45,180 nucleotides of DNA from Opitutales bacterium. Lineage in GTDB: Bacteria; Verrucomicrobiota; Verrucomicrobiia; Opitutales; JAJFLR01. The notes under the pieces were generated by a model that was not told the origin of the DNA, made no database searches, and saw only the letters and a program-made list of their open reading frames with translations. Positions 1-45,180 of this stretch are shown one piece after another. Every line of letters begins with the position of its first letter. Position 1 is the stretch's first letter. The stretch spans positions 1 through 45,180 of the forward strand of contig JAJFLR010000098.1 of the NCBI GenBank assembly GCA_021772565.1, read 5' to 3'. The translations under genes were made by a program, and so were the position numbers.

Positions 1-136
1 CTATTCTGCTATTCTGCTATTCTGCTATTCTGCTATTCTGCTATTCTGCTATTCTGCTATTCTGCTATTCTGCTATTCTGCTATTCTGCTATTCTGCTAT
101 TCTGCTATTCTGCTATTCTGCTATTCTGCTATTCTG
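1..136 (+). repeat. 8-bp tandem repeat array (CTATTCTG)n
   Basis: About 17 perfect copies of CTATTCTG run from the first base of the window, so the array probably extends further left. It overlaps the 3' end of the neighbouring minus-strand gene: that gene's TAG stop at 129-131 is the CTA of a repeat unit read backwards. The unit resembles the 7-bp unit CYATCTG found at 932-1274 with one extra T. No function is known to me. Confidence 0.95.
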
Positions 137-668
137 ATTTACAACTCTGCTTTCTTGCCTCTATCGCTTCTGGCGAATTATAAAGCGCATGCTCCGGCCC
201 AATTTCATTTAAAAATTTCTGCCTGAAATTACCTAGCGAATCATTAGCATTCCTCAAACGCTTTTGATCACCAGTTAAATGTCTTTTACCCTTGATAGAT
301 GATTCCTCAATAGAACCAATCCAGGCAGTAATCTGTCGTGAACATGATTTTGCCAACGTATGTAACGCCTCTAATTTATATTTGTATTTTTGCATTCCTG
401 ATCGCGATTGAGCAACAAGAAGCATTGATCTAACCTCACCAGCCGAGCCGCGGGCAAATGCCAAAAATGAAATCAATTCTTTCGTAGTCATCCGCTCGAA
501 GCCCTCAGCAATATTATTTGACACTGAAAGTGTGGCACGTTCGAGTTGATTTTTAAATGCGTAGGATAAAGGCAGTTTATTAATTTCTAATAAATCTGCA
601 ACTAAACCATACAGGTTTGCAGCATCCTGCCACACGGGTAAATCTTCAAAATGTTGGTACTTCGCCAT
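129..668 (-). CDS. Four-helix-bundle protein (S23/IVS type)
   Basis: I recognise the family of small helical proteins first described from intervening sequences of 23S rRNA genes (four helix bundle protein, S23 type). The signature is the N-terminal FEDLPVWQDA segment and the central LERATLSVSNNIAEGFER stretch, followed by the helical EVRSMLLVAQ region. The family is usually about 120 residues. This protein has about 179, with a basic, low-complexity C-terminal extension after roughly residue 130. An in-frame TTG lies 21 bases upstream, but I choose the ATG at 668 because the protein family begins there. No Shine-Dalgarno is visible. The biochemical role is unknown; related folds include the Avd accessory protein of diversity-generating retroelements, but no reverse transcriptase is present here. 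Short tandem repeats flank both ends of the gene. Confidence 0.85.
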   Translation of the reverse strand: MAKYQHFEDLPVWQDAANLYGLVADLLEINKLPLSYAFKNQLERATLSVSNNIAEGFERMTTKELISFLAFARGSAGEVRSMLLVAQSRSGMQKYKYKLEALHTLAKSCSRQITAWIGSIEESSIKGKRHLTGDQKRLRNANDSLGNFRQKFLNEIGPEHALYNSPEAIEARKQSCKSE

Positions 669-733
669 CGCAATATTGGTAAGATACAATCAGTCTAAAT
701 CTATCTTTTTTGCAAGACAAAACTTCTCTAAGA

Positions 734-831
734 AATAGCCAATAGCCAATAGCCAATAGCCAATGGCCAATAGCCAATGGCCAATGGCCAATGGCCAATG
801 GCCAATAGCAGATAGCAAATGGCAGATAGCA
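734..831 (-). repeat. 7-bp tandem array, CYATTGG type (minus-strand reading)
   Basis: Fourteen consecutive 7-bp units in exact phase. Read on the plus strand they are AATAGCC or AATGGCC, switching to GATAGCA/AATGGCA over the last four. On the minus strand they read CYATTGG and then CYATCTG, so the array is inverted relative to the one at 932-1274. It lies 65 bases upstream of the four-helix gene start. Confidence 0.93.
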
Positions 832-931
832 GAATTGAAATTTAAAATTAGTACCGAGCGGATACTGCGACATCTGCTAATTGGATATTGGAAAATCCAA
901 ATTTTAGTGTAGTAACCTACAACCTAACTGG

Positions 932-1274
932 CCATCTGCTATCTGCCATCTGCTATCTGCTATCTGCCATCTGCTATCTGCCATCTGCTATCTGCTATCT
1001 GCCATCTGCTATCTGCCATCTGCTATCTGCCATCTGCCATCTGCTATCTGCTATCTGCCATCTGCCATCTGCCATCTGCTATCTGCCATCTGCTATCTGC
1101 CATCTGCTATCTGCCATCTGCTATCTGCCATCTGCCATCTGCCATCTGCCATCTGCTATCTGCTATCTGCCATCTGCTATCTGCTATTGGCCATCTGCCA
1201 TCTGCTATCTGCCATCTGCTATCTGCCATCTGCCATCTGCCATCTGCCATCTGCTATCTGCCATCTGCTATCTG
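932..1274 (+). repeat. 7-bp tandem array, 49 units of CYATCTG
   Basis: Forty-nine units of CCATCTG or CTATCTG in unbroken 7-bp phase (343 bp). The second base is freely C or T, so the array is a two-letter string. One unit at 1184-1190 is CTATTGG, the type that dominates the array at 734-831. Three units make 21 bases, so the array stays open in frame and would encode a heptapeptide repeat (SAICYLP/SAICHLL); I treat that as a by-product of the repeat. The array ends 25 bases from the thiH stop codon. Confidence 0.95.
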
Positions 1275-1299
1275 CCATTGTCTATCGGCTATTTTAGAG

Positions 1300-2457
1300 C
1301 TATCCGGCAACAACCAATGATTGATCAAAATCCTTCCACACCGGCTCATAACCCAACCGACAAATCATTTTCGCAATTTCTTTCGGCGATCGCTCATCTG
1401 CAATATGAAACTGCTCCCCTTCCTGACAACGACCCGGTGACCAATTAGTCTCATCAAAATGACTGTAGCCCCCAGGCTCAGTGCTCGCGCCTGCACTCAT
1501 ATGCGTTACTCCAAGTTTCACTAATCCATCACGCAATTCCGGCGACTCTCTTGTCGAAATAATTATACCCACAGTAGGCAAAAACATTCGCAGAGCGCAA
1601 ATAACCTGAACCAGTTCTTTATCGCTCATTATATATTTTGGGTCCGGACTAAATTCTCCAGCTGCCGGTCGCAACCTCGGCAGGCTAATCGTCAATTGTG
1701 CTTTCCAACATTTTCTCAGCAAATATTTTGCATGAGCTGCGAGTGCAATTATTTCATAACGCCAATCGTAAAGTCCAATGAGTGCCCCAATTCCCAAACG
1801 ACGAAAGCCAGCGTCATAACCTCGTTCTACAGAATCAAGGCGCCAAAGATAATTTTTCTTTGGTCCAGACGTATGCATCTCTTTATACGTATCGTTATGA
1901 TAAGTCTCCTGATAAACAACCATACCTTCGCAACCGGCTTCAACAATTGGTAAATAATCTTCAGTTTCCATCGGGGCGATCTCAATGGCCAAACTCGGTA
2001 TAATCGGTAATATACTTTTTATAACATTTCCTACATATCCGTTAGAAACAAACTTCGGATGTTCACCGGCTACAAGCAAAATTGACCGAAACCCTTGCCT
2101 GGCCAATAATTCAGTTTCCTTAACAACTTGCGTAACAGAAACTGTTATGCGTGGTATAGAATTTGTTCGAGAGAAGCCACAATATTTACAAACATTGATA
2201 CACTCATTCGACAAATAAAGCGGCGCAAACATTCGGATTACTTTGCCAAAATATCTTTGAGCAATGCGCTGAGATAATTGCGCTAGTTTCTCAATCGATT
2301 GATTTGCAACCGGAGAAAGCAAAGCTGCAAGTTCCGACAAACTATCCGCCGTACCCTTTTCCAAATTTAGAGACACTCGCTCAGCAGAAGTTGACCGCGA
2401 ATTTTCTACCAATTCATTTAACTTCAAATCTTTTAACTCTTCTGAAAATAAACTCAT
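1300..2457 (-). CDS. thiH: 2-iminoacetate synthase ThiH (radical SAM)
   Basis: ThiH cleaves tyrosine with S-adenosylmethionine chemistry to release p-cresol and dehydroglycine (2-iminoacetate), the glycine-derived piece of the thiamine thiazole ring. The protein has 385 residues, normal for ThiH. The iron-sulfur motif is Cys86-x3-Cys90-x2-Cys93 inside ECINVCKYCGFSRTN, typical of the ThiH/HydG/CofG branch. The length fits ThiH rather than the longer HydG. The middle shows a TIM-barrel pattern (LLVAGEHP, YHNDTYKEMH, RLGIGALIGLYDWR) and the C-terminal half carries the usual ISLPRLRPA segment. The start is the ATG at 2457. No thiG, thiS or other thiamine gene is adjacent, and I see no TPP riboswitch signature in the short upstream gap. 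It is divergent from the rhomboid gene. Confidence 0.93.
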   Translation of the reverse strand: MSLFSEELKDLKLNELVENSRSTSAERVSLNLEKGTADSLSELAALLSPVANQSIEKLAQLSQRIAQRYFGKVIRMFAPLYLSNECINVCKYCGFSRTNSIPRITVSVTQVVKETELLARQGFRSILLVAGEHPKFVSNGYVGNVIKSILPIIPSLAIEIAPMETEDYLPIVEAGCEGMVVYQETYHNDTYKEMHTSGPKKNYLWRLDSVERGYDAGFRRLGIGALIGLYDWRYEIIALAAHAKYLLRKCWKAQLTISLPRLRPAAGEFSPDPKYIMSDKELVQVICALRMFLPTVGIIISTRESPELRDGLVKLGVTHMSAGASTEPGGYSHFDETNWSPGRCQEGEQFHIADERSPKEIAKMICRLGYEPVWKDFDQSLVVAG

Positions 2458-2478
2458 AATGTTTTAAAATTTATATTA

Positions 2479-2497
2479 GACAGGATTAACCGGATTG
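2479..2497 (+). repeat. Dispersed GACAGGATT repeat, copy 1
   Basis: GACAGGATTAACCGGATTG, a shortened copy of a dispersed element also found at 11379, 12909, 13203, 15424 and 17269. It lies in the 81-bp gap between divergent thiH and rhomboid genes. Confidence 0.7.
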
Positions 2498-2538
2498 TTC
2501 ACGCTCAATCTTTCCAAATTCAAATAATAATTCATAAG

Positions 2539-3135
2539 ATGCCATCCTTGAAAATTTCAAAACCTCAAATCAGATTCGACTACAATTCTCCGCTGGTATT
2601 AACTTATACATTAATTTGCATATTGGTGTTTTTCGCCGATGTATTTTCAGGACAACGACTGACATATTACTTTTTCTCACTGCCACCGTCATTTGACCCA
2701 ACAAACCCGGTAGCCTACTTTCGCTTGATCTCATATATTGTCGGCCACGCTGACGGGAATCATCTGGTAATGAATTTGCTGATAATTTTATTAGTGGGCC
2801 CGATGTTGGAAGAAAAATATGGCGCGCAAAACTTGTTTATCATGTGTATATTGACTGCTCTTGCTACCAGCCTGATAAATTTATCTTTGGTATATGTTGG
2901 AATATTCACACACGGATTGCTTGGCGCCAGTGGCATTGCATTCATGTTTATTCTGCTAAGTTCATTTTCAAATGCCAAAGCAGGGACGATTCCACTGACA
3001 TTTATTTTAGTCGCCATATTATTCTTGGGTCAGGAAATCGCCAATGCCACCAAGCCAGACAACATTTCGCAATTTGCCCATATTATCGGGGGAGTCTGCG
3101 GTGGAATATTTGGTTTTCAAAAATCTAATCGGTAA
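2539..3135 (+). CDS. Rhomboid-family intramembrane serine protease
   Basis: Rhomboids cut transmembrane substrates inside the membrane with a Ser-His dyad. The protein has 198 residues, a compact rhomboid core. Visible motifs in order: the GHADGNHLVMNL segment at about 69-80, equivalent to the conserved HxxxxHLxxN loop before the second helix; the GLLGASG active-site motif with nucleophile Ser131; and QFAHIIGG with catalytic His181 followed by a glycine-rich helix. Hydrophobic stretches at about 20-35, 60-70, 78-90, 100-120, 128-142, 152-165 and 180-193 fit a six- or seven-helix protein. It starts at an ATG without a clear Shine-Dalgarno. Its substrate cannot be inferred from neighbours. Confidence 0.9.
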   Translation: MPSLKISKPQIRFDYNSPLVLTYTLICILVFFADVFSGQRLTYYFFSLPPSFDPTNPVAYFRLISYIVGHADGNHLVMNLLIILLVGPMLEEKYGAQNLFIMCILTALATSLINLSLVYVGIFTHGLLGASGIAFMFILLSSFSNAKAGTIPLTFILVAILFLGQEIANATKPDNISQFAHIIGGVCGGIFGFQKSNR

Positions 3136-3201
3136 TTATCTAGAAAAAAATTCACATTCCAAATATTCACTCGATATCCAAATTATCAATATAACATCAT
3201 G

Positions 3202-3474
3202 TTAGATACTTCCCTGTTCCGCATTCTTACTCTTATTATTATTCCTGTTGTTTGGTTTTTCCAATGACTGGCCGATCCAAACTTTGATCAGTGATTGCCT
3301 TGGAACGCCCAAACGATTTGCTTCCTTATCCAAACGTTCAATCATCCACACCGGAAAATCAACATTTACTCGCTTTTGCTGCTGACCGGGACGAAATGCA
3401 TTAGTTAAGTCGAGATAATCGTTTATATCCACTTCACCGTCATCAAATATTTTATCTAAATCTTTAGCTTTCAC
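3202..3474 (-). CDS. brnA: BrnA-type antitoxin (CopG/RHH-like)
   Basis: This 90-residue protein follows the BrnT gene with an 11-bp overlap, the usual toxin-first order of brnTA. The C-terminal half has the BrnA ribbon-helix-helix pattern: a basic strand KRVNVDFPVWMIERLDKEA, then a turn and helix with PRQSLIKVWIGQSLE. The N-terminal half, with IFDDGEVDINDYLD, is the expected toxin-binding region. In the known system BrnA dimers bind DNA and repress their own promoter, and the BrnT-BrnA complex represses more tightly. The tail after about residue 75 is Asn/Lys-rich and probably disordered. Start by ATG inside the brnT coding sequence. Confidence 0.85.
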   Translation of the reverse strand: MKAKDLDKIFDDGEVDINDYLDLTNAFRPGQQQKRVNVDFPVWMIERLDKEANRLGVPRQSLIKVWIGQSLEKPNNRNNNKSKNAEQGSI

Positions 3475-3724
3475 ATAGTTCCTTTTCTTTTTTTCTAGCT
3501 CTTCTCACAGATATCAAACGAGTATTGCCTCCCCGCTTAGTATATAATGCCAGCCAAATTAATTCATTTAGTTTTGCAATTATCGCGTAACGCTTTTCAT
3601 TATCTGATTTAGCAGGAAACCCGATAGATTCTGAATCTTCCCACAAACCTTGAGCGTCAATAAAATCAATCCCATGTTTTTCTTTATTCTTTTCACTTTT
3701 TTCAGGGTCAAACTCAAAATTCAT
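3464..3724 (-). CDS. brnT: BrnT-type ribonuclease toxin
   Basis: BrnT is a RelE-fold ribonuclease that inhibits translation. The 86-residue protein has the family landmarks: N-terminal FEFDPEKSEKNKEKHGIDF, a middle segment with RYAIIAKLNELIWLALYTKRG, and a C-terminal strand followed by LISVRRARKKEKELC, equivalent to the R-x-I-S-A-R-xA-xxxE motif of the family. The ATG at 3724 lies four bases from a perfect 17-bp palindrome that overlaps a TATAAT box, so the mRNA is probably near-leaderless and autoregulated. Co-transcribed with brnA. Confidence 0.87.
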   Translation of the reverse strand: MNFEFDPEKSEKNKEKHGIDFIDAQGLWEDSESIGFPAKSDNEKRYAIIAKLNELIWLALYTKRGGNTRLISVRRARKKEKELCES

Positions 3725-3727
3725 TTA

Positions 3728-3762
3728 GGTATAATAATTATACCATAATAATCATTAGTCAA
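3728..3762 (-). promoter_or_regulatory. brnTA promoter and 17-bp palindromic operator
   Basis: Positions 3728-3744 read GGTATAATAATTATACC, a perfect 8+1+8 palindrome. On the minus strand it contains TATAAT (3742-3737). A TTGACT lies upstream at 3762-3757, 14 bases away, which is short for a -35/-10 pair. A start about seven bases after TATAAT would be only about five bases from the brnT ATG. Inferred operator for BrnA, because the family is known to autoregulate. Confidence 0.6.
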
Positions 3763-3794
3763 GTTATACTTTATTATTAAAAAAATTTACCTCC

Positions 3795-3822
3795 TTGACC
3801 CAATTCATAAATTTAGCATAAT
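3795..3822 (+). promoter_or_regulatory. Candidate sigma-70-type promoter of the giant repeat protein
   Basis: TTGACC at 3795-3800 and CATAAT at 3817-3822 with a 16-base spacer, about 85 bases before the ATG at 3909. Predicted by eye only. Confidence 0.45.
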
Positions 3823-3908
3823 ACTATATCTAAACTTATTATTATCAATAGATTAGGAATAACGGTCTTCTAGTCTGCATATTCACAAAATACCAATTCT
3901 ATTCATCC

Positions 3909-6900
3909 ATGACTTTTAAATCCCTTTCCCTCGAGAGGATGCAATCTATTGTATCTGTTAGTTTATTAACTGGTCTATTATTAGTAGCTGCTTCATTTCC
4001 ACAGTTAGTCTGGAGTGAAAATATTGGATCGAGTTTTCATGAATCAAAAAAATCATTATTTAGCGAATCTGCTAGTAGTCTACAAGCTGGCAGGACTGCT
4101 TCAACTAACAGACCGCCGATAGCGGTAAATGACTTTATAACAGTACATCATACGGGAAAATCAATTTTAATTTGCTTATTGGAAAATGATTCAGATCCCG
4201 ACGGTGATGATTTTGGATTTGCCCCTGTTTTACCACGAGTTAAAGATACTACAGATGAATTTAAATCAAAAAATGGTGTTGTTATAAAACAGCCTGCCGG
4301 TGATCCAAATAAATTTAATGACGATAAAATTAAATACACCCCAGATTTAGGATTTACCGGGACTGATACTTTTACTTATGATATTTTAGATAAAGATGGG
4401 GGAATTGCGTCAGCGACTGTAAATGTCACAGTTAATAACTCAGCGCCGGTTGCGGTAACTGAAACGGTAACAGTCCATGCCGGTGAATCTGTAATAATTT
4501 GTTTATTGGATAATGACTTTGATCCTGATGGCGATGAATTTTTTATATTTTTTAATACTTCTGAACCTGGTGGTATCCGAGCTGATTTTACACAAAATGC
4601 AACCATACTTAATCAACCTGCCGGTGATCCGAATCTTTTCAGTGATGATAAAGTAAAATACATTCCGATGAAAGGATTTATCGGCACTGATATATATACG
4701 TACAAAATCGAAGATGTAGGTGGTGTATCAACAACTGGAACTGTTACAATCACAGTTACTAATGCACCACCGGTTGCAGTAGATGACACGGCTAATACAT
4801 CCCAAAATAAGCCTGTTGAAATAGACGCCTTAAAAAATGATAGCGATGCTGATGGAGATAAATTTGTCTTTTTTCTAGATCTTGATTCAAAACCTGGTGA
4901 CGAGCAAAAATTCTTTTTCACTGAAAATGGAACTGTAGTTATCGATGATAATGGAACGCCGGATGACCTAACCGACGATAAATTTATATATGCTCCAAGT
5001 CCCGATTTTATAGGAACCGAAATTTTTGATTATAAAATTGTCGATTCTAATGGTGTAGTCACTAATGCATCTATTACCGTAAATGTATTAGCGCCACCCG
5101 TTGCCAGGAATGATGCGGCTAATTTCAAGACAGGCCAATTGGATAAAATATGTATTCTTGATAATGATTCCAATGCCGATGGGGGAACATTTTTTATAGA
5201 TATGGATAAGGATAATATTCCGGATGCGCATAGATCAACTTTTATTACAGGCCCCGGGCGTGTTGAAGTTCATAACAACGGTACGCCAAACGATTTCAGT
5301 GATGATAAGCTGCTGTATCTTGCCGGAGTGGACTTCACCGGTGTGGATACTTTTGAATACACAATTTCAGATGGTAATGGGGGATTTTCAACAGCTTCCG
5401 TTGCTGTAACAATTGCAGTAAATAAAGCACCTGTTGCTGTTAATGACTCAGAAACTGTTGAACTCGGAAAATCTGTAAAAATATGTATTTTGGATAATGA
5501 CACAGATGCCGATGGTGATAAACCATTTATTGATATGATGCGTGATTCAGACCCTGGGAATCAGCAAGGTTTCAGTACAGATAAAGGAACAGTAACGATA
5601 GATAATAATGGAACTCCAAATGATTTTAGTGATGATAAATTTGTTTATACTCCAAATTCAGACGCACTACCAACTACTGACACTTTTATTTATACCATCT
5701 CTGATGGCAATGGCGGTTTTTCAACTACCACAGTAGATGTAAACCTGATTTTTCCACCACCAGCCAATAATCCACCTACAGCCAGAATAGACTTTGCCTC
5801 CGTAAATGAGAGTGAATCAGTTGAGATTTGTGTATTGGAAAATGATTCGGATATTGATCATGATTCTTTTTTTATTGATATGAATGGTGACTCAATACCT
5901 GATATGGACGGAGATGTATTTACTCCAAGTTTTGATCCCAATGGCCGTATTGAGGTAAGCGACAATGGAACTCCAAATGATTTTAGTGATGATAAATTAA
6001 TCTATACGCCAAAACCTGGTTTCTTTGGCACAATTTCATTTGAATATTCAATATCCGATGTTAGAGGTGGTAGTTCCACTGGATCGGTTAATGTTGTTAT
6101 ATTAGGTAATCAATCACCCATTGCTAATTCAGACAAAGCGGCAGTTTTGAAAAACGAATCTATGAAAATTTGTGTATTGGATAACGATACCGATGGAAAT
6201 GGTGATAAATTATTTATTGATTTAGATCATGATTCTAAACCCGATAATGGAGTCGAGATTTTTACTTCTCACGGGCGATTTTCAATTGATGATAATGAAA
6301 CTCCTTCTGATCCCAGTGATGATAAATTACTATATACTCCCAATTTAAACTATACTGGTTCGGACACATTTGAATATACAATTTCTGATGGCAAGGATAG
6401 GTTTTCCACATCTACTGTAAGTGTTAATATTTTTGAAAATAACTCCGCACCTGTAGCAACGTTTGATGAAGTTGTAACTGTAAAGGGAACCTCGGTAATG
6501 ATTGATGTTTTAAGTAATGATTCAGATGTCAATTTAGATAAACTAACAATTATTTCAGTTACTAATGGAGCCAATGGTTCTGTTGAAATTCTATCCGATG
6601 GTAAAGTAAAATACACACCTAATAATTCTGACTTTACAGGAACTGATACGTTCACCTATACAATCAGCGATGGTAATGGAGAAATTTCAACGGCAACTGT
6701 CGGAATATTAATAACGGCCTCAGCCATCGTGGAAATTGAAGATTCCAAATTGGAAGATTGTATTCGAAAAGCGCTTAATAAACCAGGTGGTAACCTAACT
6801 CAAGCCGACCTTGAAAAGCTGACAAAACTTGATGCATCAGGTAAAAAAATATCCAGCTTATTTGGCCTGCAGTTTGCAACAAATCTTAGAGAACTTGATC

Positions 6901-9900
6901 TTGGATATAACCAGTTTAAAGATTTATCACCACTAAGTGCCCTGACAAACCTTTTCGAACTCGATCTCAGTTCCAATGATATCGCAGACTTAAGTGCACT
7001 CTGTGCACTAACCAATCTGGTTCACCTTCGGCTCGCTTTTAATAATATAAGTAACTTAAGTCCTTTGCGTAAACTAACCTTTTTGAATACCTTGAACCTT
7101 TCACATAACGGGATTAGTGATTTGCACCCATTAAGCACTCTACATAATCTGGATGAGCTTAATCTTGATAATAACCAAATCATGGATATGAGCCCATTGA
7201 ATAGTCTATCCGATCTAAAAACAATAAATCTTAATCATAATTTAATCGGAAGCATAAGCCCGTTATCAAATTTAGATAAACTTTTCATACTCAGACTTGA
7301 ATACAATTTTATCAATATTTCAGAAGGCACAGAAGATCGAACATTAATTGATACATATATAAAAGGAGAAATTCATGTTGATTTCACATCACAAAATACT
7401 CTTATTAATGCCGTTGATGATATTGTTAATTTTTCACCTGGCTCTACAACGACCATTTGTGTAAGTGACCTGCTAAAAAATGATACGAGATCTATTCGTA
7501 GAGAAATAGCAGGTGACCATGAGCAGTTTCTGGTCGATATAATTTTACCACTCGACCAAAATGATAGTGGTGCACATCAACTTAAAAATGGAACATTATC
7601 TATAGTTAATCAGGGAAATAGTAACTTTGAAGACGATAAATTGATTTTTAAGCCAAATGAAGATTTTACTACAGGCTCGCAAACATTTGAATATACTATC
7701 GTAGATAAATTAGGATTTAGATCAACTGCAATAGTAAGTATTTTAGTTAATAACAACAGACCACCAATTGCCGTCATTGATACTATTAGTATTAAACCGA
7801 ATGAAAAAGATGTAGAGATATGTGCGTTAAAAAATGATACTGATCCGGATGGGGATAATATTGAATATGTTACTCCATTAAATGGGACATCTGAGCAAGG
7901 CGGTACATTTAAATCTTCATCTACTGATGCAACAAAAATATTGTATACTCCCAAAACAGATTTTATAGGACTCGATCAGTTTAGCTATCAGATTAAAGAT
8001 GGTAATGGCGGCGTAGCAACCGGAACCATAAAAATAAAAGTCAAAGGTGACGACCCGGTCGTCGTTAATTTTCCCGATCCTAATCTTGAAGACAGAGTAC
8101 GACGTGCTTTGAGTAAGCCGGAAGGGGATATTACTTCTGACGACATGGCAACCCTGACTTTTATTAGTATTATTAATGGAAATAATATTACGAATTTAAC
8201 CGGATTGGAATATGCTACTAGCCTAAAAGTTCTTCGGATTCCAGTCAATAACAATGTCACCGACTTAAGCCCAATTGCCGGATTGCCACTTGAGGAAATT
8301 GATATCGGTAACGGCATTGTCGATATTCTGCCACTTGCAAGTATTACGACATTAAAAACACTGGATCTAGGGTTCAATAATATTGTCGATATTTCACCGT
8401 TAGCTACATTGATTAATCTGACTAATCTAAGTTTATTCAATAACAAAATCGTCAATATTGATGCACTTGGAAATTTGATTAACCTGACTGAGCTAACTCT
8501 CAACCATAATAGTATAATTAGCAGTGATGCGCTTAAAACGTTGATTAATCTCACAAGTCTGAGCATGAGTCGAAATAAAATATCAAGTATTGCACTACTT
8601 GATACGCTGACAAAACTCGGATCCCTTGATGTCGATTTCAACTTTATTGATATAAGTGAAGGTTCCCCTAGTAAGATTGTCATCGATAAATTGTTTGCTG
8701 CAAATACTTTCATCAATATTCGATATTTAACTCAGTTTGTCGATATTCCGAATGAGAAGTTTAAAGCATTTATTCTGCAAAAATCAGGCAAGCAGCCGAC
8801 CGATAATTTAACTTCAACCGACTTGTTAAAGTTTACTGTACTGGGTGGCATTGATGTCGATCTTACGAATCTTGTCGGCATTCTACAGCTGAAAAATTTA
8901 ACTTCGGTAAGAATTATCAATAGCAATACGAACGGGAGCACCCCAAGTCAGTTAACTCCGGAAAGTCTGGCTTTGTTGGCACAAATACCCAAATTAAGTA
9001 TAGTCGATCTTAGTGGCGTTCAACTAACAATAGCACATATCGAGGCACTCGCTACAGCTACACAAATTACAAGTCTAACTGTCACCGGTTGTGGTATTTC
9101 TGATATATCCGCATGGTCGACATTAATAAACTTACAAAGCCTAATCATAAACAATAATCTATTGACCAATCTGCAGGTTATTTCAGCGATGACAAATCTA
9201 TCCACTCTCGATGCGACAAATAACTTGATAGAAGAGTTAACGGATTTCAGTAACCTCACCCAACTAAGTTCGCTTGGTTTGGGTAATAATAATCTGGTTC
9301 TAATCGCACAACTTTTAAGTATTACATCAACTAACATATCATCTATAGATCTCGATTCCAACTACCTCGATTTATCTGACGGATCTGCTGCAGCAAGCAT
9401 TAAAAATACCTTGAAATCGCGGGGGTATTTCGTGATTGCCAATAAAGGCAGCCAGAAAACCCGACCCAATTTACCTGACTCGCAGTTATTCGCTGCAATC
9501 ATTGCCCAATTGGCTAAACAGGGAATAACGGTACAGGGAAATGTTGTCCTGCCTATTCACTTGCTTAAGTTAGAAACGTTAGATGCCAGTGGAAAGGGCA
9601 TTAAAGATATTACCGGAATTGAAGGAGCAATCAATTTAAAAAATTTAGATTTGAGTAATAACGATATAAGCATTATTGCAGCATTAGATCCGTTGACCTT
9701 TCTTGTTCTCGTCAATCTCAATAATAATTTTCTGGAATTTCCTGCGGGCTCCGATAACGAAACTGTCATTGGCAATCTGGAAAATAATGGAACTACAGTT
9801 GAAAAAGGTTCGCAGAAAGTTAATATTCCGGATCGAAATTTGCAAGATCTGGTTCGCGGACTTTTAGGTTTACCGGATGGTATAATATTGACCAAAGCAA

Positions 9901-11372
9901 GAATACTTACACTTACCAGTTTAGGTTTCACAAAATTCACACCCGCACCTGAATTTAGAATAAAAAATTTAGTCGGGCTGGAATGTGCAAAAAACTTGCA
10001 AGAAATATTTTTAAATGGTCATTGCATTACTGATACGACACCATTGACCGAATTGGCAAAATTGCGCACATTGCACCTTGATTTTAATAAAATTTGTACC
10101 CTTGATCCACTACTCGGTAAGTTGCCGTTACTTAGAGAACTTTCTGTCGATAATAATAAAATTTCAGATCTAGTGGCTGTCGGAAGTTTTGGTAGTCTTG
10201 AATTCTTATCAGCCAGAGGAAACCGGATTACCACCGTAGGAGTTTTGAGCGCATCAACAAAACTGGTCAATCTTACTCGTGTCGAATTGGATGGTAATTT
10301 TATTAAATTAAGTGATGCTGATGAAAAGGCTAAAATTAAAATTTTATCAGACAAAAATATAACTGTTGATACTAGAAAACAAAAAGATGCTGTTGTAGAC
10401 ATTCCTGATTCTGGATTGGAAGGAGCTATTCGCGATAAAATAAAAAATAAATCCGGTGGAGAAATTAGTGACAGCAATAATTCCACTACATCAATTTCGT
10501 CGAGTGAAATCAACGCTGTTGAACCGTTGCGTCAAACAGATTTAGCCAAGATAAAAACACTGGATGCCAGATTCCGGCAGATTGAAAACTTAAAAGGACT
10601 GGAACATGCTTTCAATCTGGAGACACTCGATCTGACTGCAAATAATATTAAAAACCTGAATGGTGTTTTTGACAGGATGAATCCCGGGAACATGAAGACA
10701 TTAAACATAAGTAGTAACCCGCTTGATTTACGAACCGGCAGCATAGACGCAGCCAGTATTAAAAGACTCGAAAAAAATGGCATAACTGTAGTTACATCTT
10801 TCATTTTGACTAATGGGAGTGGCAATGTACCCGATGCATTACTCAATGATGAAATTATTAAGGAACTCGCAAAGCTGGGAACTAGCACCAGAGTCATAAG
10901 ACAGTCTCATCTCGATTCATTTAACACGCTCGATCTCCGCTCACGTGGACTGCGAGATTTAACAGGATTAAATTTTGCCAGTAATTTAACCAGTCTGAAT
11001 CTATCTAACAACAAGCTCAGTGATCTTGATAAAATTAAAGATTTAAACAAGCTTATAACGTTAGATGTTTCGCGTAATTTTCTCGATCTCAGCGCAGATT
11101 CTCCGGATAAATTGATTATAGAAAATTTTCAAAACAACGGCACGACAGTTATTTTTGACAATCAGAAAAAACTGGAAGCCTTCATAGATAACGATGGAAT
11201 CTTAATGGTGCCAACTAGCCCAAGTAAAACTTATCAACTGCAAATTTATGACGCCGTCGATGGATGGATTAACGAAGGTGATCCGGTGCAGGGCACTGGT
11301 CGCGGTTATCATTTTCTCTCCGGTATCAGAGATCGCAAAGTCGGACTTTATCGATTTGTAGCCAGTGATTAA
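3909..11372 (+). CDS. Giant secreted protein with cadherin-like and leucine-rich repeats
   Basis: A 2487-residue surface or secreted adhesin-like protein. Residues 1-36 look like a Sec signal peptide ending near VWS-EN. Residues about 63-935 hold eight tandem cadherin-like (tandem-95/Big_9) modules, each opening with a PPVAVDD-type strand, then an ENDSDPDGD-type calcium-binding loop, and ending with DTFTYTISDGNGG. Residues about 937-1157 are an internalin-like leucine-rich block (LTNLFELDLSSNDI type). Two further cadherin-like modules follow at about 1164-1377. Six more leucine-rich blocks then run to about residue 2410, starting near nucleotides 8070, 8735, 9460, 9820, 10395 and 10830. Each opens with a PDxxLEDxIR-type cap and most close with an LDLSxGS...I...L...GT-type cap. 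The last 70 residues are a separate small domain (YQLQIYDAVDGWINEG). I see no PEP-CTERM tail or membrane anchor. Function beyond protein or glycan binding is inference. Confidence 0.88.
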   Translation: MTFKSLSLERMQSIVSVSLLTGLLLVAASFPQLVWSENIGSSFHESKKSLFSESASSLQAGRTASTNRPPIAVNDFITVHHTGKSILICLLENDSDPDGDDFGFAPVLPRVKDTTDEFKSKNGVVIKQPAGDPNKFNDDKIKYTPDLGFTGTDTFTYDILDKDGGIASATVNVTVNNSAPVAVTETVTVHAGESVIICLLDNDFDPDGDEFFIFFNTSEPGGIRADFTQNATILNQPAGDPNLFSDDKVKYIPMKGFIGTDIYTYKIEDVGGVSTTGTVTITVTNAPPVAVDDTANTSQNKPVEIDALKNDSDADGDKFVFFLDLDSKPGDEQKFFFTENGTVVIDDNGTPDDLTDDKFIYAPSPDFIGTEIFDYKIVDSNGVVTNASITVNVLAPPVARNDAANFKTGQLDKICILDNDSNADGGTFFIDMDKDNIPDAHRSTFITGPGRVEVHNNGTPNDFSDDKLLYLAGVDFTGVDTFEYTISDGNGGFSTASVAVTIAVNKAPVAVNDSETVELGKSVKICILDNDTDADGDKPFIDMMRDSDPGNQQGFSTDKGTVTIDNNGTPNDFSDDKFVYTPNSDALPTTDTFIYTISDGNGGFSTTTVDVNLIFPPPANNPPTARIDFASVNESESVEICVLENDSDIDHDSFFIDMNGDSIPDMDGDVFTPSFDPNGRIEVSDNGTPNDFSDDKLIYTPKPGFFGTISFEYSISDVRGGSSTGSVNVVILGNQSPIANSDKAAVLKNESMKICVLDNDTDGNGDKLFIDLDHDSKPDNGVEIFTSHGRFSIDDNETPSDPSDDKLLYTPNLNYTGSDTFEYTISDGKDRFSTSTVSVNIFENNSAPVATFDEVVTVKGTSVMIDVLSNDSDVNLDKLTIISVTNGANGSVEILSDGKVKYTPNNSDFTGTDTFTYTISDGNGEISTATVGILITASAIVEIEDSKLEDCIRKALNKPGGNLTQADLEKLTKLDASGKKISSLFGLQFATNLRELDLGYNQFKDLSPLSALTNLFELDLSSNDIADLSALCALTNLVHLRLAFNNISNLSPLRKLTFLNTLNLSHNGISDLHPLSTLHNLDELNLDNNQIMDMSPLNSLSDLKTINLNHNLIGSISPLSNLDKLFILRLEYNFINISEGTEDRTLIDTYIKGEIHVDFTSQNTLINAVDDIVNFSPGSTTTICVSDLLKNDTRSIRREIAGDHEQFLVDIILPLDQNDSGAHQLKNGTLSIVNQGNSNFEDDKLIFKPNEDFTTGSQTFEYTIVDKLGFRSTAIVSILVNNNRPPIAVIDTISIKPNEKDVEICALKNDTDPDGDNIEYVTPLNGTSEQGGTFKSSSTDATKILYTPKTDFIGLDQFSYQIKDGNGGVATGTIKIKVKGDDPVVVNFPDPNLEDRVRRALSKPEGDITSDDMATLTFISIINGNNITNLTGLEYATSLKVLRIPVNNNVTDLSPIAGLPLEEIDIGNGIVDILPLASITTLKTLDLGFNNIVDISPLATLINLTNLSLFNNKIVNIDALGNLINLTELTLNHNSIISSDALKTLINLTSLSMSRNKISSIALLDTLTKLGSLDVDFNFIDISEGSPSKIVIDKLFAANTFINIRYLTQFVDIPNEKFKAFILQKSGKQPTDNLTSTDLLKFTVLGGIDVDLTNLVGILQLKNLTSVRIINSNTNGSTPSQLTPESLALLAQIPKLSIVDLSGVQLTIAHIEALATATQITSLTVTGCGISDISAWSTLINLQSLIINNNLLTNLQVISAMTNLSTLDATNNLIEELTDFSNLTQLSSLGLGNNNLVLIAQLLSITSTNISSIDLDSNYLDLSDGSAAASIKNTLKSRGYFVIANKGSQKTRPNLPDSQLFAAIIAQLAKQGITVQGNVVLPIHLLKLETLDASGKGIKDITGIEGAINLKNLDLSNNDISIIAALDPLTFLVLVNLNNNFLEFPAGSDNETVIGNLENNGTTVEKGSQKVNIPDRNLQDLVRGLLGLPDGIILTKARILTLTSLGFTKFTPAPEFRIKNLVGLECAKNLQEIFLNGHCITDTTPLTELAKLRTLHLDFNKICTLDPLLGKLPLLRELSVDNNKISDLVAVGSFGSLEFLSARGNRITTVGVLSASTKLVNLTRVELDGNFIKLSDADEKAKIKILSDKNITVDTRKQKDAVVDIPDSGLEGAIRDKIKNKSGGEISDSNNSTTSISSSEINAVEPLRQTDLAKIKTLDARFRQIENLKGLEHAFNLETLDLTANNIKNLNGVFDRMNPGNMKTLNISSNPLDLRTGSIDAASIKRLEKNGITVVTSFILTNGSGNVPDALLNDEIIKELAKLGTSTRVIRQSHLDSFNTLDLRSRGLRDLTGLNFASNLTSLNLSNNKLSDLDKIKDLNKLITLDVSRNFLDLSADSPDKLIIENFQNNGTTVIFDNQKKLEAFIDNDGILMVPTSPSKTYQLQIYDAVDGWINEGDPVQGTGRGYHFLSGIRDRKVGLYRFVASD
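5607..5998 (+). repeat. 35-bp identical repeat within the giant gene
   Basis: Bases 5607-5641 and 5964-5998 are identical over 35 bp, including third codon positions. They encode the NGTPNDFSDDK motif in cadherin-like modules 5 and 6. The rest of the two modules is clearly diverged. Confidence 0.85.
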
Positions 11373-11378
11373 TTAGAT

Positions 11379-11409
11379 TTTTTTCTGACAGGATTTACAG
11401 GATTGGGGA
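11379..11409 (+). repeat. Dispersed GACAGGATT repeat, copy 2
   Basis: A T-run followed by CTGACAGGATTTACAGG and ATTGGGGA, starting seven bases after the giant gene's stop codon. It matches the copies at 15424 and 17269, which also follow plus-strand genes. Confidence 0.8.
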
Positions 11410-11412
11410 TAT

Positions 11413-12567
11413 TCATATTTTTAATTTTTCAATCAATTTTGGAATTTGTTTTAATGGTAAAATGGATATTTCTTTATCAATATCGTATTTAGATTCACCC
11501 GGGTACACTACCCACAAATGATTAAGTTGTAGATCGTTAATTGCAGCTCGCATTGATTTCGATGAGCCTGGAGCGTCTGAATACTTACATTCAAAACCAT
11601 AACGCTTACCGCGAACAGTAGTCAGAATATCAAGTTCAGCGCCTGCATGGGTTCCCCAAAAATAAGTCGATTGTTTGTTTAAACAAGATATCAGTTGTTC
11701 AATCACAAAACCTTCCCATGAAGCACCAATTTTTGGATGGCCAGAAAGATCTGAAAGTGTATCAATACCCAATAAAGAATGCAATAAACCTGAATCACGT
11801 ACATATATTTTCGGCGATTTAACCTGTCGTTTTTTTATATTTTCAAACCATGGCGGCAAAACACGAACCACATAGGCACCCGCAAGTATATCAAGATATC
11901 TCCGAGCTGTATGTTCATTAGCTCCAAGTGCACGGGCAAATTCAGAAGCATTCCAAACTTGTCCATGATAATGCGCAATCATAGTCCAAAAACGTCTCAA
12001 TGTCTCTGCAGGTATGCTAATTCCCAACTGCGGAATATCTCGTTCTAAAAAAGTTCGAACAAAATTTTCACGCCAAAGAGCAGCAGATTGATCATCTTTT
12101 CCTAAAAATGCACGAGGATATCCACCCCGCATCCACAAAGTCTGCCAATTTTCTGCACCAATTTCCAACAAATCAAATCCACCTAAATCTACTATACCCA
12201 CTCTACCAGCCAGCGATTCAGAAACTCCCTTAATTAAATTCGGCGACGCACTGCCAGGCAGTAAAAATTGAGTCTGGTTATTTGAACGATCCAATAAAAC
12301 TCGCAAAGTTTCAAATAGTTGAGGCATCCGCTGTATCTCATCAATTATTACAGTGCCATCCAGGTTCTTTAAAGATAATTCCGGAGACTCAAGTTTTCGC
12401 CGATCAATTGCGCTTTCAAGATCGAAAAAAGTACATTCATTTTCTTCTTTCTCAATATAGCGTGCCAAAGTCGTTTTTCCGCATTGACGCGGTCCAACCA
12501 ACCCGACAGCTGAATGGATGCGAAACAATTCTTTAATGCGCAACAATGCTTCTTTACGCTCAATCAT
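11413..12567 (-). CDS. AAA+ family ATPase with DUF4143 domain
   Basis: A 384-residue member of the widespread ATPase/DUF4143 family, whose physiological role is not settled. The N-terminal ATPase domain shows a Walker A motif GPRQCGKTT near residue 25 and a Walker B motif TVIIDEIQRMP near residue 71, then GSASPNLIKGVSESLAGR, a sensor-like segment typical of this family. A winged-helix-like region follows around 195-235 (NASEFARALGANEHTARRYL). The C-terminal DUF4143 part ends in a PD-(D/E)xK-like pattern: WEGFVIEQLI, then AELDIL and FECKYS. The protein appears complete. It starts at the ATG at 12567, just downstream of a promoter overlapped by a perfect 17-bp inverted repeat. It is convergent with the giant repeat gene. 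Confidence 0.9.
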   Translation of the reverse strand: MIERKEALLRIKELFRIHSAVGLVGPRQCGKTTLARYIEKEENECTFFDLESAIDRRKLESPELSLKNLDGTVIIDEIQRMPQLFETLRVLLDRSNNQTQFLLPGSASPNLIKGVSESLAGRVGIVDLGGFDLLEIGAENWQTLWMRGGYPRAFLGKDDQSAALWRENFVRTFLERDIPQLGISIPAETLRRFWTMIAHYHGQVWNASEFARALGANEHTARRYLDILAGAYVVRVLPPWFENIKKRQVKSPKIYVRDSGLLHSLLGIDTLSDLSGHPKIGASWEGFVIEQLISCLNKQSTYFWGTHAGAELDILTTVRGKRYGFECKYSDAPGSSKSMRAAINDLQLNHLWVVYPGESKYDIDKEISILPLKQIPKLIEKLKI

Positions 12568-12575
12568 ATTATTAA

Positions 12576-12624
12576 ATATTATCCTTGAAAATTAGTATGT
12601 CAATTAATAATTTTCAAGGATAAT
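12576..12624 (-). promoter_or_regulatory. Promoter inside a perfect 17-bp inverted repeat, ATPase gene
   Basis: Arms ATTATCCTTGAAAATTA (12578-12594) and TAATTTTCAAGGATAAT (12608-12624) are perfect reverse complements separated by 13 bases. On the minus strand the spacer holds TTGACA (12603-12598), and TAATAT (12581-12576) overlaps the gene-proximal arm, with a 16-base spacing. The implied start is only two or three bases from the ATG. This arrangement suggests repression by a dimer bound to both arms; the regulator is unknown. Confidence 0.65.
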
Positions 12625-12663
12625 TAGCAAAACAAAATACCGTAATCGCTACGCTAAAAAAAC

Positions 12664-12735
12664 GGAGATGGGACTTTCCAGTCCCATTTTACGATATGAA
12701 ATAACCGGCGACAGGTATGTCACCTCTCCTTTTTT
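12664..12735 (-). repeat. Structured Y-shaped element, copy 1
   Basis: An element of about 72 bp. On the plus strand it has outer arms GGAGA/TCTCC enclosing two hairpins: ATGGGACT-TTCC-AGTCCCAT and GGCGACA-GGTA-TGTCACC. It follows the stop codon of PEP-CTERM tail fragment 1 on the minus strand and is followed there by a T-run, so it may act as a transcription terminator. Copies lie at 12953-13020 and 13244-13315. Confidence 0.75.
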
Positions 12736-12744
12736 AAATTTTTC

Positions 12745-12903
12745 CTAACTCTTAGCTCGGGTTTTATTTCCGGGACGACGGCGGTAATAGGCAAGACCTA
12801 AAGCGCCTAGGCCGAGGGCAGCGGCGTATTCGGATGGTTCTGGGATGTCAGTACCTGTGATACCAATGTTTGCTGATGTTACATAATTACAGCCTAAAAT
12901 TAT
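12745..12903 (-). pseudogene. Silent PEP-CTERM tail fragment 1
   Basis: Minus-strand codons up to the TAG at 12745-12747 encode about 50 residues ending in ITGTDIPEPSEYAAALGLG and GALGLAYYRRRPGNKTRAKS. This is the C-terminus of the PEP-CTERM protein at 13325-14080, with its PEP box, transmembrane segment and basic tail intact. The body and N-terminus are missing, and I find no start codon with a plausible signal peptide. Homology ends at a dispersed GACAGGATT repeat at 12909. The last part of the fragment and its 3' flank are almost identical to the intact gene's. Confidence 0.8.
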
Positions 12904-12908
12904 AAATA

Positions 12909-12938
12909 TTTTTCTGACAGGATTATAACTGGATTTGG
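12909..12938 (+). repeat. Dispersed GACAGGATT repeat, copy 3
   Basis: TTTTTCTGACAGGATTATAA followed by CTGGATTTGG, a diverged copy. It sits exactly at the truncated upstream edge of tail fragment 1. Confidence 0.75.
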
Positions 12939-12952
12939 AAATTGATATTAAA

Positions 12953-13020
12953 GGAGATGGGACTTTCCAGTCCCATATTTCGACATGAAATAACCGGCGA
13001 CAAGAATGTCGCCTCTCCTT
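12953..13020 (-). repeat. Structured Y-shaped element, copy 2
   Basis: Same layout as the copy at 12664, with hairpin GGCGACA-AGAA-TGTCGCC. Here the third stem pair is a Watson-Crick C-G, where the other copies have a wobble T-G when read on the minus strand. The outer arms are AAAGGAGA/TCTCCTTT. It follows the stop codon of tail fragment 2. Confidence 0.75.
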
Positions 13021-13037
13021 TAATATTAAATTCTTTT

Positions 13038-13200
13038 CTAACTCTTTGGACGAGTTTTATTTCCCGGGCGACGACGGTAATAAGCTAGACCTAAAGCGCC
13101 GAGTCCTAAAGCTGCAGCGTATTCGGCTGGCTCGGGGATTGCTGTGACTGTGATACCAATGTTTACTGATGTTTCATATCTACCGCCTAGAATATTAGAT
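13038..13200 (-). pseudogene. Silent PEP-CTERM tail fragment 2
   Basis: Minus-strand codons up to the TAG at 13038-13040 encode about 53 residues: ILGGRYETSVNIGITVTA, then IPEPAEYAAALGLGALGLAY and YRRRPGNKTRPKS. It aligns with tail fragment 1 and with the end of the intact gene next to it. Only the sorting tail and the last beta-strand region are present. The upstream edge meets the dispersed repeat at 13203. The stop codons of fragment 1, fragment 2 and the intact gene lie 293 and 285-287 bases apart, so the three form a tandem array. Confidence 0.8.
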
Positions 13201-13202
13201 AA

Positions 13203-13233
13203 TCTTTCTGACCGGATTAACAGGATTAGGGAA
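13203..13233 (+). repeat. Dispersed GACAGGATT repeat, copy 4
   Basis: TCTTTCTGACCGGATTAACA followed by GGATTAGGGA, at the truncated upstream edge of tail fragment 2. Confidence 0.75.
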
Positions 13234-13243
13234 TTGAAATAAA

Positions 13244-13315
13244 GGAGATGGGACTTTCCAGTCCCATTTTTTGATATAAAATAACCGGCGACAGGTATGT
13301 CACCTCTCCTTTTTT
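13244..13315 (-). repeat. Structured Y-shaped element, copy 3
   Basis: Follows the stop of the intact PEP-CTERM gene. Together with the adjoining gene end (13244-13354) it differs from copy 1 (12664-12774) at only three of 111 positions. Confidence 0.78.
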
Positions 13316-13324
13316 AAATTTTTC

Positions 13325-14080
13325 CTAACTCTTAGCTCGGGTTTTATTTCCGGGTCGTCTACGATAATAGGCAAGGCCTAATGCGCCGAGTCCGAGAGCA
13401 GCTGCATAGTGGGCTGGTTCGGGGACTGGAGCTGCTGTTACAGTAATATTATTCTCTGTATCTTCAAATACACCTGACAGAAATGTCATCGTCGAAGTTG
13501 AAGCTACCCAACTCACTCGAATAAAACCATAATTCCCATCACCATTCCTAAAAGCAATTGCACCATTGGGTCGATCTACTTGCCATTGATCCGACCCCAA
13601 ATTACCATAGCCTACATCATAGACAAGAGTATCGTAAATAAACTGATTGGCCTTTGTAAATCCCACAGAATTTAAGTTAATATTAAATCCAACAGATAAA
13701 TAGCGTGGAACTTTTGTAGAATTACGTGTAACATATCCAATTCTAGCACCGTATACACCAGTAATCATCACGTCTCCAAGACCAACACCACCACCATTTA
13801 CCCATAGTTCATCATTTGAATCACTACTTTGCGTTAAATCTTGTCTCACTCTATCAGGATCTATCGTTCCCACCCCATTTTTACTGATAGATTCATTTTC
13901 AATTGTAGAAAGATCCAAAGCCGTTAAATTAGCATTGGAATCTGTAGTAATTCCAATCAGTCCTGATAGAAGCATCACACTTTGCGATCCCAGTGAATAT
14001 TTTGTTAATCTATGCTTTATTGAACTGTAATGATTAGATCTAAAGATCATTTTTTGATTTTTTTTGTTCTTACTTTTCAT
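13325..14080 (-). CDS. PEP-CTERM sorting-domain protein A
   Basis: A secreted protein of about 251 residues with an exosortase-type C-terminal tail: PVPEPAHYAAALGLGALGLA, then YYRRRPGNKTRAKS (PEP box, transmembrane helix, arginine cluster). The N-terminus has a long basic n-region, then the hydrophobic segment SVMLLSGLIGITTDSNAN, which resembles a signal peptide. The body is beta-rich (VYGARIGYVTRNSTKVPRYL, GAIAFRNGDGNYGFIRVSWV) and closely matches the paralog at 18606-19346; I do not recognise the domain. An upstream ATG at 14089 overlaps the AAAGGA ribosome site. The ATG at 14080 sits properly after AAAGGA and matches the paralog start, so I choose it. This is one of the few genes here with a good Shine-Dalgarno. 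Two tail-only copies lie just downstream. Confidence 0.85.
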   Translation of the reverse strand: MKSKNKKNQKMIFRSNHYSSIKHRLTKYSLGSQSVMLLSGLIGITTDSNANLTALDLSTIENESISKNGVGTIDPDRVRQDLTQSSDSNDELWVNGGGVGLGDVMITGVYGARIGYVTRNSTKVPRYLSVGFNINLNSVGFTKANQFIYDTLVYDVGYGNLGSDQWQVDRPNGAIAFRNGDGNYGFIRVSWVASTSTMTFLSGVFEDTENNITVTAAPVPEPAHYAAALGLGALGLAYYRRRPGNKTRAKS

Positions 14081-14124
14081 TCTATTCATCCTTTCTTTTA
14101 GTTAGTTTTGTTAGTTGTATTGTT

Positions 14125-14149
14125 GACTTCCACCGTTGGAAAAGAAGTC
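14125..14149 (-). promoter_or_regulatory. 5' leader hairpin of PEP-CTERM gene A
   Basis: GACTTC (14125-14130) pairs with GAAGTC (14144-14149) across 13 bases. The paralog's leader has GGCTTC and GAAGCC at 19392-19416, with the same 13-base loop and one compensatory A-T to G-C change. Suggests a conserved RNA or operator structure. Confidence 0.45.
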
Positions 14150-14223
14150 GTAAATAAATTTTTGTGAGCATTGCGTGACAGGAATCAAAGCGAATATTTT
14201 CAATGTCGCTATTTGTTTTATAT

Positions 14224-14436
14224 TTGAGACGAAGTCTCTTTGGAGTGCGGTGGCCTTCGGCGTGAGCTCAGTCGCACGCATGAAGTAGCTTTTGGCTAGA
14301 AATACCAAAGCTTTCAAATCGCATTTAATCCTTAATGTATTTAAAAGAACTAAGCATACCGTTTTAAAGCGGTGATGAATCAGACGTTCGGCTGAGCTCA
14401 GTTGTTGCCCAGCACTCCAAAGAAGCTGAGCTTCAA
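14224..14436. repeat. Palindromic mobile-like element, copy 1
   Basis: About 213 bp bounded by imperfect terminal inverted repeats ending in CTTTGGAGTGC and its complement GCACTCCAAAG. Each outer end is a small hairpin: GAGAC-GAA-GTCTC on the left and GAAGCT-C-AGCTTC on the right. The related 162-bp copy at 19565-19726 lies upstream of the paralogous PEP-CTERM gene. No transposase; MITE-like by structure only. An open frame across it (14111-14485) is not considered a gene. Confidence 0.6.
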
Positions 14437-14673
14437 TAAAAACATCTGACAACTGGGAATAAGCGACCGTAGCCAATTGCGGCAATTTTTTACCTGTTTT
14501 CGCACTCTCAACGAGAGCGTACGAGGAAAAACATTTGAGGATGCAATGTTACTTATAACCATCAAATAAAAAGAGAATGGATGTATGGATGTAGCTGAAT
14601 TATTAATAAGTTGTCAAGTAAGAGATTGATGAAATATTGCATAAGTTACTGCTTGATAACAGAAATTTTGAAA

Positions 14674-14687
14674 ATGTGCTTGCATCT
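14674..14687 (+). promoter_or_regulatory. 14-bp motif shared upstream of two PEP-CTERM paralogs
   Basis: ATGTGCTTGCATCT occurs 62 bases before the ATG at 14750 and again at 16393-16406 upstream of the paralog. Surrounding bases differ, so it stands out as a candidate regulatory site. It contains TTGCAT like a -12 box of a sigma-54 promoter, but the GG of the -24 box is missing. Confidence 0.4.
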
Positions 14688-14749
14688 ATTTATAAGAAAA
14701 TCTTTTGTGAATATTAATTTTCGATTAACTATATTATAAATTACATTCT

Positions 14750-15367
14750 ATGAAAAAAATACTGCAAATTGTACTCTTATTATCATTACTACCAAAGCTG
14801 CATGCCGTTGTACTTGTTAGCAACATAACCAATGCTACACCGTTTGGCTCATCGGTAGCTGATACTAGCTGGCTAGCTGACAGTTTTACTACTGACGCAC
14901 AGAGTTACACGCTCAATAATGTTAATGTTGATATGGATGCGACGACCGGTGGTGGAAATTTTGTTCTATCAATTTTTGATGATAACTCAGGTGAGCCGGG
15001 TAGCCTGATTACAAATGGCACTTTATCTGGCGAAACCAATCCTAATTTGGATCAGGTTTATACATACATAACTACAGCTACCGTCAACCTGGCAGCCAGC
15101 ACAACATACTGGGTTGTGGCTGCAGAAACATTAGGCACCAACTTCTTTAGTTGGAGTGCAACATTTGATGCGGCTGAATCAGGAACTGGAACCATAGGCG
15201 ATGTCGGCAAATTTTCAAGCAATCAAGGTGTAAGTTGGAATAATAACACCATTATCCAAAGATTTTCGGTTGATGTAACAGCAGTGCCGGAGCCTTCAGA
15301 CTATGCAGCCATATTTGGTATTGGAGCTATCGTTTTAGTTTATTATCGAAGACGTTTCAAAAGTTAA
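14750..15367 (+). CDS. PEP-CTERM protein, choice-of-anchor R-like, copy 1
   Basis: A 205-residue secreted protein. Residues 1-19 form a signal peptide (MKKILQIVLLLSLLPKLHA). The body matches what I know as the choice-of-anchor R type: NITNATPFGSSVADTSWLAD near the start, the strand SFTTDAQSYTLNNV, and a jelly-roll-like core with FVLSIFDDNSGEPGSL and TYWVVAAETLG. The C-terminus is a sorting tail: VPEPSDYAA, a hydrophobic helix, then YYRRRFKS. The cargo would be exported by Sec, then cut or anchored by an exosortase encoded elsewhere. The near-identical paralog at 16557-17174 shows a duplication, with a minus-strand gene pair between the copies. There is no Shine-Dalgarno. Function of the mature protein is unknown. 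Confidence 0.88.
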   Translation: MKKILQIVLLLSLLPKLHAVVLVSNITNATPFGSSVADTSWLADSFTTDAQSYTLNNVNVDMDATTGGGNFVLSIFDDNSGEPGSLITNGTLSGETNPNLDQVYTYITTATVNLAASTTYWVVAAETLGTNFFSWSATFDAAESGTGTIGDVGKFSSNQGVSWNNNTIIQRFSVDVTAVPEPSDYAAIFGIGAIVLVYYRRRFKS

Positions 15368-15423
15368 ACTATTTCAAGCTAAATAACTTCTATATCAGAC
15401 TCGGTTTGTTGCCAGTGAGTGAT

Positions 15424-15454
15424 TTTTTTCTGACAGGATCAACAGGATTGGGAA
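15424..15454 (+). repeat. Dispersed GACAGGATT repeat, copy 5
   Basis: T-run, then CTGACAGGATCAACAGGATT and GGGAA, 56 bases after the stop of the preceding plus-strand PEP-CTERM gene. Confidence 0.78.
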
Positions 15455-15470
15455 TGGATGAGGATATTTG

Positions 15471-16037
15471 CTATTTTATTGTTTTTTGGAGCTGATAAAG
15501 TCGATCGAGGATAGTAGTATCATTTTTAATTTCACATAATGGATTTAGAGTTTCATTAATATATCGCCAGTCTAATTCGTGACTCTCATGCTTTAGTAAA
15601 ATTGTTTCAACATCCAACCAATCTTTACTTCTATTAGCAAAAGCTTTATAAACTACCAAGTCTTCTGCAGAACAAATTTTCAGAAAAATATCAGTTCCAT
15701 AGTTAACATTAGTAGCTCGTTCAATTACCTGCTTTTCAAATGGAAGCGCTGCTAGAGATATGTCGATGCCAATTCCAGATTCTGTCATCAACAATAAAAC
15801 CCTGTTGTTTAGAGCAAATTCTTTGGCATCATTAATTCTCGGTTTAAAATATTTGAGTAACTTATCAATGTATTCTAACTCATTGCCAAAACCTGTCAGT
15901 AGTGAAATGTCAATATCTCTTGTCATTCGGGGCTCACCCCATTTTTGAACGGCTATGCCACCGATGAAACAATAATCCCAGCTTTGCTTTTCACAAAAAT
16001 TTTGTAGTTTTACAGCTGCATCAATCAGTAATTCCAC
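15471..16037 (-). CDS. AbiEii/MNT-like nucleotidyltransferase
   Basis: A 188-residue protein with a minimal nucleotidyltransferase fold. Catalytic features are visible: FIGGIAVQKWG near 24-33, then the two metal-binding aspartates Asp41 and Asp43 in MTRDIDIS, and a third acidic residue, Asp92, in GIGIDISLAALPFE. The following helices (SAEDLVVYKAFANRSKDWLD) are typical of the AbiEii/AbiGii-type group, in which some members act as toxins that modify tRNA. The start is a GTG at 16037. It lies 10 bases downstream of a 71-residue gene that commonly accompanies such nucleotidyltransferases, so a toxin-antitoxin-like pair is likely. The pair sits between two duplicated PEP-CTERM genes on the opposite strand. 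Confidence 0.78.
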   Translation of the reverse strand: MELLIDAAVKLQNFCEKQSWDYCFIGGIAVQKWGEPRMTRDIDISLLTGFGNELEYIDKLLKYFKPRINDAKEFALNNRVLLLMTESGIGIDISLAALPFEKQVIERATNVNYGTDIFLKICSAEDLVVYKAFANRSKDWLDVETILLKHESHELDWRYINETLNPLCEIKNDTTILDRLYQLQKTIK

Positions 16038-16047
16038 AGACTTTAAG

Positions 16048-16263
16048 TTATCTTAATTTAGAAAAAAGCCGTTGTTGCTCAACAAGACCTGACCACGGCT
16101 TTGGTGGATTGTCTTCAATACTGTTTTCAAATAGCTTATTGAAGGATATTATAACCTCTCCGATATCATTATCTCTCATCTCCTTTACACGTAATTCCTG
16201 CATCACCGGCGATGCCCTTTTCCAGGCGTTAACCCACTCTTCTATTTGATCATTACCATCCAT
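16048..16263 (-). CDS. Small partner of the nucleotidyltransferase
   Basis: A 71-residue protein with a short helical N-terminal part (WVNAWKRASPVMQELRVKEM) and a characteristic C-terminal PPKPWSGLVEQQRLFSKLR. From memory, proteins ending in SGLVEQQxxFxxLR are found beside small nucleotidyltransferases, as here. I infer that it is the cognate regulator or antitoxin, because it is first in the pair and co-directional with a 10-base gap. No DNA-binding motif is visible. No Shine-Dalgarno is evident. Confidence 0.65.
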   Translation of the reverse strand: MDGNDQIEEWVNAWKRASPVMQELRVKEMRDNDIGEVIISFNKLFENSIEDNPPKPWSGLVEQQRLFSKLR

Positions 16264-16556
16264 ATTAATATTCTGTAGTAAATCAAAATATTATTATATT
16301 AATCATATACAATCAAATTATATTTCAGTTTACTTAGTTATAGATATTTATTCATTTTCAAATCATTATTTAGTAGTCTAAAATTTTTTAATATGTGCTT
16401 GCATCTTCTCATGAAAACTAATTCAGTATTCGTCATTTCGATTATTTAGTTAAAAATTTATACGAAACTTAAACATATCTAATCAGAGCAATTTTATAAA
16501 AATATTTATAAATATACATTAACACTAATTTATTTAACCCTTAAAATATTAAAACT
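16264..16556. other. AT-rich intergenic region
   Basis: No coding sequence. It contains the shared 14-bp motif at 16393-16406 and must hold divergent promoters for the minus-strand pair and the plus-strand PEP-CTERM gene. I cannot place a convincing -35/-10 pair. Confidence 0.5.
16393..16406 (+). promoter_or_regulatory. 14-bp shared upstream motif, second copy
   Basis: ATGTGCTTGCATCT, identical to 14674-14687, 150 bases before the ATG of the paralogous gene. Confidence 0.4.
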
Positions 16557-17174
16557 ATGAAAAAAATACTCTATGTAGTCCTATTATTATCGATAATGCA
16601 GCAGCTGAATGCAACTATACTTGTTAGCAACATAACCAATGCTACGCCATTTCCCTCAGCAGTATCTGATGGCGACTGGCTGGCTGACAGTTTTACTACA
16701 GATGCACAGAGTTATACACTCAATAATGTCAAGCTTGACATGGATGCTACGACTGGTGGTGGAAATTTTGTAGTATCAATTTTTGATGATAATACAGGAG
16801 AACCAGGCAGCCTGTTAACTAACGGCACACTATCAGGCGAAACAAATCCAAACCTGGATCAGGTTTATACGTACATTACTACCGCTGCTTTCAATCTGGC
16901 TGCTAACACTACCTATTGGGTTGTTGCAGCAGAAACATTAAATACCAACTTCTTTTTTTGGAGTGCCACCTTTGATACGACTGAATCAGGTGATGGAGCT
17001 ATTGGTGATGTCGGTAAATTTTCAAGCAACCAAGGTGTAAGTTGGAATGATAATACCATTCTGCAAAGATTTTCTGTTGATGTTACAGCAGTACCGGAAC
17101 CGTCCGATTATGCAGCAATATTTGGAATCTGCGCGATCGTTATTACTTTTTATCTGAGACGCAGAAAAAATTAG
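16557..17174 (+). CDS. PEP-CTERM protein, choice-of-anchor R-like, copy 2
   Basis: A 205-residue paralog of the gene at 14750, with the same length and the same layout: signal peptide (MKKILYVVLLLSIMQQLNA), choice-of-anchor R-like body and sorting tail VPEPSDYAA, hydrophobic helix, then YLRRRKN. Most of the body is identical or conservatively changed. The main differences lie in the signal peptide, the segment FPSAVSDGDW and the end of the tail. The coding sequences differ at many third positions, so the duplication is not very recent. No Shine-Dalgarno. A dispersed repeat follows at 17269, as after copy 1. Confidence 0.88.
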   Translation: MKKILYVVLLLSIMQQLNATILVSNITNATPFPSAVSDGDWLADSFTTDAQSYTLNNVKLDMDATTGGGNFVVSIFDDNTGEPGSLLTNGTLSGETNPNLDQVYTYITTAAFNLAANTTYWVVAAETLNTNFFFWSATFDTTESGDGAIGDVGKFSSNQGVSWNDNTILQRFSVDVTAVPEPSDYAAIFGICAIVITFYLRRRKN

Positions 17175-17268
17175 ACTGCGACAACGTTAGATTATTAAGA
17201 AATTTAATAATTCTATTCTATTTTCAGTTCATTCAAACTCGGTATCATTTTGCTGTGATTGAATGATT

Positions 17269-17300
17269 ATTTTTCTGACAGGATTAACAGGATTGGAAAA
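17269..17300 (+). repeat. Dispersed GACAGGATT repeat, copy 6
   Basis: ATTTTTCTGACAGGATTAAC followed by AGGATTGGAAAA, 94 bases after the stop of PEP-CTERM copy 2. This is the cleanest copy of the element. Confidence 0.8.
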
Positions 17301-17745
17301 TTTTAAAGGGACGAGCGGTTTGCTTATCGCCGACAAGGAATATACCTTTGAAATTTTCTGAACCGATTCTCACTACTTATAGTGATTGTCATAAATGTAT
17401 TTAATACCACTACCGAGGAACTTGTTCCGACACATCAACGAGTGAAGCGAGTACCGAACTAAGTGACATCAAACATAACAATGAATTGCAGATAAACCGT
17501 AGATTATTTTTTAGATATTTGTCACCGTCATCCCATAAGCATATAAACTTTCATATCAACCCTCTATTTAAAGGCTTTTATGAGCTGATTTCAATATATC
17601 AATTTCAAGATTTATAGAAAATTTTTCTTAAGGAACTCTGCTGTCCCATAGTATTACCCTCTAGCTTGAGAATTAAAAAGTTGATTCAACAGTAAGCATC
17701 AGAGAATACTTGAAACATATAAAAAATACTGTATTGTTAATATTT
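17301..17745. other. Intergenic region with short interspersed repeats
   Basis: No gene seen. Bases 17405-17475 carry a run with CCACTACCGAG, CGAGTGAAGCGAG and AACAATGAA that recurs in shorter form at 20347-20395. The remainder is AT-rich leader sequence for the toxin-antitoxin pair. Confidence 0.5.
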
Positions 17746-18003
17746 ATGTCTAAAACTATTTCCATAGATGTGACTACAGAGCAGCACAATCAATTGAAAG
17801 CACTTGCCACTCAGTCTGGTAAATCAATCGAAGATTATGTATTGGGGAAAACGTTACTCCTGGACGCCGAGGATGAAACTGACATGCAGGAATTTCTGGA
17901 ATTTTTAAAACCCCGTATCGAAGAAGCCAGTCGAGGAGAGGTCGTTAACCAATCCGTTACTGAAATTGTAGAAGAAGTTTATAAAGAGCTTGGCGTTAAA
18001 TAA
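17746..18003 (+). CDS. ParD/RHH-like antitoxin
   Basis: About 85 residues from the ATG at 17746. A TTG start at 17710 would add 12 residues, but the family pattern begins at MSKTISIDVTTEQHNQLKAL. This N-terminal strand followed by helices (SGKSIEDYVLGKTLL) fits a ribbon-helix-helix antitoxin. The C-terminal half is acidic and helical, ending in SVTEIVEEVYKELGVK, the toxin-binding part. Its TAA stop is directly followed by the ATG of the toxin gene without any spacer, so the two are translationally coupled. ParD-like antitoxins normally repress their own operon. Confidence 0.78.
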   Translation: MSKTISIDVTTEQHNQLKALATQSGKSIEDYVLGKTLLLDAEDETDMQEFLEFLKPRIEEASRGEVVNQSVTEIVEEVYKELGVK

Positions 18004-18318
18004 ATGAGAAATTACGAACTCTCACCGACAGCAAAAGTTGATATTCGGGAAATTACGCATTATACTCTTGATACTTGGGGAAAGGAACAAAATGACAAAT
18101 ATACCGTTTTACTGGAAGATTGTTTCGAAAAAATTGGCATTGGGAATGTGACCCCACGACGATTTACTGAAGCTCTCCCCGAAGTATTACTGGTGCGTTG
18201 TGAACATCATTACATATTCTACTTGCAACCTAAATCCAATGAACCCGTTATTATCTTCGCCATTTTACACAAGAACATGAATTTAATCAAAAGAATTAAA
18301 GAAATGATTTTGAAATGA
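18004..18318 (+). CDS. ParE/RelE-family toxin
   Basis: A 104-residue protein of the ParE/RelE superfamily. The N-terminal strand YELSPTAKVDIREITHYTLD and the following WGKEQNDKYTVLLEDCFEKI are characteristic. The central VLLVRCEHHYIFYLQP and the C-terminal VIIFAILHKNMNLIKRI form the last strands and the terminal helix. ParE members poison DNA gyrase and RelE members cut mRNA on the ribosome. The sequence pattern fits ParE better, but the target is not proven. The gene is complete and abuts the antitoxin stop codon. Confidence 0.83.
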   Translation: MRNYELSPTAKVDIREITHYTLDTWGKEQNDKYTVLLEDCFEKIGIGNVTPRRFTEALPEVLLVRCEHHYIFYLQPKSNEPVIIFAILHKNMNLIKRIKEMILK

Positions 18319-18497
18319 TTTCATAGCAAATTTCATAAATCTGGTTTAGCTTTCGCACAGAAGCTCTGGCAGCACAACTGGATTGCTTTAAATCGAGATC
18401 ACAATTACGACAACGATATTTCAGGACATGAATCTTGTGCTATCGTTATTATTTAGAGTCTGAAAATGGATCTGCCCTACAGGCTGAATCTTGTTGG

Positions 18498-18558
18498 TGT
18501 GGGATTCCACAAACCCGGTGTGCTGGCACCGGGCTAAAATAGTTAGCACTTTCAGTGC
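18498..18558. repeat. Cluster of three hairpins after PEP-CTERM gene B
   Basis: TGTGG-GATT-CCACA (18498-18511), CCCGGTG-TGCTGG-CACCGGG (18514-18533) and GCACT-TTC-AGTGC (18546-18558) lie in a row 48 bases past the stop of the minus-strand gene. They look REP-like. They occupy the same position as the Y-shaped elements behind gene A, but the sequence differs. Confidence 0.6.
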
Positions 18559-18605
18559 CGGGATGCCGACACCGCATGTAGTTACAAATTTAAATATTAT
18601 TTTGT

Positions 18606-19346
18606 CTAATTCTTAGGCCGAGATTTATTTCCCGGACGACGACGGTAATAAGCAAGACCTAATGCACCGAGGCCAAGGGCTGCAGCGTATTCGACAGGTT
18701 CGGGGACGGCGGTGACAGTGATAACGGCAGCAGGAGTATCATCGAATTCACCACTAAGGAAAGTCATTGTAGAAGTTGCCGCAACCCAACTAACACGAAG
18801 ATACCCGTATTCCCCATCCCCATTACGGATAGCAATTGCACCATTTGGTCGATCGACATTCCAATCCCCCAAATTTCCTTCGCCAGGAATATAAAAATAT
18901 GTTCGGTATAATATATTATTCGCTTTTGTAAATCCAACAGAGTACAGATTAATATTAAAGCCAACAGGTAAATAGCTCGGAACCTTAGTGTCACCGCCCG
19001 GTATTTCATATCCAATCCTAGCACCGTAAACACCAGCAATCCACATTTTATCCTGTGCATCTCCACCATTTATCCAAAGTTGATCATCAGTATCACTACT
19101 TTGTGTAAGATATTGTTTAGTTACATTTTCTCCTAAGGTACCAGTTCCACCCTTACTTATAGTTTGATTTTCAATAACAGGAATATCCAATGCCGTAATA
19201 TTAGCATTGGAATCTGTTGTAATTCCAATCAATCCCGATAGCACCATTATACTCTGCGATCCCAGAGAATATTTCATTAATCTTTGCCTTAACAAATGGC
19301 ATTGACTGGAACCGTTAGCCATTTTCGTACTTCTATTATTTTTCAT
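18606..19346 (-). CDS. PEP-CTERM sorting-domain protein B
   Basis: A 246-residue paralog of protein A at 13325. The matching parts include the long basic start, the hydrophobic QSIMVLSGLIGITTDSNAN segment, the body (VYGARIGYEIPGGDTKVPSY, GAIAIRNGDGEYGYLRVSWV) and the tail: VPEPVEYAAALGLGALGLAY, then YRRRPGNKSRPKN. The paralogy extends into the 5' leader, which has the same AAAGGA ribosome site and the hairpin at 19392-19416, and into the palindromic element upstream. So the duplicated unit covered gene plus regulatory DNA. The body domain is not recognised. Export by Sec and processing by an exosortase are inferred from the tail. Confidence 0.85.
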   Translation of the reverse strand: MKNNRSTKMANGSSQCHLLRQRLMKYSLGSQSIMVLSGLIGITTDSNANITALDIPVIENQTISKGGTGTLGENVTKQYLTQSSDTDDQLWINGGDAQDKMWIAGVYGARIGYEIPGGDTKVPSYLPVGFNINLYSVGFTKANNILYRTYFYIPGEGNLGDWNVDRPNGAIAIRNGDGEYGYLRVSWVAATSTMTFLSGEFDDTPAAVITVTAVPEPVEYAAALGLGALGLAYYRRRPGNKSRPKN

Positions 19347-19391
19347 ATTTTTAATCCTTTCTTTTAGTTAGTAATGTTAGGTTTGATTGAT

Positions 19392-19416
19392 GGCTTCCAT
19401 CTTTGAAATAGAAGCC
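19392..19416 (-). promoter_or_regulatory. 5' leader hairpin of PEP-CTERM gene B
   Basis: GGCTTC (19392-19397) and GAAGCC (19411-19416) pair across a 13-base loop. Equivalent to 14125-14149, with one compensatory base-pair change. Confidence 0.45.
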
Positions 19417-19564
19417 GTTAAATTTTGTGAGTAAGGCATATCGCGGATGTGCGATTCTTGGATCGTGAGCTCTGTCGAACGGCTGCACATGCCTACCCAA
19501 TTCAGAAAAATAAAAGTCATGTCAGGACTAAAATAATTTCTCGAATTAGAATTCTTTATAATAT

Positions 19565-19726
19565 TTGAGACGAAGTCTCTTTGGAGTGCGGCGGCCTGAC
19601 GCCGCTTTTTGATCAAAGAAGCAGAGTCGTTAATGTAACAAATAGACCTAACGTATTCCAGCAATGTTACACATATCGTTTGAAAGCGGTGCTGAAGCCC
19701 CGCACTCCAAAGAAGCTGCGCTTCAT
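19565..19726. repeat. Palindromic mobile-like element, copy 2
   Basis: About 162 bp with the same terminal inverted repeats as the element at 14224 (hairpin GAGAC-GAA-GTCTC plus CTTTGGAGTGC; the far end has GCACTCCAAAG plus a GAAGCTGCGCTTC hairpin). An internal hairpin GCGGC-CTGAC-GCCGC is visible. The central part is diverged and shorter than in copy 1. Confidence 0.6.
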
Positions 19727-20751
19727 AAAAAAAATCGAACAATGCAGATTTAACATCCGGGTCGTCTCTACCATGTGGCATTTTCCCAATCGAGGTAGGG
19801 ATGCATGTCCGTTCGGCTGAGCTCACGACCGAATGCCCTATGCATCCGTTTGTTAGTCGCAAATATCGCTTCAAGGTAAATTCGTTTTCGGAGGATCCCG
19901 ATTTTACATCGGGGTCGTCCCTACCCTTAAGAATCGCCAATTTCAAGCGATGATTACAATCAAACAGAAAGCTTGACCGCAGGGAATTGATTGCAGGAAG
20001 AAACGGCATTATACTTCCCGTTCTCCCGTTCTCCAAGTCTCAAGACTCATAGTGAGTGTAAAATTTTTGAAAATATTGTTAAAGCTGAAAAACATTTAAA
20101 AAAAGATATAAACGCTTACCCTATTTGCCTATTCATTGTCAAGTTTGGAAATTATAAACCAATGGGAATCTATGAGATAGGGTTCTAGCTCTTATTATTT
20201 TAAACCAGTTAGAGCATCTGCCATAATTTATTGATTCACAAAATCTAACGGTTTTCCTTACGCCAATTTTTTACGACAGTATCCATTGCAACCTGCAATT
20301 CTTTATCTACCGGTATTTCAGAAATTTTATCCAATATATTATTATGCCACTACCGAGCAAAGCGACACCTCAACGAGCAAAGCGAGAATAACAATGAAAC
20401 ACAGATTGAACACAGATTTTTTTTAAACTAATAATTATCATTTATTGTCGATAATTATTTTTGAATTTTTCATTTTAACACTTTATGATTATAAATTTAA
20501 TAGATAAATAGAGGATATCGTAATTTTTTATTTTTTTACACAAATGTCTTCAATAAAGGGGCGAGGCAATCCACATGCTGTTACAAAATCTGTTTAATCC
20601 GTGGCCAAATTAATATATTACAAATTGGTATGAACTATTAGTATCTCTTTGTGGTAGGAAGTTACCTATTATTTTATTCAGATAGATTGCCACGCCCACA
20701 TTCGTGAGCTCGCAATGACAATATCATTATTTAGAGATTAGATTCAAAGCA
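19727..20751. other. Gene-free region rich in short palindromes
   Basis: I see no convincing gene; the open frame at 19377-20036 consists of repeats. Contents include two copies of a GGGTCGTC-type motif (near 19760 and 19912), the second preceded by the hairpin CCCGAT-TTTAC-ATCGGG (19898-19914). A GGATGCAT...ATGCATCC pair encloses TTCGGCTGAGCTCACGACCGA near 19798-19848. The CCACTACCGAG/CGAGCAAAGCGAG repeat recurs at 20347-20395. An inverted pair GGCGAGGCAATC (near 20561) and GATTGCCACGCCC (near 20686) lies before the LolA-like gene. Confidence 0.5.
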
Positions 20752-21504
20752 CTAACTCCTGGGCTTCTTAAAATAAGAATTCATTACACCGACGTTAACA
20801 TCGACGCTGTCAATGTTCATTTTAGAAATTGTTTCACCATCAACCTGTGTTTCAACTCTATAGGCAAACCATATTCCGTGATTCTTTTGGTAACCGCTAA
20901 AATAGGTTTCACTAACTTGAGTTTTGCCCCTCACTTCATTGGTTCTTTTGAGAAGAGTCTCCCGAAATTCAGTTAGATGAAGGTAGACTAAATGATTATC
21001 ATGCGTGCTTTTACCTTCAACTTTCAGAACATGACAATTCACACCTTTAACTTTTTCAGTCCCTAAATAAGATATTTCCAAGCCCTTTTCTTTAGAGTTT
21101 ACTAAAGGACTCTCAAATTGAGTGTCGCGCAAAAATTGTTCAGATTCAGCGTCGTTCATTTCAGCGGTTTGTTCCCTTTTAGGATTTGCCAGGCTCTTCC
21201 AGGTGTTTTTACCATCATAACCCATATGATACTCAATCATTTCATAGCGAATAGACATGCGCATCAAATCGGGTCGTTTTTTCATCAGGACAAAATCATA
21301 TTCATTGCCGTCAGTCCCTTCAGTTTTGCCAATTATTCGAATACTTCTGACAGATTCTATATTTTCCATACCGTCATTTGATTCGATGTAAGCGTTGAGG
21401 ATTTCTTCAACGGTGTACTCCTTTTTAGCTGATAAGTTAGTCTGAATACTGAAAATGAGTAGACTTGCTAATAATGATTTTAAAATCTTTTTCATATTCA
21501 TCAT
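20752..21504 (-). CDS. LolA-like outer-membrane lipoprotein-sorting protein
   Basis: A 250-residue exported protein. The N-terminus MKKILKSLLASLLIFSIQ followed by NLSA is a Sec signal peptide with cleavage near residue 26. The following TVEEILNAYIES resembles the start of LolA/LppX-type lipid-binding folds. The body shows strands such as YDFVLMKKRPDLMRMSIRYE, then YHMGYDGKNTWK and VKGVNCHVLKVEGKS, which are typical of proteins annotated as outer membrane lipoprotein-sorting protein in this phylum. In such folds a half-barrel carries a lipid or lipoprotein across the periplasm; the ligand here is unknown. Three ATGs are possible at the start (21504, 21501, 21495), and none has a Shine-Dalgarno. 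It stands alone and is divergent from the pseudogene. Confidence 0.7.
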   Translation of the reverse strand: MMNMKKILKSLLASLLIFSIQTNLSAKKEYTVEEILNAYIESNDGMENIESVRSIRIIGKTEGTDGNEYDFVLMKKRPDLMRMSIRYEMIEYHMGYDGKNTWKSLANPKREQTAEMNDAESEQFLRDTQFESPLVNSKEKGLEISYLGTEKVKGVNCHVLKVEGKSTHDNHLVYLHLTEFRETLLKRTNEVRGKTQVSETYFSGYQKNHGIWFAYRVETQVDGETISKMNIDSVDVNVGVMNSYFKKPRS

Positions 21505-21578
21505 AATAAAATTTTATAATAAAATAATTTCATGGAGCTTCGTTTGGATTACGATACTAAAATTTTTCGCATTACAGT

Positions 21579-23025
21579 ATGAACTCAATTATATATCAAC
21601 TTAAAAGTAATTTAGTTATTCTTTTCAATATTGAATTACTTTCAGGAGGTGGTAGCATAACAGATACTGCAAGTAAAACAGTTACCGGAAATATCAGTGG
21701 CGTTGGTGCGTTAAATCAAACAACCGGTGATATAACATTACAAGGGACTAACACTTTCCAAGGGGGCACAAATACTAGTGGGGGTAAAACAATTTTTGAT
21801 GGAAATAATGCATTGCCGGCTACAGGTAATCTGAAAGTAACAAGTAATGGTGGAATTGGCACAACATCCGAACTTGATCAAACATTTCTCGATCGATTTG
21901 ATAAAAGTAATAGTAACGGCAATGTGCTTTCAACAATAACAACGGCAAATAATTTAGATTTCACTGGTTTTGATAATTCAACATTATTGGGCAATGAAGG
22001 AACCGCAGTCAGTGGACAAATAACGACTGATGGTGATTACCGTTTTGGATCGTATCAGAATGGTGCAAGTAGCGAGTTTACTGTCAGCACTGTTTTAAGT
22101 GATAGCAAAAATGTAGTGATAACAGAAGGTAATGTGGCATTAACTGGTGCTAATACCTATACAGGGTCGACAACTGTTGCGAACAATGCAGTAATGAAAG
22201 TTGCTAACTTGGGTAGCATCAGCAGTTCGAGTGGATTGGATTTAAGTAACGGTGGTATTATTGAATACACTGACGGACAGGAATTCACTGGTGTGCCTGT
22301 TGTTGTTGGCAACAACGGCGGTTTCAGCACTGGAACAAATACAAATTGATGGAATAATTAGAGTAGACAGTACTAGTACTTCCGACGCTTTAATTGAAAA
22401 AACATCAAACGGTAAATTGTCAGTATTAGGAAATATCGATAATATGAGTGTTAATGTAACAGGTGGAGAATTAAACTTTAACGGCGCTCACAGTAATTCT
22501 AGCTTTCTATCAGTAACGGATTCTACTCTGAGTGGAAATTTCACATTGAATGGTAACTTAAATATGACTAACAGCAGCCTAAATATTGGAAATAGCATCG
22601 GTACAGCAACACTCAGTGGAGATTCCAACAGATTCGTTTCCAATTCAAAAATTATCTTTGAAATTGGTAATAACATATCAGACCAAATATTATTCTCCGG
22701 CGATTTTATTGGGTCTACAAATAATCTAGCGGTCTCAGATAACACGGTTTTGAATATTTTTCAGTTTGGAGGTTTATCTGTTGGTGACACATTTGTTTTA
22801 ATGGATTGGAGTAATGCTTCCAGTTTCAATCAATCACTTGATTTGACCAGTAATAATCCAGATTTCTCTCTTCTGTTCAATGAAAGTTTTTTAGATGGCA
22901 CCCTCAATTTAACAGCAACAGGTCTTGAGTTGGAAATCACTTCTGTTCCAGAGACTAAACATTTTGCTTTATTATTAAGCATATTTGGAGTCACACTTAT
23001 CCTGCTAAAACGATACTTTTATTAA
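21579..23025 (+). pseudogene. Frameshifted PEP-CTERM autotransporter-repeat protein
   Basis: Two overlapping frames, 21579-22349 and 22252-23025, read as one protein if joined near 22340. Frame one ends GFSTGTNTN-stop. The continuation DGIIRVDSTSTSDALIEK follows in the +1 frame, within a short ACAAATACAAAT duplication. The first half has autotransporter-associated beta-strand repeats (LTGANTYTGSTTVANNAVM). It lacks a signal peptide and starts abruptly, with a stop codon just upstream, so the 5' end also seems lost. The second half ends in a decayed sorting tail: VPETKHFA where PEP is expected, a hydrophobic helix and KRYFY. The apparent second start at 22252 gives a hydrophobic N-terminus only because the wrong frame is read. 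A sequencing error could explain the frameshift but not the missing signal peptide. Confidence 0.7.
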
Positions 23026-23109
23026 TTCAGCTCAAGATTAATAGAAACATCTAATTTTTTTGTCTGTATTGACAAATTGTATGTTAGTTAATCCAATCTC
23101 AGCAATTTT

Positions 23110-23790
23110 ATGAATATTGCTGTTATACAATTTCCCGGTTCCAACTGTGATTATGATGCCTATTATGCATTTGCTGATGTAGTTGGATTACCTACTAAAA
23201 TGATCTGGCACAAGGAGCAGAGTTTAGGTGATGCAGATATTGTCATTGTCCCGGGTGGTTTTTCATATGGTGACTACTTGCGTTGCGGTGCAATTGCCAG
23301 ATTTTCTCCCATAATGATGGCAATTTTTGAATTCGCTGAAAATGGAGGCGTCGTTCTTGGAATCTGTAACGGTTTTCAAATTTTGTGTGAGGCAAAATTA
23401 TTACCTGGTGCGTTGCTAAGAAACAGCTGTCTTGAATTCCGATGCCTTACAGCAGATTTGAAAGTGGAAAATTCTACTGAGCATTTTAACAATGAAACAT
23501 TAGGTGATAATATTCGCATTCCAATTGCCCATGGAGAAGGAAATTATCGAATCTCTTCAGAGGAGTTGGATACTTTGGAATCAAATAAGCAAATATTGCT
23601 AAGATATGCTGACCCTACTGGCAACCCAAACGGATCGATTAATAATATTGCCGGAATCAGAAATAAAAGGGGAAATGTTTTTGGCATGATGCCACATCCG
23701 GAACGCGCTATTGAGAGATTTCATTCCACAACTGATGGACTGAAAATATTAAAATCATTAGTCGCATCGGTAAACCTAGCCAAAATATAA
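23110..23790 (+). CDS. purQ: Phosphoribosylformylglycinamidine synthase subunit PurQ
   Basis: PurQ is the class I glutaminase of the PurQ-PurS-PurL complex. It supplies ammonia for converting FGAR to FGAM, the fourth step of purine synthesis. The protein has 226 residues, as expected for the separate PurQ subunit. It begins with the family motif IAVIQFPGSNCDYD and has VPGGFSYGDYLRCGAIA. The nucleophile is Cys86 in GICNGFQ, and the other triad residues are His196 and Glu198 in MMPHPERA. The start is the ATG at 23110, without a Shine-Dalgarno. No purL or purS is in the window. The next gene starts only five bases after its stop codon. Confidence 0.96.
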   Translation: MNIAVIQFPGSNCDYDAYYAFADVVGLPTKMIWHKEQSLGDADIVIVPGGFSYGDYLRCGAIARFSPIMMAIFEFAENGGVVLGICNGFQILCEAKLLPGALLRNSCLEFRCLTADLKVENSTEHFNNETLGDNIRIPIAHGEGNYRISSEELDTLESNKQILLRYADPTGNPNGSINNIAGIRNKRGNVFGMMPHPERAIERFHSTTDGLKILKSLVASVNLAKI

Positions 23791-23795
23791 ATCTG

Positions 23796-24551
23796 ATGCA
23801 TTTACGAGTATTCGTTATTTTTGTCGTTATATTATCATTTGGCAAAAGTTTAATACTAGGAAATACCACTATCAAAATTCCATCTAATGATGAGATTAAA
23901 ATATCCGCAGATATTTATATTGCTCACAAAAATATTGAGACACCTTTCATAATACTTTTCCACCAGGCTGGTTGGAGCCGTGGTGAGTATCTTGAAATAG
24001 CACCTAAACTGAATAATCTGGGATTTAATTGTATGGCGGTTGATTTGCGTTCAGGAAACAGGGTAAACAAAGTTTTAAATGAAACAGCTAAAAAAGCTAA
24101 AGCTGCAGATAAAAAAACGACTTATGTCCATGCTATTCCAGATATAATAGCATCAATAAATTTTGTGAGAAAAAATTATGCAAAAGGAAAATTAATTGTA
24201 TGGGGAAGTTCATACTCAGCAGCACTGGTTTTAAAAATTGCCGGGGATAACCCAACACTAGTGGACGGTGTCATGGCATTTTCGCCTGGAGAATATTTTA
24301 CCGGATCAGGTAAGCCGCATAACTGGATTGAGAAGTCAGCTGCAAATATTACAGTTCCAGTATTAATTGCTTCTGCCAAAGATGAAATTAGTATGTGGGA
24401 GAGTATATATGCAAAAATACAATCTAAATATAAAATGTCCTTCATTCCAAAAAAATCTGGCAATCATGGATCACGCGCACTCTGGTCAAAGCATAAGGAT
24501 AGTAATGCCTATTGGAAAACAGTTAAATTGTTTTTAAAGCAGTGTAATTAA
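23796..24551 (+). CDS. Secreted alpha/beta hydrolase
   Basis: A 251-residue alpha/beta-hydrolase with a signal peptide (residues 1-22, ending near ILG). The fold landmarks are the oxyanion-loop strand FIILFHQAGW at 51-60, the segment FNCMAVDLRSGN, the nucleophile Ser139 in VWGSSYSAAL, Asp196 in ASAKDE and His224 in SGNHGSRAL. The arrangement is closest to dienelactone-hydrolase-like or small acyl-esterase proteins. The substrate is unknown. It follows purQ with a five-base gap and is probably co-transcribed, though a purine role is unlikely for an exported enzyme. Confidence 0.8.
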   Translation: MHLRVFVIFVVILSFGKSLILGNTTIKIPSNDEIKISADIYIAHKNIETPFIILFHQAGWSRGEYLEIAPKLNNLGFNCMAVDLRSGNRVNKVLNETAKKAKAADKKTTYVHAIPDIIASINFVRKNYAKGKLIVWGSSYSAALVLKIAGDNPTLVDGVMAFSPGEYFTGSGKPHNWIEKSAANITVPVLIASAKDEISMWESIYAKIQSKYKMSFIPKKSGNHGSRALWSKHKDSNAYWKTVKLFLKQCN

Positions 24552-24908
24552 TTAAAAATATTTATATTCCACCACTCCCTAACGTCAATACATTAATTGA
24601 ATCGATATAAAAGTCACAAGTCTGATGAAATTTTAATTACGTTATTTAGAGAATAAATTTTTATCAAAAATCCATCATTTAAAAACGTTATCTTGTTTAA
24701 GAATAATTATTTAAAGTAAATGATGCATGTTTGTAACTAATTGTAAATTAATGTTTAATAAAACAAATTTAATAATTTTTCATTGCCAAAATTGAGACAT
24801 CATGGTTTACTGTCCATCGTTTTAATAACGTTAAATTCGAAATTAAGATTCACCTAAATCACCATTTAAGGTAGTACACTTTAACCACCTAAAGAATAAT
24901 ATTCAATT
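24552..24908. other. AT-rich intergenic region
   Basis: No gene or strong hairpin seen. A TAATAT box at 24896-24901 lies just before the next ATG, but no matching -35 box is evident. Confidence 0.45.
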
Positions 24909-27900
24909 ATGATGAAGATAAAACCCTGTATTCTTTCAAAAATTATTTTTTCGGGATTAATTACATTAATTAATCCTTTTTTATTGGGACAAGTTCCCGA
25001 TGAAGAAGAAATTAATCAGGGAATATTGAGAGAGGTGTGGCCAAACACAACCGGCAGCCATCTCAGATATTTATATGAAAATCCAAATTACCCAAGTAAT
25101 CCTGTAGTATCCGAAATACTGCCAAATTTTGACACACCAAGAAACTGGTCGAATAAATACGGTACTCGATTGAGGGGTTACCTGCAACCGGTTGAAAGTG
25201 GTCATTACACATTTTGGATATCTGGAGATGATCGGTGTGAATTATATTTAAGTGAAGATAGTGATGAGGTGAATGCAAAATTAATTGCATCTGTTCCAGG
25301 ATATACGAGTCAATATCAGTGGGAAAAATATGATGCACAAAAATCGATTGAAATTTATTTAGAGGCTGAAAAAAACTATTACATAGAAGCGAACCACAAA
25401 GAGGGCTGGGGGGGTGACCACGTAACTGTTGCATGGTCAAACAATAGTAACGGAAATCCTGTAATAATTGATGGCAGTTATCTAATTCCTTATTCGACTG
25501 CAGCTCTTTATGATCCTAATACAAAATTTTTTATAGAAGCTGGTCAAAATCGAGAAATATACTTACCGAGAAACAGTGCTGTTTTGGATGGGCAAGTTTT
25601 AAACCTTAATCGCAACAAAAACATAACAGTAACCTGGTCTCTAATAGAAGGCCCAACATCTGCAACAATCATTAACCCGGAAGTATTAAACACGCAAATT
25701 TCATTTTCGGAGACAGGTGTCTACAAATTTCAATTGAGTGTTACACATGAACAAAACATACTTACCGATGAAGTAACCATCACCGCTAATTCTGCGTTAG
25801 ATGAAAATGTTGGTTTTGTTTATCAGGATATTTGGTTAAATGTAAGAGGCAGTTATGTTTCTTCGCTGATAAGCTCAGATGATTACCCACTCACTCCACA
25901 TTTGATCAGAAAAACAGCCAAACTAGTTGGTCCATCGAGATGGTCAAATCTTTATGGGATGAGAACGAGAGGCTATATTCATGCGCCTGTAAGCGGATCT
26001 TATAAATTTTGGATTATGGGTGATCACGAAGTCCAACTGCATTTAAGTTCTGATGAAACAGAAGCTGGCTTAAACTTAATTTCACATTCAAAGTACCCAA
26101 CAGGCTATAATAGATGGTCCCGATATCCAACTCAAGAATCTGACAGTATCGATCTTGTTGCCGGTGAAAAATATTATTTTGAAGTGCTTCATAAAGATAG
26201 CTGGGGAAATGATTATCATGGAGTTGCCTGGGCTCGAGAAAATAATAATCCTGAAATTGTAACAGGTGAATTTATTTCTCCTTTTATTGATGAAAATAAT
26301 CCAAACGTCATCAAACCAAATTTTAATCCCGATAATTTATTTGCCGTTGAAGCAGGCAGAAATATTAAATTATTTTTACCCCAACTGACAGCGAGTCTAA
26401 GTGGAAAAATCTTACTCATTAAACAATCGATTGAACCAACCCAAATTCAATGGACACAACTTGAAGGGCCTGGAACAGCAAAATTTGAAAATGCTAATAA
26501 TTTTGTAACAGCAGTAAATTTTGATGCAGCAGGCGATTACACTCTAGAATTAAATGTGACAGGAAATGGACAAACTATCAGTGATCAGTTGATAGTATCC
26601 ATTCAATCGGCCATTGCAGAAGACACCGGAAAAATTTCTCGTGATATATGGTTAGACGTTAGAGGGAATTATTTGAAAGATTTATATAAAAATGAAAATT
26701 ATCCTGATACTCCAGATATTGCTGACCAATTAACATCATTAGAGGGACCGACAAATTGGAGTGACACTTATGGGTCTCGAATTCAAGGCTACCTGCATCC
26801 TCATTCATCAGGTTATTATACATTTTATATTTCTGGAGATGATGAAACTGAGTTTAAATTAAGCCAGACTGAAAATCCTGAAGATGCCACTAGAGTTAGT
26901 TATAATCAACGAGCTACAAGACAATATGACTGGGATCGATACTATACTCAAGAATCAGAAAAAATCTGGTTGAAATCGGGTGAGCGTTATTACATCGAGC
27001 TTCTACACAAAGAAGGATGGGGAAATGACCATTTCGCAGTTGCCTGGACATTTGAAGATGAAAAAGTTCCTGAAGTAATCAATGGCAGTTTTATCTCTCC
27101 GTTCAAAGCAGGTCATGCACATAGAACAGAGTTAAAAGTTTATGCAAATGCCGGAATCGATCGATCTTACTTTTGGCCTGAAGATATTGTCAAAATGCAG
27201 GGTAGCATTCGCAACATTACGCGATCAACAATTCCCTTTGATGTAGAATGGATTTTTACTTCCGGTTCTGAAACACCTGAGATAATTGAACCAAATAATT
27301 TAGAAAGTCTGGTAAAGTTTCCTGGACCCGGAAGTTATTCATTTCGATTAATTATTACCGCTGAAGGAAATAGTCATACTGATGAGGTGGTTATTACAAT
27401 CAATGATGCACTAAATAATGAAACTGGCAGTGTGCTTAGATCTGTATGGCTTAATGTGGATGGTAAAATGATTGAAGATATGATGGAAAATGATACCAAA
27501 CTCACAAATCCGTCCTTTGAAGATTTATTACCTGGGTTGATAGCACCCAGCAATTGGGCAAATTTTTATGGTACGCGTTTAGTTGGAATGATAACTCCGC
27601 CATCAACCGGAGAGTATACTTTTTGGATAGCATCTGATGATCACTCAGAACTTTGGTTGAGCGATTCTGAAAACCCGGAAGACAAAATCAAAATTGCTCA
27701 TCTAATGACAAGAGTCTATCCTGGGCAATGGGATCGTCACAACAGTCAAAAATCAGAGCCAAAATTATTAGAGGCAGGTAAGAAATATTATTTGGAAGTT
27801 CTCCATAAAGAACAAACCGGTTATGATCACTTAGCAGTTGCATGGGATGGGCCAGGAATTAATGGAAGAGAAGTCATTTCCAAAGCATTCCTCTCACCAC

Positions 27901-30900
27901 TAAACGATGCCCCTTCACATAACGATGCGATACAGGTAGTTGCAGGTGACGATTTGAAAATATTATTTCCTGAGAATAAAGTGAATGTTCAAGCGTTGGT
28001 CTATGATTTGGAAGATGGCCCAGAACCTTTAAAATATCAATGGTCATCAAATAGCCCTGACAACGTTACTTTTGTTGACGCAAGTTTTCCGGCTACCAAT
28101 GTGCTTTTCTCAGCTCCCGGAACATATTCTTTAACCTTAACTGCCACTGATAGTGTAAACAGCGGATCAGATTCAATTGATGTAATAGTAGAAAATGCAT
28201 TGGCAGAAAATGTCGGTGGACTGCTCAGAGAAATCTGGTTAGATGTTCCTGGATACAAAATTAGTGACATACTTGAAGATCCGAATTATCCAGACAGCCC
28301 TCAATTGAAAGATTTGCTGCCATCGCTAGAAGCACCGATTAATTGGAATGATAATTATGCAACACGACTCAGTGGATTTATCGTTGTTCCTGAGAATGGA
28401 TTATACCAATTCTTTATAGCAAGTGATGACCAGTCAGAATTATTTTTGAATTCAAATGGCGCCGATGTTGAGGGAAAACAAAAAATTGCTTTTACCTCAA
28501 GGGCAACCGGATTTCATCGCTGGAATCGCTATGATTCTCAATCGTCTGAATTAATTCAGTTAAAAGCTGGTGAAAAATATTATATAGAGGTTCTACACAA
28601 GGAAAGTCATTATGATGATTATTTATCCATTGCCTGGAAAAGACCTAACCAGGATGAACTCAAAATTATTACCGGTAAATATTTAGTGCCATTTGAAAGT
28701 GTAGAAAAGGTTAATACGGAATTAATAACATTGGCCGGAGAAGATCAAGAGTGGGTTTGGCCTGTTAAATCTGTAAATTTAAATGGATATGTTTTTGATT
28801 CGATACCCGGCCCATTAGCTATGAGTCATAGCTGGACAAAAGAATCAGGACCCGGAGAAGTGACATTTGATGTCAAGCATGACCTGGTCACAAAAGCAAG
28901 ATTTAGTGAATCCGGTGAATATATATTGAGCCTGACCGCAACAGATGGTGAACATACAGAAAAAGATTCGATTAAGATAACAATATATCCATCATTAGGA
29001 GAAAATACCGGCAGCATTTTACGCGAAATTTATACAAATATTTCTGGCAGCCAAGTGTTAGATTTAATAAATTCACCTGATTATCCAGACTCCCCTGCTG
29101 CCAGAGATCGTATTAATCGCACAGAAACACCTCAAGATTTAGACGATAATTATGGCACAATATTACGAGGTTATATTCATCCACCAATAACTGGCAGTTA
29201 TCGTTTTAATATAAGCAGTGATGATTGGAGTGAAGTTTATTTAAGTAGTGATGACAATCCAGAAAATAAAGGCATAATTTGTTTAGTCCCGAAATGGACA
29301 TACTATTATGAATGGGATAAATATCCTGAGTATCAAAATTCCGGCAGCATTACACTAGAAGCAGGTAAACGTTATTATATTGAAATCAGACATAAAGAAA
29401 GCGGCTGGAGAGATCACTTAGAAGTTGCCTGGAAAATACCCGGTTCTGACTCAATGCAAATCATTGAAGGAGGATTTCTTTCACCATTCATTTTAGAAGA
29501 AACTGAAGCACCGACAATTACTATAAATGGAGATTCAGAAATAACTGTAAAAGTTGGCGAAACATTTGTCGATCCAGGGGTAACTGTTATCGATAGTAAC
29601 AATGAAGATCTTAGTGATCAGTTGAATGTTGAAAATTTTGTCGATACATCGCGCGCCGGCACATACTCAGTTAGATATCAAGTATTTGATGAATTTGCCA
29701 ATTCGGTTGAACTCGTACGCAAAGTAAATGTTGTCGCAGGTGATATTAAACCAGCAAATTATTTACCGGATCAGTCGACGAACATTTCAACAGAAGAATG
29801 GCAGGAGCCCGATACAATATCTACAGCAGAGGCCGCACGGTTTCTTAATCACGCTACATTTGGAGCCACAGCCACAGACATTGAACGTGTTCAAGAAATC
29901 GGATTTGAAGCATGGGTTGATGAACAACTTCAATTAACTGAAACACTGCACCTACCTTTGATGCAAAAAACATTAGGCTATCTTGAAGTGAGTATGATGC
30001 GATTGAGAACTGAAGAAAGAATGTATGCCTGGTGGACAAATGCGATTACCGCACCAGATCAATTACGTCAGCGTGTAGCTTTTGCACTCAGTCAAATATT
30101 AGTCCTATCTGATCATAATCCGGCACTTTCACGATACACGCTCGGTGTCACAAATTATTACGACATACTAGTGCGCAATAGTACAGGTAATTATAGAAAT
30201 CTATTGGAAGAAGTAACACTCAATCCGATGATGGGAATTTTTCTGACGATGATGAGAAGTACTAAAGACTCACCAGATGAAAATTATCCCAGAGAAGTAA
30301 TGCAGTTATTTTCAATTGGACTACCACAATTGAATACCGACGGAACTTTAAAATTAGACGCAAATGGTAACTCACAGTCAACATATGATCTAAATACAAT
30401 ACTTGAAATGTCGAGAGTCATGACAGGTTGGACATTTAGTGGATCTAAAGATTTCTTTTGGAATCGTTATGGCGAAGAGGACGTTTTCAGTTCAATGATG
30501 CCTTTTGAACAATATCATGATTCTGGAGAAAAGGTGTTGCTAGACGGATTTACAATTCCTGCAGGTCAATCTGCATATGAAGATATTCAATCAGCGATGG
30601 ATAATATTTTTAATCATCCAAATGTCGGTCCATTTATCGCCAGAAGATTAATACAAAGAATGGTTACAAGTAATCCTAGCCCAGAATATATTTACCGTGT
30701 AGCTTCAAAATTTAATGACAATGGAAGTGGTGTTCGCGGTGATCTAGGAGCTGTTGCCAAAGCAATATTATTAGATCCTGAAGCTCGCGACATGAGTAAT
30801 TTAGATGATGTAAAGGCAGGAAAATTAAGTGAACCGATTATAAGACTCACACAATTACTTCGCCCACTATCTAAAAAACCAACGAGTAATCCCCCTACCC

Positions 30901-31352
30901 TGGGTCGTTATGTTATTCGAGATACTGAGAGATATTTTGGACAGGCTCCTTTGTTTGCCCGAAGCGTTTTTAATTTTTATGAACCTGACTATCAAGTTCC
31001 GGGAAAACTAATGACTGCCGGATTGTATTCTCCAGAATTTCAGATTACCACTGAGGTCACTGCGGTTGAAGCATCTAACTTCTTCTTCGACACTGTTCGT
31101 AATGGCATTAGTGCAAGTTGGCGACAAGCTGGTCGAGTAGAATTAGATTTATCCAATCTTATTGATCAAACTAATAACATTGATGAATTATTGGATAAGG
31201 TGAATGAAATTATAATGAGTGGTCGTCTGACAAATGAGACAAGGGAAATTTTAAAGACCGCACTCGAACCTCATTTTGATAATAAAGAATATGTCGTTCA
31301 ATCAGTGCTACAATTAATTCTGTCATCACCTGAATTTGTAATTCAAAAATAA
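24909..31352 (+). CDS. Giant secreted PA14-repeat protein with C-terminal DUF1800
   Basis: A 2147-residue exported protein. A signal peptide covers about residues 1-30 (ending LLGQ). Six modules of about 265 residues start near residues 38, 300, 573, 837, 1100 and 1364. Each has a PA14 domain with the repeated signatures LREIWLDVxG, the YTFWISGDD strand, WDRYxxQxS and YYIEVLHKEGWGxDH..VAW. An Ig/PKD-like domain follows in the first five. PA14 domains usually bind carbohydrate. Residues about 1533-1620 are a DUF5011-like Ig domain (EITVKVGETFVDPGVTV). Residues about 1636-2147 are a full DUF1800 domain (AARFLNHATFGATATDIERV, QLRQRVAFALSQILV, NYPREVMQLFSIGLPQL). DUF1800 is a large family of unknown function, usually encoded with DUF1501. 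The DUF1501 gene begins 17 bases downstream. Confidence 0.9.
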   Translation: MMKIKPCILSKIIFSGLITLINPFLLGQVPDEEEINQGILREVWPNTTGSHLRYLYENPNYPSNPVVSEILPNFDTPRNWSNKYGTRLRGYLQPVESGHYTFWISGDDRCELYLSEDSDEVNAKLIASVPGYTSQYQWEKYDAQKSIEIYLEAEKNYYIEANHKEGWGGDHVTVAWSNNSNGNPVIIDGSYLIPYSTAALYDPNTKFFIEAGQNREIYLPRNSAVLDGQVLNLNRNKNITVTWSLIEGPTSATIINPEVLNTQISFSETGVYKFQLSVTHEQNILTDEVTITANSALDENVGFVYQDIWLNVRGSYVSSLISSDDYPLTPHLIRKTAKLVGPSRWSNLYGMRTRGYIHAPVSGSYKFWIMGDHEVQLHLSSDETEAGLNLISHSKYPTGYNRWSRYPTQESDSIDLVAGEKYYFEVLHKDSWGNDYHGVAWARENNNPEIVTGEFISPFIDENNPNVIKPNFNPDNLFAVEAGRNIKLFLPQLTASLSGKILLIKQSIEPTQIQWTQLEGPGTAKFENANNFVTAVNFDAAGDYTLELNVTGNGQTISDQLIVSIQSAIAEDTGKISRDIWLDVRGNYLKDLYKNENYPDTPDIADQLTSLEGPTNWSDTYGSRIQGYLHPHSSGYYTFYISGDDETEFKLSQTENPEDATRVSYNQRATRQYDWDRYYTQESEKIWLKSGERYYIELLHKEGWGNDHFAVAWTFEDEKVPEVINGSFISPFKAGHAHRTELKVYANAGIDRSYFWPEDIVKMQGSIRNITRSTIPFDVEWIFTSGSETPEIIEPNNLESLVKFPGPGSYSFRLIITAEGNSHTDEVVITINDALNNETGSVLRSVWLNVDGKMIEDMMENDTKLTNPSFEDLLPGLIAPSNWANFYGTRLVGMITPPSTGEYTFWIASDDHSELWLSDSENPEDKIKIAHLMTRVYPGQWDRHNSQKSEPKLLEAGKKYYLEVLHKEQTGYDHLAVAWDGPGINGREVISKAFLSPLNDAPSHNDAIQVVAGDDLKILFPENKVNVQALVYDLEDGPEPLKYQWSSNSPDNVTFVDASFPATNVLFSAPGTYSLTLTATDSVNSGSDSIDVIVENALAENVGGLLREIWLDVPGYKISDILEDPNYPDSPQLKDLLPSLEAPINWNDNYATRLSGFIVVPENGLYQFFIASDDQSELFLNSNGADVEGKQKIAFTSRATGFHRWNRYDSQSSELIQLKAGEKYYIEVLHKESHYDDYLSIAWKRPNQDELKIITGKYLVPFESVEKVNTELITLAGEDQEWVWPVKSVNLNGYVFDSIPGPLAMSHSWTKESGPGEVTFDVKHDLVTKARFSESGEYILSLTATDGEHTEKDSIKITIYPSLGENTGSILREIYTNISGSQVLDLINSPDYPDSPAARDRINRTETPQDLDDNYGTILRGYIHPPITGSYRFNISSDDWSEVYLSSDDNPENKGIICLVPKWTYYYEWDKYPEYQNSGSITLEAGKRYYIEIRHKESGWRDHLEVAWKIPGSDSMQIIEGGFLSPFILEETEAPTITINGDSEITVKVGETFVDPGVTVIDSNNEDLSDQLNVENFVDTSRAGTYSVRYQVFDEFANSVELVRKVNVVAGDIKPANYLPDQSTNISTEEWQEPDTISTAEAARFLNHATFGATATDIERVQEIGFEAWVDEQLQLTETLHLPLMQKTLGYLEVSMMRLRTEERMYAWWTNAITAPDQLRQRVAFALSQILVLSDHNPALSRYTLGVTNYYDILVRNSTGNYRNLLEEVTLNPMMGIFLTMMRSTKDSPDENYPREVMQLFSIGLPQLNTDGTLKLDANGNSQSTYDLNTILEMSRVMTGWTFSGSKDFFWNRYGEEDVFSSMMPFEQYHDSGEKVLLDGFTIPAGQSAYEDIQSAMDNIFNHPNVGPFIARRLIQRMVTSNPSPEYIYRVASKFNDNGSGVRGDLGAVAKAILLDPEARDMSNLDDVKAGKLSEPIIRLTQLLRPLSKKPTSNPPTLGRYVIRDTERYFGQAPLFARSVFNFYEPDYQVPGKLMTAGLYSPEFQITTEVTAVEASNFFFDTVRNGISASWRQAGRVELDLSNLIDQTNNIDELLDKVNEIIMSGRLTNETREILKTALEPHFDNKEYVVQSVLQLILSSPEFVIQK

Positions 31353-31369
31353 TAATAGAAAAAAAAGTT

Positions 31370-32764
31370 ATGAATGAAAAAACCCCAAACTCCATGACCA
31401 GGCGTCAATTCATGAGACAGGGCGTATGTGCTGCTGTTGGCACTTCAAGCTTGCTGTCAACTATTTTAAACTTACGTCAGCTTAATGCAGCTACAATTTC
31501 AAATAGTGATATTGATGGTTACAAAGCTCTTATCTGTATTTTTCTGTATGGCGGTAATGACGCAAGTAATTTGCTGGTGCCTTATGATTTAAATAACTAT
31601 AATATTTATGCACAGGGTCGGCAACAATTGACGCTTCAGAGAGATAGTCTAATTAAATTAAATATTAATAATTCTGACGGTCGCGATTTTGCACTGCATC
31701 CATCGATGCAAGGCACATCAGAATTATTTGAGCAAGGAAACTTAGCACTGGTATCAAACGTAGGTACTTTGATAGCACCCGTTACATTGCAAGATTTCAG
31801 AAATGGCTCGCCAGCACTTCCTCCCCATCTTTTCTCACACAGTGATCAACAAGTATTGTGGCAGACATCCGTACCGCATGAAAGTAATGCTTACAGTCCG
31901 ACTGGCTGGGGTGGTAGAATTGCTGATTTACTTCACTCAGTTCACAATAACTCATCAGTATCAATGTTAGTTTCATTGAGTGGAAATAATTTTTTCCAAG
32001 TGGGGGAAACACTGCTACCTTATCGAACTTCAAATAACGGTAGCAGTATATTTAGATTAGGCCATGGTTCCAATGAAAGAGATACGGCGCGTTTTAATGC
32101 CTTCAAACAAATGTTAGATCAAGATTATGGAAATCTGATGGAAGATGCTTTTGCCGATATCTCAAATAACGCTATTAATGATGCCGATACATTTAATACT
32201 GCAATAGCTGATGCTAATGATTTTGCAATGATACCAAATTCATCTTTAGGCAACCAACTTAGGTCTATCGCAAAAATAATTCAAAAACACGAAGCTCTAG
32301 GAATGAAGCGACAAATATTTTTTGCCGCTACGGGAGGCTTTGATACACATGGACCGCAGCTAGGTGCTCACGCCGGTCTGCTTGGAGGAATAGATTCGGC
32401 GATGAAAGGCTTTAATGATGCTTTAACATCCATTAACATGCAGGACAGTGCTACGACGTTTACAGCATCAGATTTTGGCCGTACATTCGATTCAAATGGT
32501 CGCGGATCAGATCATGGATGGGGAAGTCACCATTTGGTTATGGGCGGAGCCGTTAAAGGTAAACAAATTTATGGAAACTTCCCTGAACTTGCTCTGGGAG
32601 CCAGTCCTCAGGATGCCGGTCGTGGCCGATGGATTCCAACTACATCTGTGGATCAATATGGTGCTACATTAGCCAAATGGTTTGGCGTCAGTGACACAGA
32701 CTTACCTATTGTATTTCCGAATATAAATAATTTTGCAACAGCAGATCTTGGTTTTATGAGTTAG
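31370..32764 (+). CDS. DUF1501 protein with twin-arginine signal
   Basis: A 464-residue DUF1501 protein. The N-terminus MTRRQFMRQGVCAAVGTSSL is a Tat-type signal; the TRRQFM start lies nine residues after the annotated ATG. This implies export of a folded, possibly metal-bearing protein. The family belongs to the alkaline-phosphatase/sulfatase-like fold. Conserved segments seen here are ALICIFLYGGNDASNLLVP, FALHPSMQG, GGFDTHGPQLGAHAGLL and SDFGRTFDSNGRGSDHGWGS. The His- and Asp-containing GGFDTHG and GSDHGWGSHH motifs are the likely metal-site elements. It forms an operon with the PA14-DUF1800 gene, the usual DUF1800-DUF1501 pairing of Planctomycetes and Verrucomicrobia. The reaction is not known. 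Confidence 0.9.
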   Translation: MNEKTPNSMTRRQFMRQGVCAAVGTSSLLSTILNLRQLNAATISNSDIDGYKALICIFLYGGNDASNLLVPYDLNNYNIYAQGRQQLTLQRDSLIKLNINNSDGRDFALHPSMQGTSELFEQGNLALVSNVGTLIAPVTLQDFRNGSPALPPHLFSHSDQQVLWQTSVPHESNAYSPTGWGGRIADLLHSVHNNSSVSMLVSLSGNNFFQVGETLLPYRTSNNGSSIFRLGHGSNERDTARFNAFKQMLDQDYGNLMEDAFADISNNAINDADTFNTAIADANDFAMIPNSSLGNQLRSIAKIIQKHEALGMKRQIFFAATGGFDTHGPQLGAHAGLLGGIDSAMKGFNDALTSINMQDSATTFTASDFGRTFDSNGRGSDHGWGSHHLVMGGAVKGKQIYGNFPELALGASPQDAGRGRWIPTTSVDQYGATLAKWFGVSDTDLPIVFPNINNFATADLGFMS

Positions 32765-32867
32765 ACTCAAAGCCAATCTTAAACTAATATTGAGTGTAAC
32801 AATAGGTCGGTTGAATTGAAACTCGACCAATTACTCGTTCCAATTCTATATAATATCCCCATCCTAA

Positions 32868-33449
32868 ATGAAGAAGAAAATCGTCATCGTAGTAGCATCA
32901 ATATTATTAATTATATCTATCGTTAGCGTATTTATTATTAAGTATAATACTGCAACTCATTATCAGCAAGTCACGGAGAGTGATCCAAGTATCATCGATG
33001 TAAAAGAGCCGATTAAAAAGATAAGAAAACCACGCGCTGTACAATCTGAAATTAAATCAATAACCGGGAAATCACCCATTGATGGTCTAAATGATACAAA
33101 TGGATCTATCCAAAAAGACTTAGACATTTTACAAAATCTATTTTTTCATTATCAAACGACATTTAAAACAAACCCAAACGGCACACAAAAAGAAATAGTT
33201 AATTCATTATTGGGAAACAATGCAAAGAAAATTATTTATATACCAAAAGATAATCCATCACTTAACGCTGATAAGCAAATAATTGATCGTTGGGGAACAC
33301 CGTTTTTCTTTCATCAAATCAGCCACAACAATATGGAGATAATCTCTGCCGGTCCCGATAAAAACCTCTGGTCAGAAGATGATATTTCAATGGTTGGAGG
33401 ATTTAGCAGAGTTGAACCAAAATCGATGTCAGCAAATTCTGAGAATTAA
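32868..33449 (+). CDS. Membrane-anchored GspG-C-terminal-like protein
   Basis: A 193-residue protein with an N-terminal membrane anchor (about residues 5-25, IVIVVASILLIISIVSVFII) and a basic linker. The C-terminal segment IDRWGTPFFFHQISHNNMEI and SAGPDKNLWSEDDI mirrors the C-terminus of type II secretion major pseudopilins (DxWGxPY, SxGxDxxxxxxDDI). It lacks a prepilin cleavage motif of the G-FTLIE type, so it would stay anchored and not be processed as a pilin. It precedes three pilin-like genes. I infer a periplasmic accessory role in the same system. Confidence 0.6.
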   Translation: MKKKIVIVVASILLIISIVSVFIIKYNTATHYQQVTESDPSIIDVKEPIKKIRKPRAVQSEIKSITGKSPIDGLNDTNGSIQKDLDILQNLFFHYQTTFKTNPNGTQKEIVNSLLGNNAKKIIYIPKDNPSLNADKQIIDRWGTPFFFHQISHNNMEIISAGPDKNLWSEDDISMVGGFSRVEPKSMSANSEN

Positions 33450-33776
33450 TTTTTTCTTTTTCGATTATATTAAGAATTTATAACTTTTCAATTACATCCA
33501 GCCAAGCATTGGCTGAAATCAGTATTCATGTAATGAAATTTAACAGTTTTATGTAAGGTACTTTACATCTATTTACACAAGAAGTGAATAATAGGGTAAA
33601 TATTGACTAAAAAGTATTTGTGTTTAACAAATGATTAGCGTTATTAATTTATTTAACTCCACAGAACTCACTCAAGTTCAAAGACTTGCTGGTTTTAGCA
33701 TTTTTTTGTATGAGGCGTTATTATTCAGCTCTATAGGTATATGTATATTTTGATATTTTAAAATTAAACGTATATA
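33450..33776. other. AT-rich intergenic region before pilin genes
   Basis: No gene seen. It probably holds the promoter of the pilin-like operon; I cannot assign its boxes. Confidence 0.4.
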
Positions 33777-33785
33777 TTGGCTTCT

Positions 33786-34244
33786 ATGATCAATCAGAAT
33801 TATCCCCTGAAAATTTCACCTAACCATAGTAATCAAAAAGGTTTCACATTGATAGAAATAATGGTTGGTGTTGCAATAATTACTATAGTTTTTTTATCGG
33901 CATTCAACGGATTGAAACAAGGATTTTATTTAATTGAGAATGCCAGAGACTACACACGTGTTTCACAAATCATGCAAAGTGAAATGGAATTGTTGAGATC
34001 TAAAAATTGGGCAATTTTGAGTGCTATGAATACTGATGAGGCATTTACGCCTAATACTAAATTCATTTCAAAATTCAAAAACCGTTATACATGTAATAGA
34101 AAAATCACAACCCGTAAAACAGGTCAATTGAGTATCACCCTAACTGTATCCTGGACCGATCAAAACAATATAGGCAATTCTCGTAAATATATTTCATTTT
34201 TCACAAAAGGAGGAATTAACGATTATTATGTACGATCATTTTAA
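33786..34244 (+). CDS. Type IV/II minor prepilin (PilV/GspI-like)
   Basis: About 152 residues from the ATG at 33786; a TTG at 33777 would add only three. The prepilin signal is clear: a basic leader ending NQKG, then FTLIEIMVGVAIITIVFLSA, with Glu at +5 after cleavage at Gly19. A hydrophobic helix and a small globular C-terminal domain follow. Minor pilins of the PilV/GspI type prime pilus or pseudopilus assembly. It overlaps the next gene by 17 bases. No assembly ATPase, platform protein or prepilin peptidase is nearby. Confidence 0.82.
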   Translation: MINQNYPLKISPNHSNQKGFTLIEIMVGVAIITIVFLSAFNGLKQGFYLIENARDYTRVSQIMQSEMELLRSKNWAILSAMNTDEAFTPNTKFISKFKNRYTCNRKITTRKTGQLSITLTVSWTDQNNIGNSRKYISFFTKGGINDYYVRSF

Positions 34245-34767
34245 ATTAAAAAAAATTAAAAGAGGGATTTCCTTAATGGAAACCCTAATAGCGTTATCAC
34301 TAGTGGGACTGGTTGCTGGTAGCGTAACGTATAGCTTCATGTTTATTATGAGAAGCACGGGATCGATGGGAAACTACATCGACATGAATTCTCAAAGTAG
34401 AAATGGGTTGGAATATTTTTCCAGAGATATGCGAATGGCTGTTGATGTTTTAGAAATTAAAACAAGTTCGATTAAAATAAATATAGTAAAAGGAGATGGT
34501 ACTTTAGAGACAATCGAATATAAATACGACTCTGTCAAAGGTCAGTTTCAGAGAATAACAGATGCCGGTGTTTTTGCAGTTTTAAAGGATGTGGAGAAAC
34601 TCACAATTACCTGTTATAACATCCTTGATACAGCAACTGTAGATATTTTAGAGGCAAAAAATGTTCAGCTGGATGCTGAAATGGTCAGAAGCATTTTCCA
34701 AATCAGCAATACAAATAATGTAGTATCCGCAAGATTTATGATGCGCAATAGAAATGTTAGTAGCTAA
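34228..34767 (+). CDS. Type IV/II minor prepilin (PilW/GspJ-like)
   Basis: 179 residues with a short leader (MYDHFKLKKIKRG) and the prepilin helix ISLMETLIALSLVGLVAG, with Glu at +5. The following SRNGLEYFSRDMRMAVDV segment is typical of PilW/GspJ-like minor pilins. The gene begins inside the previous one. An AGGAGG sits 14 bases before its ATG, longer than usual, within the upstream coding sequence. The C-terminal domain ends in RFMMRNRNVSS. It is co-transcribed with its neighbours. Confidence 0.8.
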   Translation: MYDHFKLKKIKRGISLMETLIALSLVGLVAGSVTYSFMFIMRSTGSMGNYIDMNSQSRNGLEYFSRDMRMAVDVLEIKTSSIKINIVKGDGTLETIEYKYDSVKGQFQRITDAGVFAVLKDVEKLTITCYNILDTATVDILEAKNVQLDAEMVRSIFQISNTNNVVSARFMMRNRNVSS

Positions 34768-34777
34768 TTAAAAAGTC

Positions 34778-36139
34778 ATGAAATACGAATACAATAATAA
34801 AACAGAAAAAAAAGGTTCTATACTTATAGTGGCAATATTTTTTACCGCTATAATTGGAGTTCTAATCATAAGTTATCTAAAGGTAGCAAGTGGAGAGTTA
34901 AAAAGATCTGACAAAACATTTTTATATAATACTCTTCTAAATTTATCAGAGGCCGGTGCCGAAGAAGTTACATGGGCATTAAACAATGATGACTGGACCG
35001 GCTGGCAGGAAATTGATTCTGCCATGGTCAAACGCTTAAGCAACGTAGATATTGGTAATGGCAATAAAGCAATTATTTATACCTATGTTGAAAATTATGA
35101 TGGGACATCTCCCGTTATTTATACTGAAGGTAATTTCAAAGATAATGATGGTACCGTATTGCGTAAACAATTGAGATTGGACCTAACTACTAGAGGGGTT
35201 TTTGCAAACGGTCTAACATCAAAAGATGCGTTACGATTTGTGGGTGGTAATGTAAAAATTGATAGCTATAATTCCAGCAACGGAGATTATGACAGCGTTC
35301 TCAATCGCAATGATAAAGGAACTGCTGCGAGTATATCAGTTGCTAACGATGCAGTTGATTTAGGCAATGCTGAAGTTTATGGATATGTTGCAACAGGTGG
35401 AGCAGATCCGGTAGTTGGTCCTAATGGCAAAATTTATGGATCAGATACTCCAAATGGAGTAGACATCGATTCTGGACGAATTACTAAAGATTTCTACATG
35501 AATTTCCCTGATATTTCAATCCCAGCACTTGCTAATGCAATAACAACCTATCCTTCAGGAAACACTGTAACAATCGGTGGCAGTGAAGATTTACCTGACG
35601 AATATAAATTGTCTTCAATAGATATAAACTCCAATCAGAAACTTATAATTGATGGAGTTGCGATTTTAATAATCGACAATGACATAGATGTAAAAGGAGA
35701 AATAGAAATCAAGGACGGCGGCCAACTTACTATCTATGTAGATGGTGATGTAACTATTGGTGGTAATGGATTTGCCAACAAAACTAATAAGCCTGAGAAA
35801 TTAGTTATATACGGAACTTCAACAACAAACGGAGATAAAACAATCAAACTGCATGGGAAAGGTTCATTGCAAGCAGCAGTTTATGCACCTTATTCCAAAA
35901 TTGATCTTAAAGGCGGTGGCGGAGATATTGGGAAATTTTCGGGTGCCGTTGTTGGCTATAAAATATTTTTTAATGGAAATTATGAATTTCATTATGACGA
36001 GCAGCTAGCGTCTTTTGATGGCGACAACGAAACTTTTAAACTTAAAAGCTGGCGTGAACTGTATAGTTCAACAACACGGATTGATTTTGATGCTGCTTAT
36101 AAAAAAATTGATGCAGGTTTGGTCAGTGGCATTTTTTAA
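34778..36139 (+). CDS. PilX-like pilus assembly protein with beta-solenoid region
   Basis: 453 residues. The N-terminus has KKGSILIVAIFFTAIIGVLI, the PilX-type helix without the +5 glutamate, as seen in GspK/PilX-like minor pilins, then LYNTLLNLSEAGAEEVTWAL. The C-terminal half is rich in short beta-strands (ILIIDNDIDVKGEIEIKDGG, QLTIYVDGDVTIGG, AAVYAPYSKIDLKGGG), resembling the beta-helical domain of PilX-associated secreted proteins. It ends the operon, 10 bases after the PilW-like gene. The order V-W-X with a GspG-like gene in front resembles minor-pilin sets of other Verrucomicrobia, but I cannot assign the individual cassette families. Confidence 0.75.
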   Translation: MKYEYNNKTEKKGSILIVAIFFTAIIGVLIISYLKVASGELKRSDKTFLYNTLLNLSEAGAEEVTWALNNDDWTGWQEIDSAMVKRLSNVDIGNGNKAIIYTYVENYDGTSPVIYTEGNFKDNDGTVLRKQLRLDLTTRGVFANGLTSKDALRFVGGNVKIDSYNSSNGDYDSVLNRNDKGTAASISVANDAVDLGNAEVYGYVATGGADPVVGPNGKIYGSDTPNGVDIDSGRITKDFYMNFPDISIPALANAITTYPSGNTVTIGGSEDLPDEYKLSSIDINSNQKLIIDGVAILIIDNDIDVKGEIEIKDGGQLTIYVDGDVTIGGNGFANKTNKPEKLVIYGTSTTNGDKTIKLHGKGSLQAAVYAPYSKIDLKGGGGDIGKFSGAVVGYKIFFNGNYEFHYDEQLASFDGDNETFKLKSWRELYSSTTRIDFDAAYKKIDAGLVSGIF

Positions 36140-36160
36140 AATTCGTGTTAGCATAAAACA

Positions 36161-36190
36161 TGCGGCCGTTAATAAATACTAACGACCGCA
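36161..36190. terminator. Hairpin between convergent genes
   Basis: TGCGGCCGTTA and TAACGACCGCA form an 11-position stem with one mismatch around an 8-base loop, between the stop codons of convergent genes at 36139 and 36216. A clean T-run is missing. It is a likely bidirectional terminator. Confidence 0.6.
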
Positions 36191-36215
36191 CTAATATTTG
36201 TATACTATGATTAAA

Positions 36216-36668
36216 TTAATATCTTTTTTCGTGTTTTCTCTTAAATTTTTTGCGAGCATTTTTGGCATTCTCTTTTTCTGAATCAGAAAGAATTCCATCG
36301 CCATCGGCATCAAAGCGTTTTATAACTTTATTACGATGTTCAGCTTTTTTTAGTTGATGGGCTTCTTTGGCAACAGCTTTTTCATCTTCAGAAAGTTTAC
36401 CATCACCATCTTGATCGTATTGCTCTAGAAATTTTTGTCGGTTCTTTTTCTGTTTTTTAGAAAATTGTTTTCCTTCTTTAGCATTTAATTTTTCCTCGGC
36501 AGACAACACACCATCACCATCAATATCATATTTTTCTAGAAATTTTTGTCTTCGATTATTTAATTCTTCTACATCCTGAGCAGAAACTGATTTAATTGGA
36601 TAAATAAAAGCTATCAATCCGGACAATATTGTTAATTTTATAATTTGTTTTTTTATGCGACTCTTCAT
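36216..36668 (-). CDS. Secreted EF-hand protein
   Basis: A 150-residue exported protein with a signal peptide (residues about 1-31, ending VSAQ) and three calcium-binding EF-hand loops: DIDGDGVLSAEE, DQDGDGKLSEDE and DADGDGILSDSE. All three keep the acidic positions and the glycine at loop position 6. The linkers are highly basic and helical (KKQKKNRQKF, KFKRKHEKRY). It has a clear AGGAGA ribosome site nine bases before the ATG, unlike most genes here. The role is unknown; calcium binding in the periplasm or outside is inferred. Confidence 0.85.
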   Translation of the reverse strand: MKSRIKKQIIKLTILSGLIAFIYPIKSVSAQDVEELNNRRQKFLEKYDIDGDGVLSAEEKLNAKEGKQFSKKQKKNRQKFLEQYDQDGDGKLSEDEKAVAKEAHQLKKAEHRNKVIKRFDADGDGILSDSEKENAKNARKKFKRKHEKRY

Positions 36669-36924
36669 TTGTTACTTTCTCCTATATTTAATTGTTATAA
36701 TTTAAGAATTCCGAATAAAAGTATCGCACAGAGTGTACCAGAAAAATAAAGATCACCTAACCTATTATAATAAAACATCTTATAAATTATTCATGTTTCT
36801 AATGGTAGATGAAATTAATAAAATTGGTAAATACTTACCAATTGAAATGGATTAAATTTCCGAAAAATTGTAAATGGCTCCCATTATCTTTTATTTAAAA
36901 ATTTTTCCAAAATATTATTAAAGT

Positions 36925-36937
36925 CACTTGCCAAGTG
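36925..36937 (+). promoter_or_regulatory. Perfect palindrome before the sigma-54 regulator gene
   Basis: CACTTG-C-CAAGTG, a perfect 6+1+6 inverted repeat, 27 bases before the ATG at 36965 and followed by a T-run. It could be an operator or a small attenuator hairpin; the one-base loop favours DNA binding. Confidence 0.45.
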
Positions 36938-36964
36938 TGACATTTTTTCTCAATTTTCATTTTC

Positions 36965-38323
36965 ATGCCAAAGACAATACTCATTGTTGATGATGAAAAA
37001 CATACTCGCGAAGGCCTAATGCTGGCGTTGGAGGATAAATATGATATTTATTTAGCAGCAAATGCTGATGAGGCATTTAATTTACTAGACTTAGAAAAAT
37101 TTGACGTTGTATTGACTGATTTAAGAATGACCGGGAAATCGGGACTAAAGGTCATTGATAAGGCAATATCGATGCCAAATAAGCCAATAACAATTATGAT
37201 GACTGCATATGGCAGTGTAGAAACTGCAGTTGAAGCGATGAAACACGGTGCTTATGATTTTTTAACAAAACCGATAAATTTGGAAAAATTAGATATTCTC
37301 ATTACTCGATCTTTAAATACTAGGAAATTGGTAACTGAGAATAATATTTTACATGAGCGTCTAGATAAAAAATATAATTTGGATGGTCTAATTGGAAATT
37401 CAAAATCCCTTATTGATGTTATTGAAAAAGTTAAACTGGTTGCTCAATCAAAAGCGACTGTTTTGCTGACCGGAGAAACCGGAACAGGAAAAGAGTTAAT
37501 TGCACAAGCGATACATCAAAATAGTGATCGAGCTCGAAATGCATTTATAATAACACATTGTGCAGCTTTACCGAGTAATCTACTAGAAAGTGAACTTTTT
37601 GGCCACGAAAAAGGAGCATTTACCGGTGCGATGGAAAAGAGAATTGGGCGATTTGAAGCCTCAAATAATGGATCATTATTTCTTGATGAAATTGGTGAAA
37701 TCGATGCTTCCACGCAGGTCAAGTTACTTCGTTTTTTAGAAGGACAAACTTTTGAACGAATTGGTAGTAACAAACAAATTTCAGTTGATGTTAGATTAAT
37801 AGTTGCGACAAATCGCAATCTCGAAGAAATGGTTTCAGATGGAAAATTTCGGGAAGATTTATTTTACAGATTAAATGTCATAACATTAGAAATTCCTCCT
37901 CTCAGAGAAAGAAAAGAGGATATCCCGATGTTATTAGGTCACTACATAAACTACTTTGGTAAGGTTAATAAAATTAAACCTGGTGGACTGAATTCTAGAG
38001 TAGTGAATATTTTAAAAGATTACTACTGGCCAGGAAACATAAGAGAATTAAAAAATTTTTGTGAAAATATTATCGTTTTAAATAGAGAAAAAGAAATTTC
38101 TGAATACGACCTCGATAAAAAGTTTATTTCAAACTTAACCGAAATTAATGATAACAAACTGCTGGATAATCCACTATCAGTTGAAGAAAATGAGAAAAAC
38201 TTAATCAAAAATGCGTTGATCGAGGTTGAGGGAAATCGCACAAAAGCATCAAAATTATTAGGTATCAGTCGTCGAACACTTCACAGAAAGATACTTAAAT
38301 GGCCAGAATTGGAAAAAATCTAA
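36965..38323 (+). CDS. NtrC-family sigma-54 response regulator
   Basis: 452 residues in three parts. The receiver domain (1-120) has the acid pair Asp9/Asp10, phospho-acceptor Asp52 in VVLTDLRM and Lys102 in LTKPI. The AAA+ domain (about 140-370) has Walker A GETGTGKE at 170-177, the sigma-54 contact loop GAFTGA at 217-222, Walker B SLFLDEIGE and the arginine region FREDLFYRLNV. The C-terminal Fis-type helix-turn-helix reads NRTKASKLLGISRRTLHRKI. Phosphorylation would drive sigma-54 RNA polymerase at its targets. No histidine kinase is adjacent. Related regulators (PrsR type) control exopolysaccharide and PEP-CTERM genes in other bacteria, and the position at the head of a polysaccharide-type locus fits. 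That assignment is inference. Confidence 0.93.
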   Translation: MPKTILIVDDEKHTREGLMLALEDKYDIYLAANADEAFNLLDLEKFDVVLTDLRMTGKSGLKVIDKAISMPNKPITIMMTAYGSVETAVEAMKHGAYDFLTKPINLEKLDILITRSLNTRKLVTENNILHERLDKKYNLDGLIGNSKSLIDVIEKVKLVAQSKATVLLTGETGTGKELIAQAIHQNSDRARNAFIITHCAALPSNLLESELFGHEKGAFTGAMEKRIGRFEASNNGSLFLDEIGEIDASTQVKLLRFLEGQTFERIGSNKQISVDVRLIVATNRNLEEMVSDGKFREDLFYRLNVITLEIPPLRERKEDIPMLLGHYINYFGKVNKIKPGGLNSRVVNILKDYYWPGNIRELKNFCENIIVLNREKEISEYDLDKKFISNLTEINDNKLLDNPLSVEENEKNLIKNALIEVEGNRTKASKLLGISRRTLHRKILKWPELEKI

Positions 38324-38379
38324 TTCTGCATATTAAAATATAAAAACAGCGACTCACATATCTACTTTTACAAAAAACT

Positions 38380-40200
38380 ATGCAAAAATTATATCATTGG
38401 CTAGAACATGGCACAGGTAGCCTTATTATAAAAAATTTGGCTATAATTGGATTTATAATTCTATTATCACTGTATATTTGCTATAAACGTCAGAAAGGAC
38501 CAGAAAATGAGTTTATATTTGAAGAAACAATTGTTGCAAAAAATCTGGCTGAAGGAAATGGCTATGCAACACAGGTAATTTATCCAAAATCTGTTGCGAT
38601 TTTAGAAAGTAATAAAAAATCAAAGGGAGAGAAATTTAATTTTGAACCAAATAAATCAATTCCTGAACTCTATCGCCCGCCTGGTTATGCAACATTATTA
38701 GCATTTTGTTTAAAAATATTGCCGGAAAATATTATTGAAAAAATTTGGCAGGATCCAGTTTCTGAGACACCCCGAGGGGTAATTGCGTATAATGCCGATT
38801 ACTTTTTACTCACAGTTAATGTAATAATTTTTTGGGTAGTATGTTTATTAACTTATATTTTAGGAAAAGCCCTGTTTGGAACAAAAGGAGGATCAATCTC
38901 ACTTTTTGGAACTATTTTTTCAGCCGCTCTCTGGGATCAAGTTTTAAAAGTTAATGGATCAGTAATTTTGATGATGTTATTTTTGTTGATTTTAATTTTA
39001 TATCATAGACTGGAATTAAATTTAAATTCAGAAAATAATAATTATTTTAGCAGAAAAAAATTAACTTCTGGTTTATGCATTGGGATATTAGTAGGGCTAT
39101 CTTTTTTAACGGAATACTCAGCCGGGTTAATAGGTTTAGCTGTTTTGTGGATGACAATATTTTACCATCGCAAAAAATCGTTCATACTTATTGTTTTTAT
39201 GATTATTGGGTTTTCAGCTACAATTTCACCATGGATAATAAGAAATTTGGAATTAACAAATTCACCGATCTCACTCGCATGGACTGAGCTCCCACTCTAC
39301 AAAATAGATACTAATTACAGTATGGAAATGTTTAAATCGGATTTAAGTAGCGATTACCCAAAAATCAGTATACGCAAAATTATTGGTAAAGGTCTGAGCG
39401 GAATTGAAAAGAGTTTAACAGCAGGCATCTGGTCTGGAGGTGCATTTATATTCTGTGGACTTTTTATATCAGGGTGTTTTTACAAATTCAAAAACTTAAT
39501 TACAAATAATGTCCGATGGACTGCTGTTAGTGGTATATTAATTTTATTGTTAGTCCAACCATTCCTAAACAGTGGTGACTCAGTCAGGCTACCAATAAAT
39601 TACATAGCACCTATATTAATAATTTTTGGCAGCGGTTTTTTATTAGTATTAACTGAGAGTAAAAAAAGTTTAACAACATTAAGTAAATCAAGTATATTAT
39701 TTATAATCATACTCATTCAGGCACTACCACTTGTAAATAAAGCAGCTAAACCTAAAAGTATACCTTTTCATTTTCCTCCTTATATTCCATCCACGATGGT
39801 TTTAACAAGAACCATTATAATGGAAGGTGCGCGGATTAATGGATTTGGAATTATGTCAGACATTCCTGCTGGTCTTACATGGTATTCAAGACAACCTGTA
39901 TGGGCACAACCGAAAAATTATGCTCAATTTGTTGAAATTTCTCTCTATCAAGATATTGGAGCATTATTTCTATCTCCTGCAAGATTGAACCAACCGTACT
40001 TTTCTACTTTAACTAGTAGTAATTTATCTCAAAATAAATCAATTAGCACCACTGGCAATTGGAGCGAGGTATACAAGTCTTTGCAAAATAGAGAAATGCC
40101 CAATTTTTTTCCTCTTAAAAATGTATATCAAATTTGGGAAAATGTCTATATCCTAACCAATCCAATCATCGATTTAAATAATAATAGAAATAAACAATAA
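38380..40200 (+). CDS. Polytopic membrane protein, GT-C glycosyltransferase-like
   Basis: 606 residues with about ten predicted transmembrane helices (first at about 17-34, then clusters at 145-165, 190-210, 230-290 and 350-450). The first periplasmic loop contains the pattern LAEGNGYATQ and IPELYRPPGYATLLAF, which recurs in GT39/PMT-like (GT-C) membrane glycosyltransferases of this phylum. Such enzymes move sugars from lipid-linked donors. The acidic DD/DE catalytic residues of the first loop are not obvious (only FEETIVAKNL), so activity is uncertain. It follows the sigma-54 regulator and precedes barrel and kinase genes of polysaccharide export, suggesting a role in glycan assembly. Confidence 0.6.
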   Translation: MQKLYHWLEHGTGSLIIKNLAIIGFIILLSLYICYKRQKGPENEFIFEETIVAKNLAEGNGYATQVIYPKSVAILESNKKSKGEKFNFEPNKSIPELYRPPGYATLLAFCLKILPENIIEKIWQDPVSETPRGVIAYNADYFLLTVNVIIFWVVCLLTYILGKALFGTKGGSISLFGTIFSAALWDQVLKVNGSVILMMLFLLILILYHRLELNLNSENNNYFSRKKLTSGLCIGILVGLSFLTEYSAGLIGLAVLWMTIFYHRKKSFILIVFMIIGFSATISPWIIRNLELTNSPISLAWTELPLYKIDTNYSMEMFKSDLSSDYPKISIRKIIGKGLSGIEKSLTAGIWSGGAFIFCGLFISGCFYKFKNLITNNVRWTAVSGILILLLVQPFLNSGDSVRLPINYIAPILIIFGSGFLLVLTESKKSLTTLSKSSILFIIILIQALPLVNKAAKPKSIPFHFPPYIPSTMVLTRTIIMEGARINGFGIMSDIPAGLTWYSRQPVWAQPKNYAQFVEISLYQDIGALFLSPARLNQPYFSTLTSSNLSQNKSISTTGNWSEVYKSLQNREMPNFFPLKNVYQIWENVYILTNPIIDLNNNRNKQ

Positions 40201-40266
40201 TTTTATTGACCTTCTGCAAATAATTGATTGATTTCTGTTGTTTTTAGCAATTGTTATAAAATAATT

Positions 40267-41538
40267 ATGAAAAAATCAATCTTTATACCATTATTACTAA
40301 GCTTGCCTATTTCTGTTATGGGAATTTATGCTCCTGTTCCAGATTTTGAGCAAGGTCAAACAATTATATTAAGTCTAGATGTAGGTGGATATTACGACAC
40401 CAACATTTTTGGTTCACCAGGGGTTGCTCTAGCTCAAGAGGAGGAAAGCTTTGTTTTTCAAATATCCCCGCGTGCCAAATTCAACTTATCTTTAACAGAA
40501 CAATCATTCATTGAAGTTCATTACGACTTAGAAACACAGGTATTTACTGATAGACCATTATCAGATGACACTTTGTATAACCATGAGTTTTTTGTTAAAT
40601 ATTCACACACCATAACTGAAGGTGTGGATTTCTTCATAACTGAGGAATTGGATTTAGTAGACAACCCTGCATCAACTGTTGTTACAGGTGGCCAGGCAGA
40701 CCAATCATATGATGCAAATAATTTTGGTTTCCGAATTGATGCCCAAGTCAACGAAACATTTCAAATAAGTGGAAAATATCAAAACTATCGGGTTCAGTAT
40801 GATAGAACTGGCCTGAATTCAGCTGGAACATCAAATATTGCAGAATTACTCGATAGACAAGATAATACAATTGGCGTTGAAGCAAGAATCACTTCAAGTG
40901 AAAGAGTTAGCTGGACAGGTGAAATTCGCGCAAGAGATGTTAATTATGACAATGATGATGCCAACGGGTCAGCGGGAGTTGGATTACTAGGTGTTGGAGA
41001 CGGTGTAGACGATGCAAAAGATAACGATTCTGTTTTCTATATCATTGGAGTTGATTATAAAATGAACGAAAATACTGATGTGATGGTTCATGCTGGAGCA
41101 CAAGATCGTGATAGAACTGGTGTAGCAACATCTGATAGTTCATTTTTTTATGGAGACATTTCAGTTGTAAACAGATATGCAGAAAATTCACATGTAACAA
41201 TTGGAGCCCAATACGATGTAAAAGAACCTGATGATACAGCTACATTTTTGGATGCTGAAGCATACTCGATTTTTGTTAACTTCCAACACGCTCTGTCTGG
41301 CAAAACATTTATTACAGGATCAGTTACATATGAAGACGCTGCTTTTAATGCTAGAGCTGGATTTACTGATATAGACGAAGAATCAGTTAGATTTGGTCTA
41401 GGACTTACATATAATGTTTCTGAACAATTAACATTACTGTTTAATTATGATTACGACAACAAGTCATCTGATACACCTAAGCGTGAGGAAGACAGAAGTA
41501 GATTTGGTGTTCAAGCTAGGTATGCATTTGGTATCTAA
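40267..41538 (+). CDS. Outer-membrane beta-barrel protein
   Basis: About 423 residues from the ATG at 40267; an in-frame ATG at 40228 would put 13 residues before the signal peptide MKKSIFIPLLLSLPISVMG. The mature part consists of amphipathic strands typical of a barrel (GGYYDTNIFGSPG, FFVKYSHTITEG, FQISGKYQNYRVQYD, TLLFNYDYDNKSSD), ending RFGVQARYAFGI with aromatic residues near the C-terminus. The start resembles outer-membrane proteins found in polysaccharide or exosortase-associated loci of Verrucomicrobia (BBP2/EpsL-like). It probably provides or supports an exit pore. A strong terminator follows, so the gene ends a transcription unit. Confidence 0.72.
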   Translation: MKKSIFIPLLLSLPISVMGIYAPVPDFEQGQTIILSLDVGGYYDTNIFGSPGVALAQEEESFVFQISPRAKFNLSLTEQSFIEVHYDLETQVFTDRPLSDDTLYNHEFFVKYSHTITEGVDFFITEELDLVDNPASTVVTGGQADQSYDANNFGFRIDAQVNETFQISGKYQNYRVQYDRTGLNSAGTSNIAELLDRQDNTIGVEARITSSERVSWTGEIRARDVNYDNDDANGSAGVGLLGVGDGVDDAKDNDSVFYIIGVDYKMNENTDVMVHAGAQDRDRTGVATSDSSFFYGDISVVNRYAENSHVTIGAQYDVKEPDDTATFLDAEAYSIFVNFQHALSGKTFITGSVTYEDAAFNARAGFTDIDEESVRFGLGLTYNVSEQLTLLFNYDYDNKSSDTPKREEDRSRFGVQARYAFGI

Positions 41539-41564
41539 TTTTTAAGATAATAATTTTTAATACG

Positions 41565-41600
41565 TAATGCGGGTCAATCTTGACCCGCATTATTTTTTTA
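41565..41600 (+). terminator. Rho-independent terminator
   Basis: AATGCGGGTCAA and TTGACCCGCATT form a perfect 12-bp stem (41566-41591) followed by a T-run. It lies between the outer-membrane barrel gene and the tyrosine kinase gene. Confidence 0.88.
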
Positions 41601-41651
41601 TATTAATCAAGAATTCAATTTAAAAAACTTGATAATTATAAAACCGCACAG

Positions 41652-43799
41652 ATGAAAGTTCAGTCAGAAACAATTAATATAACTGAATTTATTAAAATAA
41701 TTAAAAATAGAAAATTTTTAATTATTTTAATTTTCTTTCTAGTAGTATCTACTACTGTAATAGTAACTGCTTTGATGGACAAATGGTACTTGGCTGTTTC
41801 AACTATTAGAGTAGAAAAGCCATCGAGTGATGTTTCTGTGTGGGAAAATCAGAGATCAAATTACTTCGATCCATACTTTATCAAAGAGCAGGAAAGTATT
41901 ATCAAAAGTAAGAAAATCTTAAATCAAGTTATCAATAATTTAAACTTAAATGAAGTTTTAGGTGAAATTTTTAATGCACAAATCACAAAAGAACAAACTT
42001 ATGAATTACTGGTACACACAATTTTGAATATTGAATCAAAATCAAGCACTTCACTTATTGATATAGGGGTATTAGTTAAAGAAGATGGAATTGTTGCAGC
42101 CCAAATTGCAAACGAAATTGCTAAAGTTTATGAAGCAGATAGGATAAACTTTGCAACTGCAAGCCAAGTTGAAGGCATAAAAAAATTAAATGAAGAGTTA
42201 AATAAACAAGTTGAAATTGTTTCTAATCAACGAGATGAAGTGGAAAAAATCAGGCAAGAATTACAAATTTCAGGTGTTGATATTGACTTTGCGACGACTG
42301 AATTAGAAATAGACCTATTGAGACAATTAGATCGCAATTTAACAGCATTAAAAGTAGATGCAATTGCTAGAAAAACTCGTTGGGAAAGATTTAATGCAGT
42401 ACCTTTGAAAGATAGAATTACACTAGTTAATTCTGAACTCATTCCAGATGCAAATTTGCAAAATTTAATGCAAGCATATTTAATTGCAGAACAACAGTAC
42501 TCTAGGCTCAAAGGTAGATTAGGAACTGCTCACCCTGAATTTATTGAAGCAAAAGAACATCTAAAAACTATTAAATCTCAATTATACTCACTTTTGACAG
42601 GTTATGAAAAATCATTAGAGATTTCTTATAGAGAAGCAGATGCTCGGGTAAAAGAAATGGAAAAACAAGTTGATGTTGCCAAATTAGACCAAATTGAATT
42701 GGCAAGCCACAAGATGAGATTATTTGAAGATGCAGTAGAAAAATTGCGTGATGAAGAAACTTTGCATAAAGCTTTTAGAATGGCATTAAGACAAAGAGAA
42801 ATAGACTATCAAGTACCTAAAAGATCGATTGAAATTTTAAACTTTGCAGACACTCCATATGTAGCTAAGAAACCAAGTTGGATTTTAAATATTACACTAG
42901 GCATTTTTTTTGGATGTGTACTTAGCTTTGGTTTTACATTTTTAATTGAATTTATTGATACTAGTTTTCGTTCAATTAAAGATATAGAAAGTAAGCTTCA
43001 ATTACCCATATTAGGGGTTATCCCAAAAGACAAAACTTTAGTTTGTCATGAGAACTTTGTAACAAATCACGCTGAACCTTTTCGTGTTATCCAGACTAAT
43101 TTGGAATTAGTTCATGATGAAAAACCTGCACGAATTATTTCAATACAATCTGCGGGTCCGAGTGAGGGGAAATCTACCACACTACACAACTTAGCGATTA
43201 CCATGGCACTTTCAGGACAAAAGGTAATTGTCATTGATTCTGATTTACGAAAACCCACCCAACACAAACTATTTGACACTAAACGAGATCCGGGTCTGAT
43301 AGATTATTTACTTGGAAAAACGGATTCAAATTCAATTATCAATAAAACGAATTTTGAAAATCTAGATTTCATAGCTTGCGGAAAACACTCAAACTTTTCA
43401 CTCAATATTTTACACAGAAAACAATTAACTAATCTTTTCGAAAGTCTAAGAAGTAAATACGATAAAATACTACTCGATTCCACACCAATAATAGGAATTA
43501 GTGATTCATCTGTTTTGGCAAGTATTTCTGATGGAATTATTTTTGTAGTACAACATCGCAGAAATTCTCAGTCTATGATTATACATGCACACCAAATTAT
43601 TAAAAATGTTGAAGGCCAAATATTAGGCATAGTATTAACGAATGTACCAGAAGCGGGTGACGAAGATTATAATTACTATACTAACAATTATAAATATTAT
43701 TCTACTGAAAACAATAAGGCCAGTTCAGTTAGAAATAAGACTAATCAAAATAACATTTCAGATATTGAAGAATTGGAGTATGAAGAGTCAGAAATATAG
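41652..43799 (+). CDS. Polysaccharide copolymerase/tyrosine autokinase (Wzc-like)
   Basis: 715 residues. The N-terminal Wzz-type part has a first transmembrane helix at about 24-43, a long periplasmic coiled-coil region (about 150-390) and a second helix at about 410-435 after AKKPSWILN. The cytoplasmic BY-kinase domain has Walker A AGPSEGKST with Lys507, Walker A' VIVIDSDLRKP and Walker B YDKILLDSTP. The tail is a tyrosine cluster, DEDYNYYTNNYKYYS, the usual autophosphorylation site. Such proteins control the length and export of capsular or exopolysaccharide by cycling of phosphotyrosine. The gene is separated from the barrel gene by a terminator and is followed by a PstS-like gene. The cognate phosphatase and export pore (Wza-like) are not in view. 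Confidence 0.93.
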   Translation: MKVQSETINITEFIKIIKNRKFLIILIFFLVVSTTVIVTALMDKWYLAVSTIRVEKPSSDVSVWENQRSNYFDPYFIKEQESIIKSKKILNQVINNLNLNEVLGEIFNAQITKEQTYELLVHTILNIESKSSTSLIDIGVLVKEDGIVAAQIANEIAKVYEADRINFATASQVEGIKKLNEELNKQVEIVSNQRDEVEKIRQELQISGVDIDFATTELEIDLLRQLDRNLTALKVDAIARKTRWERFNAVPLKDRITLVNSELIPDANLQNLMQAYLIAEQQYSRLKGRLGTAHPEFIEAKEHLKTIKSQLYSLLTGYEKSLEISYREADARVKEMEKQVDVAKLDQIELASHKMRLFEDAVEKLRDEETLHKAFRMALRQREIDYQVPKRSIEILNFADTPYVAKKPSWILNITLGIFFGCVLSFGFTFLIEFIDTSFRSIKDIESKLQLPILGVIPKDKTLVCHENFVTNHAEPFRVIQTNLELVHDEKPARIISIQSAGPSEGKSTTLHNLAITMALSGQKVIVIDSDLRKPTQHKLFDTKRDPGLIDYLLGKTDSNSIINKTNFENLDFIACGKHSNFSLNILHRKQLTNLFESLRSKYDKILLDSTPIIGISDSSVLASISDGIIFVVQHRRNSQSMIIHAHQIIKNVEGQILGIVLTNVPEAGDEDYNYYTNNYKYYSTENNKASSVRNKTNQNNISDIEELEYEESEI

Positions 43800-43865
43800 T
43801 TTTACAATTTTAATATATTAAATGATTGATTAGATAAAATATATAATTAAATAAAAACAGTTGAT

Positions 43866-44708
43866 ATGATTTTACGATTTTTAATATTCATTATTATAAG
43901 CCACCTCGTTCAAGCTTCACCATTACGAATAGTTGGTTCCGATCTATTACGTGATGTGATAAAAGAATCCTCATTGAGTCAATTAAATCGTGAAGTGTCT
44001 GTAACACTCGATGGTAGTAGTTTAGCATTGGAAGATATTAAATCAAATAACGCTGACATTGCAATCATTGCACTACCCCAGGATATTAGTCCACCAGCAG
44101 ATAATTTGGAATCCGTAACATTTGCATTTCAAATTGTTGTAATAGCTGTTTCTGCTTCAAACCCACTAGAAGAAATTAGCTTAAATCAAATTGCATCAAT
44201 ATACAGTGTTAATCAAAAACTGGATATCACAAATTGGGGCGCAATTGGTTTAACTGGCGCATGGCAAGGTAGAAATATTTCTATAAATTCTGTAAGCAAT
44301 GCACCTGGTGTAGGATTGGAGTTAATTAAATATACTGTCCTGAAGAATGCAATTATGAAGCCACTCATAAAATACTGGGATAATCCTAATGAATTGGTCA
44401 ACTATCTGTCTAACGACTTGTCAGCCATTGCTGTTTTACCCTCAATTCCAAATGATAATTCGATAAAAGTGTTATCACTGTCAAAAAAAGATGGTGAATA
44501 TTCATTTAGCCCAACATTGGAAAATATTAGTTTTGGTGACTATCCAATTCGCATGCCTTTTTATTTAGTCTATAATAAAGACAGAAAAGTTGAATTAAAT
44601 AGTATATTTAAAATTTTGTATAGTAATGAAATTGCAGATAAAATTCTTCTTAGTAACCTAAACCCATTGCCTGAAAGCGTCAGAAAACAGAGACTGGAAG
44701 AATACTAA
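43866..44708 (+). CDS. PstS-like periplasmic substrate-binding protein
   Basis: 280 residues with a signal peptide (1-17, ending VQA). The mature start LRIVGSDLLRDVI and the segments SVTLDGSSLALEDIKSNNAD, ITNWGAIGLTGAWQGRNISI and FYLVYNKDRKVELNSIFKIL follow the PstS/SBP_bac_11 pattern of phosphate-binding proteins. The usual phosphate-contact motifs (a GSGAG/GSS-type turn) are only partly kept, and no Pst transporter genes follow. It may serve as a signalling or carbohydrate-system accessory protein. It sits 66 bases after the tyrosine kinase gene. Confidence 0.75.
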   Translation: MILRFLIFIIISHLVQASPLRIVGSDLLRDVIKESSLSQLNREVSVTLDGSSLALEDIKSNNADIAIIALPQDISPPADNLESVTFAFQIVVIAVSASNPLEEISLNQIASIYSVNQKLDITNWGAIGLTGAWQGRNISINSVSNAPGVGLELIKYTVLKNAIMKPLIKYWDNPNELVNYLSNDLSAIAVLPSIPNDNSIKVLSLSKKDGEYSFSPTLENISFGDYPIRMPFYLVYNKDRKVELNSIFKILYSNEIADKILLSNLNPLPESVRKQRLEEY

Positions 44709-45180
44709 TTAGCATTCAGATTATAAATTGAATTATATCGTGTAGACAGCTGTGATAGCAGATCAATAATCCATCAAAGAACCCGATTTACACCTACATT
44801 GTAAATATCCCATTTCGATCTGCATAACATTAATATATTAAATTTATTCATTTTTAATTTTTTTAAATGTATAAAACTTTATTAAAATCGCAAATATTAC
44901 CAATAATTACAACAGAATGAGCAGTTTCAGGAACTGTTGTAGCTGTGAGTCATAATAGATTCCTAACCACTAAAACTCAGACCTCAGTAGTATAGGGTCT
45001 GATGGGCAGAGATAAAACGCAAATACAAATCCTGTTTTACAATTGCAAAGATGTATGTGTAAACACTCCCATGGATGATGGAAGAAATAATACCAAAACA
45101 TCAACTATCACGGCAATGTATTATAGGCGTGGACAAGAAAAATCCAGTCTTTACGGTTTTTCGAGAGCTAAAAAATAAGC
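44709..45180. other. Right-edge intergenic region
   Basis: Mostly AT-rich without a recognised gene. Small inverted repeats are visible: CAGTT-TCAGG-AACTG (near 44920) and CAGACC-N12-GGTCTG (near 44980-45003). A short open frame at 45002-45178 is listed separately. Confidence 0.4.
45002..45178 (+). CDS. Possible small ORF, 58 residues
   Basis: ATG at 45002 to TAA at 45176-45178. The product starts MGRDKTQIQILFYN and is basic toward its end (FSRAKK). I recognise no family, there is no Shine-Dalgarno, and two cysteines in YNCKDVCV are the only notable feature. It could be chance. Confidence 0.2.
   Translation: MGRDKTQIQILFYNCKDVCVNTPMDDGRNNTKTSTITAMYYRRGQEKSSLYGFSRAKK

Follow-up and report, generated by a model that had tools for sequence, protein, structure and literature searches.

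Introduction

Concerted evolution and ectopic gene conversion in multigene families that leave solo remnants produce homogeneous ends, a birth and death of members, and pseudogenes that are refreshed by live copies. The substrate families of the PEP-CTERM/exosortase system undergo rapid expansion by paralogy within lineages, and their members are often duplicated and lost (Haft et al., 2006, PMC1569441); recombination, shuffling and pseudogenes do not turn up in a word search of the paper. The vls cassettes of Borrelia have a variable centre and share about 90% identity with the live one (PMC11499132).

The window analysed here is one entire contig (C122) of 45,180 nucleotides from an apparently draft Opitutales genome of 3.57 Mb in 124 contigs. 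In it, two PEP-CTERM tails without a start codon adjoin an intact PEP-CTERM gene (13325-14089, minus strand) on its downstream side. As in the described PEP-CTERM/exosortase families (PMC1569441; TIGR02595/PF07589), the C-terminus has a PEP box, a membrane helix and an arginine cluster, and exosortases are encoded in the genome (six matches to PF09721 over the cut-off). Unlike those families, this one has tandem tail-only copies, and its diverse cores lie between constant non-coding ends. The locus resembles vls (PMC11499132) in that promoter-less partial copies with preserved frames lie beside a live gene and share sequence with it in segments. The silent copies here, however, carry the constant end. 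In systems of the vls and pil type, transfer runs one way, from the silent to the expressed copy, and switching is seen among strains or within a population. Homogeneous ends, turnover of members and refreshed pseudogenes are also features of families in concerted evolution, which differ from the present case in that bacterial sorting-signal tails are involved here and a single tract is statistically clear. Our preferred reading, to which we give a probability of about 0.6, is that the silent tails are solo 3'-end remnants (linker, tail and 3' flank) of a recombining family with constant ends and variable cores, and that they are refreshed by conversion.

Layout of the tail array

All parts of the array lie on the minus strand. 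The intact gene is an open reading frame of 254 amino acids with a type-A core. Its PF07589 score of 22.2 bits in the genome search is over the cut-off; the other single scores with TIGR02595/PF07589 are below the curated cut-off. The gene has a start codon, and its N-terminal segment is conserved in the family. Its tail, from the PEP box to the stop, spans 13325-13423 and is followed by the 73-nt hairpin element of unit 3 (13240-13312; repeat D3), which forms three hairpins (-30.1 kcal/mol, z -5.25). Unit 2 begins with a leader at 13194-13239, recognised by pattern census and alignment as a copy of a dispersed repeat, with AATCCTGTTAATCCGGTC at 13210-13227. A start-less type-B linker follows at 13137-13193 (ILGGRYETSVNIGITVTAI, from translation and alignment), then the silent tail at 13038-13136, with its frame intact up to the stop, and a 73-nt hairpin element at 12949-13021 (a repeat copy; fold z -7.16). 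In unit 1, the leader is a degenerate copy of the dispersed repeat by alignment (12901-12945) and the linker is decayed (12844-12900, ILGCNYVTSANIGITGTDI). The silent tail of this unit (12745-12843) has an intact frame and a peptide equal to the family consensus, and its 73-nt hairpin element (12660-12732) is followed by a terminator-like T-run.

The first-pass annotation had described two tail-only copies that keep the PEP box, helix and arginines in frame to the stop, in tandem with the intact gene at a period of about 290 bp. Both statements hold. The frames, open over 103 codons in unit 1 and 91 in unit 2, encode PEPSEYAAALGLGALGLAYYRRRPGNKTRAKS and PEPAEYAAALGLGALGLAYYRRRPGNKTRPKS respectively, each up to its stop codon. 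The PEP box, hydrophobic helix and basic cluster stand at the extreme C-terminus of all three tails as full 24-position matches. The array is a direct repeat in three copies, in which tails are spaced by 293 and 287 nt and hairpin elements by 289 and 291 nt. The repeat, tail and structured element reported for each unit are present, and a 57-nt linker has to be added, giving the order dispersed-repeat leader, linker, tail and hairpin element. The linkers are of the type ILGG.YE..., from another subfamily than that of the intact neighbour, and the units are therefore not plain copies of the present 3' end of the neighbouring gene. Units 1 and 2 have no in-frame ATG, GTG or TTG and no signal peptide, and thus lack the start and N-terminal signal peptide of a PEP-CTERM protein.

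The full 73-nt element occurs in the genome only in these three copies, while its second half alone recurs elsewhere. Its fold on the coding strand is much more stable than those of shuffled sequences (z -4.0 to -7.2), and terminator-like matches exceed the shuffle rate. In Rfam, the element has no family above threshold, only weak, chance-level matches below the gathering scores. In the whole genome there are 22 copies of the dispersed repeat (AATCCTGTTAATCCTGTC type), and the reversed control has none.

Several other features lie around the array. A 20-bp AT-rich inverted repeat, 95% complementary and overlying promoter-like matches, is located at 12578-12624, between the array and an AAA/DUF4143 ATPase gene (11413-12567). 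The closest paralogue of the intact gene (18606-19346, minus strand) has a core of 64% amino acid identity; its 3' flank differs from that of the intact gene and contains no hairpin element. A palindromic repeat is located upstream of both type-A PEP-CTERM genes (14224-14436 and 19560-19742), and parts of it also precede family genes on other contigs. Two PEP-CTERM genes of a different type (14750-15367 and 16557-17174) resemble each other, encode 205 amino acids each and are both followed by the dispersed CTGACAGGATTAACAGG-type repeat. A low-complexity open reading frame at 888-1448 is built from SAICYLPSAICH-like repeats.

Substitutions and probable sequence exchange in the silent tails

The start-less frames had been described as undamaged, with substitution ratios proposed as a check, and the ratios agree with this. 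Over 96 nt, the tails of units 1 and 2 differ by 16 synonymous and 3 non-synonymous changes (p=3e-7 against neutral), a low Ka. At the flank rate, linker included, 11.8 non-synonymous changes would be expected, so that damage is below the neutral expectation (p=0.003). The silent tails are not drifting freely. Their synonymous sites differ at 16 of 26 positions (62%), whereas only 21 of 133 bases (16%) differ in the leader and hairpin around them (Fisher p=4e-6). The unit tails are as diverged as those of live paralogues (median Ks 1.43). Since live paralogue pairs likewise show more synonymous divergence in the tail than divergence in the 3' flank, the units resemble live tails in their behaviour.

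Purifying selection accounts for the scarce amino acid changes but not for the synonymous excess. We infer that both patterns would be accounted for by tail DNA received from other live copies of the family. The main alternative for the excess is that constrained or homogenised flanks could partly produce it. If the tails or hairpins were functional in place, for example through rare-start translation or as 3' UTR or terminator elements, a low Ka, very stable hairpins and terminator-like matches above the shuffle rate would fit. We nevertheless regard such function as very improbable, given that units 1 and 2 have neither a usual start nor a signal peptide, that the 73-nt element has no Rfam family above threshold, and that selection alone cannot lift synonymous divergence above that of the flanks.

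A tract of 76 identical bases is common to unit 1 (12699-12774) and the intact gene (13279-13354, its last 9 codons and 3' flank), both on the minus strand, and skips unit 2 (permutation p=5e-5). It is flanked by divergent sequence at both ends and is the longest identical run of all family pairs. With the paralogue at 18606 as reference, there is no consistent nearest partner among the units. From these sequence patterns we infer ectopic gene conversion, in one direction or the other. Conversion is statistically clear for one pair only, unit 1 and the intact gene. In coding tails genome-wide, haplotype sharing is not above the codon-shuffle null. Genome-wide homogenisation of tails was considered and rejected: 42 coding-tail pairs have identical runs of at least 20 nt, with 31 expected and a null maximum of 51, which is not significant.

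The tandem order, the regular period and the leader and hairpin common to the units would also follow from a plain tandem duplication of the 3' gene end, too recent for damage and with neither conversion nor selection. Such an event is unlikely in view of the 62% synonymous difference in the tails against 16% in the flanks, the low Ka between the unit tails, the type-B linkers unlike that of the neighbouring gene, and the 76-nt tract that bypasses the middle unit.

In the reading that we prefer, a large PEP-CTERM family would turn over through duplication, deletion and recombination, and the silent tails would be its solo 3' ends. A unit of 290 bp (tail, hairpin element and dispersed repeat) would have been duplicated in tandem beside the live gene, and its tail part would then have exchanged sequence with live paralogues through ectopic gene conversion. 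Conversion would clear the tail of damage and at the same time bring in synonymous differences; linker and leader would drift. The open frames of the silent tails could thus persist without any function of their own. Remnants kept by gene conversion, the second option of the first-pass annotation, are the best fit to the low Ka, the 76-nt tract and the other solo tails described below.

Isolated tails and pseudogenes elsewhere in the genome

A profile of the tails finds more than 100 candidate places in the genome, and at least four further isolated tails were recognised. The tail at C33:48936 is intact and begins at the same ILGG point as units 1 and 2. That at C71:307 is intact as well, on a contig that starts 247 nt upstream. 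Only part of a tail, in decayed form, is left at C42:12975 and at C57:18908. Deletion of the core is evident at C33 and C42, where the upstream flank of the family lies almost immediately before the tail. Three pseudogenes, C61 with an in-frame TAG and C113 and C57:28360 with frameshifts, show turnover in the family.

Deletions of this type raise the possibility that the two units go back to separate genes that were live until recently, each having lost its core at the same point and keeping a codon pattern that is a legacy of functional times. C33 and C42 show such deletions, C33 from the same ILGG point, and the unit tails are as diverged as live paralogues. On the other hand, identical deletions would have had to occur twice to give both units the same leader and junction, and the unit-1 linker is decayed (ILGCNYVTSANIGITGTD) while the unit-1 tail is perfect. 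This history seems quite unlikely to us.

The genome-wide search for isolated tails, which had been suggested as the check on a role as donors, with damage in orthologous tails or the absence of further isolated tails counting against it, gave a divided result: further tails exist and C33 and C71 are intact, but C42 and C57 are decayed and C33 and C42 are deletion scars. As silent donor cassettes, the units would supply the adjacent live gene with new tails and hairpin 3' ends by recombination. Consistent with donors, the frames are open without starts, the 76-nt tract is common to unit 1 and the live gene, and the live gene combines a type-A core with the 3' end of the array, unlike its closest core relative at 18606. 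As in vls- and pil-type systems, units 1 and 2 are silent partial copies with open frames and without expression signals. In those systems, however, the silent copies hold the variable part, whereas the units hold the near-invariant tail and it is the core that varies. A tail swap would have almost no coding effect because the tails are the constant part of a family of about 40 members. No comparable tail array was found elsewhere in this genome or among the sampled tails of G015, G020 and G035, and the other solo tails include decayed copies and deletion scars. The proposal of donors of new tails therefore fares poorly, with tails near-invariant, copies decayed or scarred and haplotypes unshared beyond the null, and we think that such a role is improbable.

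Constant ends and variable cores

By sequence, the genome contains about 40 paralogues of the intact gene. Tail peptides hardly vary within the family, and it is the core that differs between members. In many paralogues, non-coding ends that are 75-95% identical enclose synonymously saturated cores. In the pair C20_10405/C20_8262, identity is 0.85-0.97 in the 5' flank and signal, 0.33-0.57 in most of the core, and 0.88-1.00 in the tail and the first 160 bases of the 3' flank; the 3' flank is 90% identical across 401 bases. Pairs with 3' flanks 74-94% identical are near saturation at four-fold sites of the core. Similarity in the core shows no relation to that in the 5' flank (rho 0.07), and the two flanks correlate with rho 0.25. 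Across the family, both ends, comprising 5' flank with signal and tail with 3' flank, are shared around a diverse mature core. The maximum identity between any two cores is 64%, and this argues against recent in-genome copying of cores. It leaves end homogenisation, reciprocal exchange or import as possible sources of the pattern. Paralogous PEP-CTERM genes with near-identical non-coding ends and strongly diverged cores are found at G000 C20:8169-10984, C47:94474-97000 and C50:16261-17486, and the region upstream of C47_94474 is present again at about ten further members of the family.

Nine of a further 34 genomes in the order had matches, all weak (best E about 1e-5), and none of the 34 carries the same family; the same-family search returned this genome alone, and a single-protein search of GTDB contigs found no close relatives. 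In two genomes of the same order, 3' flanks are not strongly shared except in a single pair of repeats, and clear tail arrays are absent. A further scan of GTDB contigs found an unrelated PEP-CTERM family in the Limisphaerales MAG bin4_1_edit (G035). Among its 15 members, the median identity over those pairs that match is 90% in the 3' flank and 97% in the 5' flank, to be read with caution as several contigs end near family genes and near-identical ends may be mis-assembled. Ka and Ks are 0.04 and 0.13 in the tails of this family and 0.48 and 0.36 in its cores. No tail array is present in bin4_1_edit.

Constant sorting ends around diverse cores are a more interesting lead than the tail array itself, and no report of them was found in the open-access papers searched. 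With this pattern in two unrelated families, the solo-tail scars and one conversion tract, whole-core recombination between fixed sorting ends becomes testable. More tentatively, and with the odds rather against it, the exosortase-sorted PEP-CTERM proteins of some Verrucomicrobiota may form a recombining repertoire, in which the ends for secretion and anchoring, and their non-coding flanks, are kept constant by conversion, cores are exchanged and diversified by selection, and solo tails are scars and occasional partners. Solo tails are also a warning that tail-based searches over-count PEP-CTERM proteins.

Core divergence in the Limisphaerales family

In three independent young pairs of bin4_1_edit, pooled, the core shows Nd/N of 0.145 against Sd/S of 0.076 (p=2e-4). 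Mutagenesis by a diversity-generating retroelement was considered for this genome and rejected, as the changes are not adenine-specific. In the pairs L217/L218, L239/L246 and L237/L242, core Ka is above Ks (0.12-0.25 against 0.04-0.15), which suggests diversifying selection on mature domains.
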